From Bacteroidota bacterium (lineage in GTDB: Bacteria > Bacteroidota > Bacteroidia > Bacteroidales > JAADGE01), in the NCBI GenBank assembly GCA_024277895.1, contig JAJRUH010000018.1, positions 1-51,341 of the forward strand: 51,341 nt of DNA, given 5' to 3'. Below the pieces are notes generated by a model, which searched no databases, was not told the DNA's origin, and worked only from the letters and a program-made list of their open reading frames with translations. A program made the position numbers and the translations under genes. Positions 1-51,341 of this stretch are shown here, piece by piece; position 1 is the stretch's first letter; each line of letters begins with the position of its first letter.

Positions 1-2
1 AA

Positions 3-485
3 ATTTTTAATGATATTGAAATGCGTGTTGCAGAACTTTTTGAAGAAAAATCCGGACATGAAGGTGTTGTTACACAAAAAGAAGTTGATGATATTATAAA
101 AATTATGGGAAAACCTGAAGATTTTGAACCCGAAGAAGACGAAAACATAAATTTCTCATTTTCAAACAAAAAGAAAAGCCGAAAACAAAAACGTTTGTAC
201 AGAGACGAAGAAAATCAAATAATTGCGGGAGTTTGCAGCGGTTTAGGAAGTTATTTCGGAATTGATCCGGTAATTATTCGTTTACTGTTTGTTGCAGCCC
301 TTGTTATCGGAGGATTCGGGACACTGCTATATATTATTTTATGGATCGCCGTACCGAAAGCTGAAACCATTTCTCAAAAATTAGAAATGAACGGTGAACC
401 CGTTACGGTTTCAAATATTGAAAAAGCAATAAGAGATGAATTTGAAACAGTGAAAAAAAAATTATTTAAAAAAAAGAAAAATTAA
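3..485 (+). CDS. PspC-domain protein, C-terminal part (5' end outside window)
   Basis: Frame is open upstream of the listed ATG to the window edge (..IFNDIEMRVAELFEE..); PspC motif LYRDEENQIIAGVCSGLGSYFGIDPVIIRLLFV plus TM. Confidence 0.85.
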   Translation: MFNDIEMRVAELFEEKSGHEGVVTQKEVDDIIKIMGKPEDFEPEEDENINFSFSNKKKSRKQKRLYRDEENQIIAGVCSGLGSYFGIDPVIIRLLFVAALVIGGFGTLLYIILWIAVPKAETISQKLEMNGEPVTVSNIEKAIRDEFETVKKKLFKKKKN

Positions 486-494
486 TAAGTTTTT

Positions 495-1520
495 TTATTT
501 TTTATAAAATAAATTGCCGGTAACAACCAAACCAACATACATAAACACTGCAAAAACCAAACTGCTTACAGCTAATTGCATACCTCCGGAAATAATATGT
601 CCGCTAGTGCATCCTCCGGCTGTTCTTGCACCGAAAATAAGGATAAAACCTCCGATAAAAGCCCAAATAATGCGTTTAATTTTTGAACCCCCTTTTTGTT
701 CTTCCCAATTAGAATAGATTAATCGAAATTTGAATTGCTTTTTAATTATTGAAACAATAAAAGCTGCTGCCATTGCTCCGAATAAAAAGGTTAATTCCCA
801 TTGTCCGGGAGTATGTATCTTCTCAAAATAAGAATTATTTGTTGTATTTGTCAAAAAATCAGCCAAATACGGAAATGATGTTGAGGCACCGATAGGTCGA
901 TTTGTAGTTGCAGTTAAAAATACAATTGAATTTAAAACGGCTAATAAAATACCGGAAATTATCCATTTTTTATTTTTAGATTTTTCTTTTTTATTAATAA
1001 AATAGGCTATAAATATAAAAAATAAGGAAAAGATAGCTGTAAGTATAAAATACAGTGCCGGATGATTTCCTGTTAATGAAAATAAAGATATTTTACCGAG
1101 ATTTGCACCGAATAAACTTGTAATGTAAGGTAAAACTAAAGTGTAAATAAGTCCGCCGAATAATCCGCCGATTATGCCGATTAAGGCATCCAAAGAACCT
1201 TCTCCCAGCGAAACAAAAAGAGTTCCCGGACAATAACCCAAAACTGCCATTCCCATTCCGAATAATAACCCTCCGATAATAATTCCGCCCGGAAAAAACG
1301 GTTTAACGTGAAATTGAGCAAAACCAAGTGCAATAATAATGCTCAACAATATTGATCCGAGTCCCAGTGTTAACAAAATTGTTTTTATTACAGTATGATT
1401 TTTTAATTGAGCTTCCCCGCTGATAACGTTGTATTTATTCAAATCGGCATATTGAATAATCATGCCGAATAATGCCCCAAACAATAAAATTAAAATTATG
1501 TTTTCCATATTTATTTTCAA
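495..1520 (-). CDS. YeeE/YedE family (sulfur-compound) membrane transporter
   Basis: Multi-TM protein with two YeeE-type motifs (GMGMAVLGYCPGTLFVSLGEGS; GARTAGGCTSGHIISGGMQLAVSS). Confidence 0.85.
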   Translation of the reverse strand: MKINMENIILILLFGALFGMIIQYADLNKYNVISGEAQLKNHTVIKTILLTLGLGSILLSIIIALGFAQFHVKPFFPGGIIIGGLLFGMGMAVLGYCPGTLFVSLGEGSLDALIGIIGGLFGGLIYTLVLPYITSLFGANLGKISLFSLTGNHPALYFILTAIFSLFFIFIAYFINKKEKSKNKKWIISGILLAVLNSIVFLTATTNRPIGASTSFPYLADFLTNTTNNSYFEKIHTPGQWELTFLFGAMAAAFIVSIIKKQFKFRLIYSNWEEQKGGSKIKRIIWAFIGGFILIFGARTAGGCTSGHIISGGMQLAVSSLVFAVFMYVGLVVTGNLFYKK

Positions 1521-1588
1521 TTAATATTTATCGCAAAAAAACATAATAAAATCAGGCAAGTCAAATGATAAAAAATAATCTGTTATAA

Positions 1589-2476
1589 CTAAAAGTTATA
1601 ATGTGCGGCAAAACGAATAAATAAATCAACAATTTCATTTTGTTGACCTTCAGTTACGATAAAATTAAAATTACGTTTAATTTCTAAATTTTTGACATCT
1701 ATTATTGCCAATTCATTACGTTTTAGTTCTTTAAGAATACTTCTGACGGATAAGAACGCAAGTGATTCGGAATGGAGGATATAATTTTTAATTCCCTCGG
1801 TACTGCCGTATTGTAATTCAATATGAAAATCTTTAAAAGAGCTGTTTTGTTTTTTTAATTCATGAGCAATAACTTCCGATGTTCCGGAACCGTCTTCTCT
1901 CTGTATTACAGGATATTTCAATAATTCTTTTAATGTTATTTCATCTTTTTTGGTTAGCGAATGAGTTCTTTTTGCAGTTAAAACAATTTCATCTTTCAGA
2001 AATTCCGTATAATGAAATTCTCTGCGTTTTGAATATCCTTCAATAATTCCTATATCAATTTTATTGTTTTGTAATGCTGATTCTATTTGTTCGGTATTCC
2101 CGATTATTACACTAACAGCCAAATCTTTAAACCGAGACTTAAATTCTGCCGAAATTTGCGGTAAAACATAATTTGCAATAGTTGTACTGGCACCTATACG
2201 AATTTTTCCGATTTGCATTTTATTTAAAGCACTGAGTTCAAAATCCATGCGACTATATAATTTCTGAATCTCTTGTGCATATTTAAAGAGTATAATTCCG
2301 GCTTCAGTTAAATCAATCCTATTTCCTTTTCGGTTAAAAAGTTTAACATTAAATTGTTGCTCAATCGCCTTAATATGCTTTGTAACAGCCGGTTGAGTTA
2401 TGTAAAGTTCTTCAGCTGTTTTTGTAAAACTTAATTTTTCGGCAGCTTTTTTAAAAACCATTAATCTGAAATCCAT
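1589..2476 (-). CDS. LysR-family transcriptional regulator
   Basis: N-terminal HTH (FKKAAEKLSFTKTAEELYITQPAVTKHIKAIEQQFNVKLFNRKG) and substrate-binding domain; adjacent to YeeE on the same strand. Confidence 0.92.
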   Translation of the reverse strand: MDFRLMVFKKAAEKLSFTKTAEELYITQPAVTKHIKAIEQQFNVKLFNRKGNRIDLTEAGIILFKYAQEIQKLYSRMDFELSALNKMQIGKIRIGASTTIANYVLPQISAEFKSRFKDLAVSVIIGNTEQIESALQNNKIDIGIIEGYSKRREFHYTEFLKDEIVLTAKRTHSLTKKDEITLKELLKYPVIQREDGSGTSEVIAHELKKQNSSFKDFHIELQYGSTEGIKNYILHSESLAFLSVRSILKELKRNELAIIDVKNLEIKRNFNFIVTEGQQNEIVDLFIRFAAHYNF

Positions 2477-2558
2477 TTTATTAAAGAAAGTTTAAAAGTG
2501 AAAAAACCAAATTAATAATAATTTCAAGCCTTTAGAATTATATTGACAATAAATTCAG

Positions 2559-2630
2559 TACCCCCGACAGGAATCGAACCTGTATTTACAGTTTAGGAAA
2601 CTATTGTTCTATCCGTTGAACTACGAGGGC
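2559..2630 (-). tRNA. tRNA-Arg (anticodon CCT)
   Basis: Reverse complement GCCCTCGTAGTTCAACGGATAGAACAATAGTTTCCTAAACTGTAAATACAGGTTCGATTCCTGTCGGGGGTA folds as a cloverleaf; anticodon loop TTTCCTAA, T-loop GGTTCGATTCC. Confidence 0.92.
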
Positions 2631-2678
2631 AGAATATTTTACAAAAGTATAAAAAAGCTTGCGGCAATCAAACTAGTT

Positions 2679-2906
2679 TTACATTTTCTTAACTTTAATA
2701 ATATTTACCGGACAAAGTTCTGCCGCTTCAACATTTGCCTCATATTCATCATCGGATGTAATTGTATTAAAAATTCCCTTTTTTTGTTTTGCATCAATTA
2801 AATTGCACTTTCCGTCTGTTTCATCCATTTCCCACCGATAAGGAGCAACTTCGACACAATAATTGCATCCGATACATTTTGCTCTGAAATGTGTAATTCT
2901 TATCAT
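2679..2906 (-). CDS. 4Fe-4S ferredoxin
   Basis: CIGCNYC ... AELCPVNII cysteine pattern in a 75-aa protein. Confidence 0.88.
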   Translation of the reverse strand: MIRITHFRAKCIGCNYCVEVAPYRWEMDETDGKCNLIDAKQKKGIFNTITSDDEYEANVEAAELCPVNIIKVKKM

Positions 2907-2992
2907 AATTTCTTTTCAGCACGCAAATTTTGTTAATTTTGGTCAATATTTCAAAATAAAATTACATTCTGCAAGTTTATGTAGATTAGGTT

Positions 2993-5809
2993 ATGAAAAA
3001 ATTTGCTTCTTACGGTATATTAATTTTAATAATTTTTATTTCTGCCTGTGCACAAATAGGGACATTAACCGGCGGTGAAAAAGATACAATTCCGCCGAAA
3101 TTTGTTAAAAGTATCCCTCCGGAACAAGGCAAAAATTTTAAAGGCGATAAAATCAGCATTATGTTTGATGAATTTTTTGTTTTAGACAATCTCAACGCTG
3201 TTTTTTTATCGTCCCCGCCCCTTCTGAAGAAACCGGATTTCAAAATTAAAAGAAAAACATTACTGATAAAACTACATGAAGCCTTAAAAGACACAACAAC
3301 ATATACTTTTCTGTTCGGAAATGCCATTAAAGATTATCACGAAGGAAATAAAATACATGATTTTCGATTTGTGTTTTCTACAGGAAATACAATTGATACA
3401 ATGGAGGTTTCAGGTGTTGTAATTGATGCAAAAACACATAAAAAGCAAGCAGATTTACTCGTTATGTTGTATTATAACCATACGGATTCTGTCCCCATTA
3501 AAGAAAAACCTTATTATATTGCAAAAACCGATACTTCCGGTAAGTTTAATATAAATTTTATTAAGCCGGGAAAATATAAAATCTTCGCCTTAAAAGATAA
3601 TGATGCGAACCTGAATTTTAATCTGCCGCAAGAAAAAATTGCATTCATCGATTCTTTTATTATTCCGAAAATTAAAACAGAAACAAAAATTGATTCTTTC
3701 AAAGCCGGTTCCGTACTGCATTTCGGTGATGACGATGCAAAAGGTGATACTCTGAAAAAAGACACGGTAATTATTACAAAGAAATACATTTATACGCCCG
3801 ATAATATTATTTTATTTGCTTTCACGGAAGACAATCTGTCGCAGTATCTTATTAATTCAGAAAGACCTGTAAAAGAAAAGTGCGTTTTTCTGTTTAATAA
3901 AACAACTGAAAATGTGAAAATCAGCGGGTTGAATTTCACATTAAATCCCAAAAACTCTTTTGTTGAAAAACAAGATTCCGGAAAAAGCATCATTGTTTGG
4001 CTTAATGATAAAAATCTTTTCGGAAAAGATACAGTACGGTTTACCTTTTCCTATTTTAATAAAGATTCTGTCGGAAATTTATTTTCTCAAACAGATACAA
4101 CTGCCCTTATTTTTAATAATAATGCAGATACAATAATTCATCGTATCTCTGTCAGTGACAGTGAATCTGATGTTGATTTTTTTAAAGACTTTACTATAGA
4201 AACAGAAACACCGATATTAAAAGCAGATACTTCAAAAATAAAACTTTTTATGCTTTTTGATACTTTGGTAAGCGATACTAAAAAACAAGAATTGCTGAAA
4301 TCATATCGTCCGACCCCGGACACACTGATTTTTTCTTTAAAGCGTCCGTTTGTTAACCGTTTTTATATTGAAGCCTTAAATTTTGATACTGTTCCTCAGT
4401 GGTCTGTAAAAAATTATTCCGATAAACGCAAAAAATTAATTTGTAAAATTAAAAATAAAACGATTTCTCAAAAAGACACCTTAAAAATTATTCTTCATTA
4501 TGACAATGCTTTCTTCAGAGGACAAATACAAAAATTCTCCGATACATTGAACCTTCCTTTGTATAAGCAAAATTTAATTTCTGCATTACGAACAACCGCC
4601 GATACCTTAACTTTTAATTTTAAAAAGAAAATATCTGCAAACACAACCGTTGAATTAACAGAGAACAATCCCGAAAACTGGTATCGCCGCATTAAATCTT
4701 CCGATAATAAAAAACTGGTATTAAAAATAATTAATAAAAATTTGATTGAAGAAGATACTCTAATGTTGAAAATAAGAACATTAGACTATGACAATACTGC
4801 CGGAGATAAAATATATTTCGAATATCTGAAAAATGTTATTTTTAAACATAAACGACAAAAACTTAATAAAATACACAGATTACAAAAAAACAAATTTTAT
4901 CTGATATTTAATAAACCGCTTGTTTCGGATGTCAAAATTAAAACCCTTGACAGTGTTAAAGATATACATCCGTTTATAATTAATTATAATACAAAAAAAG
5001 ATACCCTTAATTGTGAAATTACAGATAAAAACTTCATTAATAACGATACGTTAAATGTTATTATTCTTTACAAAGAAAAATATAAACGCGGTATCATTAA
5101 CCATGCAGATACATTAAATCTGATTTATAAAAAACCCCGAAGAAAACACAGAAGACATTTTACCGAAAATCAAACAAAAAAGGGAACAGAGACACAAGAT
5201 AAAACAACCACAGAAAACACAAAATCCGTCAGTTTAAAACTTCCGGTAAAATACACACTGATTAAAGATTCTGTTTCTGAACGAAAATACCATATTAAAT
5301 ATAACCGGAAAGAGGGGAGTTCTTACATTTTAAAACTTGATACTTTTGCTTTTGAAAATTATCAAAATGAATTTTCCGAATTTAAAGAATTCAAATTTAA
5401 GGTCAGAACAAAAGATGATTACGGAAATATTATTTTAAACATTTCACAGATTAAAGCTTTCGGAGATAAAAACTTTTATACTAAATCAGATACAACATCT
5501 GTCGATTCTGCTGCTTATTCCGTATTGCCGGAAGGGCAAGTTATTCTTAACCTTTATGATAAAGATAACAATTTGTTAAAAACAGAATATTTGACCCAAG
5601 ATACAATTATAACTTATAATAACATCGTAGCCGGAAATTATCATTTAGAAATGATTTGGGATAAAAATAACAATAAAAAATACGATACCGGAAATTATTT
5701 AAAACACAAACAACCCGAACGTATCATCTACTATCCGAATGACATTATTATTAAACCGAAATGGGATAACAGTGTTGATATTAAATTTACGGAATTAAAC
5801 AAATTATAA
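2993..5809 (+). CDS. Ig-like-domain lipoprotein (large, Bacteroidetes type)
   Basis: Lipobox-like N-terminus (ILIIFISACAQIGTLTGGEKDTIPPKFVKSIPPEQGKNF) and Ig-like domain with repeated beta segments. Confidence 0.75.
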   Translation: MKKFASYGILILIIFISACAQIGTLTGGEKDTIPPKFVKSIPPEQGKNFKGDKISIMFDEFFVLDNLNAVFLSSPPLLKKPDFKIKRKTLLIKLHEALKDTTTYTFLFGNAIKDYHEGNKIHDFRFVFSTGNTIDTMEVSGVVIDAKTHKKQADLLVMLYYNHTDSVPIKEKPYYIAKTDTSGKFNINFIKPGKYKIFALKDNDANLNFNLPQEKIAFIDSFIIPKIKTETKIDSFKAGSVLHFGDDDAKGDTLKKDTVIITKKYIYTPDNIILFAFTEDNLSQYLINSERPVKEKCVFLFNKTTENVKISGLNFTLNPKNSFVEKQDSGKSIIVWLNDKNLFGKDTVRFTFSYFNKDSVGNLFSQTDTTALIFNNNADTIIHRISVSDSESDVDFFKDFTIETETPILKADTSKIKLFMLFDTLVSDTKKQELLKSYRPTPDTLIFSLKRPFVNRFYIEALNFDTVPQWSVKNYSDKRKKLICKIKNKTISQKDTLKIILHYDNAFFRGQIQKFSDTLNLPLYKQNLISALRTTADTLTFNFKKKISANTTVELTENNPENWYRRIKSSDNKKLVLKIINKNLIEEDTLMLKIRTLDYDNTAGDKIYFEYLKNVIFKHKRQKLNKIHRLQKNKFYLIFNKPLVSDVKIKTLDSVKDIHPFIINYNTKKDTLNCEITDKNFINNDTLNVIILYKEKYKRGIINHADTLNLIYKKPRRKHRRHFTENQTKKGTETQDKTTTENTKSVSLKLPVKYTLIKDSVSERKYHIKYNRKEGSSYILKLDTFAFENYQNEFSEFKEFKFKVRTKDDYGNIILNISQIKAFGDKNFYTKSDTTSVDSAAYSVLPEGQVILNLYDKDNNLLKTEYLTQDTIITYNNIVAGNYHLEMIWDKNNNKKYDTGNYLKHKQPERIIYYPNDIIIKPKWDNSVDIKFTELNKL

Positions 5810-7950
5810 TGGCACATAAAAAAAAGAACAAACAAAAATTACCGACGTTTAATCGAAAAACTTTACACAAATTCGTTTTAGATATCTTTCGAAAACACCC
5901 CACACAATATTTTAATTATAAGCAAGTTGCAAAAAAACTCGGCATAGGTGATTTGCGAACAAAACAACTTTTAAGTGAAATTCTGAATAACCTTTGTAAC
6001 GAAGGAAAATTAGAAGAAGAACAAAGAGGTCGATACAAATTCGTTCCTACAAAATCGGTTGTAACCGGAAAAGTTGTTCTTATCGCTTCGGGCTCGGCAT
6101 TTGTTATTTCCGACGATACCGAAGAAGATATTTACATTCCGCGAAAATATATGAATCGTGCACTAAACGGTGATACCGTAGAAGTACAAATTTGGGCAAG
6201 ACGCAAAAAACGAAATCCCGAAGGCGAAATAACAAAAATCGTTAAACGTAACAAGTCAAAATTTGTCGGAATTGTAAACATCACAAATGACAATATTGCA
6301 TTTTTAATAGTAACGGAAAGAAATATGCCTTACGATATTTTTATTCCGTCAAAAAATTTAAACGGTGCCGAACACGGGAAAAAAGCCGTTGCCGAAATTA
6401 CGCATTGGGACGAACACCAAAAAAATCCGACCGGAAAAATTGTTGATGTTCTCGGAAACGAAGGCGAAAACGACACCGAAATGAACGCCATTCTTACAGA
6501 ATTTAATTTACCGTATAAATACCCTGAAAATTTAACGCATTTAGCTGAAAAAATTCCGACCGAAATTTCTTCCGAAGAAATAAAAAACAGAAAAGATTTC
6601 AGAAATACGCCGACTTTTACGATAGACCCCGAAGATGCCAAAGATTTTGACGATGCTCTTTCATACAAAGAGCTTCCCGGCGGAAATATTGAAGTCGGAA
6701 TTCACATTGCCGATGTTACACATTATGTAAAAGAGGGCGACCTCATCGACAAAGAAGGTTATGAACGAGCAACTTCCGTTTATCTTGTTGACAGAACAAT
6801 TCCGATGTTGCCGGAAAAATTATCGAATAATGTTTGCTCTCTTCGCCCTAATGAAGACAAACTTACATACTCCGCTGTTTTTGAGTTAGATAAAGATGCA
6901 AATATTCATAAACAATGGTTCGGACGAACGATAATTAATTCCGACCGCAGATTTAATTATGCCGAAGCACAAGAAATTATTGAAACCGGCAAAGGCGATA
7001 TGTCCAAAGAAATTACCGAACTCAACAAACTTGCAAAAAAACTTCGCGACAAACGCTTTCAAAACGGTTCAATTTCTTTTGAACGTATTGAAGTTAAATT
7101 CAAATTAGACGATAACGGAAAACCTCTCGGCGTTTATTTTAAAGAAGCCAAAGATTCCAATCATTTAATTGAAGAATTTATGCTTCTGGCAAATAAAAAA
7201 GTTGCCGAATTTGTAGGACAAAAACTTCATAAACCATTTGTTTATCGTATTCACGACGAACCGGATATAGAAAAGCTACACTCTTTTTCAAATTTTATAA
7301 AACAATTCGGGTATGAATTCAAATTTAAAGACGAAACAGAAATTTCAAGTTCATTAAATAAACTTCTTGAAGACGTAAAAGGAAAAACAGAACAAAATAT
7401 GATTGAACAACTTGCCGTGAAATCTATGGCAAAAGCCGAATATTCGGCAGACAATGTAGGACATTACGGTTTAGCTTTCAATTTTTATACTCATTTTACT
7501 TCGCCGATTCGTCGTTATCCCGATATGATGGTGCATCGCCTTTTAACTCGTTATCTGAAAAACGGAAAACCGGCAATGACTAACGAGCTTAACGAAAAAT
7601 GTAAACACGCTTCCGATATGGAACGCCTTGCCGTTATGGCGGAACGTGCTTCAATAAAATACAAACAAGCCGAATTTATGCAGGATAAACTTGGCTCAAT
7701 TCACGATGCCGTTATTACCGGAGTTACCGAGCGGGGTTTATATGTTGAAATTAAAGAAACAAAAATTGAAGGTATGATTGCTATGCGCGATTTAGATGAT
7801 GATTTTTATGTTTTTGACGAAAAAAACTATTGCATTACGGGAGAACGCAGAAAAAAGAAATTTCAACTCGGAAACGATATAAAAGTCCAATTAGTAAAAG
7901 TAAATATGCAAAGCAGAACTATAGATTTCATTCCGGCAGAAAATTTTTAA
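5809..7950 (+). CDS. rnr: Ribonuclease R
   Basis: RNB catalytic motif TIDPEDAKDFDDALSYKELPGGNIEVGIHIADVTHYV, N-terminal HTH/CSD, C-terminal S1 domain; start overlaps upstream stop (TAATG). Confidence 0.95.
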   Translation: MAHKKKNKQKLPTFNRKTLHKFVLDIFRKHPTQYFNYKQVAKKLGIGDLRTKQLLSEILNNLCNEGKLEEEQRGRYKFVPTKSVVTGKVVLIASGSAFVISDDTEEDIYIPRKYMNRALNGDTVEVQIWARRKKRNPEGEITKIVKRNKSKFVGIVNITNDNIAFLIVTERNMPYDIFIPSKNLNGAEHGKKAVAEITHWDEHQKNPTGKIVDVLGNEGENDTEMNAILTEFNLPYKYPENLTHLAEKIPTEISSEEIKNRKDFRNTPTFTIDPEDAKDFDDALSYKELPGGNIEVGIHIADVTHYVKEGDLIDKEGYERATSVYLVDRTIPMLPEKLSNNVCSLRPNEDKLTYSAVFELDKDANIHKQWFGRTIINSDRRFNYAEAQEIIETGKGDMSKEITELNKLAKKLRDKRFQNGSISFERIEVKFKLDDNGKPLGVYFKEAKDSNHLIEEFMLLANKKVAEFVGQKLHKPFVYRIHDEPDIEKLHSFSNFIKQFGYEFKFKDETEISSSLNKLLEDVKGKTEQNMIEQLAVKSMAKAEYSADNVGHYGLAFNFYTHFTSPIRRYPDMMVHRLLTRYLKNGKPAMTNELNEKCKHASDMERLAVMAERASIKYKQAEFMQDKLGSIHDAVITGVTERGLYVEIKETKIEGMIAMRDLDDDFYVFDEKNYCITGERRKKKFQLGNDIKVQLVKVNMQSRTIDFIPAENF

Positions 7951-8023
7951 TAAAATACGTTGTAAATATCCGTATATACTCTGATTTTTCGATAATATTA
8001 TTAACTTTGAAAAAAGTAGATTT

Positions 8024-9244
8024 ATGTCTGTCCTGTATTTCGGTATTATTTTATTATTAGGATATATATTATCCGTATTTGTTGAAAAACTCGGTTTCCC
8101 GAAAATTGTCGGCTACTTAACAGCAGGCTTATTACTTAACCCTGAGGTCGTTAACTTTATTCCTTCAGAATTTATTTCTCTTACAAAGCCGGTAACGAGT
8201 TTTTGTTTGGCATTTATTACATTTGAAATCGGCAGCAGTTTTTCATTAAAAGACTTAAGAGCTACCGGAAAAAAATATTTTAATTTAGCATTTTTCGAAT
8301 CTTTCAGTGCATTTGTTTTTTTATTCATAATTTTCTTTATTATCAGCACTTATTTTTTGCCGTTTACGGTAGGAGGTGTCAGTGTTTCTGTTGCATTCAG
8401 TCTGTTGTTGGCATCTCTCGGTGCCCCTACGGATCCTTCGGCAACATTAGCCGTTATACATGAATATAAGGCAAAAGGTCCGGTAACAAGAGCCGTACTC
8501 GGAGCTGCTGCATTTGATGATATTATTACTTTAATCTTATTCAGTTTCAGCATGTCCGTTTCTCATGCTCTTTTAGGAGATCACGAAACATCATTCCTTC
8601 ATGTCAGTTATATTATTCTTTACAAAATACTCGGAGCTGTTATTACCGGAATTGTTTTCGGTTTTATTTTTAATAAATTAACATATCTGTTTAAAGTAAA
8701 TGAAAAACGCTCTTTAATGATTCTCTTTTTCGGATTTTTATCTGTTACTTTCGGACTTGCAATATGGTTAAAATTTGATGAACTTTTTTCGACTCTTACA
8801 TTAGGATTTGTTATTCGGAATTTTAACAGATCCGAAAAAAAAATACTCAGTATTACGGAACATGCTCTTGAAGACTTGTTTTTTCTTATTTTCTTTGTTT
8901 TCAGTGCATTACATTTCAGCTTCAAGTCTGTCAGTTTTCAATTATTTATTTTAATATCAATATTTATTCTTGTGAGAATGATCGGAAAATACCTCGGGAT
9001 GCGCTCCGGCTCACATATTTTAAAAATGTCTGATAACGTTAAAAAATACGCTTTCGGCGGGCTTATACCTCAAGGCGGAATCGTTTTGGGTTTATCGTTA
9101 ATGATTGTTAACGAACCGGAATTTAAAGATTTTTCAAATCTGCTTGCAGGAATAATTATGGGAGCGACTATTATTCACGAATTTGTCGGTCCGTTTATTT
9201 CAAAATCAATTTTAAAAAAAGTAAACGAGCTTAATAAAAAATAA
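8024..9244 (+). CDS. Cation:proton antiporter (CPA2/Na+/H+ exchanger type)
   Basis: About 11 TM segments; motifs VGYLTAGLLLNPEVV, ASLGAPTDPSATLAVIHEYKAKGPVTRAVLGAAAFDDII. Confidence 0.85.
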   Translation: MSVLYFGIILLLGYILSVFVEKLGFPKIVGYLTAGLLLNPEVVNFIPSEFISLTKPVTSFCLAFITFEIGSSFSLKDLRATGKKYFNLAFFESFSAFVFLFIIFFIISTYFLPFTVGGVSVSVAFSLLLASLGAPTDPSATLAVIHEYKAKGPVTRAVLGAAAFDDIITLILFSFSMSVSHALLGDHETSFLHVSYIILYKILGAVITGIVFGFIFNKLTYLFKVNEKRSLMILFFGFLSVTFGLAIWLKFDELFSTLTLGFVIRNFNRSEKKILSITEHALEDLFFLIFFVFSALHFSFKSVSFQLFILISIFILVRMIGKYLGMRSGSHILKMSDNVKKYAFGGLIPQGGIVLGLSLMIVNEPEFKDFSNLLAGIIMGATIIHEFVGPFISKSILKKVNELNKK

Positions 9245-9275
9245 TAATGCCGGTTTCAAAATAAAAAAATAGGAT

Positions 9276-10334
9276 TTACATATAATCCGTTTGAATTTTT
9301 AACCCTTTTTCTTCCAATTCTTTCATAACACTTTTAATTATTGCAACTTTCTTTTTAAGCGGTAAAAAAGATGATTTAAAGCCGTTAATTATTAAATATT
9401 TAAGTTCTCGTGCATTAAATCCGAATTCTTTTACGGCAATCCAATATTCATCGGTTAAAGTTGTTCCGGAAATTAGCCGGTTATCCGTATTAAGTGTAAC
9501 TCTTAATCCGTAATTAAAATAAAATTTAATCGGATGACTTTGTAAATCCTTTACGGCTTTTGTCTGCACATTTGAAGTAATACACATTTCCAGCGGAATT
9601 CGATGATCGTTTATGTAATTTAACAAATCTCCGTCTTCACGCAATCGTGTTCCGTGCCCTATTCTGTTTGCACTGATGTAATGAACAGCCTGATGAATTG
9701 ATTCGGGACCGTATGCTTCGCCGGCATGAACAGTTGTATTAATATTATTGTTAATAATTAAATAAAATGCATCTTTATGGTCTTTTGCAGGAAAATTTTC
9801 TTCTGCTCCGGCAAGATCAAAGCCGACAATACCCGCATTTTTATATGCAACAGAAAGTTCTGCTAATATTAAAGTTTTTTCAGGAGAAAAATGTCTCAAC
9901 CCACAAATTATAATACCTATTATAATATTAAAATCTTTTTCGGCTTTTTCTTTTCCTCTTAAAACAGCATCAATAACATCTGTTAAATTCATTCCGTTTT
10001 TTGTATGCAGTAAGGGAGAAAACCGAATTTCAAGATAGCGAACATTTTCATTTGCATTATCTTCCGCTAATTCATAAGTTGCCCGGAACAAGGATACAGG
10101 TGTTTGCAAAACCGATGTCGTGATATCAAATGCCCGAAGATAATCTGTTAAACTTTCGCACCAAGGTCCGGCAACTAATAAATGTTTTAATTTTTTCGGA
10201 TCAGTTTCCGGTAATTTCACACCTTGTTTTTTAGCTAAATCTATAATTGTTTCAACGCGCATTGAGCCGTCCAAATGACAATGCAGTTCGGCTTTCGGCA
10301 AACTGTGTATAAATTCTTTTGTTAATTTTTCCAT
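9276..10334 (-). CDS. add: Adenosine deaminase
   Basis: LPKAELHCHLDGSMR, TVHAGEAYGPESI, RIGHGTRL, TLNTDNRLISGTTLTDEY motifs. Confidence 0.93.
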   Translation of the reverse strand: MEKLTKEFIHSLPKAELHCHLDGSMRVETIIDLAKKQGVKLPETDPKKLKHLLVAGPWCESLTDYLRAFDITTSVLQTPVSLFRATYELAEDNANENVRYLEIRFSPLLHTKNGMNLTDVIDAVLRGKEKAEKDFNIIIGIIICGLRHFSPEKTLILAELSVAYKNAGIVGFDLAGAEENFPAKDHKDAFYLIINNNINTTVHAGEAYGPESIHQAVHYISANRIGHGTRLREDGDLLNYINDHRIPLEMCITSNVQTKAVKDLQSHPIKFYFNYGLRVTLNTDNRLISGTTLTDEYWIAVKEFGFNARELKYLIINGFKSSFLPLKKKVAIIKSVMKELEEKGLKIQTDYM

Positions 10335-10354
10335 AATGAATGTATGTTATAAAA

Positions 10355-10392
10355 ATTTCTCATAAGTTGCTTGTTATCAACCAATGAGAAAT
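10355..10392 (-). terminator. Probable intrinsic terminator after yaaA
   Basis: On minus strand ATTTCTCAT..20 nt..ATGAGAAAT perfect 9-bp stem followed by TTTT, between yaaA and add. Confidence 0.6.
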
Positions 10393-10448
10393 CAGAGATT
10401 TAATTTATTAATATGCAAAGATAAAAAAAAAGGTATTCCGACAATGGT

Positions 10449-11210
10449 TTATCGTGTAAAAACAAATTTTGTTTCGGATGACAACTCATTATTAAAACTG
10501 TAATTTTCAGAATCAAAGCCTTTTAAGTCCTCAGTATCTTTGAGTTTATTTTTAATAATAAAACGACACATCAAACCTCTTGCACGTTTTGCATGAATTG
10601 CAACAACTTTAAAAGTATCGCCTTTACTTTCTTTAAAAATCGGGGTAATTATTTTACCGGTAACTTTATCTTCTCGTACCGCTTTAAAATATTCATTTGA
10701 TGCCAAATTAATTAAATTTTTATCATTTTGTTTTTGAAGCGTCTCATTTATCTTTTCGGTAATTGTGCTGCCCCAAAATTCGTAAAGATTTTTTCCTGAT
10801 TTTGTTTTCATTTTTGTACCCATTTCTAATCGGTAAGGCAGAATTTTATCAAGAGGTTTTATCAGTCCGTACAATCCGGAAAGCATACGTAAATGGTTTT
10901 GTGTAAACAAAATATCGGCTTCGGAAAAACCTTCAGTTTGCATGCCTCTGTAAACATCTCCGTTAAACATAAATAAAGCAGCTCCTGCCTCTTCGCTTTC
11001 AAAAGGATATTCCCACTTAATGAATCTTTCATAATTTAATTCCGCCAATTTTGGACTTATATTCATTAATGAAGAAAGTTGTTCCGGTTTATATTTTCTT
11101 AATTCGGAAATTAACTCTTTACCTTCTTCGGGAAATTCAATATCTGTCAATCCTTTAATCTTTAAACTTGTTTCTTTTAATTTTTTTGCCGGAGATATAA
11201 TAATAATCAT
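10449..11210 (-). CDS. yaaA: YaaA family peroxide-stress protein (DUF328)
   Basis: MIIIISPAKKLKE start, LNYERFIKW, FNGDVYRGM, HAKRARGLMCRFII motifs. Confidence 0.93.
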   Translation of the reverse strand: MIIIISPAKKLKETSLKIKGLTDIEFPEEGKELISELRKYKPEQLSSLMNISPKLAELNYERFIKWEYPFESEEAGAALFMFNGDVYRGMQTEGFSEADILFTQNHLRMLSGLYGLIKPLDKILPYRLEMGTKMKTKSGKNLYEFWGSTITEKINETLQKQNDKNLINLASNEYFKAVREDKVTGKIITPIFKESKGDTFKVVAIHAKRARGLMCRFIIKNKLKDTEDLKGFDSENYSFNNELSSETKFVFTR

Positions 11211-11287
11211 CTTAATATTTTAAAATTTAATAAAAACAAAAATACATTTATTTTATTATAATTGCATTATGTAATAAATAATCTTTA

Positions 11288-12142
11288 ATGGATTTAAAAC
11301 AACAATTTGTATATAACGGCACATTTATTTCAGAAACAGATACTTTATTTTGTATACAAAACAGAGCTTTTTTATACGGAGACAGTATTTTTGAAACAAT
11401 TCGCGTTAATAATCGTAATATTCTGTTTTTTGAAGAACATATTGAGCGTCTTGTTTCCGGAATGCATGTTTTAAAATATGAAATTCCTGAAAAATTCACA
11501 ACTTTTAAATCAAAAATAAAAGACGAGATAATAAGTTTACTTAACAGAAATAAAATTTTCAAATCCTCAAGAGTAAGAATAACGGTTTTCAGAAAATCCG
11601 GGGGTTTATACACTCCGAAAACAAATAAACCTGAATATATTATCACATCTTCAAAACTTGATACCGATAAATTTATTCTGAATAGCAATGGTTTAAAAAT
11701 TGCACTTTTCCCCGACATTAAAAAACCGATTAATGTATTTTCTCCCTACAAAACAGCAAATTCTTTAATTTACACACTCGCCGGAGTGTATAAATCTGAA
11801 ATTGGTTCGGATGACTGTCTTATTCTGAACGAAAAAAATCAGATTATTGAAAGCATTTCTTCAAATATTTTTATCGTAAAAGACAAAACTATGTACACAC
11901 CGCCGATAACTGACGGTTGTATCAACGGCATTATGCGGTTTGAACTTTTAACATACGCAAAACTGCATGAAATTCCGTGTATCGAACAATCTCTTACCGA
12001 AACCGATTTGCTCCGGGCAGACGAAATTTTTCTGACAAATTCAATTAAAGGGATTCAATGGGTTGTGGCTTATAAAAACAAACGGTATTTTAAACGCTTA
12101 TCAGCATTTTTGATAGACACCTTAAATAATGTTACGATTTAA
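11288..12142 (+). CDS. Aminotransferase class IV (aminodeoxychorismate lyase / branched-chain type)
   Basis: FLYGDSIFETIRV, DDCLILNEKNQIIESISSNIFIVKD, GCINGIMR motifs. Confidence 0.88.
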   Translation: MDLKQQFVYNGTFISETDTLFCIQNRAFLYGDSIFETIRVNNRNILFFEEHIERLVSGMHVLKYEIPEKFTTFKSKIKDEIISLLNRNKIFKSSRVRITVFRKSGGLYTPKTNKPEYIITSSKLDTDKFILNSNGLKIALFPDIKKPINVFSPYKTANSLIYTLAGVYKSEIGSDDCLILNEKNQIIESISSNIFIVKDKTMYTPPITDGCINGIMRFELLTYAKLHEIPCIEQSLTETDLLRADEIFLTNSIKGIQWVVAYKNKRYFKRLSAFLIDTLNNVTI

Positions 12143-12732
12143 TTTAAGTTGGGATTTTCCGGAAAATATTGCCAAATTTTATACGGTTTTTCCAGTTCCG
12201 ATACCGTTTTGTTCCAAATTTTTTTATCATTTCGCATAATAGTTCCCACATCAATATCCGAAACCAACCAAAAATCTTTATTAATTTCTCTCATTAATTG
12301 TTCCGAGGTCCACCCTGAATATCCGACAAAAAAACGTATTTTTTCTTCTTCTAACTTTCCGGCTTCCGACAAAGTTTGAATAATACTGAATTCTCCGCCC
12401 CAATATAAATTATCTTTTATTTGTGTGCTTCCGGGTATTTTTTTTCCGTATGTATGAATATAATAAATATGTTCACTTTCAACAGGACCGCCGAATGATA
12501 TATTCATGTCAAAATTTCCGAACTCTGACGAAAAGTCTGAAATTTTGCGATTAAACGGCTTATTCAAAATAAATCCCACCGCTCCGTCTTTATTATGTTC
12601 TGCCAATAAAATAACCGACCGACTGAAAATACTGTCCGGAGCAAACGGCTCAGAAACAAGGACTAAACCCTGTTTGGGTATAATGTTATTATGTTTTAAT
12701 TTAAATATATCGTGTTTTTTATTCATTCTCAA
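12139..12732 (-). CDS. YqgE/AlgH family protein
   Basis: PKQGLVLVSEPFAPDSIFSRSVILLAEHNKDGAVGFILNKP; FFVGYSGWTSEQL. Confidence 0.92.
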   Translation of the reverse strand: MRMNKKHDIFKLKHNNIIPKQGLVLVSEPFAPDSIFSRSVILLAEHNKDGAVGFILNKPFNRKISDFSSEFGNFDMNISFGGPVESEHIYYIHTYGKKIPGSTQIKDNLYWGGEFSIIQTLSEAGKLEEEKIRFFVGYSGWTSEQLMREINKDFWLVSDIDVGTIMRNDKKIWNKTVSELEKPYKIWQYFPENPNLN

Positions 12733-12846
12733 ATTATATTAGCAATAAAATATATTTCAATAAAAGTGCCGATTTTTATATTTATCATTTAAAAACAAAT
12801 TTAATTTATATTTTTGTAAGATAATCAAATTTTCGGAAAAAACAAT

Positions 12847-13632
12847 ATGAAACAATTTTCTTTTTTATTAATAAGTATTCTTATATTAATTCATTTTTCT
12901 TCTTGCAATCGACGTGTTCGCTATATTTACAAAGAGAATCAAAAAACTGACACTGTTTATACTTATTCAATAAAATCAGAACCTTATCGATTAAAACCGA
13001 GTGACGTTTTACAAATTAAGATTATAACACCGGAACCGGATATCAACAAGCTTTTTAAAATTGACGAACAAAGCAATAATGTAAACCAAAATATGAACGG
13101 CAGCAATTTTTATTTATCCGGCTTTACGGTTAACGATACCGGATTTGTTCAAATTCCGATTCTAGGAAACATTAAAGCCGAAGGAAAAACTGTTTCGGAA
13201 TTTCGTACGGAAGTTGCAACTAAAACACATCAATACTTAAAAAATGCAATTGTCAGTGTAAAATTTGTAAGTTTTAAAATCTCATTTCTCGGTGAAGTTA
13301 AAAATAAAGGTCCCGTATATATTTATCAGGACAATATTGACATTTTAGAAGCCGTGTCAAGAGCCGGCGGAGTTTCTGATTATGCCGATATGAGAAACAT
13401 TACAGTTGTTCGAAATGAAAATAATAAACGTTTAGTTTACGAACTGGATTTAACTCAGCGAAAATTATTAACATCCGATAAATTTTATTTGTATCCGGAT
13501 GATATAGTTATTATCAACCCGATAAAAGCAAAAATTGCACAAATGAATTTCAAAGATTATTTCTTTTTCTTTTCTGCTGTAACATCGGCATTAAGTACAA
13601 CAGCAATTATAATTAACCTTTTTGCAAAATAA
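12847..13632 (+). CDS. Polysaccharide export outer-membrane protein (Wza-like)
   Basis: Lipoprotein signal (HFSSCNRR), YRLKPSDVLQIKI export domain, SLBB-like segments (GEVKNKGPVYIYQDNIDILEAVSRAGGVSDYADM), C-terminal TM. Confidence 0.88.
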   Translation: MKQFSFLLISILILIHFSSCNRRVRYIYKENQKTDTVYTYSIKSEPYRLKPSDVLQIKIITPEPDINKLFKIDEQSNNVNQNMNGSNFYLSGFTVNDTGFVQIPILGNIKAEGKTVSEFRTEVATKTHQYLKNAIVSVKFVSFKISFLGEVKNKGPVYIYQDNIDILEAVSRAGGVSDYADMRNITVVRNENNKRLVYELDLTQRKLLTSDKFYLYPDDIVIINPIKAKIAQMNFKDYFFFFSAVTSALSTTAIIINLFAK

Positions 13633-13645
13633 CAAATGAACTCAG

Positions 13646-16045
13646 ATGACAGACGTTTATAATCAATCGGAAGATAGTGCAAATAAAGGTTTTGAAATAA
13701 AAAAGTTCTTTTTTAAAGCAATTTCTTATTGGTATTTATTTGTTTTATCAATTTTAATATCATTTTTTGCTGCTCGCTGGATAACAAAACATGCAATTCC
13801 CACATACGGACTGCATGCAACAGTAATGCTTAAAAATGAAAGCAACGAAGAAGAAGTTGCCGGAGGATTAACCCTATTTGCAAAACGCAAAAATATTGAT
13901 ACCCAAATGGGTATTCTAAAATCCTACTCTTTAAGCAAAACTGCTGTGGAAGAACTTAATTTTGAAACTTCATATTTCAGAGATGAGCGATTTAAAGCAA
14001 ATTATGAAATTTATAATAAATCACCGTTCATTGTAAATTTCGACACAACATTTCATCAATATAATAATGTTCCCGTATATGTTATTTTTCAATCTGAAGA
14101 CCTTTTGAAAATCATCATCAAGCCTTTTGATGTTGAAAAAATCATTCATATCGGAGAACAATTTAAATATAAAGATTTTAGTTTTAATATTACTTACAGA
14201 GATTCTCTGTCCTTTAATCCATCAATAATCGGCAACAACTATTTTTTTATTAAACAAACAGTTAACAGTATTGTTCAGGATTATTTATCTCGATTAGAAA
14301 TTGACGTAAGCCCCGAAAAAAGTTCCATTTTATGGTTGTGGATGGTAGGAACCGTTCCCCAAAAAGATGCTGATTATTTAAACAAGATAATTGAAATATA
14401 TATTCGTAACGGGTTAACGGAAAAAAATCAAAAAGCTGCCAGCATCATTAAATTTATTGATCAGCAATTAGAAGGCGTTTCCGATTCTTTGAAAAAAACA
14501 GAAGCAAGCATGCAACTGTTTAAACAACAAAACCGATCAATTGATATCAGTAATGAAGGAATGGTGCTTCTTACCAAACTTACCGACCTTCAAAAATATT
14601 ACGAACTTCAAAAGAAAAAATTAAGTTATTATAAATATGTAATTAAACAACTTAATACAAATAAATTTGTCAGTTCATTAACAGCACCTTCGGTAATGGA
14701 AATAAACGACCCTGTATTACTGAGTTATCTTGAAAAACTGTCAGATGCAATAACAAAAAGAGACGAATTAGATTTTAATGTCAGAAGCGATATACCGATT
14801 TCGGAAAAATTGGATTTACAAATTCAAAACATTCAAAACCAAATTCGAATTCATGCACAAAAAAATATTGAAGTTACCGAAAATGAAATACAAACAGTTA
14901 ATAATAATATTACAAAAGTTAATGCAAGTATTAATAAATTACCGGTTTCGGAACGACAAATTATCAATATCCAAAGAAAATTCAATATCAACGATGAAAT
15001 ATATACTCTGCTTTTAAAAAGGCGCACCGAAGCTGCAATTACACAAGCATCAAATAAAGCCGATACAAAAATGTTGGATCCGGCAAGACCGGAAACTGCC
15101 CAAAAAAAATCTCCCGATGCTGCCGGAAATTCAAAAAAAGGAATTTTATTCGGCTTGTTAATTCCGATACTGATAATAGTTGTTATCGAATTCTTTAATA
15201 ATAAAATTGAAGATAAGTCAGATATTGAAAGCCGAACTAATATCCCGATTTACGGAACAATTGGAAGAAATAAAACAAAAACAAACATTCCTTCCGCAAA
15301 ATTTCCGAAAGCACCTATTACTGAGGCATTCAGAGCACTCAGAACGAACCTTCAGTTTATCTTAAAAAGAAAAGATAAAAAAATAATTGCAGTAACATCA
15401 TCAATAAGCGGAGAAGGAAAATCTTTTATAGCATTAAATCTTGCTTCTGTCATTGCACTGTCGGAAAAGAAAACATTATTGGTGGGTTTAGATTTAAGAA
15501 AGTCAAAATTGCAAAAAGAATTTGATTATGATAACCGGTTCGGAATGAGCACATATTTAGTTGACCGTTGCAACTACGAAGATGTGATTCAAAAAAGTTC
15601 TGTAAAGTATTTATTTCTTGCTCTTTCCGGTCCGGTTCCGCCAAATCCTGCCGAGCTAATTGAATCGGAAAGAATGCAACAATTTTTTGAAAAAGCAAAA
15701 AAAGATTTTGATTATATTATTGTTGATACACCTCCTATTGCCGTTGTTACGGATGCTCTGCTTATTAATGAAATTGCAGATGCATTTTTATATGTTGTTC
15801 GTCAATCCTTTTCTTCCAAAAACGTGCTTAAATTATTAGAAGATGCAAAAAAAGAAGGTAATTTAAAAAATCTCGGCATTATTTTAAATGATATTCAAAT
15901 TAAAAAAGGATACGGTTACAGTCACGGATACGGATACGGTTACGGTTACGGTTACGGACAGGGTTATTACGGAGAATTTGATATTAGAAAAGAAGAAACA
16001 TTTATAAAAAAACTTTTAAAATTCTTAAAAATAAAAAAGTCATGA
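13646..16045 (+). CDS. Chain-length determinant / bacterial tyrosine autokinase (Wzc-like)
   Basis: N-terminal Wzz region, Walker A SSISGEGKSFIALNLA, DYIIVDTPPIAVVTDA, tyrosine-rich C-terminus. Confidence 0.93.
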   Translation: MTDVYNQSEDSANKGFEIKKFFFKAISYWYLFVLSILISFFAARWITKHAIPTYGLHATVMLKNESNEEEVAGGLTLFAKRKNIDTQMGILKSYSLSKTAVEELNFETSYFRDERFKANYEIYNKSPFIVNFDTTFHQYNNVPVYVIFQSEDLLKIIIKPFDVEKIIHIGEQFKYKDFSFNITYRDSLSFNPSIIGNNYFFIKQTVNSIVQDYLSRLEIDVSPEKSSILWLWMVGTVPQKDADYLNKIIEIYIRNGLTEKNQKAASIIKFIDQQLEGVSDSLKKTEASMQLFKQQNRSIDISNEGMVLLTKLTDLQKYYELQKKKLSYYKYVIKQLNTNKFVSSLTAPSVMEINDPVLLSYLEKLSDAITKRDELDFNVRSDIPISEKLDLQIQNIQNQIRIHAQKNIEVTENEIQTVNNNITKVNASINKLPVSERQIINIQRKFNINDEIYTLLLKRRTEAAITQASNKADTKMLDPARPETAQKKSPDAAGNSKKGILFGLLIPILIIVVIEFFNNKIEDKSDIESRTNIPIYGTIGRNKTKTNIPSAKFPKAPITEAFRALRTNLQFILKRKDKKIIAVTSSISGEGKSFIALNLASVIALSEKKTLLVGLDLRKSKLQKEFDYDNRFGMSTYLVDRCNYEDVIQKSSVKYLFLALSGPVPPNPAELIESERMQQFFEKAKKDFDYIIVDTPPIAVVTDALLINEIADAFLYVVRQSFSSKNVLKLLEDAKKEGNLKNLGIILNDIQIKKGYGYSHGYGYGYGYGYGQGYYGEFDIRKEETFIKKLLKFLKIKKS
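15908..15970 (+). repeat. Hexamer GGNTAC tandem repeat encoding a (Gly-Tyr)n tail in the tyrosine kinase
   Basis: ggatacggttacagtcacggatacggatacggttacggttacggttacgg, encoding GYGYSHGYGYGYGYGYGQGYYG. Confidence 0.9.
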
Positions 16046-17226
16046 AAAAATTTGATCCGGCAACAGAATTAAATAAATTAGAACAATTCGGAGAATTCGG
16101 CGGCGTAAATCCGTCAATAACAGATTCGGCAACTTATACATTTCTCGGTGCAGAAACAATGGTTGACACATTTCATGGTGAAACTGAAGGATGCTTCTTA
16201 TATTCAAGACATTGGAATCCGAGCAATAAATATCTGTCTGATGCCTTGGCTGCAATAGAAGGAACCGAATCCGCATGGGTAACGGCCTCCGGAATGGCGG
16301 CTATTACTTCGGCAATATTACAACTTTGTAATACAGGCGACCATATTGTTTCATCTGTAACTACTTACGGCGGAACTTTTGCTTTCTTAAAATATTATCT
16401 GCAAAAATTTAACATTGAAGTTTCTTTTGTTATTCCCACCGATTTAGAAGCTCTAAAAAATGCCGTAAAACCAAATACAAAAGTTATTTATACCGAAACA
16501 GTCTCAAATCCGTTGCTTCAAATTTCAAACATTCCGGAAATGTCGAAAATTGCAAAAAAATGCGGCGCAAAATTAATTGTTGATAATACCTTTTCGCCAA
16601 TGATGATTTCTCCGTATAAACTCGGAGCCGATATTGTTGTTTACAGTATGACAAAATTTATTAACGGAAAAAATGATTGCGTTGCCGGAGCCATATGCGG
16701 AAGTCAGGAATATATCAATTCTTTAATTGACTTAAATACAGGAACGGCAATGTTGCTCGGGCCGGTTTTAGATCCGATGCGTTCTTCAAGTATTCTGAAA
16801 AACTTATACACATTGCATATCAGAATGAAACAACACAGTAAAAACGCTCAATACCTTTCCGAACGCTTTACTGAAAACGGGACAAAAGTTTTTTACCCGG
16901 GAATGAAAGAGCATCCCGGACACGAATTGTTAAGTTCAATGATGAATAAAGAATTCGGATACGGCGGAATGATTGCCATTGACTTGGAAACAAAAGAAAA
17001 AGCCTATCAATTTATGGAAAAAGCAGAAAAAGCCGGTGTCGGGTATTTAGCTGTCAGCTTAGGCTATTTTAAGACCTTATTCAGCAATTCCGGAAGCAGC
17101 ACATCTTCCGAAGTTCCTGAAGATATTCAAAAAGAAATGGGAATGTCTCCGGGTTTGGTACGTTTTTCGGTAGGATTGGATAACGACATAGAAAACTCTT
17201 GGGAATTAATTAAAAACTGTTTGTAA
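16042..17226 (+). CDS. Cys/Met-metabolism PLP enzyme (methionine gamma-lyase / cystathionine gamma-synthase family)
   Basis: YSRHWNPSNKYLSDALAAIEGTESAWVTASGMAAI, VDNTFSPMMISPYKLGADIVVYSMTKFINGKNDCVAG; ATGA overlap with upstream kinase. Confidence 0.9.
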   Translation: MKKFDPATELNKLEQFGEFGGVNPSITDSATYTFLGAETMVDTFHGETEGCFLYSRHWNPSNKYLSDALAAIEGTESAWVTASGMAAITSAILQLCNTGDHIVSSVTTYGGTFAFLKYYLQKFNIEVSFVIPTDLEALKNAVKPNTKVIYTETVSNPLLQISNIPEMSKIAKKCGAKLIVDNTFSPMMISPYKLGADIVVYSMTKFINGKNDCVAGAICGSQEYINSLIDLNTGTAMLLGPVLDPMRSSSILKNLYTLHIRMKQHSKNAQYLSERFTENGTKVFYPGMKEHPGHELLSSMMNKEFGYGGMIAIDLETKEKAYQFMEKAEKAGVGYLAVSLGYFKTLFSNSGSSTSSEVPEDIQKEMGMSPGLVRFSVGLDNDIENSWELIKNCL

Positions 17227-17264
17227 CAAATTGTAATAACCTGCGTTATATTTATAATAATACG

Positions 17265-17305
17265 GAAGGAATAAACTTCAATAACAGCTTATTCCTTCTT
17301 TTTTT
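17265..17305 (+). terminator. Rho-independent terminator
   Basis: GAAGGAATAA..14 nt..TTATTCCTTC perfect 10-bp stem followed by TTTTTTT. Confidence 0.9.
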
Positions 17306-17323
17306 AATTCAAACTGTAAAACT

Positions 17324-18049
17324 ATGAAATCATTAAAAATTATTCTTTTAATTCTTTTAACAGGAAATTTTGCTTTCGGACAAACAAAAGACACAACTTC
17401 AATAAAGAAGACACACAATAAAGAAGTTTTCGGAGCAAATAAAGCTCATTATGTTTATGCTTATTTCAATTTTATGTTTGCAACACCGCCCGATGAAGGA
17501 ACAGATGCCGATATTTTTTACGGAAAATCACATTCTGTTTCTTACGGAGTTCGTTATCGATTCAAAATTGCAGATTTTTTTGCCGTAGGTGTCGGTTTAA
17601 ATTACACTTATTATGCGTGGCACTTCAAACAAAACGACAGTAAAAAAATTCCGACTTCAAATATTTACGACAAAGAAAAATTAAAAATAAACACCTTGGG
17701 TACCGATGTTTTTTTACGATTTAATTTCGGAAAAAGAAGTAATACAGTGGGGAATTACATTGATTTAGGAGGATATGGTGATTGGGATTTTTATGACTCA
17801 AGAGTATTTACAAACTTTGTAAACAATACCAATCCTGACGGGTTTTCCACAAGTACCGGAATTAATTCCAATCTTAATTATTTAAATAAAATTAATTACG
17901 GTGCAGAAGTTCGTATCGGATACGGGAAAATTGTTTTATTTACAAAATATCGCTTATCCGATATATTTACAAAAAGGTACAAAGAAGCGATCAGCAGTAC
18001 GGAATTACCTCGTCTTTCGGTCGGTATTGAAATCGGTTTTCATAAATAG
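17324..18049 (+). CDS. Outer-membrane beta-barrel protein, unknown function
   Basis: Signal peptide (LLILLTGNFAFGQ), alternating beta-strand pattern, ends in an aromatic-containing strand. Confidence 0.7.
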   Translation: MKSLKIILLILLTGNFAFGQTKDTTSIKKTHNKEVFGANKAHYVYAYFNFMFATPPDEGTDADIFYGKSHSVSYGVRYRFKIADFFAVGVGLNYTYYAWHFKQNDSKKIPTSNIYDKEKLKINTLGTDVFLRFNFGKRSNTVGNYIDLGGYGDWDFYDSRVFTNFVNNTNPDGFSTSTGINSNLNYLNKINYGAEVRIGYGKIVLFTKYRLSDIFTKRYKEAISSTELPRLSVGIEIGFHK

Positions 18050-18281
18050 GGCTTGCTGAAAAGCTCACAGGTGCATTAGATTTCAAGTTTCTCGTTTTAA
18101 GTCGTATATAAATACTGCGAAATAAGAGAAATTTGACAGATGATGTGCCTGTGGGCAGCTAAAATATTTTACACAAGTGCAAGGAAATAGGGTAAAATGA
18201 ATTAAAAACCTTGCACTTGTATATGTAAATATCCTTATAAGTAACTGAACCACAAATATATTAGCGTTTTTCAGCAAGCCC
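18049..18281. mobile_element. Transposase-less inverted-repeat element (MITE-like), copy A
   Basis: Termini GGGCTTGCTGAAAA...TTTTTCAGCAAGCCC; flanked by TAAATA direct repeats (18043-18048, 18282-18287); shares ends with copies at 33642 and 48374. Confidence 0.85.
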
Positions 18282-18294
18282 TAAATAACAAACT

Positions 18295-18471
18295 GTGATT
18301 TGTAAATTTTGTAAAGAAAAAATACCGGATAATGCCGTTAAATGTCCGAACTGCGGAATCCCGAAAGATGAAACCGGTGTTCCGAAAGAAGACGTTTATA
18401 TTTGCCCTGTTTGCGGTGCGGAAAATCCGCCGGGTGAACGAAAATGTATGTTCTGTTGCAGTTTGTTTTAA
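18295..18471 (+). CDS. Small double zinc-ribbon protein (GTG start, not in ORF track)
   Basis: Translated by hand: MICKFCKEKIPDNAVKCPNCGIPKDETGVPKEDVYICPVCGAENPPGERKCMFCCSLF*; paired CxxC motifs. Confidence 0.75.
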   Translation: MICKFCKEKIPDNAVKCPNCGIPKDETGVPKEDVYICPVCGAENPPGERKCMFCCSLF

Positions 18472-18806
18472 TTTTGAAAAAGCATATTATACGGTCTTTC
18501 AATTTGTTCGCCCAATTCATTAATGCCGATACTTCTGCTTTTTCTGAAACTTTCTCTGCCGCCGAAATAACAAACTACCGTAGGAACGGCAAAAATTTTA
18601 TTTTGTCCGGAAATTTCAGGTGTTAAAACCGTATCGGAATAAAACATTTTCATTTTAGGAAAATATTTTTCAAGCAGTTCGGCAACTTTAGGCTTTAATA
18701 CTTTACAAACATTACATTGTTCATGCGAAAAATATACTAACACTGCATCTTCTTTATCTAAAATATTTCGATATTCAGAAATGTCAGATATTGTAGGATA
18801 TAACAT
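18468..18806 (-). CDS. Thioredoxin-like protein
   Basis: VYFSHEQCNVCKVLKPKVAELLEKYFPKMKMFYSDT ... FAVPTVVCYFGG (CxxC and cis-Pro region). Confidence 0.85.
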   Translation of the reverse strand: MLYPTISDISEYRNILDKEDAVLVYFSHEQCNVCKVLKPKVAELLEKYFPKMKMFYSDTVLTPEISGQNKIFAVPTVVCYFGGRESFRKSRSIGINELGEQIERPYNMLFQN

Positions 18807-19051
18807 TGTTCTTTTTTAAAATTTCGGCAAATATAAAAACAAATTAAAATTTCATAAGCAGATTAATATAAATTAATTGAATCCGGTCATTTCGTTGATG
18901 TTGAGTATGGTTGTTAAACTGTCAGAACAGTAATGTATTCACACAGAACCCACAGATATTAATATAAAATGTCAATATTAGTTAAGTGTCTAATTCAGTA
19001 AATTAAATTTCCGTTCATTAATTAGAATTTTATCTTTACAAAAAAATCCGA

Positions 19052-21376
19052 ATGAAAATTTTACTTCCTATATATTTTTTCCTTTCATTAAATCTTTCGG
19101 TTTTTGCACAAACAATAACTATAAAAGGAACTGTTTCCGAAGCCGAAACCGGAGAAGCTGTTATAAATGCAATGATAAATACCGATGACGGAAAATACGG
19201 AACAGTAACGAATACATACGGATTCTACTCTCTTACCATTCCTTCCGACACAAAAAAACTACATTATAACAGTATCGGATATTCCGAAAAAGTTATTGAA
19301 CTAAAAGATTTTAAAACACATACAATTAATGTTGAATTACCGGAAAATATTAATGTGCTGGACGAGGTTACTATTACCGGAGAAGCCGCAGACAAAAATA
19401 TTAAGACGGCAGAAACCGGTGTTAATGCAATAAGCCCGAAAGACACAAAAATTATTCCCGTAATTTTCGGTGAACAGGATATTTTAAAAACCATACAACT
19501 TTTACCGGGAATTAAGCCCGCAGGAGACGGAAACAGCGGATTTTATGTTCGCGGCGGCGGTGCCGACGAAAATCTCATTTTATTAGATGAAGCTCCTGTT
19601 TATAATGCATCGCATTTAATGGGTTTTTTTTCAGTGTTTAATTCCGATGCAATAAAAAATGTAAAAATATACAAAGGTACAGCACCTGCACAATACGGCG
19701 GACGACTCTCATCGGTTCTTGATATTCAAATGAATGAAGGAAATTTAAAACACTTTACGGCAAACGGCGGCATCGGATTAATCTCATCACGCCTGACTTT
19801 AGAAACTCCGATTATTAAAGATAAAGCATCATTAATAATCTCAGGCAGAAGAACTTATGCTGATTTATTTCTTGCTTTTGCACCCAAAGAAGAGCAACGC
19901 AACAGTACTCTTTTTTTTTATGATTTGAACTCAAAAGCAAATTGGAAAATCAACGATAATAATCGTATTTTTCTGTCCGGATATTTCGGAAGGGATGTTT
20001 TCGGATTTAGCGATATTATGAGTATGAATTGGGGAAATATAACGGGTACTGCACGTTGGAATCACGTTTTTAATGAGACGTTATTTTTGAATACATCTGT
20101 TATATACAGTAAATATAACTATCAAATCGGCATAGGGCTTCTTGCCGATTCCGGAAAAGTAAAGTTGAATTCCGCAATTAAAGATTTTCACGTGAAAGAA
20201 GACTTTCAATATTTTCATAACAGCAAAAATTTGTTTCGTTTCGGATTGAGTTCAATATATCACACATTTTTGCCGGGCGAAGTGGATGCAAGCGAAGTCA
20301 GTTTTTTAAATGACATCAGCGTAGAAAATAAGTATGCTTTTGAAAATGCGGTTTATGTTTCACATGAAATTAATATTCTCGACAATTTAAAAGCTGTTTA
20401 CGGTTTGCGTCTGTCAGCTTTTTGTGTATTGGGTCCGAGTACGGTTTATGAATTTGACAACAGGCAACAACCGATTGATTCTGTATTGTACACAAAAAAT
20501 GAAATTGTTAAAACTTATAAAAATTTAGAGCCGCGTTTGTCTTTAAATTATATCATCAACAAACAAAATTCAGTTAAAGCAGCTTACACACGAAATGCCC
20601 AGTATGTTCATTTACTGTCAAATTCAACCTCATCAACACCGGCAGATATTTGGTATCCCACAACTAAAATTGTCCCGCCCGGAACCGCTGATTTATATTC
20701 CGTCGGTTACTACAAAAACATTTCTAACAATATGTTTGAAACTTCAATTGAAATGTATTACAAAGGCTTACACAACATTATTGATTACCGAAACGGAGCA
20801 AACGTAATGGTTAATAAATATTTGGAAGCCGAATTAGTTTTCGGAAAAGGGTGGTCTTACGGTGCCGAAGTTTATTTGAAAAAACAAAAAGGAAAATTAA
20901 CCGGATGGATTAGCTACACTTGGTCGAAAACAGAACGCAAATTTGACGAAATAAACAACGGTTTGGCTTTCTCGGCAAGACAAGACAGAAACCATGATTT
21001 TTCAATAACTGCTATTTATAAAATGAATAAACGTTTAAGTTTTGCTGCAACCTGGGTTTATTATACCGGTGATGCCGTAACATTTCCTTCGGGAAGATAT
21101 ATTATTGACGGACACATTGTGTCTCTTTACACAGAACGCAACGGCTATCGCATGCCGGATTATCACAGAGCCGATTTCAGCATAACATATTATAATAAAA
21201 AGAAAAAATATTGGAAATCAAGTTGGAATCTTTCCGTTTACAATGTGTATGCACGAAAAAATGCCTATCAAATTACTTTCAGACCGATAAATAGTAATTC
21301 AAGTCAGTTTGAAGCCGTTCGTTTGGCTTTGTTTTCAATTATTCCTTCGATTTCTTACAGTTTTTCGTTTCGGTGA
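19052..21376 (+). CDS. TonB-dependent receptor with N-terminal carboxypeptidase-like regulatory domain
   Basis: GTVSEAETGEAVINAMINTDDGKYGTVTNTYGFYSLTIPS, plug domain (QLLPGIKPAGDGNSGFYVRGGGADENLILLDEAPVYNASHLMGFFSVFN), long barrel. Confidence 0.92.
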   Translation: MKILLPIYFFLSLNLSVFAQTITIKGTVSEAETGEAVINAMINTDDGKYGTVTNTYGFYSLTIPSDTKKLHYNSIGYSEKVIELKDFKTHTINVELPENINVLDEVTITGEAADKNIKTAETGVNAISPKDTKIIPVIFGEQDILKTIQLLPGIKPAGDGNSGFYVRGGGADENLILLDEAPVYNASHLMGFFSVFNSDAIKNVKIYKGTAPAQYGGRLSSVLDIQMNEGNLKHFTANGGIGLISSRLTLETPIIKDKASLIISGRRTYADLFLAFAPKEEQRNSTLFFYDLNSKANWKINDNNRIFLSGYFGRDVFGFSDIMSMNWGNITGTARWNHVFNETLFLNTSVIYSKYNYQIGIGLLADSGKVKLNSAIKDFHVKEDFQYFHNSKNLFRFGLSSIYHTFLPGEVDASEVSFLNDISVENKYAFENAVYVSHEINILDNLKAVYGLRLSAFCVLGPSTVYEFDNRQQPIDSVLYTKNEIVKTYKNLEPRLSLNYIINKQNSVKAAYTRNAQYVHLLSNSTSSTPADIWYPTTKIVPPGTADLYSVGYYKNISNNMFETSIEMYYKGLHNIIDYRNGANVMVNKYLEAELVFGKGWSYGAEVYLKKQKGKLTGWISYTWSKTERKFDEINNGLAFSARQDRNHDFSITAIYKMNKRLSFAATWVYYTGDAVTFPSGRYIIDGHIVSLYTERNGYRMPDYHRADFSITYYNKKKKYWKSSWNLSVYNVYARKNAYQITFRPINSNSSQFEAVRLALFSIIPSISYSFSFR

Positions 21377-21385
21377 AATCAGTTT

Positions 21386-22342
21386 CTAATTTTTTACTGC
21401 TTTCATTTCATGTTTTTTTGAATATCTTGCCCACCAAGTGCTGAGCAACAATCCGGAAGCAATATGCCAAATTCCCCACATTGCGGCAATAAAAGCTATA
21501 CCGCCGTATCCGTCGGGAAAAATATGCTTGTTGAAAATCAGCACCAAAGCAATTCCGGAATTTTGAATGCCGGTTTCAATGGTAATGGTTTTTCTGTCTA
21601 AAATTGATAAAAAAGAAACACGTGAAATCGTATTTCCGATACCAAAAGCAATTATATTATGAAAGAAAACAATCGGTAATAACAGAATAAAATAATTCAT
21701 AAAATGACTGAAATTGGCAAAAACGGCTCCGCCAATAAATCCGAGAAAAGCAATCACCGAACCCCATTTTATCGGTTTGATAATTTTTCCTGTTAATTTC
21801 GGAAACCGTCTGGCAAACCAAAGACCCGCAACCAACGGAATTCCCATTAAAATAATGATTGTCTGAAACACTTGTTGCCACGGTATTTCAATCGGATGTG
21901 CCAAAGGTACAGTGCTGATATACAGCTCACTCCAAAAAACAAAGTTCAAAGGTGTCATTATTATAGAAAGCAAATCTGAAAATGCCGTTAATGTTACGGA
22001 AAGAGCAACGTTTCCTTTTGCCATTGATGTCATAAAATTTGATACGTTTCCGCCGGGACAAGATGCTACAAGCAGCATTCCCAAAGAAATTGAAACCGGA
22101 AATTTTAATGAAATAACAAGTAAATAAGTAATTGCAGGTAACAGTAAAAATTGAGCAACAAGACCGATTATAACGGATTTAGGATTTTGTGTGATTTGAA
22201 GAAAGTTTTCACGTTTTATTCCGAGAGCAACACCAAACATTATAAATGCAATAGTAATGTTCATTATCATTAATCCGGCTTCGTTAAAATTTAACTTTAT
22301 TGCATCTAACGGTTGAAGCAGTGAATTATATTTTTCAAACAT
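21386..22342 (-). CDS. Bile acid:sodium symporter family transporter
   Basis: MLLVASCPGGNVSNFMTSMAKGNVALSVTLTAFSDLLS and TIETGIQNSGIAL motifs, multi-TM. Confidence 0.88.
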   Translation of the reverse strand: MFEKYNSLLQPLDAIKLNFNEAGLMIMNITIAFIMFGVALGIKRENFLQITQNPKSVIIGLVAQFLLLPAITYLLVISLKFPVSISLGMLLVASCPGGNVSNFMTSMAKGNVALSVTLTAFSDLLSIIMTPLNFVFWSELYISTVPLAHPIEIPWQQVFQTIIILMGIPLVAGLWFARRFPKLTGKIIKPIKWGSVIAFLGFIGGAVFANFSHFMNYFILLLPIVFFHNIIAFGIGNTISRVSFLSILDRKTITIETGIQNSGIALVLIFNKHIFPDGYGGIAFIAAMWGIWHIASGLLLSTWWARYSKKHEMKAVKN

Positions 22343-22379
22343 GTTTATTTGTTTAAGGTGCTAATATATAAACTTTTAT

Positions 22380-22901
22380 TTATTTTTCTAATATCTTTAA
22401 AATTAAATCGGGCTCAAAACCTATCGAAGCGGCAAAGCGTATAAGTTTTTGCTTTTGTTTGAATTTGTCCTCATTTATTAAACTTTTTCTTTTTTGTTTC
22501 AGTAAATATTCAAGTGTTTCAATGTATTTTTTTTCGGAAAGTTCGGATAAAACATCGTAAATTAAAATTTCGGGAATGTTTTTTTGAAACAACATAGTTC
22601 GTATTTTTATTTTTCCCCATTTATTAAATTCAAACTTATCTCTGACATAATATTTTACATAGCGTTCTTCATCTATGAATTTTTGTTTTTCAAGTTCGGA
22701 AATAATTTTTTCAAACTCGGAAGGGTTTGCTTTCCAATCGTAAAGTTTTTTACGAATATCAGCTTTGCATTTTTCGGTTTTGCTGCAAAGATACATTGCT
22801 TTGTTGAGGGCTTTTTGATATGTTATATATTTTTGCATATTACAAAAAAATTCCGAGTTTTTAAAATTCGGGAAGTCCGGAAGTGTTAACCTATTCAACA
22901 A
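22380..22901 (-). CDS. recX: Regulatory protein RecX (start may be the internal Met at ~22838)
   Basis: ALNKAMYLCSKTEKCKADIRKKL, FIDEERYVKYYVRDKFEFNKWGKIKIRTML. Confidence 0.85.
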   Translation of the reverse strand: MLNRLTLPDFPNFKNSEFFCNMQKYITYQKALNKAMYLCSKTEKCKADIRKKLYDWKANPSEFEKIISELEKQKFIDEERYVKYYVRDKFEFNKWGKIKIRTMLFQKNIPEILIYDVLSELSEKKYIETLEYLLKQKRKSLINEDKFKQKQKLIRFAASIGFEPDLILKILEK

Positions 22902-24792
22902 CCGCAGTTTTACTCATTATAAGGTGTTTATACTTTTCAGACGGTGAAGAAATAAAATCTCCGATACCGTATTCTGTCCATTTTTTATCAACGAGTATTA
23001 TTGTTTCCTCATCGGAAGTTACAATATCCGGCCAATCTCTTTTAAAATTATCAATATCGGAACGTTTTCTTGTGCCGTCAATTACAAGATGAGAAATTTT
23101 GTTTTCATCATCTTCCGAGCTAAAAATATAAAAATCCCTCATCGGTTCAATATTATTTGCAAAAATCCAAGTTGTTTGTTCAATGTCAAATACGTTTACC
23201 GGATAATCAACAAAAATCAGAAATTTTACCTTATTAATTTCTTTTTCTTTTATAAGATTTTCCGCTAAAAATTTAATGTGTTGTTTCTTGTTTTTTTCAA
23301 TTGAAATAAAAAGAAAAGAAATGTCTTCCTTTAAAAGTTCATCATTTATTTCTTTAATTTCCGGATATTTGTTTTTTACTGAAATTATATCAATTTCTAT
23401 TGTTTTGGTGTTTACTTTTATCGTTTTTGTATCCGATTTTTCTTCGTCATATTTGGTTGTTGCATCAAAACCGGCTTTGCTTCCGTATGCGAATTTACTT
23501 GACGAGTGGTCGAGAACATCAAGAGGACCTTTCATAAAAATAACATCGGTTTCGGGGTTTACCTTTTCGGAAAATATTTTTGCCGCTTGTTTATAATCGG
23601 AAATTTTAACATTTTCATCAAAAACAGTGAGCATTTTATTAAACATCATTTGTCCGGCACCCCAAAGCGAGCTCATTACTTTTTGTGCCTGCCCGGAAAA
23701 TGTTTTTTTAATACTGACAAGCGTAAGATTGTGGGCAACTCCGGCATCGGGAATATTCATGTCCGCTATTTCGGGAAGCATTGCTAACTTAATGGGTGAC
23801 AAAAAGATACGTTCGGTCGCTCGGGCAATATAAGCATCTTCCATAGGCGGAATTCCGACTACGGTTGCCGGATAAACGGCATTTTTTTTATGTGTTATGC
23901 AAGTTACGTGAAATTTCGGATACCAATCGGGCAAAGAGAAAAATCCGGTATGGTCGCCGAAAGGACCTTCCCAAATAAAATCTTCCTGCGGATCGACATA
24001 ACCTTCAATAATTATGTCGGCTTCCGCCGGAACATCGAGATCTTGCGTAATCGCTTTTACGAGTTTTACTTTTTCTTTACGAAGAAATCCGGCGAGCATA
24101 TATTCGTCGATATTATCGGGCAAAGGAGCTGTTGCGGCATAGGTTAAAGTCGGGTGTCCTCCGAGAGCAACGGCAATCGGCATTTTTTTTCCGAGTTTTT
24201 TATATTCCGAAAAGTGCCTTGCCCCTACTTTGTGTTTGTGCCAGTGCATTCCCGTTATGTCTTTTCCGAACACCTGCATACGATACATTCCTACATTGCG
24301 AATGCCCGTAAGGGGGTCTTTTGTAATTACTTGCGGAAAGGTGATAAATTTGCCTCCGTCACGGCTCCACGTTTTTAAAATCGGGAGAATTGACAAATCG
24401 GATTTTGTGTAAATTATTTCCTGAGATTTTCCTTTTCCGGAAACGGTTTTCGGCATATATGAAGAAAGTGTTGCAAGTTCGGGCAACATTTTAAGTTTTT
24501 CAAAAAAACCTTTTTTGGGAGACGCCATACTTTTAAACATTGCCTCCAACTCCTCTCCAATTTCATTAAAATCGTTAACGCCGAGGGCAATTTGCATTCT
24601 TTTTTCAGAGCCCAAAGCATTAATCAATACCGGAAAATCGGTTCCGTTGTTTTCAAAAAGCAGAGCTTTGCCTCCGCCTTCGGATTTTGACATTCGATCG
24701 GCAATTTCGGAAATTTCGAGCTCCGGATTTACCTTTGTTTTTATTCTGACAAGCTCGCCGGCTTGTTCTGCTTTATTTATAAAATTTTGCAT
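22891..24792 (-). CDS. UbiD family decarboxylase (menaquinone-type)
   Basis: GMYRMQVFGKDITGMHWHKHKVGARHF, GHPTLTYAATAPLPDNIDEYMLAGFLR, WEGPFGDHTGFFSLPDWYP motifs. Confidence 0.92.
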   Translation of the reverse strand: MQNFINKAEQAGELVRIKTKVNPELEISEIADRMSKSEGGGKALLFENNGTDFPVLINALGSEKRMQIALGVNDFNEIGEELEAMFKSMASPKKGFFEKLKMLPELATLSSYMPKTVSGKGKSQEIIYTKSDLSILPILKTWSRDGGKFITFPQVITKDPLTGIRNVGMYRMQVFGKDITGMHWHKHKVGARHFSEYKKLGKKMPIAVALGGHPTLTYAATAPLPDNIDEYMLAGFLRKEKVKLVKAITQDLDVPAEADIIIEGYVDPQEDFIWEGPFGDHTGFFSLPDWYPKFHVTCITHKKNAVYPATVVGIPPMEDAYIARATERIFLSPIKLAMLPEIADMNIPDAGVAHNLTLVSIKKTFSGQAQKVMSSLWGAGQMMFNKMLTVFDENVKISDYKQAAKIFSEKVNPETDVIFMKGPLDVLDHSSSKFAYGSKAGFDATTKYDEEKSDTKTIKVNTKTIEIDIISVKNKYPEIKEINDELLKEDISFLFISIEKNKKQHIKFLAENLIKEKEINKVKFLIFVDYPVNVFDIEQTTWIFANNIEPMRDFYIFSSEDDENKISHLVIDGTRKRSDIDNFKRDWPDIVTSDEETIILVDKKWTEYGIGDFISSPSEKYKHLIMSKTAVVE

Positions 24793-24850
24793 TTGTTTGT
24801 GTATTCAAAACTATAAAATATTGTTGCCGCTGAAAATTTATGATTTTGTT

Positions 24851-24930
24851 GCCTTAAAAAAGCGACTTGCTTTTTGTCGCCTTAAAAAGACGACTTGCTT
24901 TTTGTCGCCTTAAAAAGACGACTTACAGTG
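24851..24930. repeat. 28-bp tandem repeat, ~2.8 units
   Basis: gccttaaaaaagcgacttgctttttgtc / gccttaaaaagacgacttgctttttgtc / gccttaaaaagacgacttacagtg. Confidence 0.9.
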
Positions 24931-26653
24931 TTTGTGAATAAAATTTTAACATTTTTTGTTCTGTATCATAAACATATAATAAATTTTCTTTACTTTTTAT
25001 TTTATACAAAAGAATACCGTCACGAGGCAAATATTCATATTTTTTTGCTTCGTAAGTTTTCCCTTCATCATTCGTTCGTTTCAGCAGATCTCCGAGAAAC
25101 CAGCGTCCGCCTCGCCTGCCCTTTTTTACTGTTCTGATTTTAACATCTTCATTTAATTTAACGGATATTACTTCTTCATTATCAAAAATTATTAATAACT
25201 GTCTCTTTTTAGTTTCCGTATTGAACAGCAATGCTGCAAAATCTTGCTTTCCGTTATTATTATAATCTCCGAAAGCAATTGTATTCATTTCAAAGCTTTT
25301 TTTGTTTTCAGGAATTATTTTCCAAGCGGTTTCATTGTTTTCATAATACTGATTTTCAACAAAATAATTACGCAAAGCCAATTTAAACTCTGCAGGAATA
25401 ATATTACCGGCAATACTGTTACCCATAATTGCATTAATTTGAACAAAGGCATGGGAAACTTCCAAATCTTTTTCATATACATAGCCGATATTATTTCTCA
25501 AGCTTTTAACTTTATACCAAGGTTTTTTTGTGATTCCGTCAGATGGTTTTTTTATGATTTTGACAGTTTCTCCATAATGCAGATTTTCAATTTTTTCTGC
25601 ATTTAAACTATCTCCTTTCAGGAGAAACGTATTATTGTCAATTACACGCCGCTCATCTTTTTTCGATAAGAAATAAAGACCGGAAATAATGATTGCAGAA
25701 AATGCTATTGCCGCCATCAGCATAATTAAATTTTGCCAAAAGCCGGTTCCGAAGGTTGGTTTAATGACATCTATATCGGCAGCATCTATTATTCTGGTTT
25801 GCAAGGAAATGTTTGTTCCTTTGGTTTTCTTTTTTTGAGCACTCAGCAGATCTATACTGAACTCTTCACAAGCCTGATATCGATTAATCGGATTATTTTC
25901 CGTTGCCTTTCGAATAATTGATTTCATTTTATCGGACACGCCGACATAAAATGCTGAGGGATCCGGGAAGGGTTGTGTTACAATTTTATTATAAATCTCA
26001 TATTCGCTTAAATTCTTATCATAAGGATATTGCCCGGTAAGAACATAAAATAAGGTTGCTCCTATTGAATATATATCAGTTCTTCTGTCCAAAATCTTAC
26101 CTTTTACCTGTTGCGGACTCATAAAAATAGTTGTGCCGAGCTTTGAGCCGCCTTGCGTTATTAATGCTTGATTTTTTCGTAAATGTTTAGCTATTCCGAA
26201 ATCTATTAATTTTACGGTATCATCGGAAGTAATCATAATATTGGAGGGCTTTATATCTCTGTGTATTATGTTTTTAGAGTGCATATGTCCGACAGCATCC
26301 AATACTTGTACGATAATTTTTATTGCTCTTGACTGCGGTACGGGTCCTGTTACCAAGTCAACGTATTCATCCAATGTTTGACCTTTTACATATTCTGTAA
26401 TAATAAACGTGCCTGAATCATTTTCAAAATAATCGTACAGAGTAACGATGTTAGGATGGTTAAGACGAGAAAGCAGTTTTGCCTCATTAAAAAAACGTGT
26501 TTTGTATTGCGGATTTTTTTTGAGAATAGGATTTAACATTTTAATTGCTGCCTTATTTTTTAAATATTTATGAATACCGAGATAAACGGTTGACATTCCG
26601 CCTTCTTCGATAATTTCATCTATTTCATAATTATTTAAATATTTCCCTATCAT
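24923..26653 (-). CDS. Membrane Ser/Thr protein kinase with extracytoplasmic SH3-like domain
   Basis: Kinase motifs (GGMSTVYLGIHKYLKNKAAIKML, HRDIKPSNIMI, LIDFGIAK), TM (LIMLMAAIAFSAIIISGLYFL), SH3-like (LNAEKIENLHYGETVKIIKKPSD..WYKVKSLRNNIGYVYEKDLE). Confidence 0.93.
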   Translation of the reverse strand: MIGKYLNNYEIDEIIEEGGMSTVYLGIHKYLKNKAAIKMLNPILKKNPQYKTRFFNEAKLLSRLNHPNIVTLYDYFENDSGTFIITEYVKGQTLDEYVDLVTGPVPQSRAIKIIVQVLDAVGHMHSKNIIHRDIKPSNIMITSDDTVKLIDFGIAKHLRKNQALITQGGSKLGTTIFMSPQQVKGKILDRRTDIYSIGATLFYVLTGQYPYDKNLSEYEIYNKIVTQPFPDPSAFYVGVSDKMKSIIRKATENNPINRYQACEEFSIDLLSAQKKKTKGTNISLQTRIIDAADIDVIKPTFGTGFWQNLIMLMAAIAFSAIIISGLYFLSKKDERRVIDNNTFLLKGDSLNAEKIENLHYGETVKIIKKPSDGITKKPWYKVKSLRNNIGYVYEKDLEVSHAFVQINAIMGNSIAGNIIPAEFKLALRNYFVENQYYENNETAWKIIPENKKSFEMNTIAFGDYNNNGKQDFAALLFNTETKKRQLLIIFDNEEVISVKLNEDVKIRTVKKGRRGGRWFLGDLLKRTNDEGKTYEAKKYEYLPRDGILLYKIKSKENLLYVYDTEQKMLKFYSQTL

Positions 26654-26793
26654 TTTACTGATTTCTATTTATCATGATATGTTTACAAATTTAATATTAT
26701 TAAAAGTTGCTTTTTAATATGCCCGGAACAATAATGATTCAATAATTTTATTCGTCAAATAAACAAAAAATAACTTGTATTCTGAATTAGAAT

Positions 26794-27903
26794 TTAATTG
26801 GCAGATTTATAGTCTATTTTTTCTCCGGGATAAAAATAAAATTCATTTTTATTATTAATTTTTAAAATATCAATTATTGTGTTTTTATTAATGTCGGGAT
26901 ATGAATAAATATTCCGCCCTATTTTATAAAACAGATTATCCCTTGTATTTATTTTATAAGTTAACTCATCTGTTACAGAAATATCTGTTGTGTGTTGTCG
27001 AGAGGTTGTTGATTTATGTATATCAAAAAAATAATTAAACATAAATAATGCGTTGATAATTAAAAATATAAATACTAAGACTGCAATTCGTTTTAAATTT
27101 TTTTTCTTTTTCTCGGATTTAGGTATATAGTTTTTTCCCGATTTATTCCCTGTATTGTAAAATTGTATAATCTGAACAGTAATATTGTCGTTTCCTCCGG
27201 CTTTTAATGCTTTTTTAATCAGTGTATTTGCCTTCTTTTTTACATCTTTTTCTTCTTTTAAAATTGTGAGTATTTCCTCATCGGTTATTTCATTATGCAG
27301 ACCGTCTGAACACATTAAAATTAAATCATTGTCCGCAGGAAAAATCGGCTTTTGATTAATATCGGGTTTAACTTGTTCATTTATGCCTACGGCATTATAA
27401 ATAATGTTTTTTTGCGGATAATCATCTGCTTCCTTTATTGTGATTTTCTTTTCTTTCAACAATTTCATAACCAAAGAATGGTCTTTGGTAAGTTGAAATA
27501 ATTTTTTGCCGGTTTGATAATAAATTCTGCTGTCTCCGGCATGTGCAAAAAACACTTTATTGTCTCTTATCAAAACAATCGTAAGTGTGGTTCCGGGAAA
27601 AACATTAATTTCCGGTTGTGCTAATTTTTCTCTTATTTGATTGTTTGCAAAATTTATTGCTTCTGATAATAATTTTTTTTCGTCATCGTACCAATCTTCG
27701 GAAACAAACTTTTTAATATGTTTCATTGTTTGTTTTGCGGCCTTTTTCCCGTCGGGAATTCCGCCCATTCCGTCACAAAGCACAAATACGGCTCCGTTGA
27801 CACTTTCAAAATAATCAAAAGCATCTTGGTTTTCTTCACGAATAAGTCCTTTATGCGATTTTCCGCAAACTTGATATATTTTTAATTGTTGTGTTTGGCT
27901 CAC
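26794..27903 (-). CDS. PP2C-family Ser/Thr phosphatase with TM and LysM-like C-terminus
   Basis: GLIREENQDAF, FVLCDGMGGIPDGKKAA, FFAHAGDSRIYY, LMCSDGLHNEITDEEI, GGNDNITVQII; TM; C-terminal YKINTRDNLFYKIGRNI...PGEKIDY. Confidence 0.9.
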   Translation of the reverse strand: MSQTQQLKIYQVCGKSHKGLIREENQDAFDYFESVNGAVFVLCDGMGGIPDGKKAAKQTMKHIKKFVSEDWYDDEKKLLSEAINFANNQIREKLAQPEINVFPGTTLTIVLIRDNKVFFAHAGDSRIYYQTGKKLFQLTKDHSLVMKLLKEKKITIKEADDYPQKNIIYNAVGINEQVKPDINQKPIFPADNDLILMCSDGLHNEITDEEILTILKEEKDVKKKANTLIKKALKAGGNDNITVQIIQFYNTGNKSGKNYIPKSEKKKKNLKRIAVLVFIFLIINALFMFNYFFDIHKSTTSRQHTTDISVTDELTYKINTRDNLFYKIGRNIYSYPDINKNTIIDILKINNKNEFYFYPGEKIDYKSAN

Positions 27904-28005
27904 CTCTGATAAAACTTGTTGTAAAATTAATGATTTTTCGGAGATTAAAAGCTAAAATCTTTAAATCAAAACAATTTTTTACTTTTGTGAAAAGATAGCT
28001 TTCTT

Positions 28006-28857
28006 TTGAAAAAAGTAATTTACATAGCAGGTTTGGGACATTCGGGTTCTACAATTTTGGATATGGCTTTGGGTTGTCATTCGAAAATTGTCGGATTAGG
28101 AGAAATATATGCCGTTTTTAATAAAAAAAATCCTGACGCATTATTTAAAAATTCTACATGCTCTTGCGGAGAAAAAGGAAAAGATTGTGATTTTTGGAAA
28201 GATTTACAAGAAATTTCCTCTTCAGAAAATTCAACAAAAAAAAAATACAAAAAACTGATTAGTGTTTTTACGAAAAAATACGGAAAAGATATGATTTTGC
28301 TCGACAGTTCAAAGAATTCGTATCCGTATCTTAAATTTCTGAATAAAAAATATGATTTACGAGTTATTTATCTGACAAGAGATTTTAGAAATTGGACTTA
28401 TTCTCGATTTGAAAGAACCGGAAAACCTATGATTTTTTTGGCTTTAAGGTGGTTTCTCGAAAACAAAAAACTTTTATTTGTTTTAAAAAAATACAAAATT
28501 AATAAAATGTCTGTCGGTTATGAAGAACTTGCTTTATATCCGGAATTTATTTTAAAAAAAATAAGTGCTTTTGTAAATGTTGAATTTTCCGAAAATATGT
28601 TAAATCCGGATAATACAAACAGCCATATCATAAACGGCAACATCAGCAGAATTGATAAAGAAAAAAGAACCGGATTTTTTTATGATTCGCGTTGGCTGAC
28701 ATCCGGAAGACTTATGCGAATAACAGGCATTTTGTCTTTTTTGAATAAAATGAATAATCGCTTGGTGTATTCAAATATTTCGGAAAGCAAAGAAGGAGAT
28801 TTTTACATTTTCGGAAAACAAAAAAAAGAAACATTATTAAAGGAACATAACGAGTAA
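28006..28857 (+). CDS. Sulfotransferase family protein (TTG start)
   Basis: PAPS-binding loop-like AGLGHSGSTILDMALGCHSKIVGLGE and 3'-phosphate motif RVIYLTRDFRNWTYSRF. Confidence 0.85.
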   Translation: MKKVIYIAGLGHSGSTILDMALGCHSKIVGLGEIYAVFNKKNPDALFKNSTCSCGEKGKDCDFWKDLQEISSSENSTKKKYKKLISVFTKKYGKDMILLDSSKNSYPYLKFLNKKYDLRVIYLTRDFRNWTYSRFERTGKPMIFLALRWFLENKKLLFVLKKYKINKMSVGYEELALYPEFILKKISAFVNVEFSENMLNPDNTNSHIINGNISRIDKEKRTGFFYDSRWLTSGRLMRITGILSFLNKMNNRLVYSNISESKEGDFYIFGKQKKETLLKEHNE

Positions 28858-28861
28858 TGAT

Positions 28862-29764
28862 TTGAAAATAAAATACTTAACACATAAAAAAATTAACAAA
28901 GAGTTGTGGGACAAAAAAATTTCACGCGCTGCAAACACTCGGATATATGCTTATTCCGGCTTGCTTGATATTACATCTCCCGAATGGAATGCTTTGGTTT
29001 CGGAAAATTATGAATTTATTATGCCGTTGACCGTAAGGAAGAAATTTTTTATTCCGTATATTACACAGCCGAAATTTACGCAGCAAACCGGTATTTTTTC
29101 CGAAAATGAAATTACCGAAAACATAGTTTTTGATTTTATTAATTCAATTCCCGAAAAATATAAATTCCGAATAATACATTTAAATTCTCAAAATAAAGTT
29201 TCTGCAAATTACATTTTTGAAAGACCAAATCATTTATTAAACTTAAATTCTGCTTACGATATTTTATTCAAAAACTTTTCATACAATACCAAAAGAAATA
29301 TTAAAAAAGCTTTTTCCCGCAAACTTATATTTGATAAAAATATTTCAATTGATGATGCCGTTTTTCTGAAAAAACAAAATAATATTAATTCATTAACCGA
29401 AAGAGATTTAATGAAGCTGAAAAAACTTATTCTGTTTACCGAAAAACATTTTAAAATAAAAATTTACGGAGTAAAAAGTGAAATGCAGAAATTAATATCC
29501 GTTGCAGTTTTCAGTTTTTGCAAAAATCGAGTTTATCTTCCGCTTATTGCCTCATCGGAAGAAGGAAAAAAATCTTTTGCTGCATTTTTAATTTTTAATG
29601 ATTTTATAAAAGATTATTCAAATAAAAACCTAATACTTGATTTTGAAGGTTCAGGTTTGCCGGGCGTTGCTCGTTTTTTTGAAGGATGGGGCGCAAAACC
29701 GGAAAGCTATTACGTCCTTAAACAAAATAATTTACCTTTGTTGTTAAAAGTCCTGAAAAAATGA
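28862..29764 (+). CDS. FemAB/GNAT-like acyltransferase, putative (TTG start)
   Basis: Fold-type motifs (SYNTKRNIKKAFSRKLIFD; ILDFEGSGLPGVARFFEGWGAKPESYYVL). Confidence 0.6.
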   Translation: MKIKYLTHKKINKELWDKKISRAANTRIYAYSGLLDITSPEWNALVSENYEFIMPLTVRKKFFIPYITQPKFTQQTGIFSENEITENIVFDFINSIPEKYKFRIIHLNSQNKVSANYIFERPNHLLNLNSAYDILFKNFSYNTKRNIKKAFSRKLIFDKNISIDDAVFLKKQNNINSLTERDLMKLKKLILFTEKHFKIKIYGVKSEMQKLISVAVFSFCKNRVYLPLIASSEEGKKSFAAFLIFNDFIKDYSNKNLILDFEGSGLPGVARFFEGWGAKPESYYVLKQNNLPLLLKVLKK

Positions 29765-30921
29765 ATAAACTTCATGTTTTGTTTCTTGCTTCATGGTATC
29801 CGAATAAATTAAAACCTCAAAACGGAAATTTTATAAAAAGACATGCCGAAGCTGTTTCGGCATTTTGCAAAGTTTCGGTAATTCACGTAAGAGCAAATAT
29901 CCAAAAAGAAAAGTTTATTATTGATATTAATAAAACAGAAAATCTGCACGAATACATTTGTTATTATAAAAAACATACGCTTAATATTCCGTTGATTTCA
30001 CATTTTATTAAAATCAACAAAAAAATAAAAGCATACAAAAAAACATATCGCCTTATTTCCGAAAAACAGGAAAAAATTAACATTATACATTTAAACGTTA
30101 TGCTTCCTGCCGGAATTTATGCTTTGGTTTTAAAAAAGAAATACAAAATTCCTTATGTCATAACGGAACATTGGACAAAATTTTTAAATCCTTCGGAATT
30201 TTCTTCTTCCGAAAAAAAGATAATCAGAAAAATTGCAAAAAATTCTTCCGGAATTTGTCCGGTTTCCGAAAATTTAAAACAAAATTTAATAAATTTTGAA
30301 ATAAACGGAAACTTTGCGGTAATTCCGAATGTTGTAAATGCAAATATTTTTTATCCCGAAACAAAAGAAACAAAGCATAAAATCGTCAAAATACTTCATA
30401 TTTCGCATCTTGACGACAAGCATAAAAACATAAGCGGAATTTTAAACGTTATTAAGAAATTAAGTTCTGAAAGGGGTGATTTTACAATAACAATTTCCGG
30501 GAACAGAAATTTAGAACAACATAAAAAATATGCGAAAAAAATAGGTATTCCGGAAAATATTATTTCATTTGAAGGAGAGAAAACATCCGAAGAAGTTGCA
30601 GAATCAATGCGAAAACATGATATTTTTGTAATGTTCAGCAATTATGAAAATTTACCTTGCGTAATTTCGGAAGCCCACATGTGCGGAATACCGGTAATTA
30701 GTTCGGATGTCGGCGGTGTGTCAGAAATGATTGACAAAGATAACGGAATTTTAACCGAAAAAGGCAACGAAAAAGACTTCAAAGAAAAACTTTCTTTAAT
30801 GATTGATAATATTGAAAAATATTCTCCCCTTCTGATTTCAATAAAAGCACAAAACAGATACGGGTATGAAACCGTCGCAAAGAAATATTTAACCTTGTAT
30901 GAAAAAATACTTAATAAATAA
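29761..30921 (+). CDS. Glycosyltransferase family 4
   Basis: FLASWYPNKLKPQNGNFIKRHAEAV; HDIFVMFSNYENLPCVISEAHMCGIPVISSDVGGVSEMI; ATGA overlap with upstream ORF. Confidence 0.92.
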   Translation: MNKLHVLFLASWYPNKLKPQNGNFIKRHAEAVSAFCKVSVIHVRANIQKEKFIIDINKTENLHEYICYYKKHTLNIPLISHFIKINKKIKAYKKTYRLISEKQEKINIIHLNVMLPAGIYALVLKKKYKIPYVITEHWTKFLNPSEFSSSEKKIIRKIAKNSSGICPVSENLKQNLINFEINGNFAVIPNVVNANIFYPETKETKHKIVKILHISHLDDKHKNISGILNVIKKLSSERGDFTITISGNRNLEQHKKYAKKIGIPENIISFEGEKTSEEVAESMRKHDIFVMFSNYENLPCVISEAHMCGIPVISSDVGGVSEMIDKDNGILTEKGNEKDFKEKLSLMIDNIEKYSPLLISIKAQNRYGYETVAKKYLTLYEKILNK

Positions 30922-30924
30922 AGT

Positions 30925-32211
30925 GTGATACGTAACATTTTAAATACTGTTTTTGTGCGAGTTTTTAATGCTGCAATTACTCTTATAATTGTTATAATCA
31001 ACTCAAACGTAATAGGTGCCGAAGGAATGGGAACCGTCAGCCTTATTATTCTTGCCGTTTCAATTTTTATTTTGATAACCGGCTTTGTATCAGGGGCTTT
31101 GGTGTATTTTGTCCCACGAGAAAATAATTTTTATTTAGTTTTTATTTCTTGGAGTTGGACAATAATTTCTTTTGTTTTATTTTTTATTTTTATGTTATAT
31201 GTTCCTATTGTTCCCGAAAAATACATTATTCACGTTTCCGCACTTTCTTTAATTTTTGCCGGTTCAAATATTCATGAAAAAATCTTAACCGGAAAAGAAA
31301 AAATTACCTCCGTAAATATTATTGCTTTAGTTCGTGTTTTGCTGTTAATTATTTCTTTGTCTGTTTTATATTTTTACTTTCATCAAAAATCCGTAATTTC
31401 ATATATTTATTCCTTATATATTTCATATTCTTCGGGGTTTTTATTCTCTGTTTTTTTTGTTAAAAAATACATAAATCCGGAAAAGCCGAAAAACATTTTT
31501 CCTTTATTTAAACGGGTAATAAAATTAAGTTCGTATAACGCTTTCGGAAATATCGTTCAAAAACTTAACTATCGATTAAGCTATTATTTAATTGAATATT
31601 TTTTAGGAATAAAAGCTTTAGGGCAATTTTCGGTTGCGGTTCAAATAAGTGAAAGTACGCTGATAATAAGCAGGAGTATTGCTTTTGTTCATTATTCTAA
31701 AATTTCTAATCTGAAAAACAAGTTAAAAAGTATAAAAATTACGAAATCTTTAATCAAACTTACTTTCATTATCTCGGCATTGATTATTTTTGTTTTGTCC
31801 GTTATTCCCTCCGGAACGTATTCTTTTGTCTTCGGAAAAGAATTTCCGAAAATAAATTCAAACATTTTAAGTCTGTCTTTCGGAATAGTTTTTCTTTCCG
31901 TAACAATGATTTTCAGCTCATATTTTGCCGGTATCGGAAAGCATTATTACAATACATATTCTTCCCTTGCCGGATTTTTTATTACTGTTTTGCTCGGGTT
32001 TATATTAATTCCGGAATTTAAACTTCTCGGAGCCGGACTTACGGCAAGTTTTTCCTATACATCTTCTCTTTTGTTTCAATTCTTTTTAATGAAGAAACAC
32101 GAAAAAATAAAAATACAAGATTTATTCATAAAAAAAGAAGACATAAAATTATTTAAAGATGTTGTTTTCTCCGGAATTTTAAAACCGCACAAACAAAACA
32201 ACGGCACCTAA
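30925..32211 (+). CDS. Polysaccharide flippase, Wzx/MATE-like (GTG start)
   Basis: Multi-TM ORF of ~430 aa in a glycan cluster; LILAVSIFILITGFVSGALVYFVPRE; SYLIEYFLGIKALGQFSVAVQISE. Confidence 0.82.
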   Translation: MIRNILNTVFVRVFNAAITLIIVIINSNVIGAEGMGTVSLIILAVSIFILITGFVSGALVYFVPRENNFYLVFISWSWTIISFVLFFIFMLYVPIVPEKYIIHVSALSLIFAGSNIHEKILTGKEKITSVNIIALVRVLLLIISLSVLYFYFHQKSVISYIYSLYISYSSGFLFSVFFVKKYINPEKPKNIFPLFKRVIKLSSYNAFGNIVQKLNYRLSYYLIEYFLGIKALGQFSVAVQISESTLIISRSIAFVHYSKISNLKNKLKSIKITKSLIKLTFIISALIIFVLSVIPSGTYSFVFGKEFPKINSNILSLSFGIVFLSVTMIFSSYFAGIGKHYYNTYSSLAGFFITVLLGFILIPEFKLLGAGLTASFSYTSSLLFQFFLMKKHEKIKIQDLFIKKEDIKLFKDVVFSGILKPHKQNNGT

Positions 32212-33489
32212 TTTAATTTGGTCTTTTGTTTTCAAAGTTTGTTTTTTAACCTTTTTTTTGTTTACAACAACCCCGTTTGTACTTCCCAAATCCTGAATTA
32301 CAAACTCTTGGCTTTGTTTGTTAATAATAGCGTGATTTCCGGAAACCGTAGCATCCGGAATAACAATGTCGTTATCCGGATTTCGTCCGATTCTGATTAA
32401 GTGCTTTTCAAAAAAATACGTTTTATTCAGCCCTTTTCCTTTAATATTTATTTCAATAGGTTTAACAACAATAACCGGTTCAATATCGGGTGTCTCCGAA
32501 TTGATTATATCTTTTTTATTTCTGTATTTTTTATTTTTAGCCAGTAAAAACAAGGTAATTAACAACAAAACAGACGAAAAGATTGTCAGATAGATTTCTT
32601 TCCCTGAAAACTTTTGTTGTTCCGGTTTTTTTATTGTAAAACTTTGTGAAATTCGATTATAAGAAATTTTTATTTGTACTTCTGCTTTATTTTCAGTTAC
32701 CCGAAATATTATACTTTTTAAATTCGATTTCGTGTTTTGTGTTTCCAAAGAAATGTCTTCTTTATAGCGTTCTAATATTTTTTTAAAGTCCCTGTTTTTA
32801 GAACTTTGTGTGTACATTCCTCCGGAATTCATACAAATATCAATAAGTTTATCTTCAATTTCTTTTTTCAGAAGTTTTGTTTGCAGTATATAAATCGGAG
32901 CAGGCACCTTTTTTTGCATTCCCGTACAAAAATTCAGTTCAAAATCTTCAAAATTACCGATTATTATAATTCCTGTACTTTTCAATTCCGAATTTTCGGA
33001 AAATAATTCATCCTGTATAGCTTTTTGATAATTACAATTATCATTTTGTAATAATCCGGGTGTCTTATTTTCTAAATAACTTATAAAAAAACTTTTATTT
33101 TTACTGAATACCGGACTTAAATATTGTATTACTGTTTTTCCCTTTTTTGTTTTATACATTATTCCGACATTAAGCATATCGTTTTTTTTCAACCCTTTAA
33201 TTTCCTTCGACAGCTCTTTTCTTAATTTTTCATAATCAAAATCGGGAAGTAAATACAGCAGCCTTTTGTCCTGTTTTATTTTTGTGAACGGAATGTCCGA
33301 AGCAGCAAATTGTATTTTTTTATTATTCTCATAAATTGATAATTTGCTTGTATCTGTTTTTTTTTCGGCTTTTATTATCATTTCTATTTTAGGAAATCCG
33401 GAATTATCAATCTTTATGATTTTTATCTCTTTTTGTGCAAGTAACTGAACGGGTATTAATACTGCAAAAAATAAGGTTTTAAGCTTCAT
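32179..33489 (-). CDS. Signal peptide + extracytoplasmic domain + TM + C-terminal FHA domain protein
   Basis: FHA motif LIRIGRNPDNDIVIPDATVSGNHAIINKQSQEFVIQDLGSTNGVVVN; TM IYLTIFSSVLLLITLFLLA. Confidence 0.9.
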   Translation of the reverse strand: MKLKTLFFAVLIPVQLLAQKEIKIIKIDNSGFPKIEMIIKAEKKTDTSKLSIYENNKKIQFAASDIPFTKIKQDKRLLYLLPDFDYEKLRKELSKEIKGLKKNDMLNVGIMYKTKKGKTVIQYLSPVFSKNKSFFISYLENKTPGLLQNDNCNYQKAIQDELFSENSELKSTGIIIIGNFEDFELNFCTGMQKKVPAPIYILQTKLLKKEIEDKLIDICMNSGGMYTQSSKNRDFKKILERYKEDISLETQNTKSNLKSIIFRVTENKAEVQIKISYNRISQSFTIKKPEQQKFSGKEIYLTIFSSVLLLITLFLLAKNKKYRNKKDIINSETPDIEPVIVVKPIEINIKGKGLNKTYFFEKHLIRIGRNPDNDIVIPDATVSGNHAIINKQSQEFVIQDLGSTNGVVVNKKKVKKQTLKTKDQIKLGAVVLFVRF

Positions 33490-33641
33490 ATGATATAATA
33501 TTATTTAACAAAGTTAAAATTTTTATTCCGAATTGTTTTGGCTTTAAAAATTTTAACGATACCTTTAATCGGCAATTTAATCATAAACGGAAAAACAATA
33601 TCACACAAAAACAACTAATCGAAATTAAACAATGTAATTTA

Positions 33642-33883
33642 GGGCTTGCTGAAAAGCTCAGATGTGCGTCTATTTTGGATTTTGTAAGATGTAGATGTAT
33701 ATAAATACTTCAAATTGAACAAAATACAAAAGAGATGTGCAGCTGAGCAGCAAAAATTCGGTAGTTTTATCAAAATAAGCGCAAGGGTTTCAAGATGTTT
33801 CATTCAAAAACTTTGCACTTTATCACAAAAATACAAGTATAAAGTATTGAATTACAATATATTTAGCGTTTTTCAGCAAGCCC
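33642..33883. mobile_element. Transposase-less inverted-repeat element, copy B
   Basis: Same termini and 242-bp length as copy C; about a dozen differences by hand alignment. Confidence 0.88.
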
Positions 33884-33936
33884 GAATTTATATTTCTCTC
33901 CGGTTATGCAAAAAGTTATTTTAGAAATATTCTAAA

Positions 33937-34668
33937 ATGATTTTCCGGAAAAAATTATTATTGAAAAAATTAAATAAAATGGATTTATACGGTAAAAAAT
34001 CAAAAAGTATTCCGCAAAAACTGATTATTATCGGTTTAGAGTTAATTTTATTATATTTTGCATATTACATCCTGTTTAATAAGGGCGGAACAGAAATTTA
34101 CAAGCGTTTCGGAATTGCAATGCCTGAAGGAAATTTATATCGCAGAATAATTATTTTCTGTTTTTCCTTTATTGTTTTTCTGAGAATTACTTTTGCAATG
34201 TTTGTATTCGTTAAAAGACGAATACCGTTTGAAGAAGCAATAAGTATTCCTTTTGCTTTCGCTCTGTATTACATAGGTTTTGCCGTATTCGGTTACGGAA
34301 CGCAAACTCCTGTCGGAATTTTTGACTATTTCGGAGTTGCAGTATTTTTATTCGGTTCATATTTAAATACTTTTTCGGAATATCAAAGATACAAATGGAA
34401 AAAAGACCCGAATAACAAGGGAAAACTCTATACTATAAAACTGTTCAGGCATTCAATGCACATTAATTATTTTGGTGATTTACTGTGGGTTATAGGATAT
34501 TCAATATTAACACTAAATATTTGGTCTGTTTGGATTCCGATTTTATTATTTTTCTTTTTCATATTCTTTAACATTCCGAAATTAGATACTTATTTAGCTG
34601 AAAAGTATAAAACTCAATTTAGTAATTACAAAAAACAAACTAAAAAATTCATTCCTTTTATATACTAA
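33937..34668 (+). CDS. Integral membrane protein, isoprenylcysteine methyltransferase/DUF1295-like
   Basis: Multi-TM; C-terminal HSMHINYFGDLLWVIGYSI...NIPKLDTYLAEKYKTQFSNYKKQTKKFIPFIY resembles this superfamily. Confidence 0.6.
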   Translation: MIFRKKLLLKKLNKMDLYGKKSKSIPQKLIIIGLELILLYFAYYILFNKGGTEIYKRFGIAMPEGNLYRRIIIFCFSFIVFLRITFAMFVFVKRRIPFEEAISIPFAFALYYIGFAVFGYGTQTPVGIFDYFGVAVFLFGSYLNTFSEYQRYKWKKDPNNKGKLYTIKLFRHSMHINYFGDLLWVIGYSILTLNIWSVWIPILLFFFFIFFNIPKLDTYLAEKYKTQFSNYKKQTKKFIPFIY

Positions 34669-34678
34669 AATTTATACT

Positions 34679-35431
34679 ATGAAAATATATAAATCTTTTT
34701 TGTTTTTCGGTATTTTTTCCTTTTTAACCGGAATAACATATTCACAAAATGCAACGGAAATAATAAAAAAAGCCGATAAAAAATTCAGGGGAAATTCGGC
34801 TAAAGCTGAAATGACTATGACAATTGTCCGCCCGACCTGGAAACGAACATTAAAATTCAAAACCTGGGGAAAAGGAAATGATTATTCTTTGGCTTTAATA
34901 ACTTATCCGCCGAAGGAAAAAGGACAAACTTTTTTAAAGCGAAAAAACGAAATGTGGACTTGGAATCCTAAAATTTCTCGCTTAATAAAAATGCCGCCTT
35001 CGCTAATGTCGCAAGGATGGATGGGTTCCGATTACTCAAATGACGATATTTTAAAAGAATCTTCAATCGTAAATGATTATTCTCACAAAATAATAGGGTC
35101 GGAAAAAATTGACGGCATTGATTGTTACAAAATTGAACTGATCCCGAAAGAAGATGCCGTTGTAATTTGGAGAAAACTTATAAAATGGATAAGCAAAGAA
35201 GAATATAATCAAATGAAATCGGAATATTATGATGAAGACGGATATTTGGTTAAAACCGAAATTTCATCATCGGTAAAACTTATGGGTAATAAAAAAATTC
35301 CGACTCATATTGAAATAATTCCGGCAGAAGAGCCGAATCATAAAACAATTGTGGATATAAATTCTATGATTTTTGATATTCCGATTAACGATAACTTTTT
35401 TTCACAGCAAAATATGAAACGTGTAAAATAA
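34679..35431 (+). CDS. Outer-membrane lipoprotein-sorting (LolA-like) periplasmic protein
   Basis: Signal peptide; AEMTMTIVRPTWKRTLKFKTWGKGNDYSLALITYPPKEKGQTFLKRKNEMWTWNPKISRLIKMPPSLMSQGWMGSDYSNDDI. Confidence 0.88.
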   Translation: MKIYKSFLFFGIFSFLTGITYSQNATEIIKKADKKFRGNSAKAEMTMTIVRPTWKRTLKFKTWGKGNDYSLALITYPPKEKGQTFLKRKNEMWTWNPKISRLIKMPPSLMSQGWMGSDYSNDDILKESSIVNDYSHKIIGSEKIDGIDCYKIELIPKEDAVVIWRKLIKWISKEEYNQMKSEYYDEDGYLVKTEISSSVKLMGNKKIPTHIEIIPAEEPNHKTIVDINSMIFDIPINDNFFSQQNMKRVK

Positions 35432-35462
35432 TTATTCTTTCACATTCTGATAAAAAATAAAA

Positions 35463-36683
35463 ATGTCATCTTTTAAAATAGCCCGCAGAAATATTCGGAG
35501 AAATAAACGACGAACCGTAATAACTGCCGCATCAATATTTTTTGCCGTCTTTTTTGCCGTGATTATGCGCTCTATGCAGCTCGGGACTTATACAGAAATG
35601 ATTAAAAATGTTGTTTCTTCCTATACCGGACATATTCAAATACACAAAAAAGGATATTGGAACGATAAAATTATCAATAATACATTTCCCGAAAATACAG
35701 AACTTGAAAAAACGATTGCGAAAATACCCGAAGTTGAAAAAGTTGTCCCGCGTCTCGAAAGTTTTGCCCTTGCTTCTTTCCGTCAACTAACAAAAGGAAG
35801 TATTGTTATCGGCATAAGTCCCGAAAAAGAAAATAATATGACAAAACTTGCCGATAAAGTTATTTCCGGAAATTACCTTTCAAAAACAAACAAAGGTGTT
35901 TTAGTTGCCGAAAAACTTGCATCTTTTTTAAAACTTGGAGTCGGAGATACCATTGTGCTTATGGGACAGGGATATCATGCGGCAACGGCAGCCGGAAAAT
36001 ATCCGGTAAAAGGAATTATTCGTCTCAACGCACCCGATCTTAACAATAAAATCGTTTACATAAATTTGTCGGAAGCACAGGATTTGTATTCTGCACCGAA
36101 TATGTTGAGTTCTCTTTCAATATTACTTAAAAATTCTGACGATATAAAATCTGTTAAAACAGCAATTTCCGATAAAATAAATCCCGAAAATTTTGAGGTT
36201 ATGACTTGGGAGGAAATTCTTCCTGAATTAAAACAAGCAATAGAAAGTGACAATATCAGCGGACAATTTATGCTCGCCATTTTGTATATGATAGTCGGAT
36301 TCGGAGTTTTCGGAACAATTGTTATGATGACCGTCGAAAGAAAAAAAGAATTCGGAATAATGACAGCCGTAGGTATGAAAAAAATAAAACTTGCGGGAAT
36401 TCTTTTTTATGAAACTTTATTACTCGGAATTTTGGGTATTTTATCCGGTTTTGCCGTATCTTTACCTTTAATTCTATATTTCAGCAAAAGCCCCGTACCT
36501 ATAACGGGAGATGTCGGAAACACTTTTAAATCTTTCGGATTCGAGCCGGTTATAGCATTTTCTGTAAATCCGCATTTTATGATTAATCAAATATCGGTTG
36601 TTGTTGTTATTGTTTTAATTGCTTATATTTATCCCTTAAGTTATATTTTAAAAATCAATCCGGTAAAAGCGTTGCGAAACTAA
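35463..36683 (+). CDS. ABC transporter permease (FtsX/LolE type), paralog 1
   Basis: N-terminal ARRNIRRNKRRTVITAASIFFAVFFAVIMRS; GTIVMMTVERKKEFGIMTAVGMKK. Confidence 0.92.
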   Translation: MSSFKIARRNIRRNKRRTVITAASIFFAVFFAVIMRSMQLGTYTEMIKNVVSSYTGHIQIHKKGYWNDKIINNTFPENTELEKTIAKIPEVEKVVPRLESFALASFRQLTKGSIVIGISPEKENNMTKLADKVISGNYLSKTNKGVLVAEKLASFLKLGVGDTIVLMGQGYHAATAAGKYPVKGIIRLNAPDLNNKIVYINLSEAQDLYSAPNMLSSLSILLKNSDDIKSVKTAISDKINPENFEVMTWEEILPELKQAIESDNISGQFMLAILYMIVGFGVFGTIVMMTVERKKEFGIMTAVGMKKIKLAGILFYETLLLGILGILSGFAVSLPLILYFSKSPVPITGDVGNTFKSFGFEPVIAFSVNPHFMINQISVVVVIVLIAYIYPLSYILKINPVKALRN

Positions 36684-36694
36684 AAATTTTTAGT

Positions 36695-37912
36695 ATGATT
36701 ATAAAAGTTGCTTGGCGAAATATTTGGCGAAACAAACGCAGAACTCTGATTACGGCAGCGTCGGTATTTTTTGCTGTTTTTTTCGGCTTAATTATGCGTT
36801 CGATACAAATAGGAACTTTCGGAAACATAACAGACAATCTGGTTTCTTCGTATTCCGGTCATCTTCAAATTCATAAAAAAGGATATTCCGACGAAAAAAT
36901 TCTTAATAATTCTTTTAATTCCGATAAATCATTAATAAATAAATTAAAAACCTTAAAACACGTAAAATATGTTGTTCCCCGGTTAGAATCTTTTGCTTTG
37001 GCTTCTTCCGGAGAACAAACAAAAGGATGTTTCGTTACCGGAATTTCTCCCGACGAAGAAAATTCAATGACAAAACTTTCTGAAAAACTAACTTCCGGAA
37101 AGTATTTGTTAAAAAACGACAAAGGTGCATTAATCGGAGATAAATTAGCTTCTTTTTTAAAAATAGGGATAAATGACACAATTGTTTTAATCGGACAAGG
37201 ATACCATTCTGTTTCCGCAGCCGGGAAATATCCCGTAAGAGGCATTTTACATTTTCCTTCTCCGAAATTAAACAGCAGTTTGGCATATATTTCATTAAAA
37301 GAAGCCCGAAAATTATATTCTGCAGAGAATAAATTAACAGGTATTGCCGTATTACTTGATTCCGATAAAAACACTTCTTCGATAAAAGCCGAAATAAAAA
37401 ACATCATTAATCTTAATGAATATGAAGTCCGGGATTGGGGAGAAATTATGCCGGAATTAAAAGAGCTTATTCAGTCAAAAAGCGTAAGCAGCTATGTAAT
37501 GTTAGGATTGCTGTATATGATTGTAGGATTCGGAATGTTGGGAACAATAATTATGATGATTGCCGAACGAAAAAAAGAATTCGGGTTATTAGTTTCCGTA
37601 GGAATGAAAAAAACAAAACTTGCGTTAACGGTTTTTACGGAAACTGTTTTTCTCGGTTTTACCGGATTGCTTGCCGGATTTATCGTAAGTTTACCTATTA
37701 TTCTTTATTATTCCGTTCATCCGATATATCTCGGCGGAAAAATCGCCGAAATGTATGAAAAAAACGGATTTGAACCTGTTATTCTTTTTTCATCCGATAC
37801 CGGTTATATAATTGCACAATTTATTATTGTCTTTATTATCTTAATTGTTGCATCTGTTTACCCTGTTATAAAAATATTAAATTTAAATCCCGTTAAAGCT
37901 GTTCGGGACTAA
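36695..37912 (+). CDS. ABC transporter permease (FtsX/LolE type), paralog 2
   Basis: Highly similar to paralog 1 (WRNIWRNKRRTLITAASVFFAVFFGLIMRS...SSYSGHLQIHKKGY). Confidence 0.92.
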   Translation: MIIKVAWRNIWRNKRRTLITAASVFFAVFFGLIMRSIQIGTFGNITDNLVSSYSGHLQIHKKGYSDEKILNNSFNSDKSLINKLKTLKHVKYVVPRLESFALASSGEQTKGCFVTGISPDEENSMTKLSEKLTSGKYLLKNDKGALIGDKLASFLKIGINDTIVLIGQGYHSVSAAGKYPVRGILHFPSPKLNSSLAYISLKEARKLYSAENKLTGIAVLLDSDKNTSSIKAEIKNIINLNEYEVRDWGEIMPELKELIQSKSVSSYVMLGLLYMIVGFGMLGTIIMMIAERKKEFGLLVSVGMKKTKLALTVFTETVFLGFTGLLAGFIVSLPIILYYSVHPIYLGGKIAEMYEKNGFEPVILFSSDTGYIIAQFIIVFIILIVASVYPVIKILNLNPVKAVRD

Positions 37913-37928
37913 TCAAAAACCCTTAAAT

Positions 37929-39155
37929 ATGTTAATATCAATTGCTTGGAAAAATATTTGGCGAAATAAACTCAGAAGTGCCGTTGTAATTATCGCCGTA
38001 ACTTTGGGTTTAATCGGCGGAATTATGTCCGTAGGAATTATGTTCGGTTCGTCCGATCAACGCATAAAAGATGCTTTAAACGATTACGTTTCCGAAATAC
38101 AAATACATCATCCGAAATATTCCGAAAACAACGAGGCAAAATATATAATTAAAAATTCGGATAATGCAGAAAAAATAATTTCAGAAATTCCCGGCGTTAA
38201 ATCTGTTTGTTCCAGAATGAAAATTATCGGAATGGCAAATTCTCCGGAAGCTGCCGTCGGAATTGTTATTAACGGTATTAATCCGGAACGCGAAAAAAAA
38301 GTTACGGATATTTACACAAAAATTCCCGACAGTCTCGGAACTTATTTCAAAAACACAAAGCGAAACCCCGTATTAATAAGCTCCAAACTTGCCGAAAAAC
38401 TTAACCTGCATCTTCGCTCAAAAGTTGTATTAACATTTCAGGAAAAAAACGGAACAATGACGGGCGGAGCTTTCAGGGTTTCGGGAATATACAAAACAAA
38501 TAATTCAATGTTTGACGAAACAAATATTTTTGTAAAAAAAGAAGATTTAGCTCGTTTAACGCTGTTTCCGGAAAATACCGCACACGAAATTGCCGTAAGA
38601 ATAACCGACAAAAAACAATTAGAAACAATAAAAGCCGATATTTCAAAAAAATATCCCGATTTATCGGTAATGACCTGGAAAGAGTTACAACCCGATTTAG
38701 CAATGGTAACCGATTTTATGAACCAAATGATGGCAATTTTTATGATAATAATTCTTTCGGCTCTCGGTTTCGGTATCGTAAACACAATGTTAATGGTTGT
38801 TTTGGAAAGAATTAAAGAAATCGGAATGCTTATGGCGGTAGGAATGAATCGTATTCGTGTTTTTACTATGATTATGCTTGAAACCGTATTTCTTTCTGTC
38901 GTGGGCGGCGGAATAGGAATGGCTGTAAGTGCAATACTTTTAAATTATTTCGGACGTGTCGGAATGAGTTTTTCCTCCGTTTCTAAAGGTCTTGAAAGTT
39001 TCGGTTATTCTGCCGTTATTTTTCCGAAAGTTGAAACATCATTTTATTTTATGCTTAGTTTTTTAATTATTCTTACGGGAATTATTGCTTCTGTGTATCC
39101 GGCAATAAAAGCCGTTAAACTAAATCCGGCAGAAGCCGTAAGAACAGATGCTTAA
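37929..39155 (+). CDS. ABC transporter permease (FtsX/LolE type), paralog 3
   Basis: AWKNIWRNKLRSAVVIIAVTLGLIGGIM; MLMVVLERIKEIGMLMAVGMNR. Confidence 0.92.
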   Translation: MLISIAWKNIWRNKLRSAVVIIAVTLGLIGGIMSVGIMFGSSDQRIKDALNDYVSEIQIHHPKYSENNEAKYIIKNSDNAEKIISEIPGVKSVCSRMKIIGMANSPEAAVGIVINGINPEREKKVTDIYTKIPDSLGTYFKNTKRNPVLISSKLAEKLNLHLRSKVVLTFQEKNGTMTGGAFRVSGIYKTNNSMFDETNIFVKKEDLARLTLFPENTAHEIAVRITDKKQLETIKADISKKYPDLSVMTWKELQPDLAMVTDFMNQMMAIFMIIILSALGFGIVNTMLMVVLERIKEIGMLMAVGMNRIRVFTMIMLETVFLSVVGGGIGMAVSAILLNYFGRVGMSFSSVSKGLESFGYSAVIFPKVETSFYFMLSFLIILTGIIASVYPAIKAVKLNPAEAVRTDA

Positions 39156-39231
39156 CATTCACTGTTGGCTATAAGCTGACGGACATTAGCTTTTTACCGA
39201 CCTTTAATTAGATGATTTAATCAATAAAAAC

Positions 39232-39393
39232 ATGAGAGATTTCAGAAAATATACTATTTGGCAAGGCGGGATTAATTTTGTTAAACAAATATATCTTTTT
39301 TCTGAATTTCTTCCTCCGGACGAAAGGTTCGGATTAATAAGTCAAATCAAAAGAGCATCTGTCTCAATACCGTCAAATATTGCAGAAGGATAA
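39232..39393 (+). pseudogene. Truncated four-helix-bundle (S23/IVS-type) protein
   Basis: Translated by hand: MRDFRKYTIWQGGINFVKQIYLFSEFLPPDERFGLISQIKRASVSIPSNIAEG*; ends inside the family's conserved SIPSNIAEG region. Confidence 0.75.
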
Positions 39394-39452
39394 GGCTAAA
39401 AGCCAAAAGCAAACAGCTAAAAGCCAATTAACTAACTAAAAATCATTAAATT

Positions 39453-40136
39453 ATGAATATAATCGAAACAAAAAACCTTCACAAAACCTACAAAGAAAGC
39501 GAAATTGAAGTACACGCAGTCAGAGGTGTTGATTTAAGTTTTGAACAAGGAGAATTTACTGCAATTGTCGGACCTTCGGGTTCCGGAAAAACAACGCTTC
39601 TTAATATGATAGGCGGATTAGATAAGCCGACGGAAGGCGAAATAATAATTGACGGAATAAATATCAGTACTCTCAAAGGGTCAAAATTAATTGATTTTCG
39701 TTTGCGAAAAATCGGTTTTGTTTTTCAGGCATACAATTTAATTCCGGTTCTTACGGCAAAAGAAAACGTAGAATTTATTATGAATCTGCAAAAACGTCCG
39801 AAAAAAGAACGTATCAAAAGAGCCGAAGATTTGCTGAAAGCCGTAGGTCTCGGCGACAGGATGAATGCCCGACCTTCAAAACTTTCCGGCGGTCAGCAAC
39901 AACGCGTTGCCGTAGCCAGAGCATTAGCATCAAAGCCGATGTTTATTCTTGCCGACGAACCTACGGCAAATCTTGACAGCGAATCAACCCGAAATCTTTT
40001 GGAAATTATGGAAACCCTGAACAAAGAAGAAAACATTACATTTATTTTTTCAACCCACGATACTCGTGTTGTAAATAAAGCTCGACGCATAATTACCATT
40101 GACGACGGAAAAGTTTTAAGCGATGAAAAAAAATAA
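39453..40136 (+). CDS. ABC transporter ATP-binding protein (LolD-like)
   Basis: GPSGSGKTTLLNMIGGLDKPTEGE; LSGGQQQRVAVARALASKPMFILADEPTANLD. Confidence 0.94.
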   Translation: MNIIETKNLHKTYKESEIEVHAVRGVDLSFEQGEFTAIVGPSGSGKTTLLNMIGGLDKPTEGEIIIDGINISTLKGSKLIDFRLRKIGFVFQAYNLIPVLTAKENVEFIMNLQKRPKKERIKRAEDLLKAVGLGDRMNARPSKLSGGQQQRVAVARALASKPMFILADEPTANLDSESTRNLLEIMETLNKEENITFIFSTHDTRVVNKARRIITIDDGKVLSDEKK

Positions 40137-41316
40137 CTTAATAAATATAAAAATCTTCTTTTTTTGCTTGTTGTTTGCTTACGGCACACAAGTTTCCGCG
40201 CAAGAAAAAAAACTCAACTATTCTCTTGACGGATACATTACAAATATGCAATCCGTGATGTTCGACAGTATAAAAGCTAATTGGATAAATGACAACCTCA
40301 TACACAATCGCCTGAATTTTAGCTGGTTTCCCGACGATGCTTTTAGTATAAATATAGGATTAAGAACACGCATTTTTACCGGAGAAAGCTTAAAATACAT
40401 TCCCGGGTATGCCGATTTGCTTTCAAAAGATAAAGGCATTATAGATTTAAACACAAATTTAGTTTCTGAAAACTCCGTTATTATAAATTCACAAATCGAC
40501 AGAGCAAATATTTCTTTTGAAAAAGAAAATTTAAGCATTACTCTCGGTCGTCAACGAATTAATTGGGGCAGAAGTTTTGTTTGGAACCCGAATGATATTT
40601 TTAATTCCTATTCTTTTTTTGATTTCGATTATCCGGAAAAACCCGGCTCCGATGCTTTGCGTATTCAATATTATACGGGAGCTGCCTCATCGGCGGAAAT
40701 TGTTGCAAAAATTGACAGCTCAAAGAAGATTACCGCAGCAGGAATGTACCGGTTTAATTTATTGTCTTATGATTTTCAAATTTTCGGCGGTATAATTTCC
40801 GAACAAGATTATGTAATAGGAACAGGATGGGAAGGAGCAATAAAGAATATGTCTTTCAGGGGAGAAATAAGTTATTTACATCCGAAAGAACAATTTATCG
40901 ACACAACAGGTTTATTAATTGCCGATATTTCAACAGATTACACTTTTCAAAACTCTCTCTCTCTGCGATTTGAATTTCTGTACAATCAACAACCGGCATC
41001 CGGCGGTATTTCAAGTTTTGAAGAATATTACTACAAACCTCTGAGTGTGAAAAACTTATCTTTTACGGAATACAACATTTTCGGAAGTCTCTCCTACCCT
41101 GTTACACCCTTATTTAATATTTCCGTTTCCGGAATGTATTATCCGAAAATTAACGGTTATTTTATAGGTCCGAATTTTTCGTTTTCCGTAAGTGAAAACG
41201 CCGATTTTTCCGTTTTAGCACAAACTTTCGGCGGAAGCCTGCAGAACCGAATAACCGGAAATACTGAATTTAAAAAAATTACTTTTGTTTTTTTGCGGTT
41301 TAAATACAACTTTTAA
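40123..41316 (+). CDS. Outer-membrane beta-barrel protein of ABC operon
   Basis: Signal peptide (FLLFAYGTQVSAQ), barrel strands, LGRQRINWGRSFVWNPNDIFN; C-terminal FLRFKYNF; overlaps LolD-like ORF. Confidence 0.75.
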   Translation: MKKNNLINIKIFFFCLLFAYGTQVSAQEKKLNYSLDGYITNMQSVMFDSIKANWINDNLIHNRLNFSWFPDDAFSINIGLRTRIFTGESLKYIPGYADLLSKDKGIIDLNTNLVSENSVIINSQIDRANISFEKENLSITLGRQRINWGRSFVWNPNDIFNSYSFFDFDYPEKPGSDALRIQYYTGAASSAEIVAKIDSSKKITAAGMYRFNLLSYDFQIFGGIISEQDYVIGTGWEGAIKNMSFRGEISYLHPKEQFIDTTGLLIADISTDYTFQNSLSLRFEFLYNQQPASGGISSFEEYYYKPLSVKNLSFTEYNIFGSLSYPVTPLFNISVSGMYYPKINGYFIGPNFSFSVSENADFSVLAQTFGGSLQNRITGNTEFKKITFVFLRFKYNF

Positions 41317-41502
41317 CTGTCCGAAAAATTAAAATAATTTGCCCGCAACTTTTTATTTTTGTATTTTTATTCTGATAAACCGGTATTCGATATAAAATTT
41401 ATTTCACAGAAAAACATATAGACACATACATTTATCTTGATTTAGAAAAAGTAACAAACTATAACAAATTAGAAACTGCACACAAAAAGGGATAATACTA
41501 CC

Positions 41503-41564
41503 CTTTTAAAAATTGTTTTATATTTGCAACGCCTCAAATTTAACTGGAAAACTTTAATTCTTAA
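41503..41564 (+). promoter_or_regulatory. Leader/promoter repeat R1 (TATATTTG -7-like box)
   Basis: cttttaaaaattgttttatatttgcaacgcct identical over 32 nt to 42529-42560; TAnnTTTG box at 41519-41526. Confidence 0.75.
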
Positions 41565-41873
41565 ATGCAAAAATCATCGATAAAAATAGAAAACTTTTCA
41601 GAACATCTTTTTTGGGATGTTGACCGAACGAAACTTGATTTTGAAAAAAATAAAAGATTAATAATTGAAAGAGCTTTTACAAGAGGTGATATTGCCGATA
41701 TAAAAATAGTGATTACATATTATGGATTAAATACAATAAAAGAAGAAATAATAAAAGCCGGCTTCTTGGATAAAAAAACATTAAACTGGGTAAGTCTATT
41801 TTTAGATATTCCAAAAACAAAATTCAGATGCTATACAAAGATACAATCGAAAACAGCACATTGGAACTCCTGA
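41565..41873 (+). CDS. DUF6922-like small protein (putative antitoxin/partner)
   Basis: SEHLFWDVDRTKLDFEKNKRLIIERAFTRGDIADIKIVITYYG...LNWVSLFLDIPKTKFRCY; overlaps AbiEii ORF. Confidence 0.75.
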   Translation: MQKSSIKIENFSEHLFWDVDRTKLDFEKNKRLIIERAFTRGDIADIKIVITYYGLNTIKEEIIKAGFLDKKTLNWVSLFLDIPKTKFRCYTKIQSKTAHWNS

Positions 41874-42460
41874 AGAAGTTACAAGCTGACACAGAGTTAA
41901 GTGCATTCAAACTTGCAGGAGGAACATCGCTTGCTTTGCAAATAGGGCATCGAAAATCAATTGATTTAGATTTGTTTTCACAAAATAACTTTGACTCGAA
42001 TTATTTGCTTGAATATTTAGAAGAAAACTATAATTTTGCTGTAGATTATACATCAAAAAACACATTAAAAGGAAGTATTAAAAATATAAAAATTGATTTA
42101 ATAAGTCATAAATATAATTTGGTTAAGCCTTTTGTGAAAACAGAAAATATAATACTTTATTCCGTTGAAGATATTGCCGCAATGAAACTTAATGCAATAG
42201 CAGGCAACGGAACTCGTTCAAAAGACTTTATTGATATTTATTTCATCTTAAAGCGTTTTTCAGTAGCGGAAATACTTGAATTTTACAAGAAAAAATATAA
42301 ATTACGAAATTCATTACACGTAATTAAAAGTTTAAACTATTTTAATGATATTGATACACAAGATTGGCCTGAAATGCTTCTTGAAAAACAAATTTCAATA
42401 GAACAGGTAAAACAAAATATTGAAATACATATTAAAAACTTTTCTGAAAATTTAATATAA
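41828..42460 (+). CDS. AbiEii/AbiGii-type nucleotidyltransferase toxin family
   Basis: LAGGTSLALQIGHRKSIDLDLFSQNNFDSNYLL; DIAAMKLNAIAGNGTRSKDFIDIYFIL. Confidence 0.88.
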   Translation: MLYKDTIENSTLELLKKLQADTELSAFKLAGGTSLALQIGHRKSIDLDLFSQNNFDSNYLLEYLEENYNFAVDYTSKNTLKGSIKNIKIDLISHKYNLVKPFVKTENIILYSVEDIAAMKLNAIAGNGTRSKDFIDIYFILKRFSVAEILEFYKKKYKLRNSLHVIKSLNYFNDIDTQDWPEMLLEKQISIEQVKQNIEIHIKNFSENLI

Positions 42461-42528
42461 TATCGGCAAAAATCACTTTACGTGTAAAGAATCTTTCAAA
42501 CAAGTTTAAGTTCAAATAGTAAATGCAA

Positions 42529-42589
42529 CTTTTAAAAATTGTTTTATATTTGCAACGCCTTAGTTTTAACCTGAAAACTTTAAATTTTA
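42529..42589 (+). promoter_or_regulatory. Leader/promoter repeat R2 upstream of cysC
   Basis: 32-nt identity to 41503-41534 followed by similar spacer to ATG; TATATTTG at 42545-42552. Confidence 0.75.
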
Positions 42590-43192
42590 ATGCAAAACAC
42601 AAATAACATACACCCGGTTTTCGACCAAATAATAAACAAAGAACAAAAAGAAAAACTTCTGAACCAAAAAGCCAAAGTGTTGTGGTTTACCGGCTTATCC
42701 GGTTCGGGAAAAACAACTCTCGGTGCTTCCGTTGAAAAAGAATTATTTAATCGCGAGTTTTTAACACAAATTCTCGACGGAGACAATATTCGTTCCGGAA
42801 TAAATAAAAATCTTAAATTTACCGAAGAAGACAGAGTAGAAAATATTCGCAGAATTGCCGAAGTAACAAAACTTTTTTTAAATTGCGGAGTTATTGCAAT
42901 TAACTGTTTTATAAGCCCCACAAAAGAATCCAGGGATATGGCTAAAAGTATTATCGGAAAAGAAAATCTGATAGAAGTTTACGTAAGCACGCCTATTGAA
43001 GTTTGCGAACAAAGAGATACAAAAGGACTTTATGCCAAAGCTCGCAGAGGAGAATTAAAAAACTTTACGGGTATAAGTTCTCCGTTTGAAATACCCGAAA
43101 ATCCGGATATTATTGTTAATACAAACGAATTAACACTCGAAGAATCAACAAAACACATATTAGATTTTCTTATAAAAGAAATTACATGTTAA
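42590..43192 (+). CDS. cysC: Adenylyl-sulfate kinase
   Basis: KVLWFTGLSGSGKTTLGASVEKELFNR; LDGDNIRSGINKNLKFTEEDRVENIRR; CFISPTKESRDMAK; CEQRDTKGLYAKARRGELKNFTGISSPFE. Confidence 0.94.
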   Translation: MQNTNNIHPVFDQIINKEQKEKLLNQKAKVLWFTGLSGSGKTTLGASVEKELFNREFLTQILDGDNIRSGINKNLKFTEEDRVENIRRIAEVTKLFLNCGVIAINCFISPTKESRDMAKSIIGKENLIEVYVSTPIEVCEQRDTKGLYAKARRGELKNFTGISSPFEIPENPDIIVNTNELTLEESTKHILDFLIKEITC

Positions 43193-43198
43193 AGAAAT

Positions 43199-44074
43199 TT
43201 GAAAAATCCGAATCAAAATATTAAGATAAAAGAAAACGAAAGATGGTCGTTAGTAATTAAACCTCGCAGAAGTCTTTTTGATGTAAATCTTAAAGCTATT
43301 TGGGAATATCGTGATTTAATTGCACTTTTTGTAAGGCGTGATTTTGTCGCAAAATATAAGCAAACAATACTCGGTCCTTTGTGGTTTCTCATTCAACCGC
43401 TTCTTACAACAATAATGTTTACTGTTGTATTCGGTAATATCGCAAAAATTTCAACAGACGGGCTGCCGAAAATGCTTTTTTATATGTCGGGGATAACTGC
43501 TTGGAATTATTTTGCAGAAAGCCTTAAAGCAACGTCAAATACATTTGTTACAAATGCCGCAATATTCGGAAAAGTATATTTTCCGAGATTAACTTTGCCG
43601 ATTTCAACCGTAATATCAGGTTTGATACAATTTGCAATTCAGTTTATGTTTTTACTTACCTTCATGGTTTATTTCGGAATTACGGGTGCAAGTTTTTCAC
43701 CAAACATTTATATTTTGCTTATCCCGGTATTGATTTTATTAATGGCGGGTTTAGGTTTAGGTCTCGGAATAATAATCTCTTCATTAACAACCAAATACAG
43801 AGACTTAACATATCTTGTCGGCTTTGGTGTTCAGCTGTTTATGTATGCAACACCGGTTATTTATCCTATTTCAAGTATCCCTGAAAAATATCAAATTTAT
43901 ATATTGGCAAATCCGGTAACGCCGATTATTGAAACATTTAGATATGCTCTGCTCGGATCCGGCAATTTTAGTACGATACACTTACTGTATAGTTTTGGCT
44001 TTATGCTTGTCGTTTTGTTTCTGGGTATAATTTTATTTAACAAAATTGAGCAGTCATTTATGGACACTGTGTAA
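43199..44074 (+). CDS. Polysaccharide ABC exporter permease (Wzm-like; TTG start)
   Basis: YRDLIALFVRRDFVAKYKQTILGPLWFLIQPLLTTIMFTVVFGNIAKI. Confidence 0.92.
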   Translation: MKNPNQNIKIKENERWSLVIKPRRSLFDVNLKAIWEYRDLIALFVRRDFVAKYKQTILGPLWFLIQPLLTTIMFTVVFGNIAKISTDGLPKMLFYMSGITAWNYFAESLKATSNTFVTNAAIFGKVYFPRLTLPISTVISGLIQFAIQFMFLLTFMVYFGITGASFSPNIYILLIPVLILLMAGLGLGLGIIISSLTTKYRDLTYLVGFGVQLFMYATPVIYPISSIPEKYQIYILANPVTPIIETFRYALLGSGNFSTIHLLYSFGFMLVVLFLGIILFNKIEQSFMDTV

Positions 44075-44299
44075 ACATGAAACACCCATGCCGAGTAAAT
44101 TCGGCACACAAGAAAATGATTATTGCACGCAGAGAATACAGTAAAAAGAAATAATTTTGTATGCGGGTGTTCCTATCTGACCTTTGAAAATTATAGATAT
44201 AAACAGATGAAAACAGAAAATAACACACATATGGGTTTTGATAAAATTACCGTCCGTAAAAAAATTTACAAAAATTAACATATTTTACTTAATCCCTTA

Positions 44300-45670
44300 A
44301 TGAATAAAAAGGAACTTTTACATATAATCTCACAAGGCGAAAACGAACAAGTTGAATTTAAACTCAATTTTAATAAAAAAATTATTGAAACAATTGTGTC
44401 TTTTTCAAACAAAAAAGGCGGAAAATTATTTCTCGGAATAGCCGATACGGGAAAAATTACCGGTATTGAATTAAGTAAAGAAAGCATACAAAATTGGCAA
44501 AATGAAATAAAAACAAAAACAGAGCCTGCTGTTTTCCCTGATTTTGAAGAAATTATAATTGAAAATAAAACAGTTATTGTTATTTTAGTTCCGGAATTTC
44601 CTGTAAAGCCGGTTTCTTTGCAGGGAAGATATTACATTAGAAAAAAGAATTCAAATCACCTTTTAGCATTAAATGAAATAAATGATGTTTATTTGCAATC
44701 AATTCAAACTTCGTGGGACAGTTATCCTTATGCTGATGCAAAAAATACCGATTTAGACGAAACTAAAATTTTATCTTTTATAGAAAAAGTAAACAGCAGC
44801 GGTCGTTTTAAACTAAACGGAAAACCTCTTGAATGTTTGAAAAAATTACGCTTAATAAAAAATAATACCCCGACAAATGCTGCTATGCTGTTATTCTCAA
44901 AAGAAGAGTTATTTTATAATATTCATATAGGTCGTTTTAAAACACAATCGCATATTATTGACGATAAAATGGTGAGAGGAACACTTTTTGAAGCTGTTGA
45001 AAATACAATAAAATTTATTATCAGTCATTTAAAAGTTGCTTTTGAAATTACGGGAAAATCCGTGCAACGAACAGAAATTTTTGAATATCCGCTTTCTGCA
45101 ATCCGAGAGTTGGTTCTTAATGCAATAATTCATAGAGATTATAAAAGTCCGACAGATATTCAGATAAAAATTTTCGACAAAGAAATTACAATATTTAATC
45201 CCGGCGGATTATTTGGTAATTTAACAATAGAAGACTTAAAAACAGATAATTATCAAGCTCAAAGCAGAAATAAATTAATAACGGAAGCATTTTATCTTAC
45301 AAAAGATATTGAAAAATACGGAAGCGGATACCGTAGGGTTAGAGAGCAAATTGCCAAATACCCGACGATGTATTTTAATTTTGAAGAAAATTCCGGAGGA
45401 TACTTGGTTAAAATAGGATACGAAAAGCAAAAAACAAATAAAGTCACCGATAAAGTCACCGATAATGTCACCGATAATGTCACCGATAAGCGTTCCGAAC
45501 TTATTTTAAATTTAATAAGAAAAAACGAGAAAATTTCCACAACTGAAATTGCAAGAGAATTAAATGTTACAAAAAGAACAATATTGAGAGATATTGAAAA
45601 GTTAAAAGGTCAAAACAAACTTAAACGTTCAGGCAACAATAAAACAGGATATTGGAAAATAATAAAATAA
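44300..45670 (+). CDS. AlbA_2 (Schlafen-type) ATP-binding protein with C-terminal HTH
   Basis: ENEQVEFKLNFNKKIIETIVSFSNKKGGKLFLGIADTGKITGIELS; LSAIRELVLNAIIHRDYKSPTDIQIKIFDKEITIFNPGGL; C-terminal ARELNVTKRTILRDIEKLK. Confidence 0.92.
   Translation: MNKKELLHIISQGENEQVEFKLNFNKKIIETIVSFSNKKGGKLFLGIADTGKITGIELSKESIQNWQNEIKTKTEPAVFPDFEEIIIENKTVIVILVPEFPVKPVSLQGRYYIRKKNSNHLLALNEINDVYLQSIQTSWDSYPYADAKNTDLDETKILSFIEKVNSSGRFKLNGKPLECLKKLRLIKNNTPTNAAMLLFSKEELFYNIHIGRFKTQSHIIDDKMVRGTLFEAVENTIKFIISHLKVAFEITGKSVQRTEIFEYPLSAIRELVLNAIIHRDYKSPTDIQIKIFDKEITIFNPGGLFGNLTIEDLKTDNYQAQSRNKLITEAFYLTKDIEKYGSGYRRVREQIAKYPTMYFNFEENSGGYLVKIGYEKQKTNKVTDKVTDNVTDNVTDKRSELILNLIRKNEKISTTEIARELNVTKRTILRDIEKLKGQNKLKRSGNNKTGYWKIIK
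45440..45487 (+). repeat. 12-bp minisatellite, 4 units, encoding (K/N)VTD
   Basis: aaagtcaccgat aaagtcaccgat aatgtcaccgat aatgtcaccgat. Confidence 0.95.
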
Positions 45671-45689
45671 AAACTAATTCATAAGTAAA

Positions 45690-46937
45690 ATGTCGGACAC
45701 AGCAATAAAATTAGAAAATATATCAAAACAATACCGACTCGGCGTAGTAGGAACAGGCACACTCAGCCACGACCTTAATCGCTGGTGGGCAAAAGTGAGA
45801 GGCAAAGAAGATCCTTCTCTAAAAATAGGACAAGAAAATTCACTTGCAAAAGCCGGAGGCGACTACGTTTGGGCATTAAAAGATATAAATCTCGAAGTAA
45901 AACAAGGCGAAGTTCTCGGAATTATCGGAAAAAACGGAGCAGGAAAATCAACACTCTTAAAACTTCTTTCGCAAGTTACGGGACCGACAACCGGGCAAAT
46001 AAAAGTAAAAGGCAGAATTGCAAGTTTACTTGAAGTAGGAACAGGTTTCCATCCCGAACTTACAGGACGAGAAAATATTTTCCTTAACGGAGCAATACTC
46101 GGAATGCGAAAATGGGAAATAAAAAAGAAACTTGATGAGATTGTAGATTTTGCAGGAGTGGCAAAATACCTTGATACGCCTGTTAAGCGATACAGCAGCG
46201 GAATGTATGTTCGTCTTGCATTTGCAGTAGCAGCACACTTAGAGCCCGACATTTTAGTAGTTGACGAAGTCCTTGCCGTAGGCGATGCCGAATTTCAGAA
46301 AAAAGCAATCGGCAAAATGCAAGATGTTTCTTCACAAGGAGGGAGGACTGTGCTTTTTGTTAGTCATAATATGACAAGCATTAGAAATTTATGTAAAAAA
46401 GGAATTCTTTTAAAATCGGGAATGATTAGTTTTGAGGGAGCTGTTGAAAGTTGTATTCAAACTTATAATACAATTACAGAAAATCAAAAAGAAGAAGCTA
46501 TTGAAAATAATAAAATTAAAATTATCAGCTTTAATATAAAAAATAAATATAAAGAAAATGTATTTACCCCATTCGAAGAAATCTTTTTTAACTTAAAATT
46601 TGAAACAAAACAAAACCTTGGTGAAATTGATTTTACATTACATTTTTATAATGAACAAAATATAAGGGTTCTTGTGATTAGTTCTGTCCATAAAAAGCAC
46701 TCTATAAAAGGCACAAAAGGAAAACATGAAATAACATTCAAACTTGATAATTTTAAACTTATACCCGGCAGATATTTTATTTCTGTTGGAATATTTGAAG
46801 ACAGAATTGTTCCTGAAATGATGTTTCTAAACCATTTTGCTCTTTTTGATATTGAGCAAGATGATCGATTTGCAATAATTGCAGCAAATTATGAAGGTAT
46901 ATATTATCCTAAATTTGAAATCTTAAATTTTAAATAA
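45690..46937 (+). CDS. Polysaccharide ABC exporter ATP-binding protein with C-terminal glycan-binding-like domain (Wzt-like)
   Basis: GIIGKNGAGKSTLLKLLSQVTGPTTGQIKVKGRIASLLEVGTGFHPELTGRENIFLNG; YSSGMYVRLAFAVAAHLEPDILVVDEVLAVGD; C-terminal beta domain. Confidence 0.93.
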   Translation: MSDTAIKLENISKQYRLGVVGTGTLSHDLNRWWAKVRGKEDPSLKIGQENSLAKAGGDYVWALKDINLEVKQGEVLGIIGKNGAGKSTLLKLLSQVTGPTTGQIKVKGRIASLLEVGTGFHPELTGRENIFLNGAILGMRKWEIKKKLDEIVDFAGVAKYLDTPVKRYSSGMYVRLAFAVAAHLEPDILVVDEVLAVGDAEFQKKAIGKMQDVSSQGGRTVLFVSHNMTSIRNLCKKGILLKSGMISFEGAVESCIQTYNTITENQKEEAIENNKIKIISFNIKNKYKENVFTPFEEIFFNLKFETKQNLGEIDFTLHFYNEQNIRVLVISSVHKKHSIKGTKGKHEITFKLDNFKLIPGRYFISVGIFEDRIVPEMMFLNHFALFDIEQDDRFAIIAANYEGIYYPKFEILNFK

Positions 46938-46940
46938 ACA

Positions 46941-47063
46941 ATATACGTAACCCAACCAAATCTCCCCGATTTTAATAGTTTCACTGAAAAGTTAAAAGAA
47001 CTCTGGGAAAGCAAACACTTAACAATTAAGGGTAAATTCCACCGAAACCGGAGCAAAACATTG
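46941..47063 (+). pseudogene. 5' fragment of a DegT/DnrJ/EryC1 aminotransferase gene (P1)
   Basis: Translates IYVTQPNLPDFNSFTEKLKELWESKHLTIKGKFHR, matching IYVTQPTLPNFDDFTEKLKELWESKHLTNNGKFHQ of the ORF at 50231; no ATG, then breaks off. Confidence 0.9.
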
Positions 47064-47065
47064 CA

Positions 47066-47126
47066 AGTAAACTTAAATCTTTTTGATTATTTTAGCAAAA
47101 CTGTAAGTAAACTTAAATCTTTTTTG
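47066..47126 (+). repeat. Direct repeat with 40-bp period
   Basis: agtaaacttaaatcttttt at 47066 and again at 47106. Confidence 0.85.
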
Positions 47127-47169
47127 TATTATTGCAATAATTATTAATATCCTTGTAACTTGCTGATAT

Positions 47170-48369
47170 ATGAAAATAATACAACGCAATAAATATTTAA
47201 ACAAGATTTCTAAATTTGCAAATAACGAAATTATTAAAGTTATTACAGGACAACGCAGGGTTGGGAAAAGTTTTTTTCTTAAACTGTTGATAGCTGATTA
47301 TTTAAAACATACACCAGACATTAATATTATTTATATTAATTTAGAATTGTTTGAATTTTCAACAATTAACACAGCCGATGATTTAGTAAACTATATAGAA
47401 AAAAAATCAAAATCTGCCGGAAATATCTTATTTATTGATGAAATACAAGAAATTAACGGCTTTGAGCATGCAGTTCGACATTTCTTTTCTAAAAATTACA
47501 ATATTTATATAACCGGCAGTAACTCATCGCTGTTGTCAGGAGAACTTGCGACGTTACTTTCGGGAAGATACGTGCAGTTTAAAATTAATCCTTTAAATTT
47601 TACTGAATTTTGTAAATTTCACAAACTATCTGTAAATCAAAAAACGCTTAATTTATATATTAAATTCGGCGGAATGCCTTATTTGAAAAATCTTGACTTA
47701 AACGATGACGAAGTTGTTTTTACATATCTGCAAAATATTTATCAAACAATACTTTTGAAAGATGTAGTTGCAAGATACAATTTAAAAAATGTTGATTTCC
47801 TCGAACGTCTTGTGTTATTTCTTGCAGATAATACAGGAAGTATCGTTTCTGCAAAAAAAATTGCCGACTTCCTTAAATCTCAGAACCTTAAAATTTCAAA
47901 TTCCGTTGTTCTTAATTATCTTAATTATATTAATAATGCTTTTTTTATAAATAAAATACGACGATACGATTTACAAGGAAAACGTTTTTTGGAAATAGGC
48001 GAAAAATTTTACTTCACAGACGTAGGCATTCGGAATGCACTTGTAGGTTTTAAGCCGCAAGACATGAATAAAATACTGGAAAATGTAGTATATTCGCATT
48101 TAATTTCAATTGACTATGCTGTAAGTATCGGAAAAATAAATAACCTGGAAATAGATTTTATAGCAGAAAAAAATAATAATAAAATTTATATACAAGTAAC
48201 TTATTTGCTGACAGACAATAAAGTTGTTGAAAGAGAATTTGGAAATTTGGAAAAAATAAACGACAATTACAATAAATATGTTATTAGTTTTGACCAAGTT
48301 CAATTTGATAATAAAAACGGAATAAAACATCTGAGTTTAATAAATTTTCTTCAAAAACAAAATCTGTAA
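47170..48369 (+). CDS. AAA ATPase with DUF4143-type C-terminus
   Basis: VITGQRRVGKSFFLKLLIADYL; ILFIDEIQEINGFEHAVRHFF; YITGSNSSLLSGELATLLSGRYVQFKINPLNFTEF. Confidence 0.92.
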   Translation: MKIIQRNKYLNKISKFANNEIIKVITGQRRVGKSFFLKLLIADYLKHTPDINIIYINLELFEFSTINTADDLVNYIEKKSKSAGNILFIDEIQEINGFEHAVRHFFSKNYNIYITGSNSSLLSGELATLLSGRYVQFKINPLNFTEFCKFHKLSVNQKTLNLYIKFGGMPYLKNLDLNDDEVVFTYLQNIYQTILLKDVVARYNLKNVDFLERLVLFLADNTGSIVSAKKIADFLKSQNLKISNSVVLNYLNYINNAFFINKIRRYDLQGKRFLEIGEKFYFTDVGIRNALVGFKPQDMNKILENVVYSHLISIDYAVSIGKINNLEIDFIAEKNNNKIYIQVTYLLTDNKVVEREFGNLEKINDNYNKYVISFDQVQFDNKNGIKHLSLINFLQKQNL

Positions 48370-48373
48370 AATA

Positions 48374-48615
48374 GGGCTTGCTGAAAAGCTCAGATGTGCG
48401 TCTATTTTGGATTTTGTGAGATGTAGATGTATATAAATACTTCAAATTGAACAAAATACAAAAGAGATGTGCAGCTGAGCGGCAAAAATTTAGTAGTTTT
48501 ATCAAAATAAGTACATGGGTTTCAAGATGTTTCATTCAAAAACCTTGCACTTTATCACAAAAATACAAATATAAAGTGTTGAATTACAATATATTTAGCA
48601 TTTTTCAGCAAACCC
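48374..48615. mobile_element. Transposase-less inverted-repeat element, copy C
   Basis: Termini as copies A/B; flanked by perfect TAAAATA direct repeats (48367-48373, 48616-48622). Confidence 0.9.
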
Positions 48616-48655
48616 TAAAATAAAAAATTTAAACAGCACATTTGTTGTTTTATTA

Positions 48656-48771
48656 TGAAAAAATCAGATAAAAATATGAACAAACCAATATACATAACCC
48701 AACCAACTTTACAAAATTTTAACAAATTCATACAAATTAAAAGAATTTTAAAAACACAATCACATTTTTAA
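48656..48771 (+). pseudogene. Second, more degraded 5' fragment of a DegT-type aminotransferase gene (P2)
   Basis: Hand translation MKKSDKNMNKPIYITQPTLQNFNKFIQIKRILKTQSHF*, aligns with IYVTQPTLPNFDDFTEKLKELWESKHLT. Confidence 0.78.
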
Positions 48772-48802
48772 AATAAATAATGCTCACAAAAATATTAAAC
48801 CT

Positions 48803-48833
48803 TTTGTTTTATTTCTGAAAATATATAAATTTG
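48803..48833 (+). promoter_or_regulatory. Bacteroidetes-type promoter upstream of AbiEi/AbiEii pair
   Basis: TTTG (48803-48806), 19-nt spacer, TAAATTTG (48826-48833), 20 nt before the ATG. Confidence 0.6.
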
Positions 48834-48852
48834 CATATAAATAGAAACAAAA

Positions 48853-49467
48853 ATGCAATTTTTAAACTTTAAACAACAGTTTAACAAGTATATAGTATTT
48901 TCTGTAAAAGAAATAGATAAATTATACCCGAATTTTAATAAAATGAATTTGCTGACTTGGCAAAAAAAAGGATACTTGCATAAAATTAGAAATTCTTGGT
49001 ATTGTTTTTCAGATACTATTATTGACGAAACAAGACTTTTTTATATTGCAAATAAAATTTACCAACCGTCTTACGTAAGTTTAGAAACGGCATTATATTA
49101 TTACGGCGTAATTCCGGAAGCAGTTTTTTCAATAAATTCTGTAACAACGTTAAAAACAAAAGAGTTTAAAAATAGTCAATATTTATATACATACAGAAAC
49201 ATAAAAACAAATTGTTTTTTTGCTTATAAATTTGTGCAAAAAGAAAATTACACCTTTAAAATTGCTGAAATTGAAAAAGCATTGTTAGATTTATTATATT
49301 TTCGGCATTCATTAAAAACTTTTGAAGATATAATATCTTTGCGATTAAACAAAGAATTATTACTGAAAGAATTAAATATGCAAAAATTATCAGATTATGC
49401 AACCTTGTATAATTCAAAGATATTGTTGAAAAAAGTAAAAATAATAAATCAATTTCTGTATGATTAG
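48853..49467 (+). CDS. AbiEi-like antitoxin / transcriptional regulator
   Basis: FSVKEIDKLYPNFNKMNLLTWQKKGYLHKIRNSWYCFSD; YIANKIYQPSYVSLETALYYYGVIPE. Confidence 0.85.
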   Translation: MQFLNFKQQFNKYIVFSVKEIDKLYPNFNKMNLLTWQKKGYLHKIRNSWYCFSDTIIDETRLFYIANKIYQPSYVSLETALYYYGVIPEAVFSINSVTTLKTKEFKNSQYLYTYRNIKTNCFFAYKFVQKENYTFKIAEIEKALLDLLYFRHSLKTFEDIISLRLNKELLLKELNMQKLSDYATLYNSKILLKKVKIINQFLYD

Positions 49468-50234
49468 TCTGAATGAAATAAAAAAATATTATCCCGAAAA
49501 TTTGCACATTTTTAAAAATTTTATGTTGCGTGAATATCTGCAATATAAAATTCTTGAAATAATTTTTGAAAGTGAATATGCAGATAAACTTTGTTTTCTT
49601 GGCGGGACTTGTTTGCGAATAGTTCATAATAACTCTCGCTTTTCAGAAGATTTAGACTTTGATAATTTAGACTTATCTGAAACTGATTTTAAAGACATTT
49701 CTGTAATTATTGAAAAACAACTGTCAAAACAAGGATACGAAATTGACATCAAAAATGTGTTTGCAGGAGCATTTCATTGTTATGTCAGATTTCCGAACTT
49801 GCTTTTTAACGAAGGGCTGTCAGGTCACAAGGAAGAAAAAATATTAATTCAATTAGATACCGAACCACAATATTTCACATACAAACCTGAAAAATTAATT
49901 TTAAATAAATTTGATGTATTTACTTCGATAAACACAACGCCGAAAGATATTTTGTTGGCACAAAAATTTTATGCTCTTATTAACCGAAAACGAAAAAAAG
50001 GACGAGATTTTTTCGACATTATTTTTTTAATGAAATCAACACGTCCGAATTTTGATTATTTACAACAAAAAATTGAAAATAAATAATGAAACTGCTTTAA
50101 AAAACAGAGTATTACAAGAAATAAATAAACTTAATCTAACCGAAATAAGTAAAGATGTTCAACCGTTTCTGTTTAATCCGTCTGATATAAAGCAAATTTT
50201 GTTATTTAAAGAATATATAAATCAAATTTTTTGA
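49460..50234 (+). pseudogene. AbiEii-type nucleotidyltransferase toxin, split by frameshift (49460-50086 and 50052-50234 frames)
   Basis: LCFLGGTCLRIVHNNSRFSEDLDFD; ORF stops after QQKIENK, while the +1 frame continues NNETALKNRVLQEINKLNLTEISKDVQPFLFNPSDIKQILLFKEYINQIF, typical of the family C-terminus. Confidence 0.8.
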
Positions 50235-51337
50235 AACAAATGATATACGTAACCCAACCGACACTTCCAAATTTTGATGACTTCACTGAAAAGTTAAAAG
50301 AACTTTGGGAAAGCAAACATCTGACAAATAACGGGAAATTTCATCAAGAATTAGAGCAAAAACTCGCAGAATTTCTTGGCGTTGAATATATTTCGCTTTT
50401 TTCAAACGGAACACTTGCACTTATCGTCGGCTTACAGGCACTCCGAATTACAGGCGAAGTAATTACAACGCCATACAGTTTTGTGGCAACAACACACTCT
50501 TTGCATTGGAACGGAATAAAACCTGTTTTTTGCGATATTTGTCAAGAAGACGGAAATCTTAATCCCGATAAAATAGAAGCACTTATCACTCCGCAAACAA
50601 CAGCAATTTTGCCTGTTCACGTTTACGGAAACCCTTGCGACAACGAAAAAATTCAAAAAATAGCAGACACATACGGACTTAAAATAATTTACGATGCCGC
50701 TCACGCATTTGCAGTAGAAAAAAATAACCGGACAATCTTAAATTGGGGCGATTTGTCAATATTGAGTTTTCACGCAACTAAAACATTTAACACTTTTGAA
50801 GGCGGCGCAATTATCTGCAAAGATGCAACAACAAAACAACGTATTGATTATCTTAAAAATTTCGGCTTTGCCGGTGAGGAAACCGTAGTCGCACCCGGAA
50901 TAAACGCAAAAATGAACGAAGTAAGTGCAATAACGGGACTTTTGCAACTTCCTCTGTATGAAAAAAATAGGCTCAAAAGACAGAAAATAGTAAATTTATA
51001 CAAAGCAAAATTAAAGAATACAAAAGGTATTCGGTTTATTAAAAGTAATGAAAATATAAAAGAAAATTACTCATATTTTCCTATTTTTATTGATAAAAAC
51101 AAATTTGGAAAATCAAGAAACGATGTTTATGACCTGTTAAAACAAAATAATATATTTGCTCGTAAATATTTTTATCCTTTAATTAGTCAATTTCCTGCTT
51201 ACAGAGGTTTAAAATCTGCAAAAAAAGAAAATTTACCTGTTGCAACAAAAATGGCAGATGAAGTTTTATGTTTACCTTTATATGCTGACTTGGAGTTAGA
51301 AAATGCAGAAAAAATTATCAGAATGATAAATGAATAA
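50231..51337 (+). CDS. DegT/DnrJ/EryC1-family sugar aminotransferase
   Basis: EYISLFSNGTLALIVGLQAL; PVHVYGNPCDNEKIQKIADTYGLKIIYDAAHAFAVE; SFHATKTFNTFEGGAIICKD. Confidence 0.93.
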   Translation: MKQMIYVTQPTLPNFDDFTEKLKELWESKHLTNNGKFHQELEQKLAEFLGVEYISLFSNGTLALIVGLQALRITGEVITTPYSFVATTHSLHWNGIKPVFCDICQEDGNLNPDKIEALITPQTTAILPVHVYGNPCDNEKIQKIADTYGLKIIYDAAHAFAVEKNNRTILNWGDLSILSFHATKTFNTFEGGAIICKDATTKQRIDYLKNFGFAGEETVVAPGINAKMNEVSAITGLLQLPLYEKNRLKRQKIVNLYKAKLKNTKGIRFIKSNENIKENYSYFPIFIDKNKFGKSRNDVYDLLKQNNIFARKYFYPLISQFPAYRGLKSAKKENLPVATKMADEVLCLPLYADLELENAEKIIRMINE

Positions 51338-51341
51338 AAAG

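What the first reader, a model, noticed from the sequence alone, without database searches (positions are those of the whole stretch)
41503..50330. Glycan-export locus acting as a sink for toxin/ATPase cassettes, with partial copies of neighbouring genes at cassette edges
Seen: cysC-Wzm-Wzt-DegT is interrupted by DUF6922+AbiEii, an AlbA_2 protein, an AAA/DUF4143 ATPase and AbiEi/AbiEii. Three of the four cassettes are preceded by a partial copy of the leader or 5' end of the glycan gene that follows the cassette(s): the cysC leader before DUF6922, and DegT 5' ends before the AAA gene and before the AbiE pair. Inference: cassettes arrive by homologous recombination or glycan-allele replacement anchored on gene 5' ends, without a recombinase, leaving a decaying 5' stub each time. 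If general, this would be a cassette-acquisition route into surface-glycan loci that needs no integrase.
Basis: partly seen in the sequence, partly recalled or inferred. Interest (0 to 1): 0.75.

Follow-up and report, generated by a model that had tools for sequence, protein, structure and literature searches.

The report
Toxin cassettes inserting with target duplications
Small toxin- and defence-like genes have landed one after another between ordinary genes of this bacterium, each time copying 30-200 letters of the neighbouring gene's end so that the neighbour survives intact, and the same footprint marks about a third of one very common defence-like gene family in related species.

Summary
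The cysC-wzm-wzt-degT operon is interrupted by four toxin/ATPase cassettes, and three of them are bounded by partial copies of neighbouring gene starts. A same-genus genome (G006) has the operon with none of the cassettes and a single wzt-degT junction.

The footprint is general. Long direct repeats flank 17/51 DUF4143 (PADLOC PDC-S01) genes in the genus, 11/74 DUF6922-AbiEii pairs in the order, 4/24 Fic genes, and 13/77 DUF4143 genes from several phyla. Controls are 3/166 other ORFs, 0/42 glycosyltransferases and 0/24 methyltransferases.

The repeats copy gene 3' ends as often as 5' ends, also outside glycan loci (hutI, korB, dapA, hisH). Recent events have identical repeats: 61/61 nt at hutI, 136/138 nt at a glycosyltransferase. 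Empty sites exist for three loci.

This matches 'insertion with long target duplication', described for restriction-modification genes, here carried by stand-alone toxin/defence genes and stacked repeatedly at hot spots. Gene-end placement is best read as survivorship, since the duplication leaves one intact target copy. The AlbA_2 cassette has no stub, and the cysC-leader case is ambiguous. The enzyme, if any, that drives insertion is unknown.

The parts
41503..41564 (+). left copy of the cysC leader, ending at the DUF6922 start codon
   Evidence: 55/62 nt identical to 42529-42590
41565..42460 (+). cassette 1: DUF6922 (41565-41873) + AbiEii nucleotidyltransferase (41828-42460)
   Evidence: Pfam PF21956 E=2e-19, PF08843 E=4e-16; absent in G006 and G007, present at the same place in G012
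42529..42590 (+). right copy of the cysC leader
42590..43192 (+). cysC (APS kinase), target gene
   Evidence: PF01583
43199..44074 (+). wzm, ABC-2 permease
   Evidence: PF01061
44300..45670 (+). cassette 2: SLFN/AlbA_2 + HATPase_c_4 + HTH protein; no flanking repeat
   Evidence: PF04326; flank score 23; G006 has 12 nt between wzm and wzt
45690..46937 (+). wzt, ATPase of the exporter
   Evidence: PF00005, PF14524
46928..47041 (+). degT 5' stub 1, in the native wzt-degT junction
   Evidence: 81% to 50230-50343; aligns through the junction with empty G006
47057..47136 (+). tandem 40-nt iterons upstream of DUF4143 (TGTAAGTAAACTTAAATC)
   Evidence: D17; class-wide iterons
47170..48369 (+). cassette 3: AAA_14-DUF4143 ATPase (PADLOC PDC-S01)
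   Evidence: PF13173, PF13635; PDC-S01 E=1e-144
48373..48616 (.). MITE inserted after the DUF4143 gene, 5-bp target duplication AAAAT
   Evidence: inverted arms (I12); same element in G000:C25
48672..48745 (+). degT 5' stub 2 (MNKPIYITQPTLQNF...)
48853..50086 (+). cassette 4: AbiEi (48853-49467) + AbiEii (49460-50086)
   Evidence: PADLOC AbiEi/AbiEii, PF08843
50240..51337 (+). intact degT; its 5' end (50230-50343) is the copy retained at the right
   Evidence: PF01041 E=2e-93; 92% aa to G006 degT

Best explanation
Each cassette is a short DNA unit (one toxin- or defence-like gene or pair with its own promoter) that entered the chromosome by insertion with long target duplication. The incoming DNA joins at a target so that 30-200 nt of target sequence end up as direct repeats on both sides. 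An insertion near a gene end therefore leaves one intact gene and one decaying stub. Shown here: the insertions, the empty sites, the repeats, their target origin and the unit boundaries. Inferred: gene-end placement is survivorship, because only duplications that reach past a gene end spare the gene. Inferred and weakly supported: the event itself is capture of a linear fragment at a chromosomal break whose strands were cut tens to hundreds of nt apart (or a broken fork), with fill-in making the repeats, and no integrase encoded by the cassette. Repeated insertions at the same tolerated spot build the stacks seen at wzt-degT and hutI-ftcD.
For: Enrichment of flank repeats (score>=47): DUF4143 17/51, DUF6922-AbiEii 11/74, Fic 4/24, DUF4143 in other phyla 13/77, against 3/166 other ORFs, 0/42 GT2 and 0/24 MTase (Fisher p=1e-9 for DUF4143 and 2e-4 for DUF6922 vs ORFs). 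Empty sites: wzt-degT in G006, hutI-ftcD in G001 and G002, GT-polymerase in G007 and G000. Fresh events have identical repeats: 61/61 nt at G009 hutI, 136/138 nt at the G000 GT2. Repeats are locus-specific, not element ends. Units are uniform, mostly 1.29-1.54 kb for DUF4143 with the right repeat a median 17 nt past the stop. The same gene at non-orthologous sites is homologous only from about -60..-100 to the stop codon. Different cassettes hit the same target: hutI (three DUF4143 types, both orientations), korB (DUF4143 in G013, Fic in G008).
Against: Most cassettes show no detectable repeat (AlbA_2 here, and about two thirds of DUF4143), so other routes or decay must be invoked. In the window the order of events does not fit simple serial insertion: stub 2 should be youngest but is the most diverged. 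G012 carries DUF6922-AbiEii at the same place without the leader copy. Some repeats in the wider sets are dispersed or minisatellite sequences (L073, L128, L285, L266).
Confidence: 0.8

Rival explanations
1. Homologous recombination. A preformed unit (repeat-cassette-repeat, linear, or a circle with one repeat) from another strain enters the resident gene through the shared gene end; the cassette moves between strains by RecA, or together with a glycan allele.
For: Stub 2 starts MNKPIY like G012's degT, unlike the resident degT and stub 1. Once formed, the direct repeats are ready homology arms. Glycan loci exchange often (established knowledge).
Against: It cannot make the first association of a cassette with a new target. 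Repeats in fresh cases equal the local gene over their whole length. Unrelated cassettes in opposite orientations share the hutI and korB sites.
Confidence: 0.3
2. Self-encoded mobility. The DUF4143 protein (AAA+ ATPase with a C-terminal nuclease-like domain) binds iterons at its own 5' end and makes staggered cuts, mobilising itself and occasionally other cassettes in trans.
For: Highest repeat frequency of all classes tested; upstream iterons in 17/51 vs 1/45 GT2; D324...E337-x-K339 conserved in one subfamily; up to 37 copies per genome; ORC/RuvB-like AAA+ fold predicted.
Against: AbiE, DUF6922-AbiEii and Fic cassettes encode no nuclease yet show the same footprint. The window subfamily has Q-V instead of E-x-K. 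Iterons may simply be operators. No conserved unit termini.
Confidence: 0.15
3. Ordinary transposon or integrase hitch-hiking explains the boundaries.
For: A MITE lies between DUF4143 and stub 2 (48373-48616), and another MITE type sits in some other loci.
Against: The MITE has its own 5-bp target duplication and lies inside the unit. No transposase or integrase gene was found in the cassettes. Repeats of 30-200 nt of variable length do not fit IS target duplications.
Confidence: 0.03
4. Chance or promoter-consensus similarity, or remnants of tandem degT paralogues, mistaken for stubs.
For: Bacteroidota promoter motifs recur; degT genes are multicopy (5 matches in G000).
Against: Mismatched-pair null and controls; stub 1 aligns through the native wzt-degT junction of G006.
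Confidence: 0.02

Closest known systems
Insertion with long target duplication of restriction-modification genes (Nobusato et al. 2000; Furuta et al. 2010, as described in PMC3874152, PMC3031569, PMC1643837)
   Same: Gene unit without transposase, present/absent between relatives, flanked by long variable direct target repeats of the order of 100 bp.
   Different: Cargo is DUF4143/PDC-S01, DUF6922-AbiEii, AbiE or Fic, not restriction-modification; stacked serial insertions; described there mainly from H. pylori, here in a Bacteroidota-like genus and other phyla.
PDC-S01 single-gene phage-defence candidate (PADLOC; PMC12988326)
   Same: The window DUF4143 gene matches PDC-S01; the paper reports an ATPase fused to a PD-(D/E)XK member.
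   Different: The cited papers treat it as a candidate defence gene with validation pending; in the passages read they do not discuss how it enters genomes.
AbiE type IV toxin-antitoxin (PMC3985639)
   Same: AbiEi + AbiEii pair at 48853-50086.
   Different: Not functionally tested; the DUF6922-AbiEii pair uses another partner.
Transposed genes with flanking repeats in Arabidopsis (PMC2869330)
   Same: Transposed genes flanked by genic direct repeats, often absent in controls, in 17-44% of cases.
   Different: Eukaryote; excision and reinsertion by ectopic recombination proposed.
Homology-facilitated illegitimate recombination (PMC3240628)
   Same: Integration of foreign linear DNA needing little homology and no integrase.
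   Different: One end joins by homology; long duplications on both sides are not its stated product.

Membership tests
Insertion with long target duplication | unit present in one genome and absent at the orthologous site of a relative | tested here: met
   wzt-degT G006, hutI-ftcD G001/G002, GT-polymerase G007/G000
Insertion with long target duplication | long, variable direct repeats derived from the target | tested here: met
   31-206 nt, locus-specific, identical in fresh cases
Insertion with long target duplication | no transposase/integrase or terminal inverted repeats defining the unit | tested here: met
   ORF lists, Pfam and unit boundaries; MITE separate
Insertion with long target duplication | movement observed in the laboratory | not testable with these tools
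   needs an experiment
PDC-S01 (DUF4143 ATPase) | PADLOC/Pfam profile match | tested here: met
   PDLC04787 E=1e-144; PF13173+PF13635
PDC-S01 (DUF4143 ATPase) | PD-(D/E)XK nuclease site | tested here: inconclusive
   D...ExK in subfamily A3; Q-V in place of E-x-K in the window subfamily A2
PDC-S01 (DUF4143 ATPase) | anti-phage activity | not testable with these tools
   validation also pending in PMC12988326
AbiE type IV toxin-antitoxin | adjacent AbiEi and AbiEii genes | tested here: met
Integrative element with site-specific recombinase | integrase gene and att sites | tested here: not met
   none in cassettes; repeats differ between loci

The most novel reading that the evidence does not exclude
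PDC-S01/DUF4143, one of the commonest single-gene 'defence candidates', is primarily a self-mobile gene: its ATPase-nuclease recognises iterons at its own 5' end and inserts a promoter-plus-ORF unit with 30-200 nt target duplications, sometimes mobilising neighbouring toxin cassettes in trans.
Probability: 0.15. Interest if true: 0.88.

Novelty: new variant of a known kind. Interest (0 to 1): 0.62.

Why it matters
It shows, with empty sites and controls, that stand-alone toxin/defence genes outside restriction-modification enter chromosomes as minimal promoter-plus-gene units without a recombinase, and it gives a readable footprint (repeat length, identity, stub order) to date and count such arrivals. 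PDC-S01 is reported as the fourth most common defence across prokaryotes with function unproven (PMC12988326), so how it spreads bears on whether it is defence, selfish, or both. It also explains why defence-like genes pile up beside operon genes without breaking them.

Tried and rejected
Element-terminus model: repeats of different loci do not match each other except within the same target. 5'-only anchoring: rejected by 3' cases. Glycan-locus specificity: rejected by hutI, korB, dapA, hisH. IS/MITE explanation of boundaries: rejected. N6_N4 methyltransferases (0/24) did not show the footprint in this genus although restriction-modification genes are the known carriers. PDB sequence and fold searches gave only AAA+ relatives, Cdc6/Orc1, RuvB, RFC and SSO1545, no match informative for the C-terminal domain. 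Plasmid search found only distant DUF4143 relatives, below 60% identity. No direct literature link between DUF4143 and insertion with long target duplication was found. A first Fic/MTase run read only one strand and was redone.

Full report
What is in the window. The window is one complete contig (G000:C176) of a draft genome; the contig ends 4 nt after degT. The cysC leader occurs twice (41503-41564 and 42529-42590, 55/62 identical), the degT 5' end three times (46928-47041, 48672-48745, 50230-50343). The AlbA_2 cassette has no flanking repeat. A MITE of 244 nt (48373-48616) with a 5-bp target duplication sits between DUF4143 and stub 2; it does not define the cassette boundaries.

Relatives. 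Of 14 genomes of the genus, G006 has porin-cysC-wzm-wzt-degT without any cassette; its wzt-degT junction reads TTTAAATAAATGATATACGTAACCC and aligns through the window's wzt end into stub 1, and again with the right-hand degT. G007 lacks the cassettes in cysC-wzm-wzt too. G012 carries DUF6922-AbiEii at the same place before cysC and a second, different copy between cysC and wzm, neither with a leader repeat.

Is it general? I scored the best local alignment of the 450 nt before a gene against the 700 nt after it, with mismatched pairs as null. Score >=47: DUF4143 in the genus 17/51, DUF6922-AbiEii in the order 11/74, Fic in the genus 4/24, DUF4143 from several phyla 13/77, AlbA_2 1/35. Controls: other ORFs in the same loci 3/166, GT2 0/42, N6_N4 methyltransferases 0/24. 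Fisher p for DUF4143 vs ORFs 1.3e-9, for DUF6922 2e-4, for the other-phyla set 3.5e-5. A minority of hits in the wide sets are dispersed or minisatellite repeats, so these fractions are upper estimates of true target duplications there; the absence of a repeat in the rest may be decay or another route.

What the repeats are. By reading the ORFs around the repeats I assign about eleven to gene 5' ends or leaders (degT, cysC, GT2, GT1, hisH, three GT2 stubs in L105, others) and about ten to gene 3' ends (hutI twice, GT, korB twice, dapA, an O-acyltransferase, others), in either orientation. Repeats of different loci are unrelated to each other except where the target is the same, so they come from the target and not from the cassette. 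In the freshest cases they are identical: 61 nt in G009 hutI and 136/138 nt at a GT2 in the query's own genome, G000:C92. That own-genome locus holds four DUF4143 genes in one glycan cluster.

Unit and hot spots. For DUF4143 the stretch between repeats is usually 1.29-1.54 kb, with the right repeat starting a median 17 nt after the stop and the left one ending a median 159 nt before the start. Near-identical DUF4143 genes at different places in G006, G001 and G012 are homologous only from about -60..-100 to the stop codon. The mobile unit is therefore a promoter plus an ORF. hutI-ftcD is empty in G001 and G002, and occupied by three different DUF4143 types in G009, G008 and G000/G012, with both orientations and with three stacked stubs in G000. 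korB carries DUF4143 in G013 and Fic in G008 at the same 3' end. GT-polymerase is empty in G007 and G000, and occupied in G006 with a 3' duplication.

How it works. The insertion with long target duplication itself is well supported. That the repeats flank gene ends is expected if duplications of 30-200 nt arise anywhere and only those reaching past a gene end spare the gene (inference). The chemistry is not shown. Because ATPase-nucleases, nucleotidyltransferase pairs and Fic proteins share the footprint, I favour capture of a linear fragment at a staggered or fork break over a cassette-encoded enzyme, but I give this step only moderate weight. DUF4143 has locus-specific iterons upstream (17/51 vs 1/45 GT2), conserved nuclease-type residues in one subfamily and the highest repeat frequency, so self-mobility remains open. 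In the window subfamily the E-x-K element is replaced by Q-V.

Inconsistency. If cassettes were added one by one at the intact degT, stub 2 should be youngest; it is the most diverged and starts MNKPIY, as G012's degT starts MKNKPIY, while stub 1, G006 and the intact gene have the short form.

Relation to known work. The phenomenon was described for restriction-modification genes as insertion with long target duplication (Nobusato 2000, cited and described in PMC1643837, PMC3031569 and PMC3874152; the original papers were not available here). DUF4143 is PADLOC PDC-S01, reported as the fourth most common defence in prokaryotes with validation pending (PMC12988326). I found no paper that links the two, within an open-access library only.

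Noticed in passing
window 48373-48616; L147 (G000:C25): A 244-nt MITE with terminal repeats AGGGCTTGCTGAAAA and 4-5 bp target duplications occurs directly after two DUF4143 genes in this genome.
   Followed up: partly
window 47057-47136; upstream regions listed: DUF4143 genes carry gene-specific tandem or palindromic iterons in the 150 nt upstream (17/51 vs 1/45 GT2), different in each subfamily.
   Followed up: partly
L149 (G000:C92:4000-22500): A second glycan cluster of the same genome holds four DUF4143 genes, three at GT 5' ends and one at a GT 3' end.
   Followed up: yes
L240, L239, L241, L158: The hutI-ftcD gap is an insertion hot spot across the genus, with three stacked hutI 3' stubs in G000.
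   Followed up: yes
L355, L163: korB (2-oxoacid:ferredoxin oxidoreductase beta) 3' end with its terminator is another hot spot: Fic in G008, DUF4143 in G013.
   Followed up: partly
G008: One genome of the genus holds 37 DUF4143 matches.
   Followed up: no
window 48672-48745: Stub 2 has the degT N-terminus type of G012 (NKPIY), not that of the resident degT, and is more diverged than stub 1.
   Followed up: partly
window 45438-45497: In-frame 12-nt tandem repeats (KVTDKVTDNVTDNVTDK) form a linker in the AlbA_2 protein.
   Followed up: no
window 35463-39155: Three consecutive FtsX-like permease paralogues (406, 405, 408 aa), the first two with a 198-nt stretch 74% identical.
   Followed up: no
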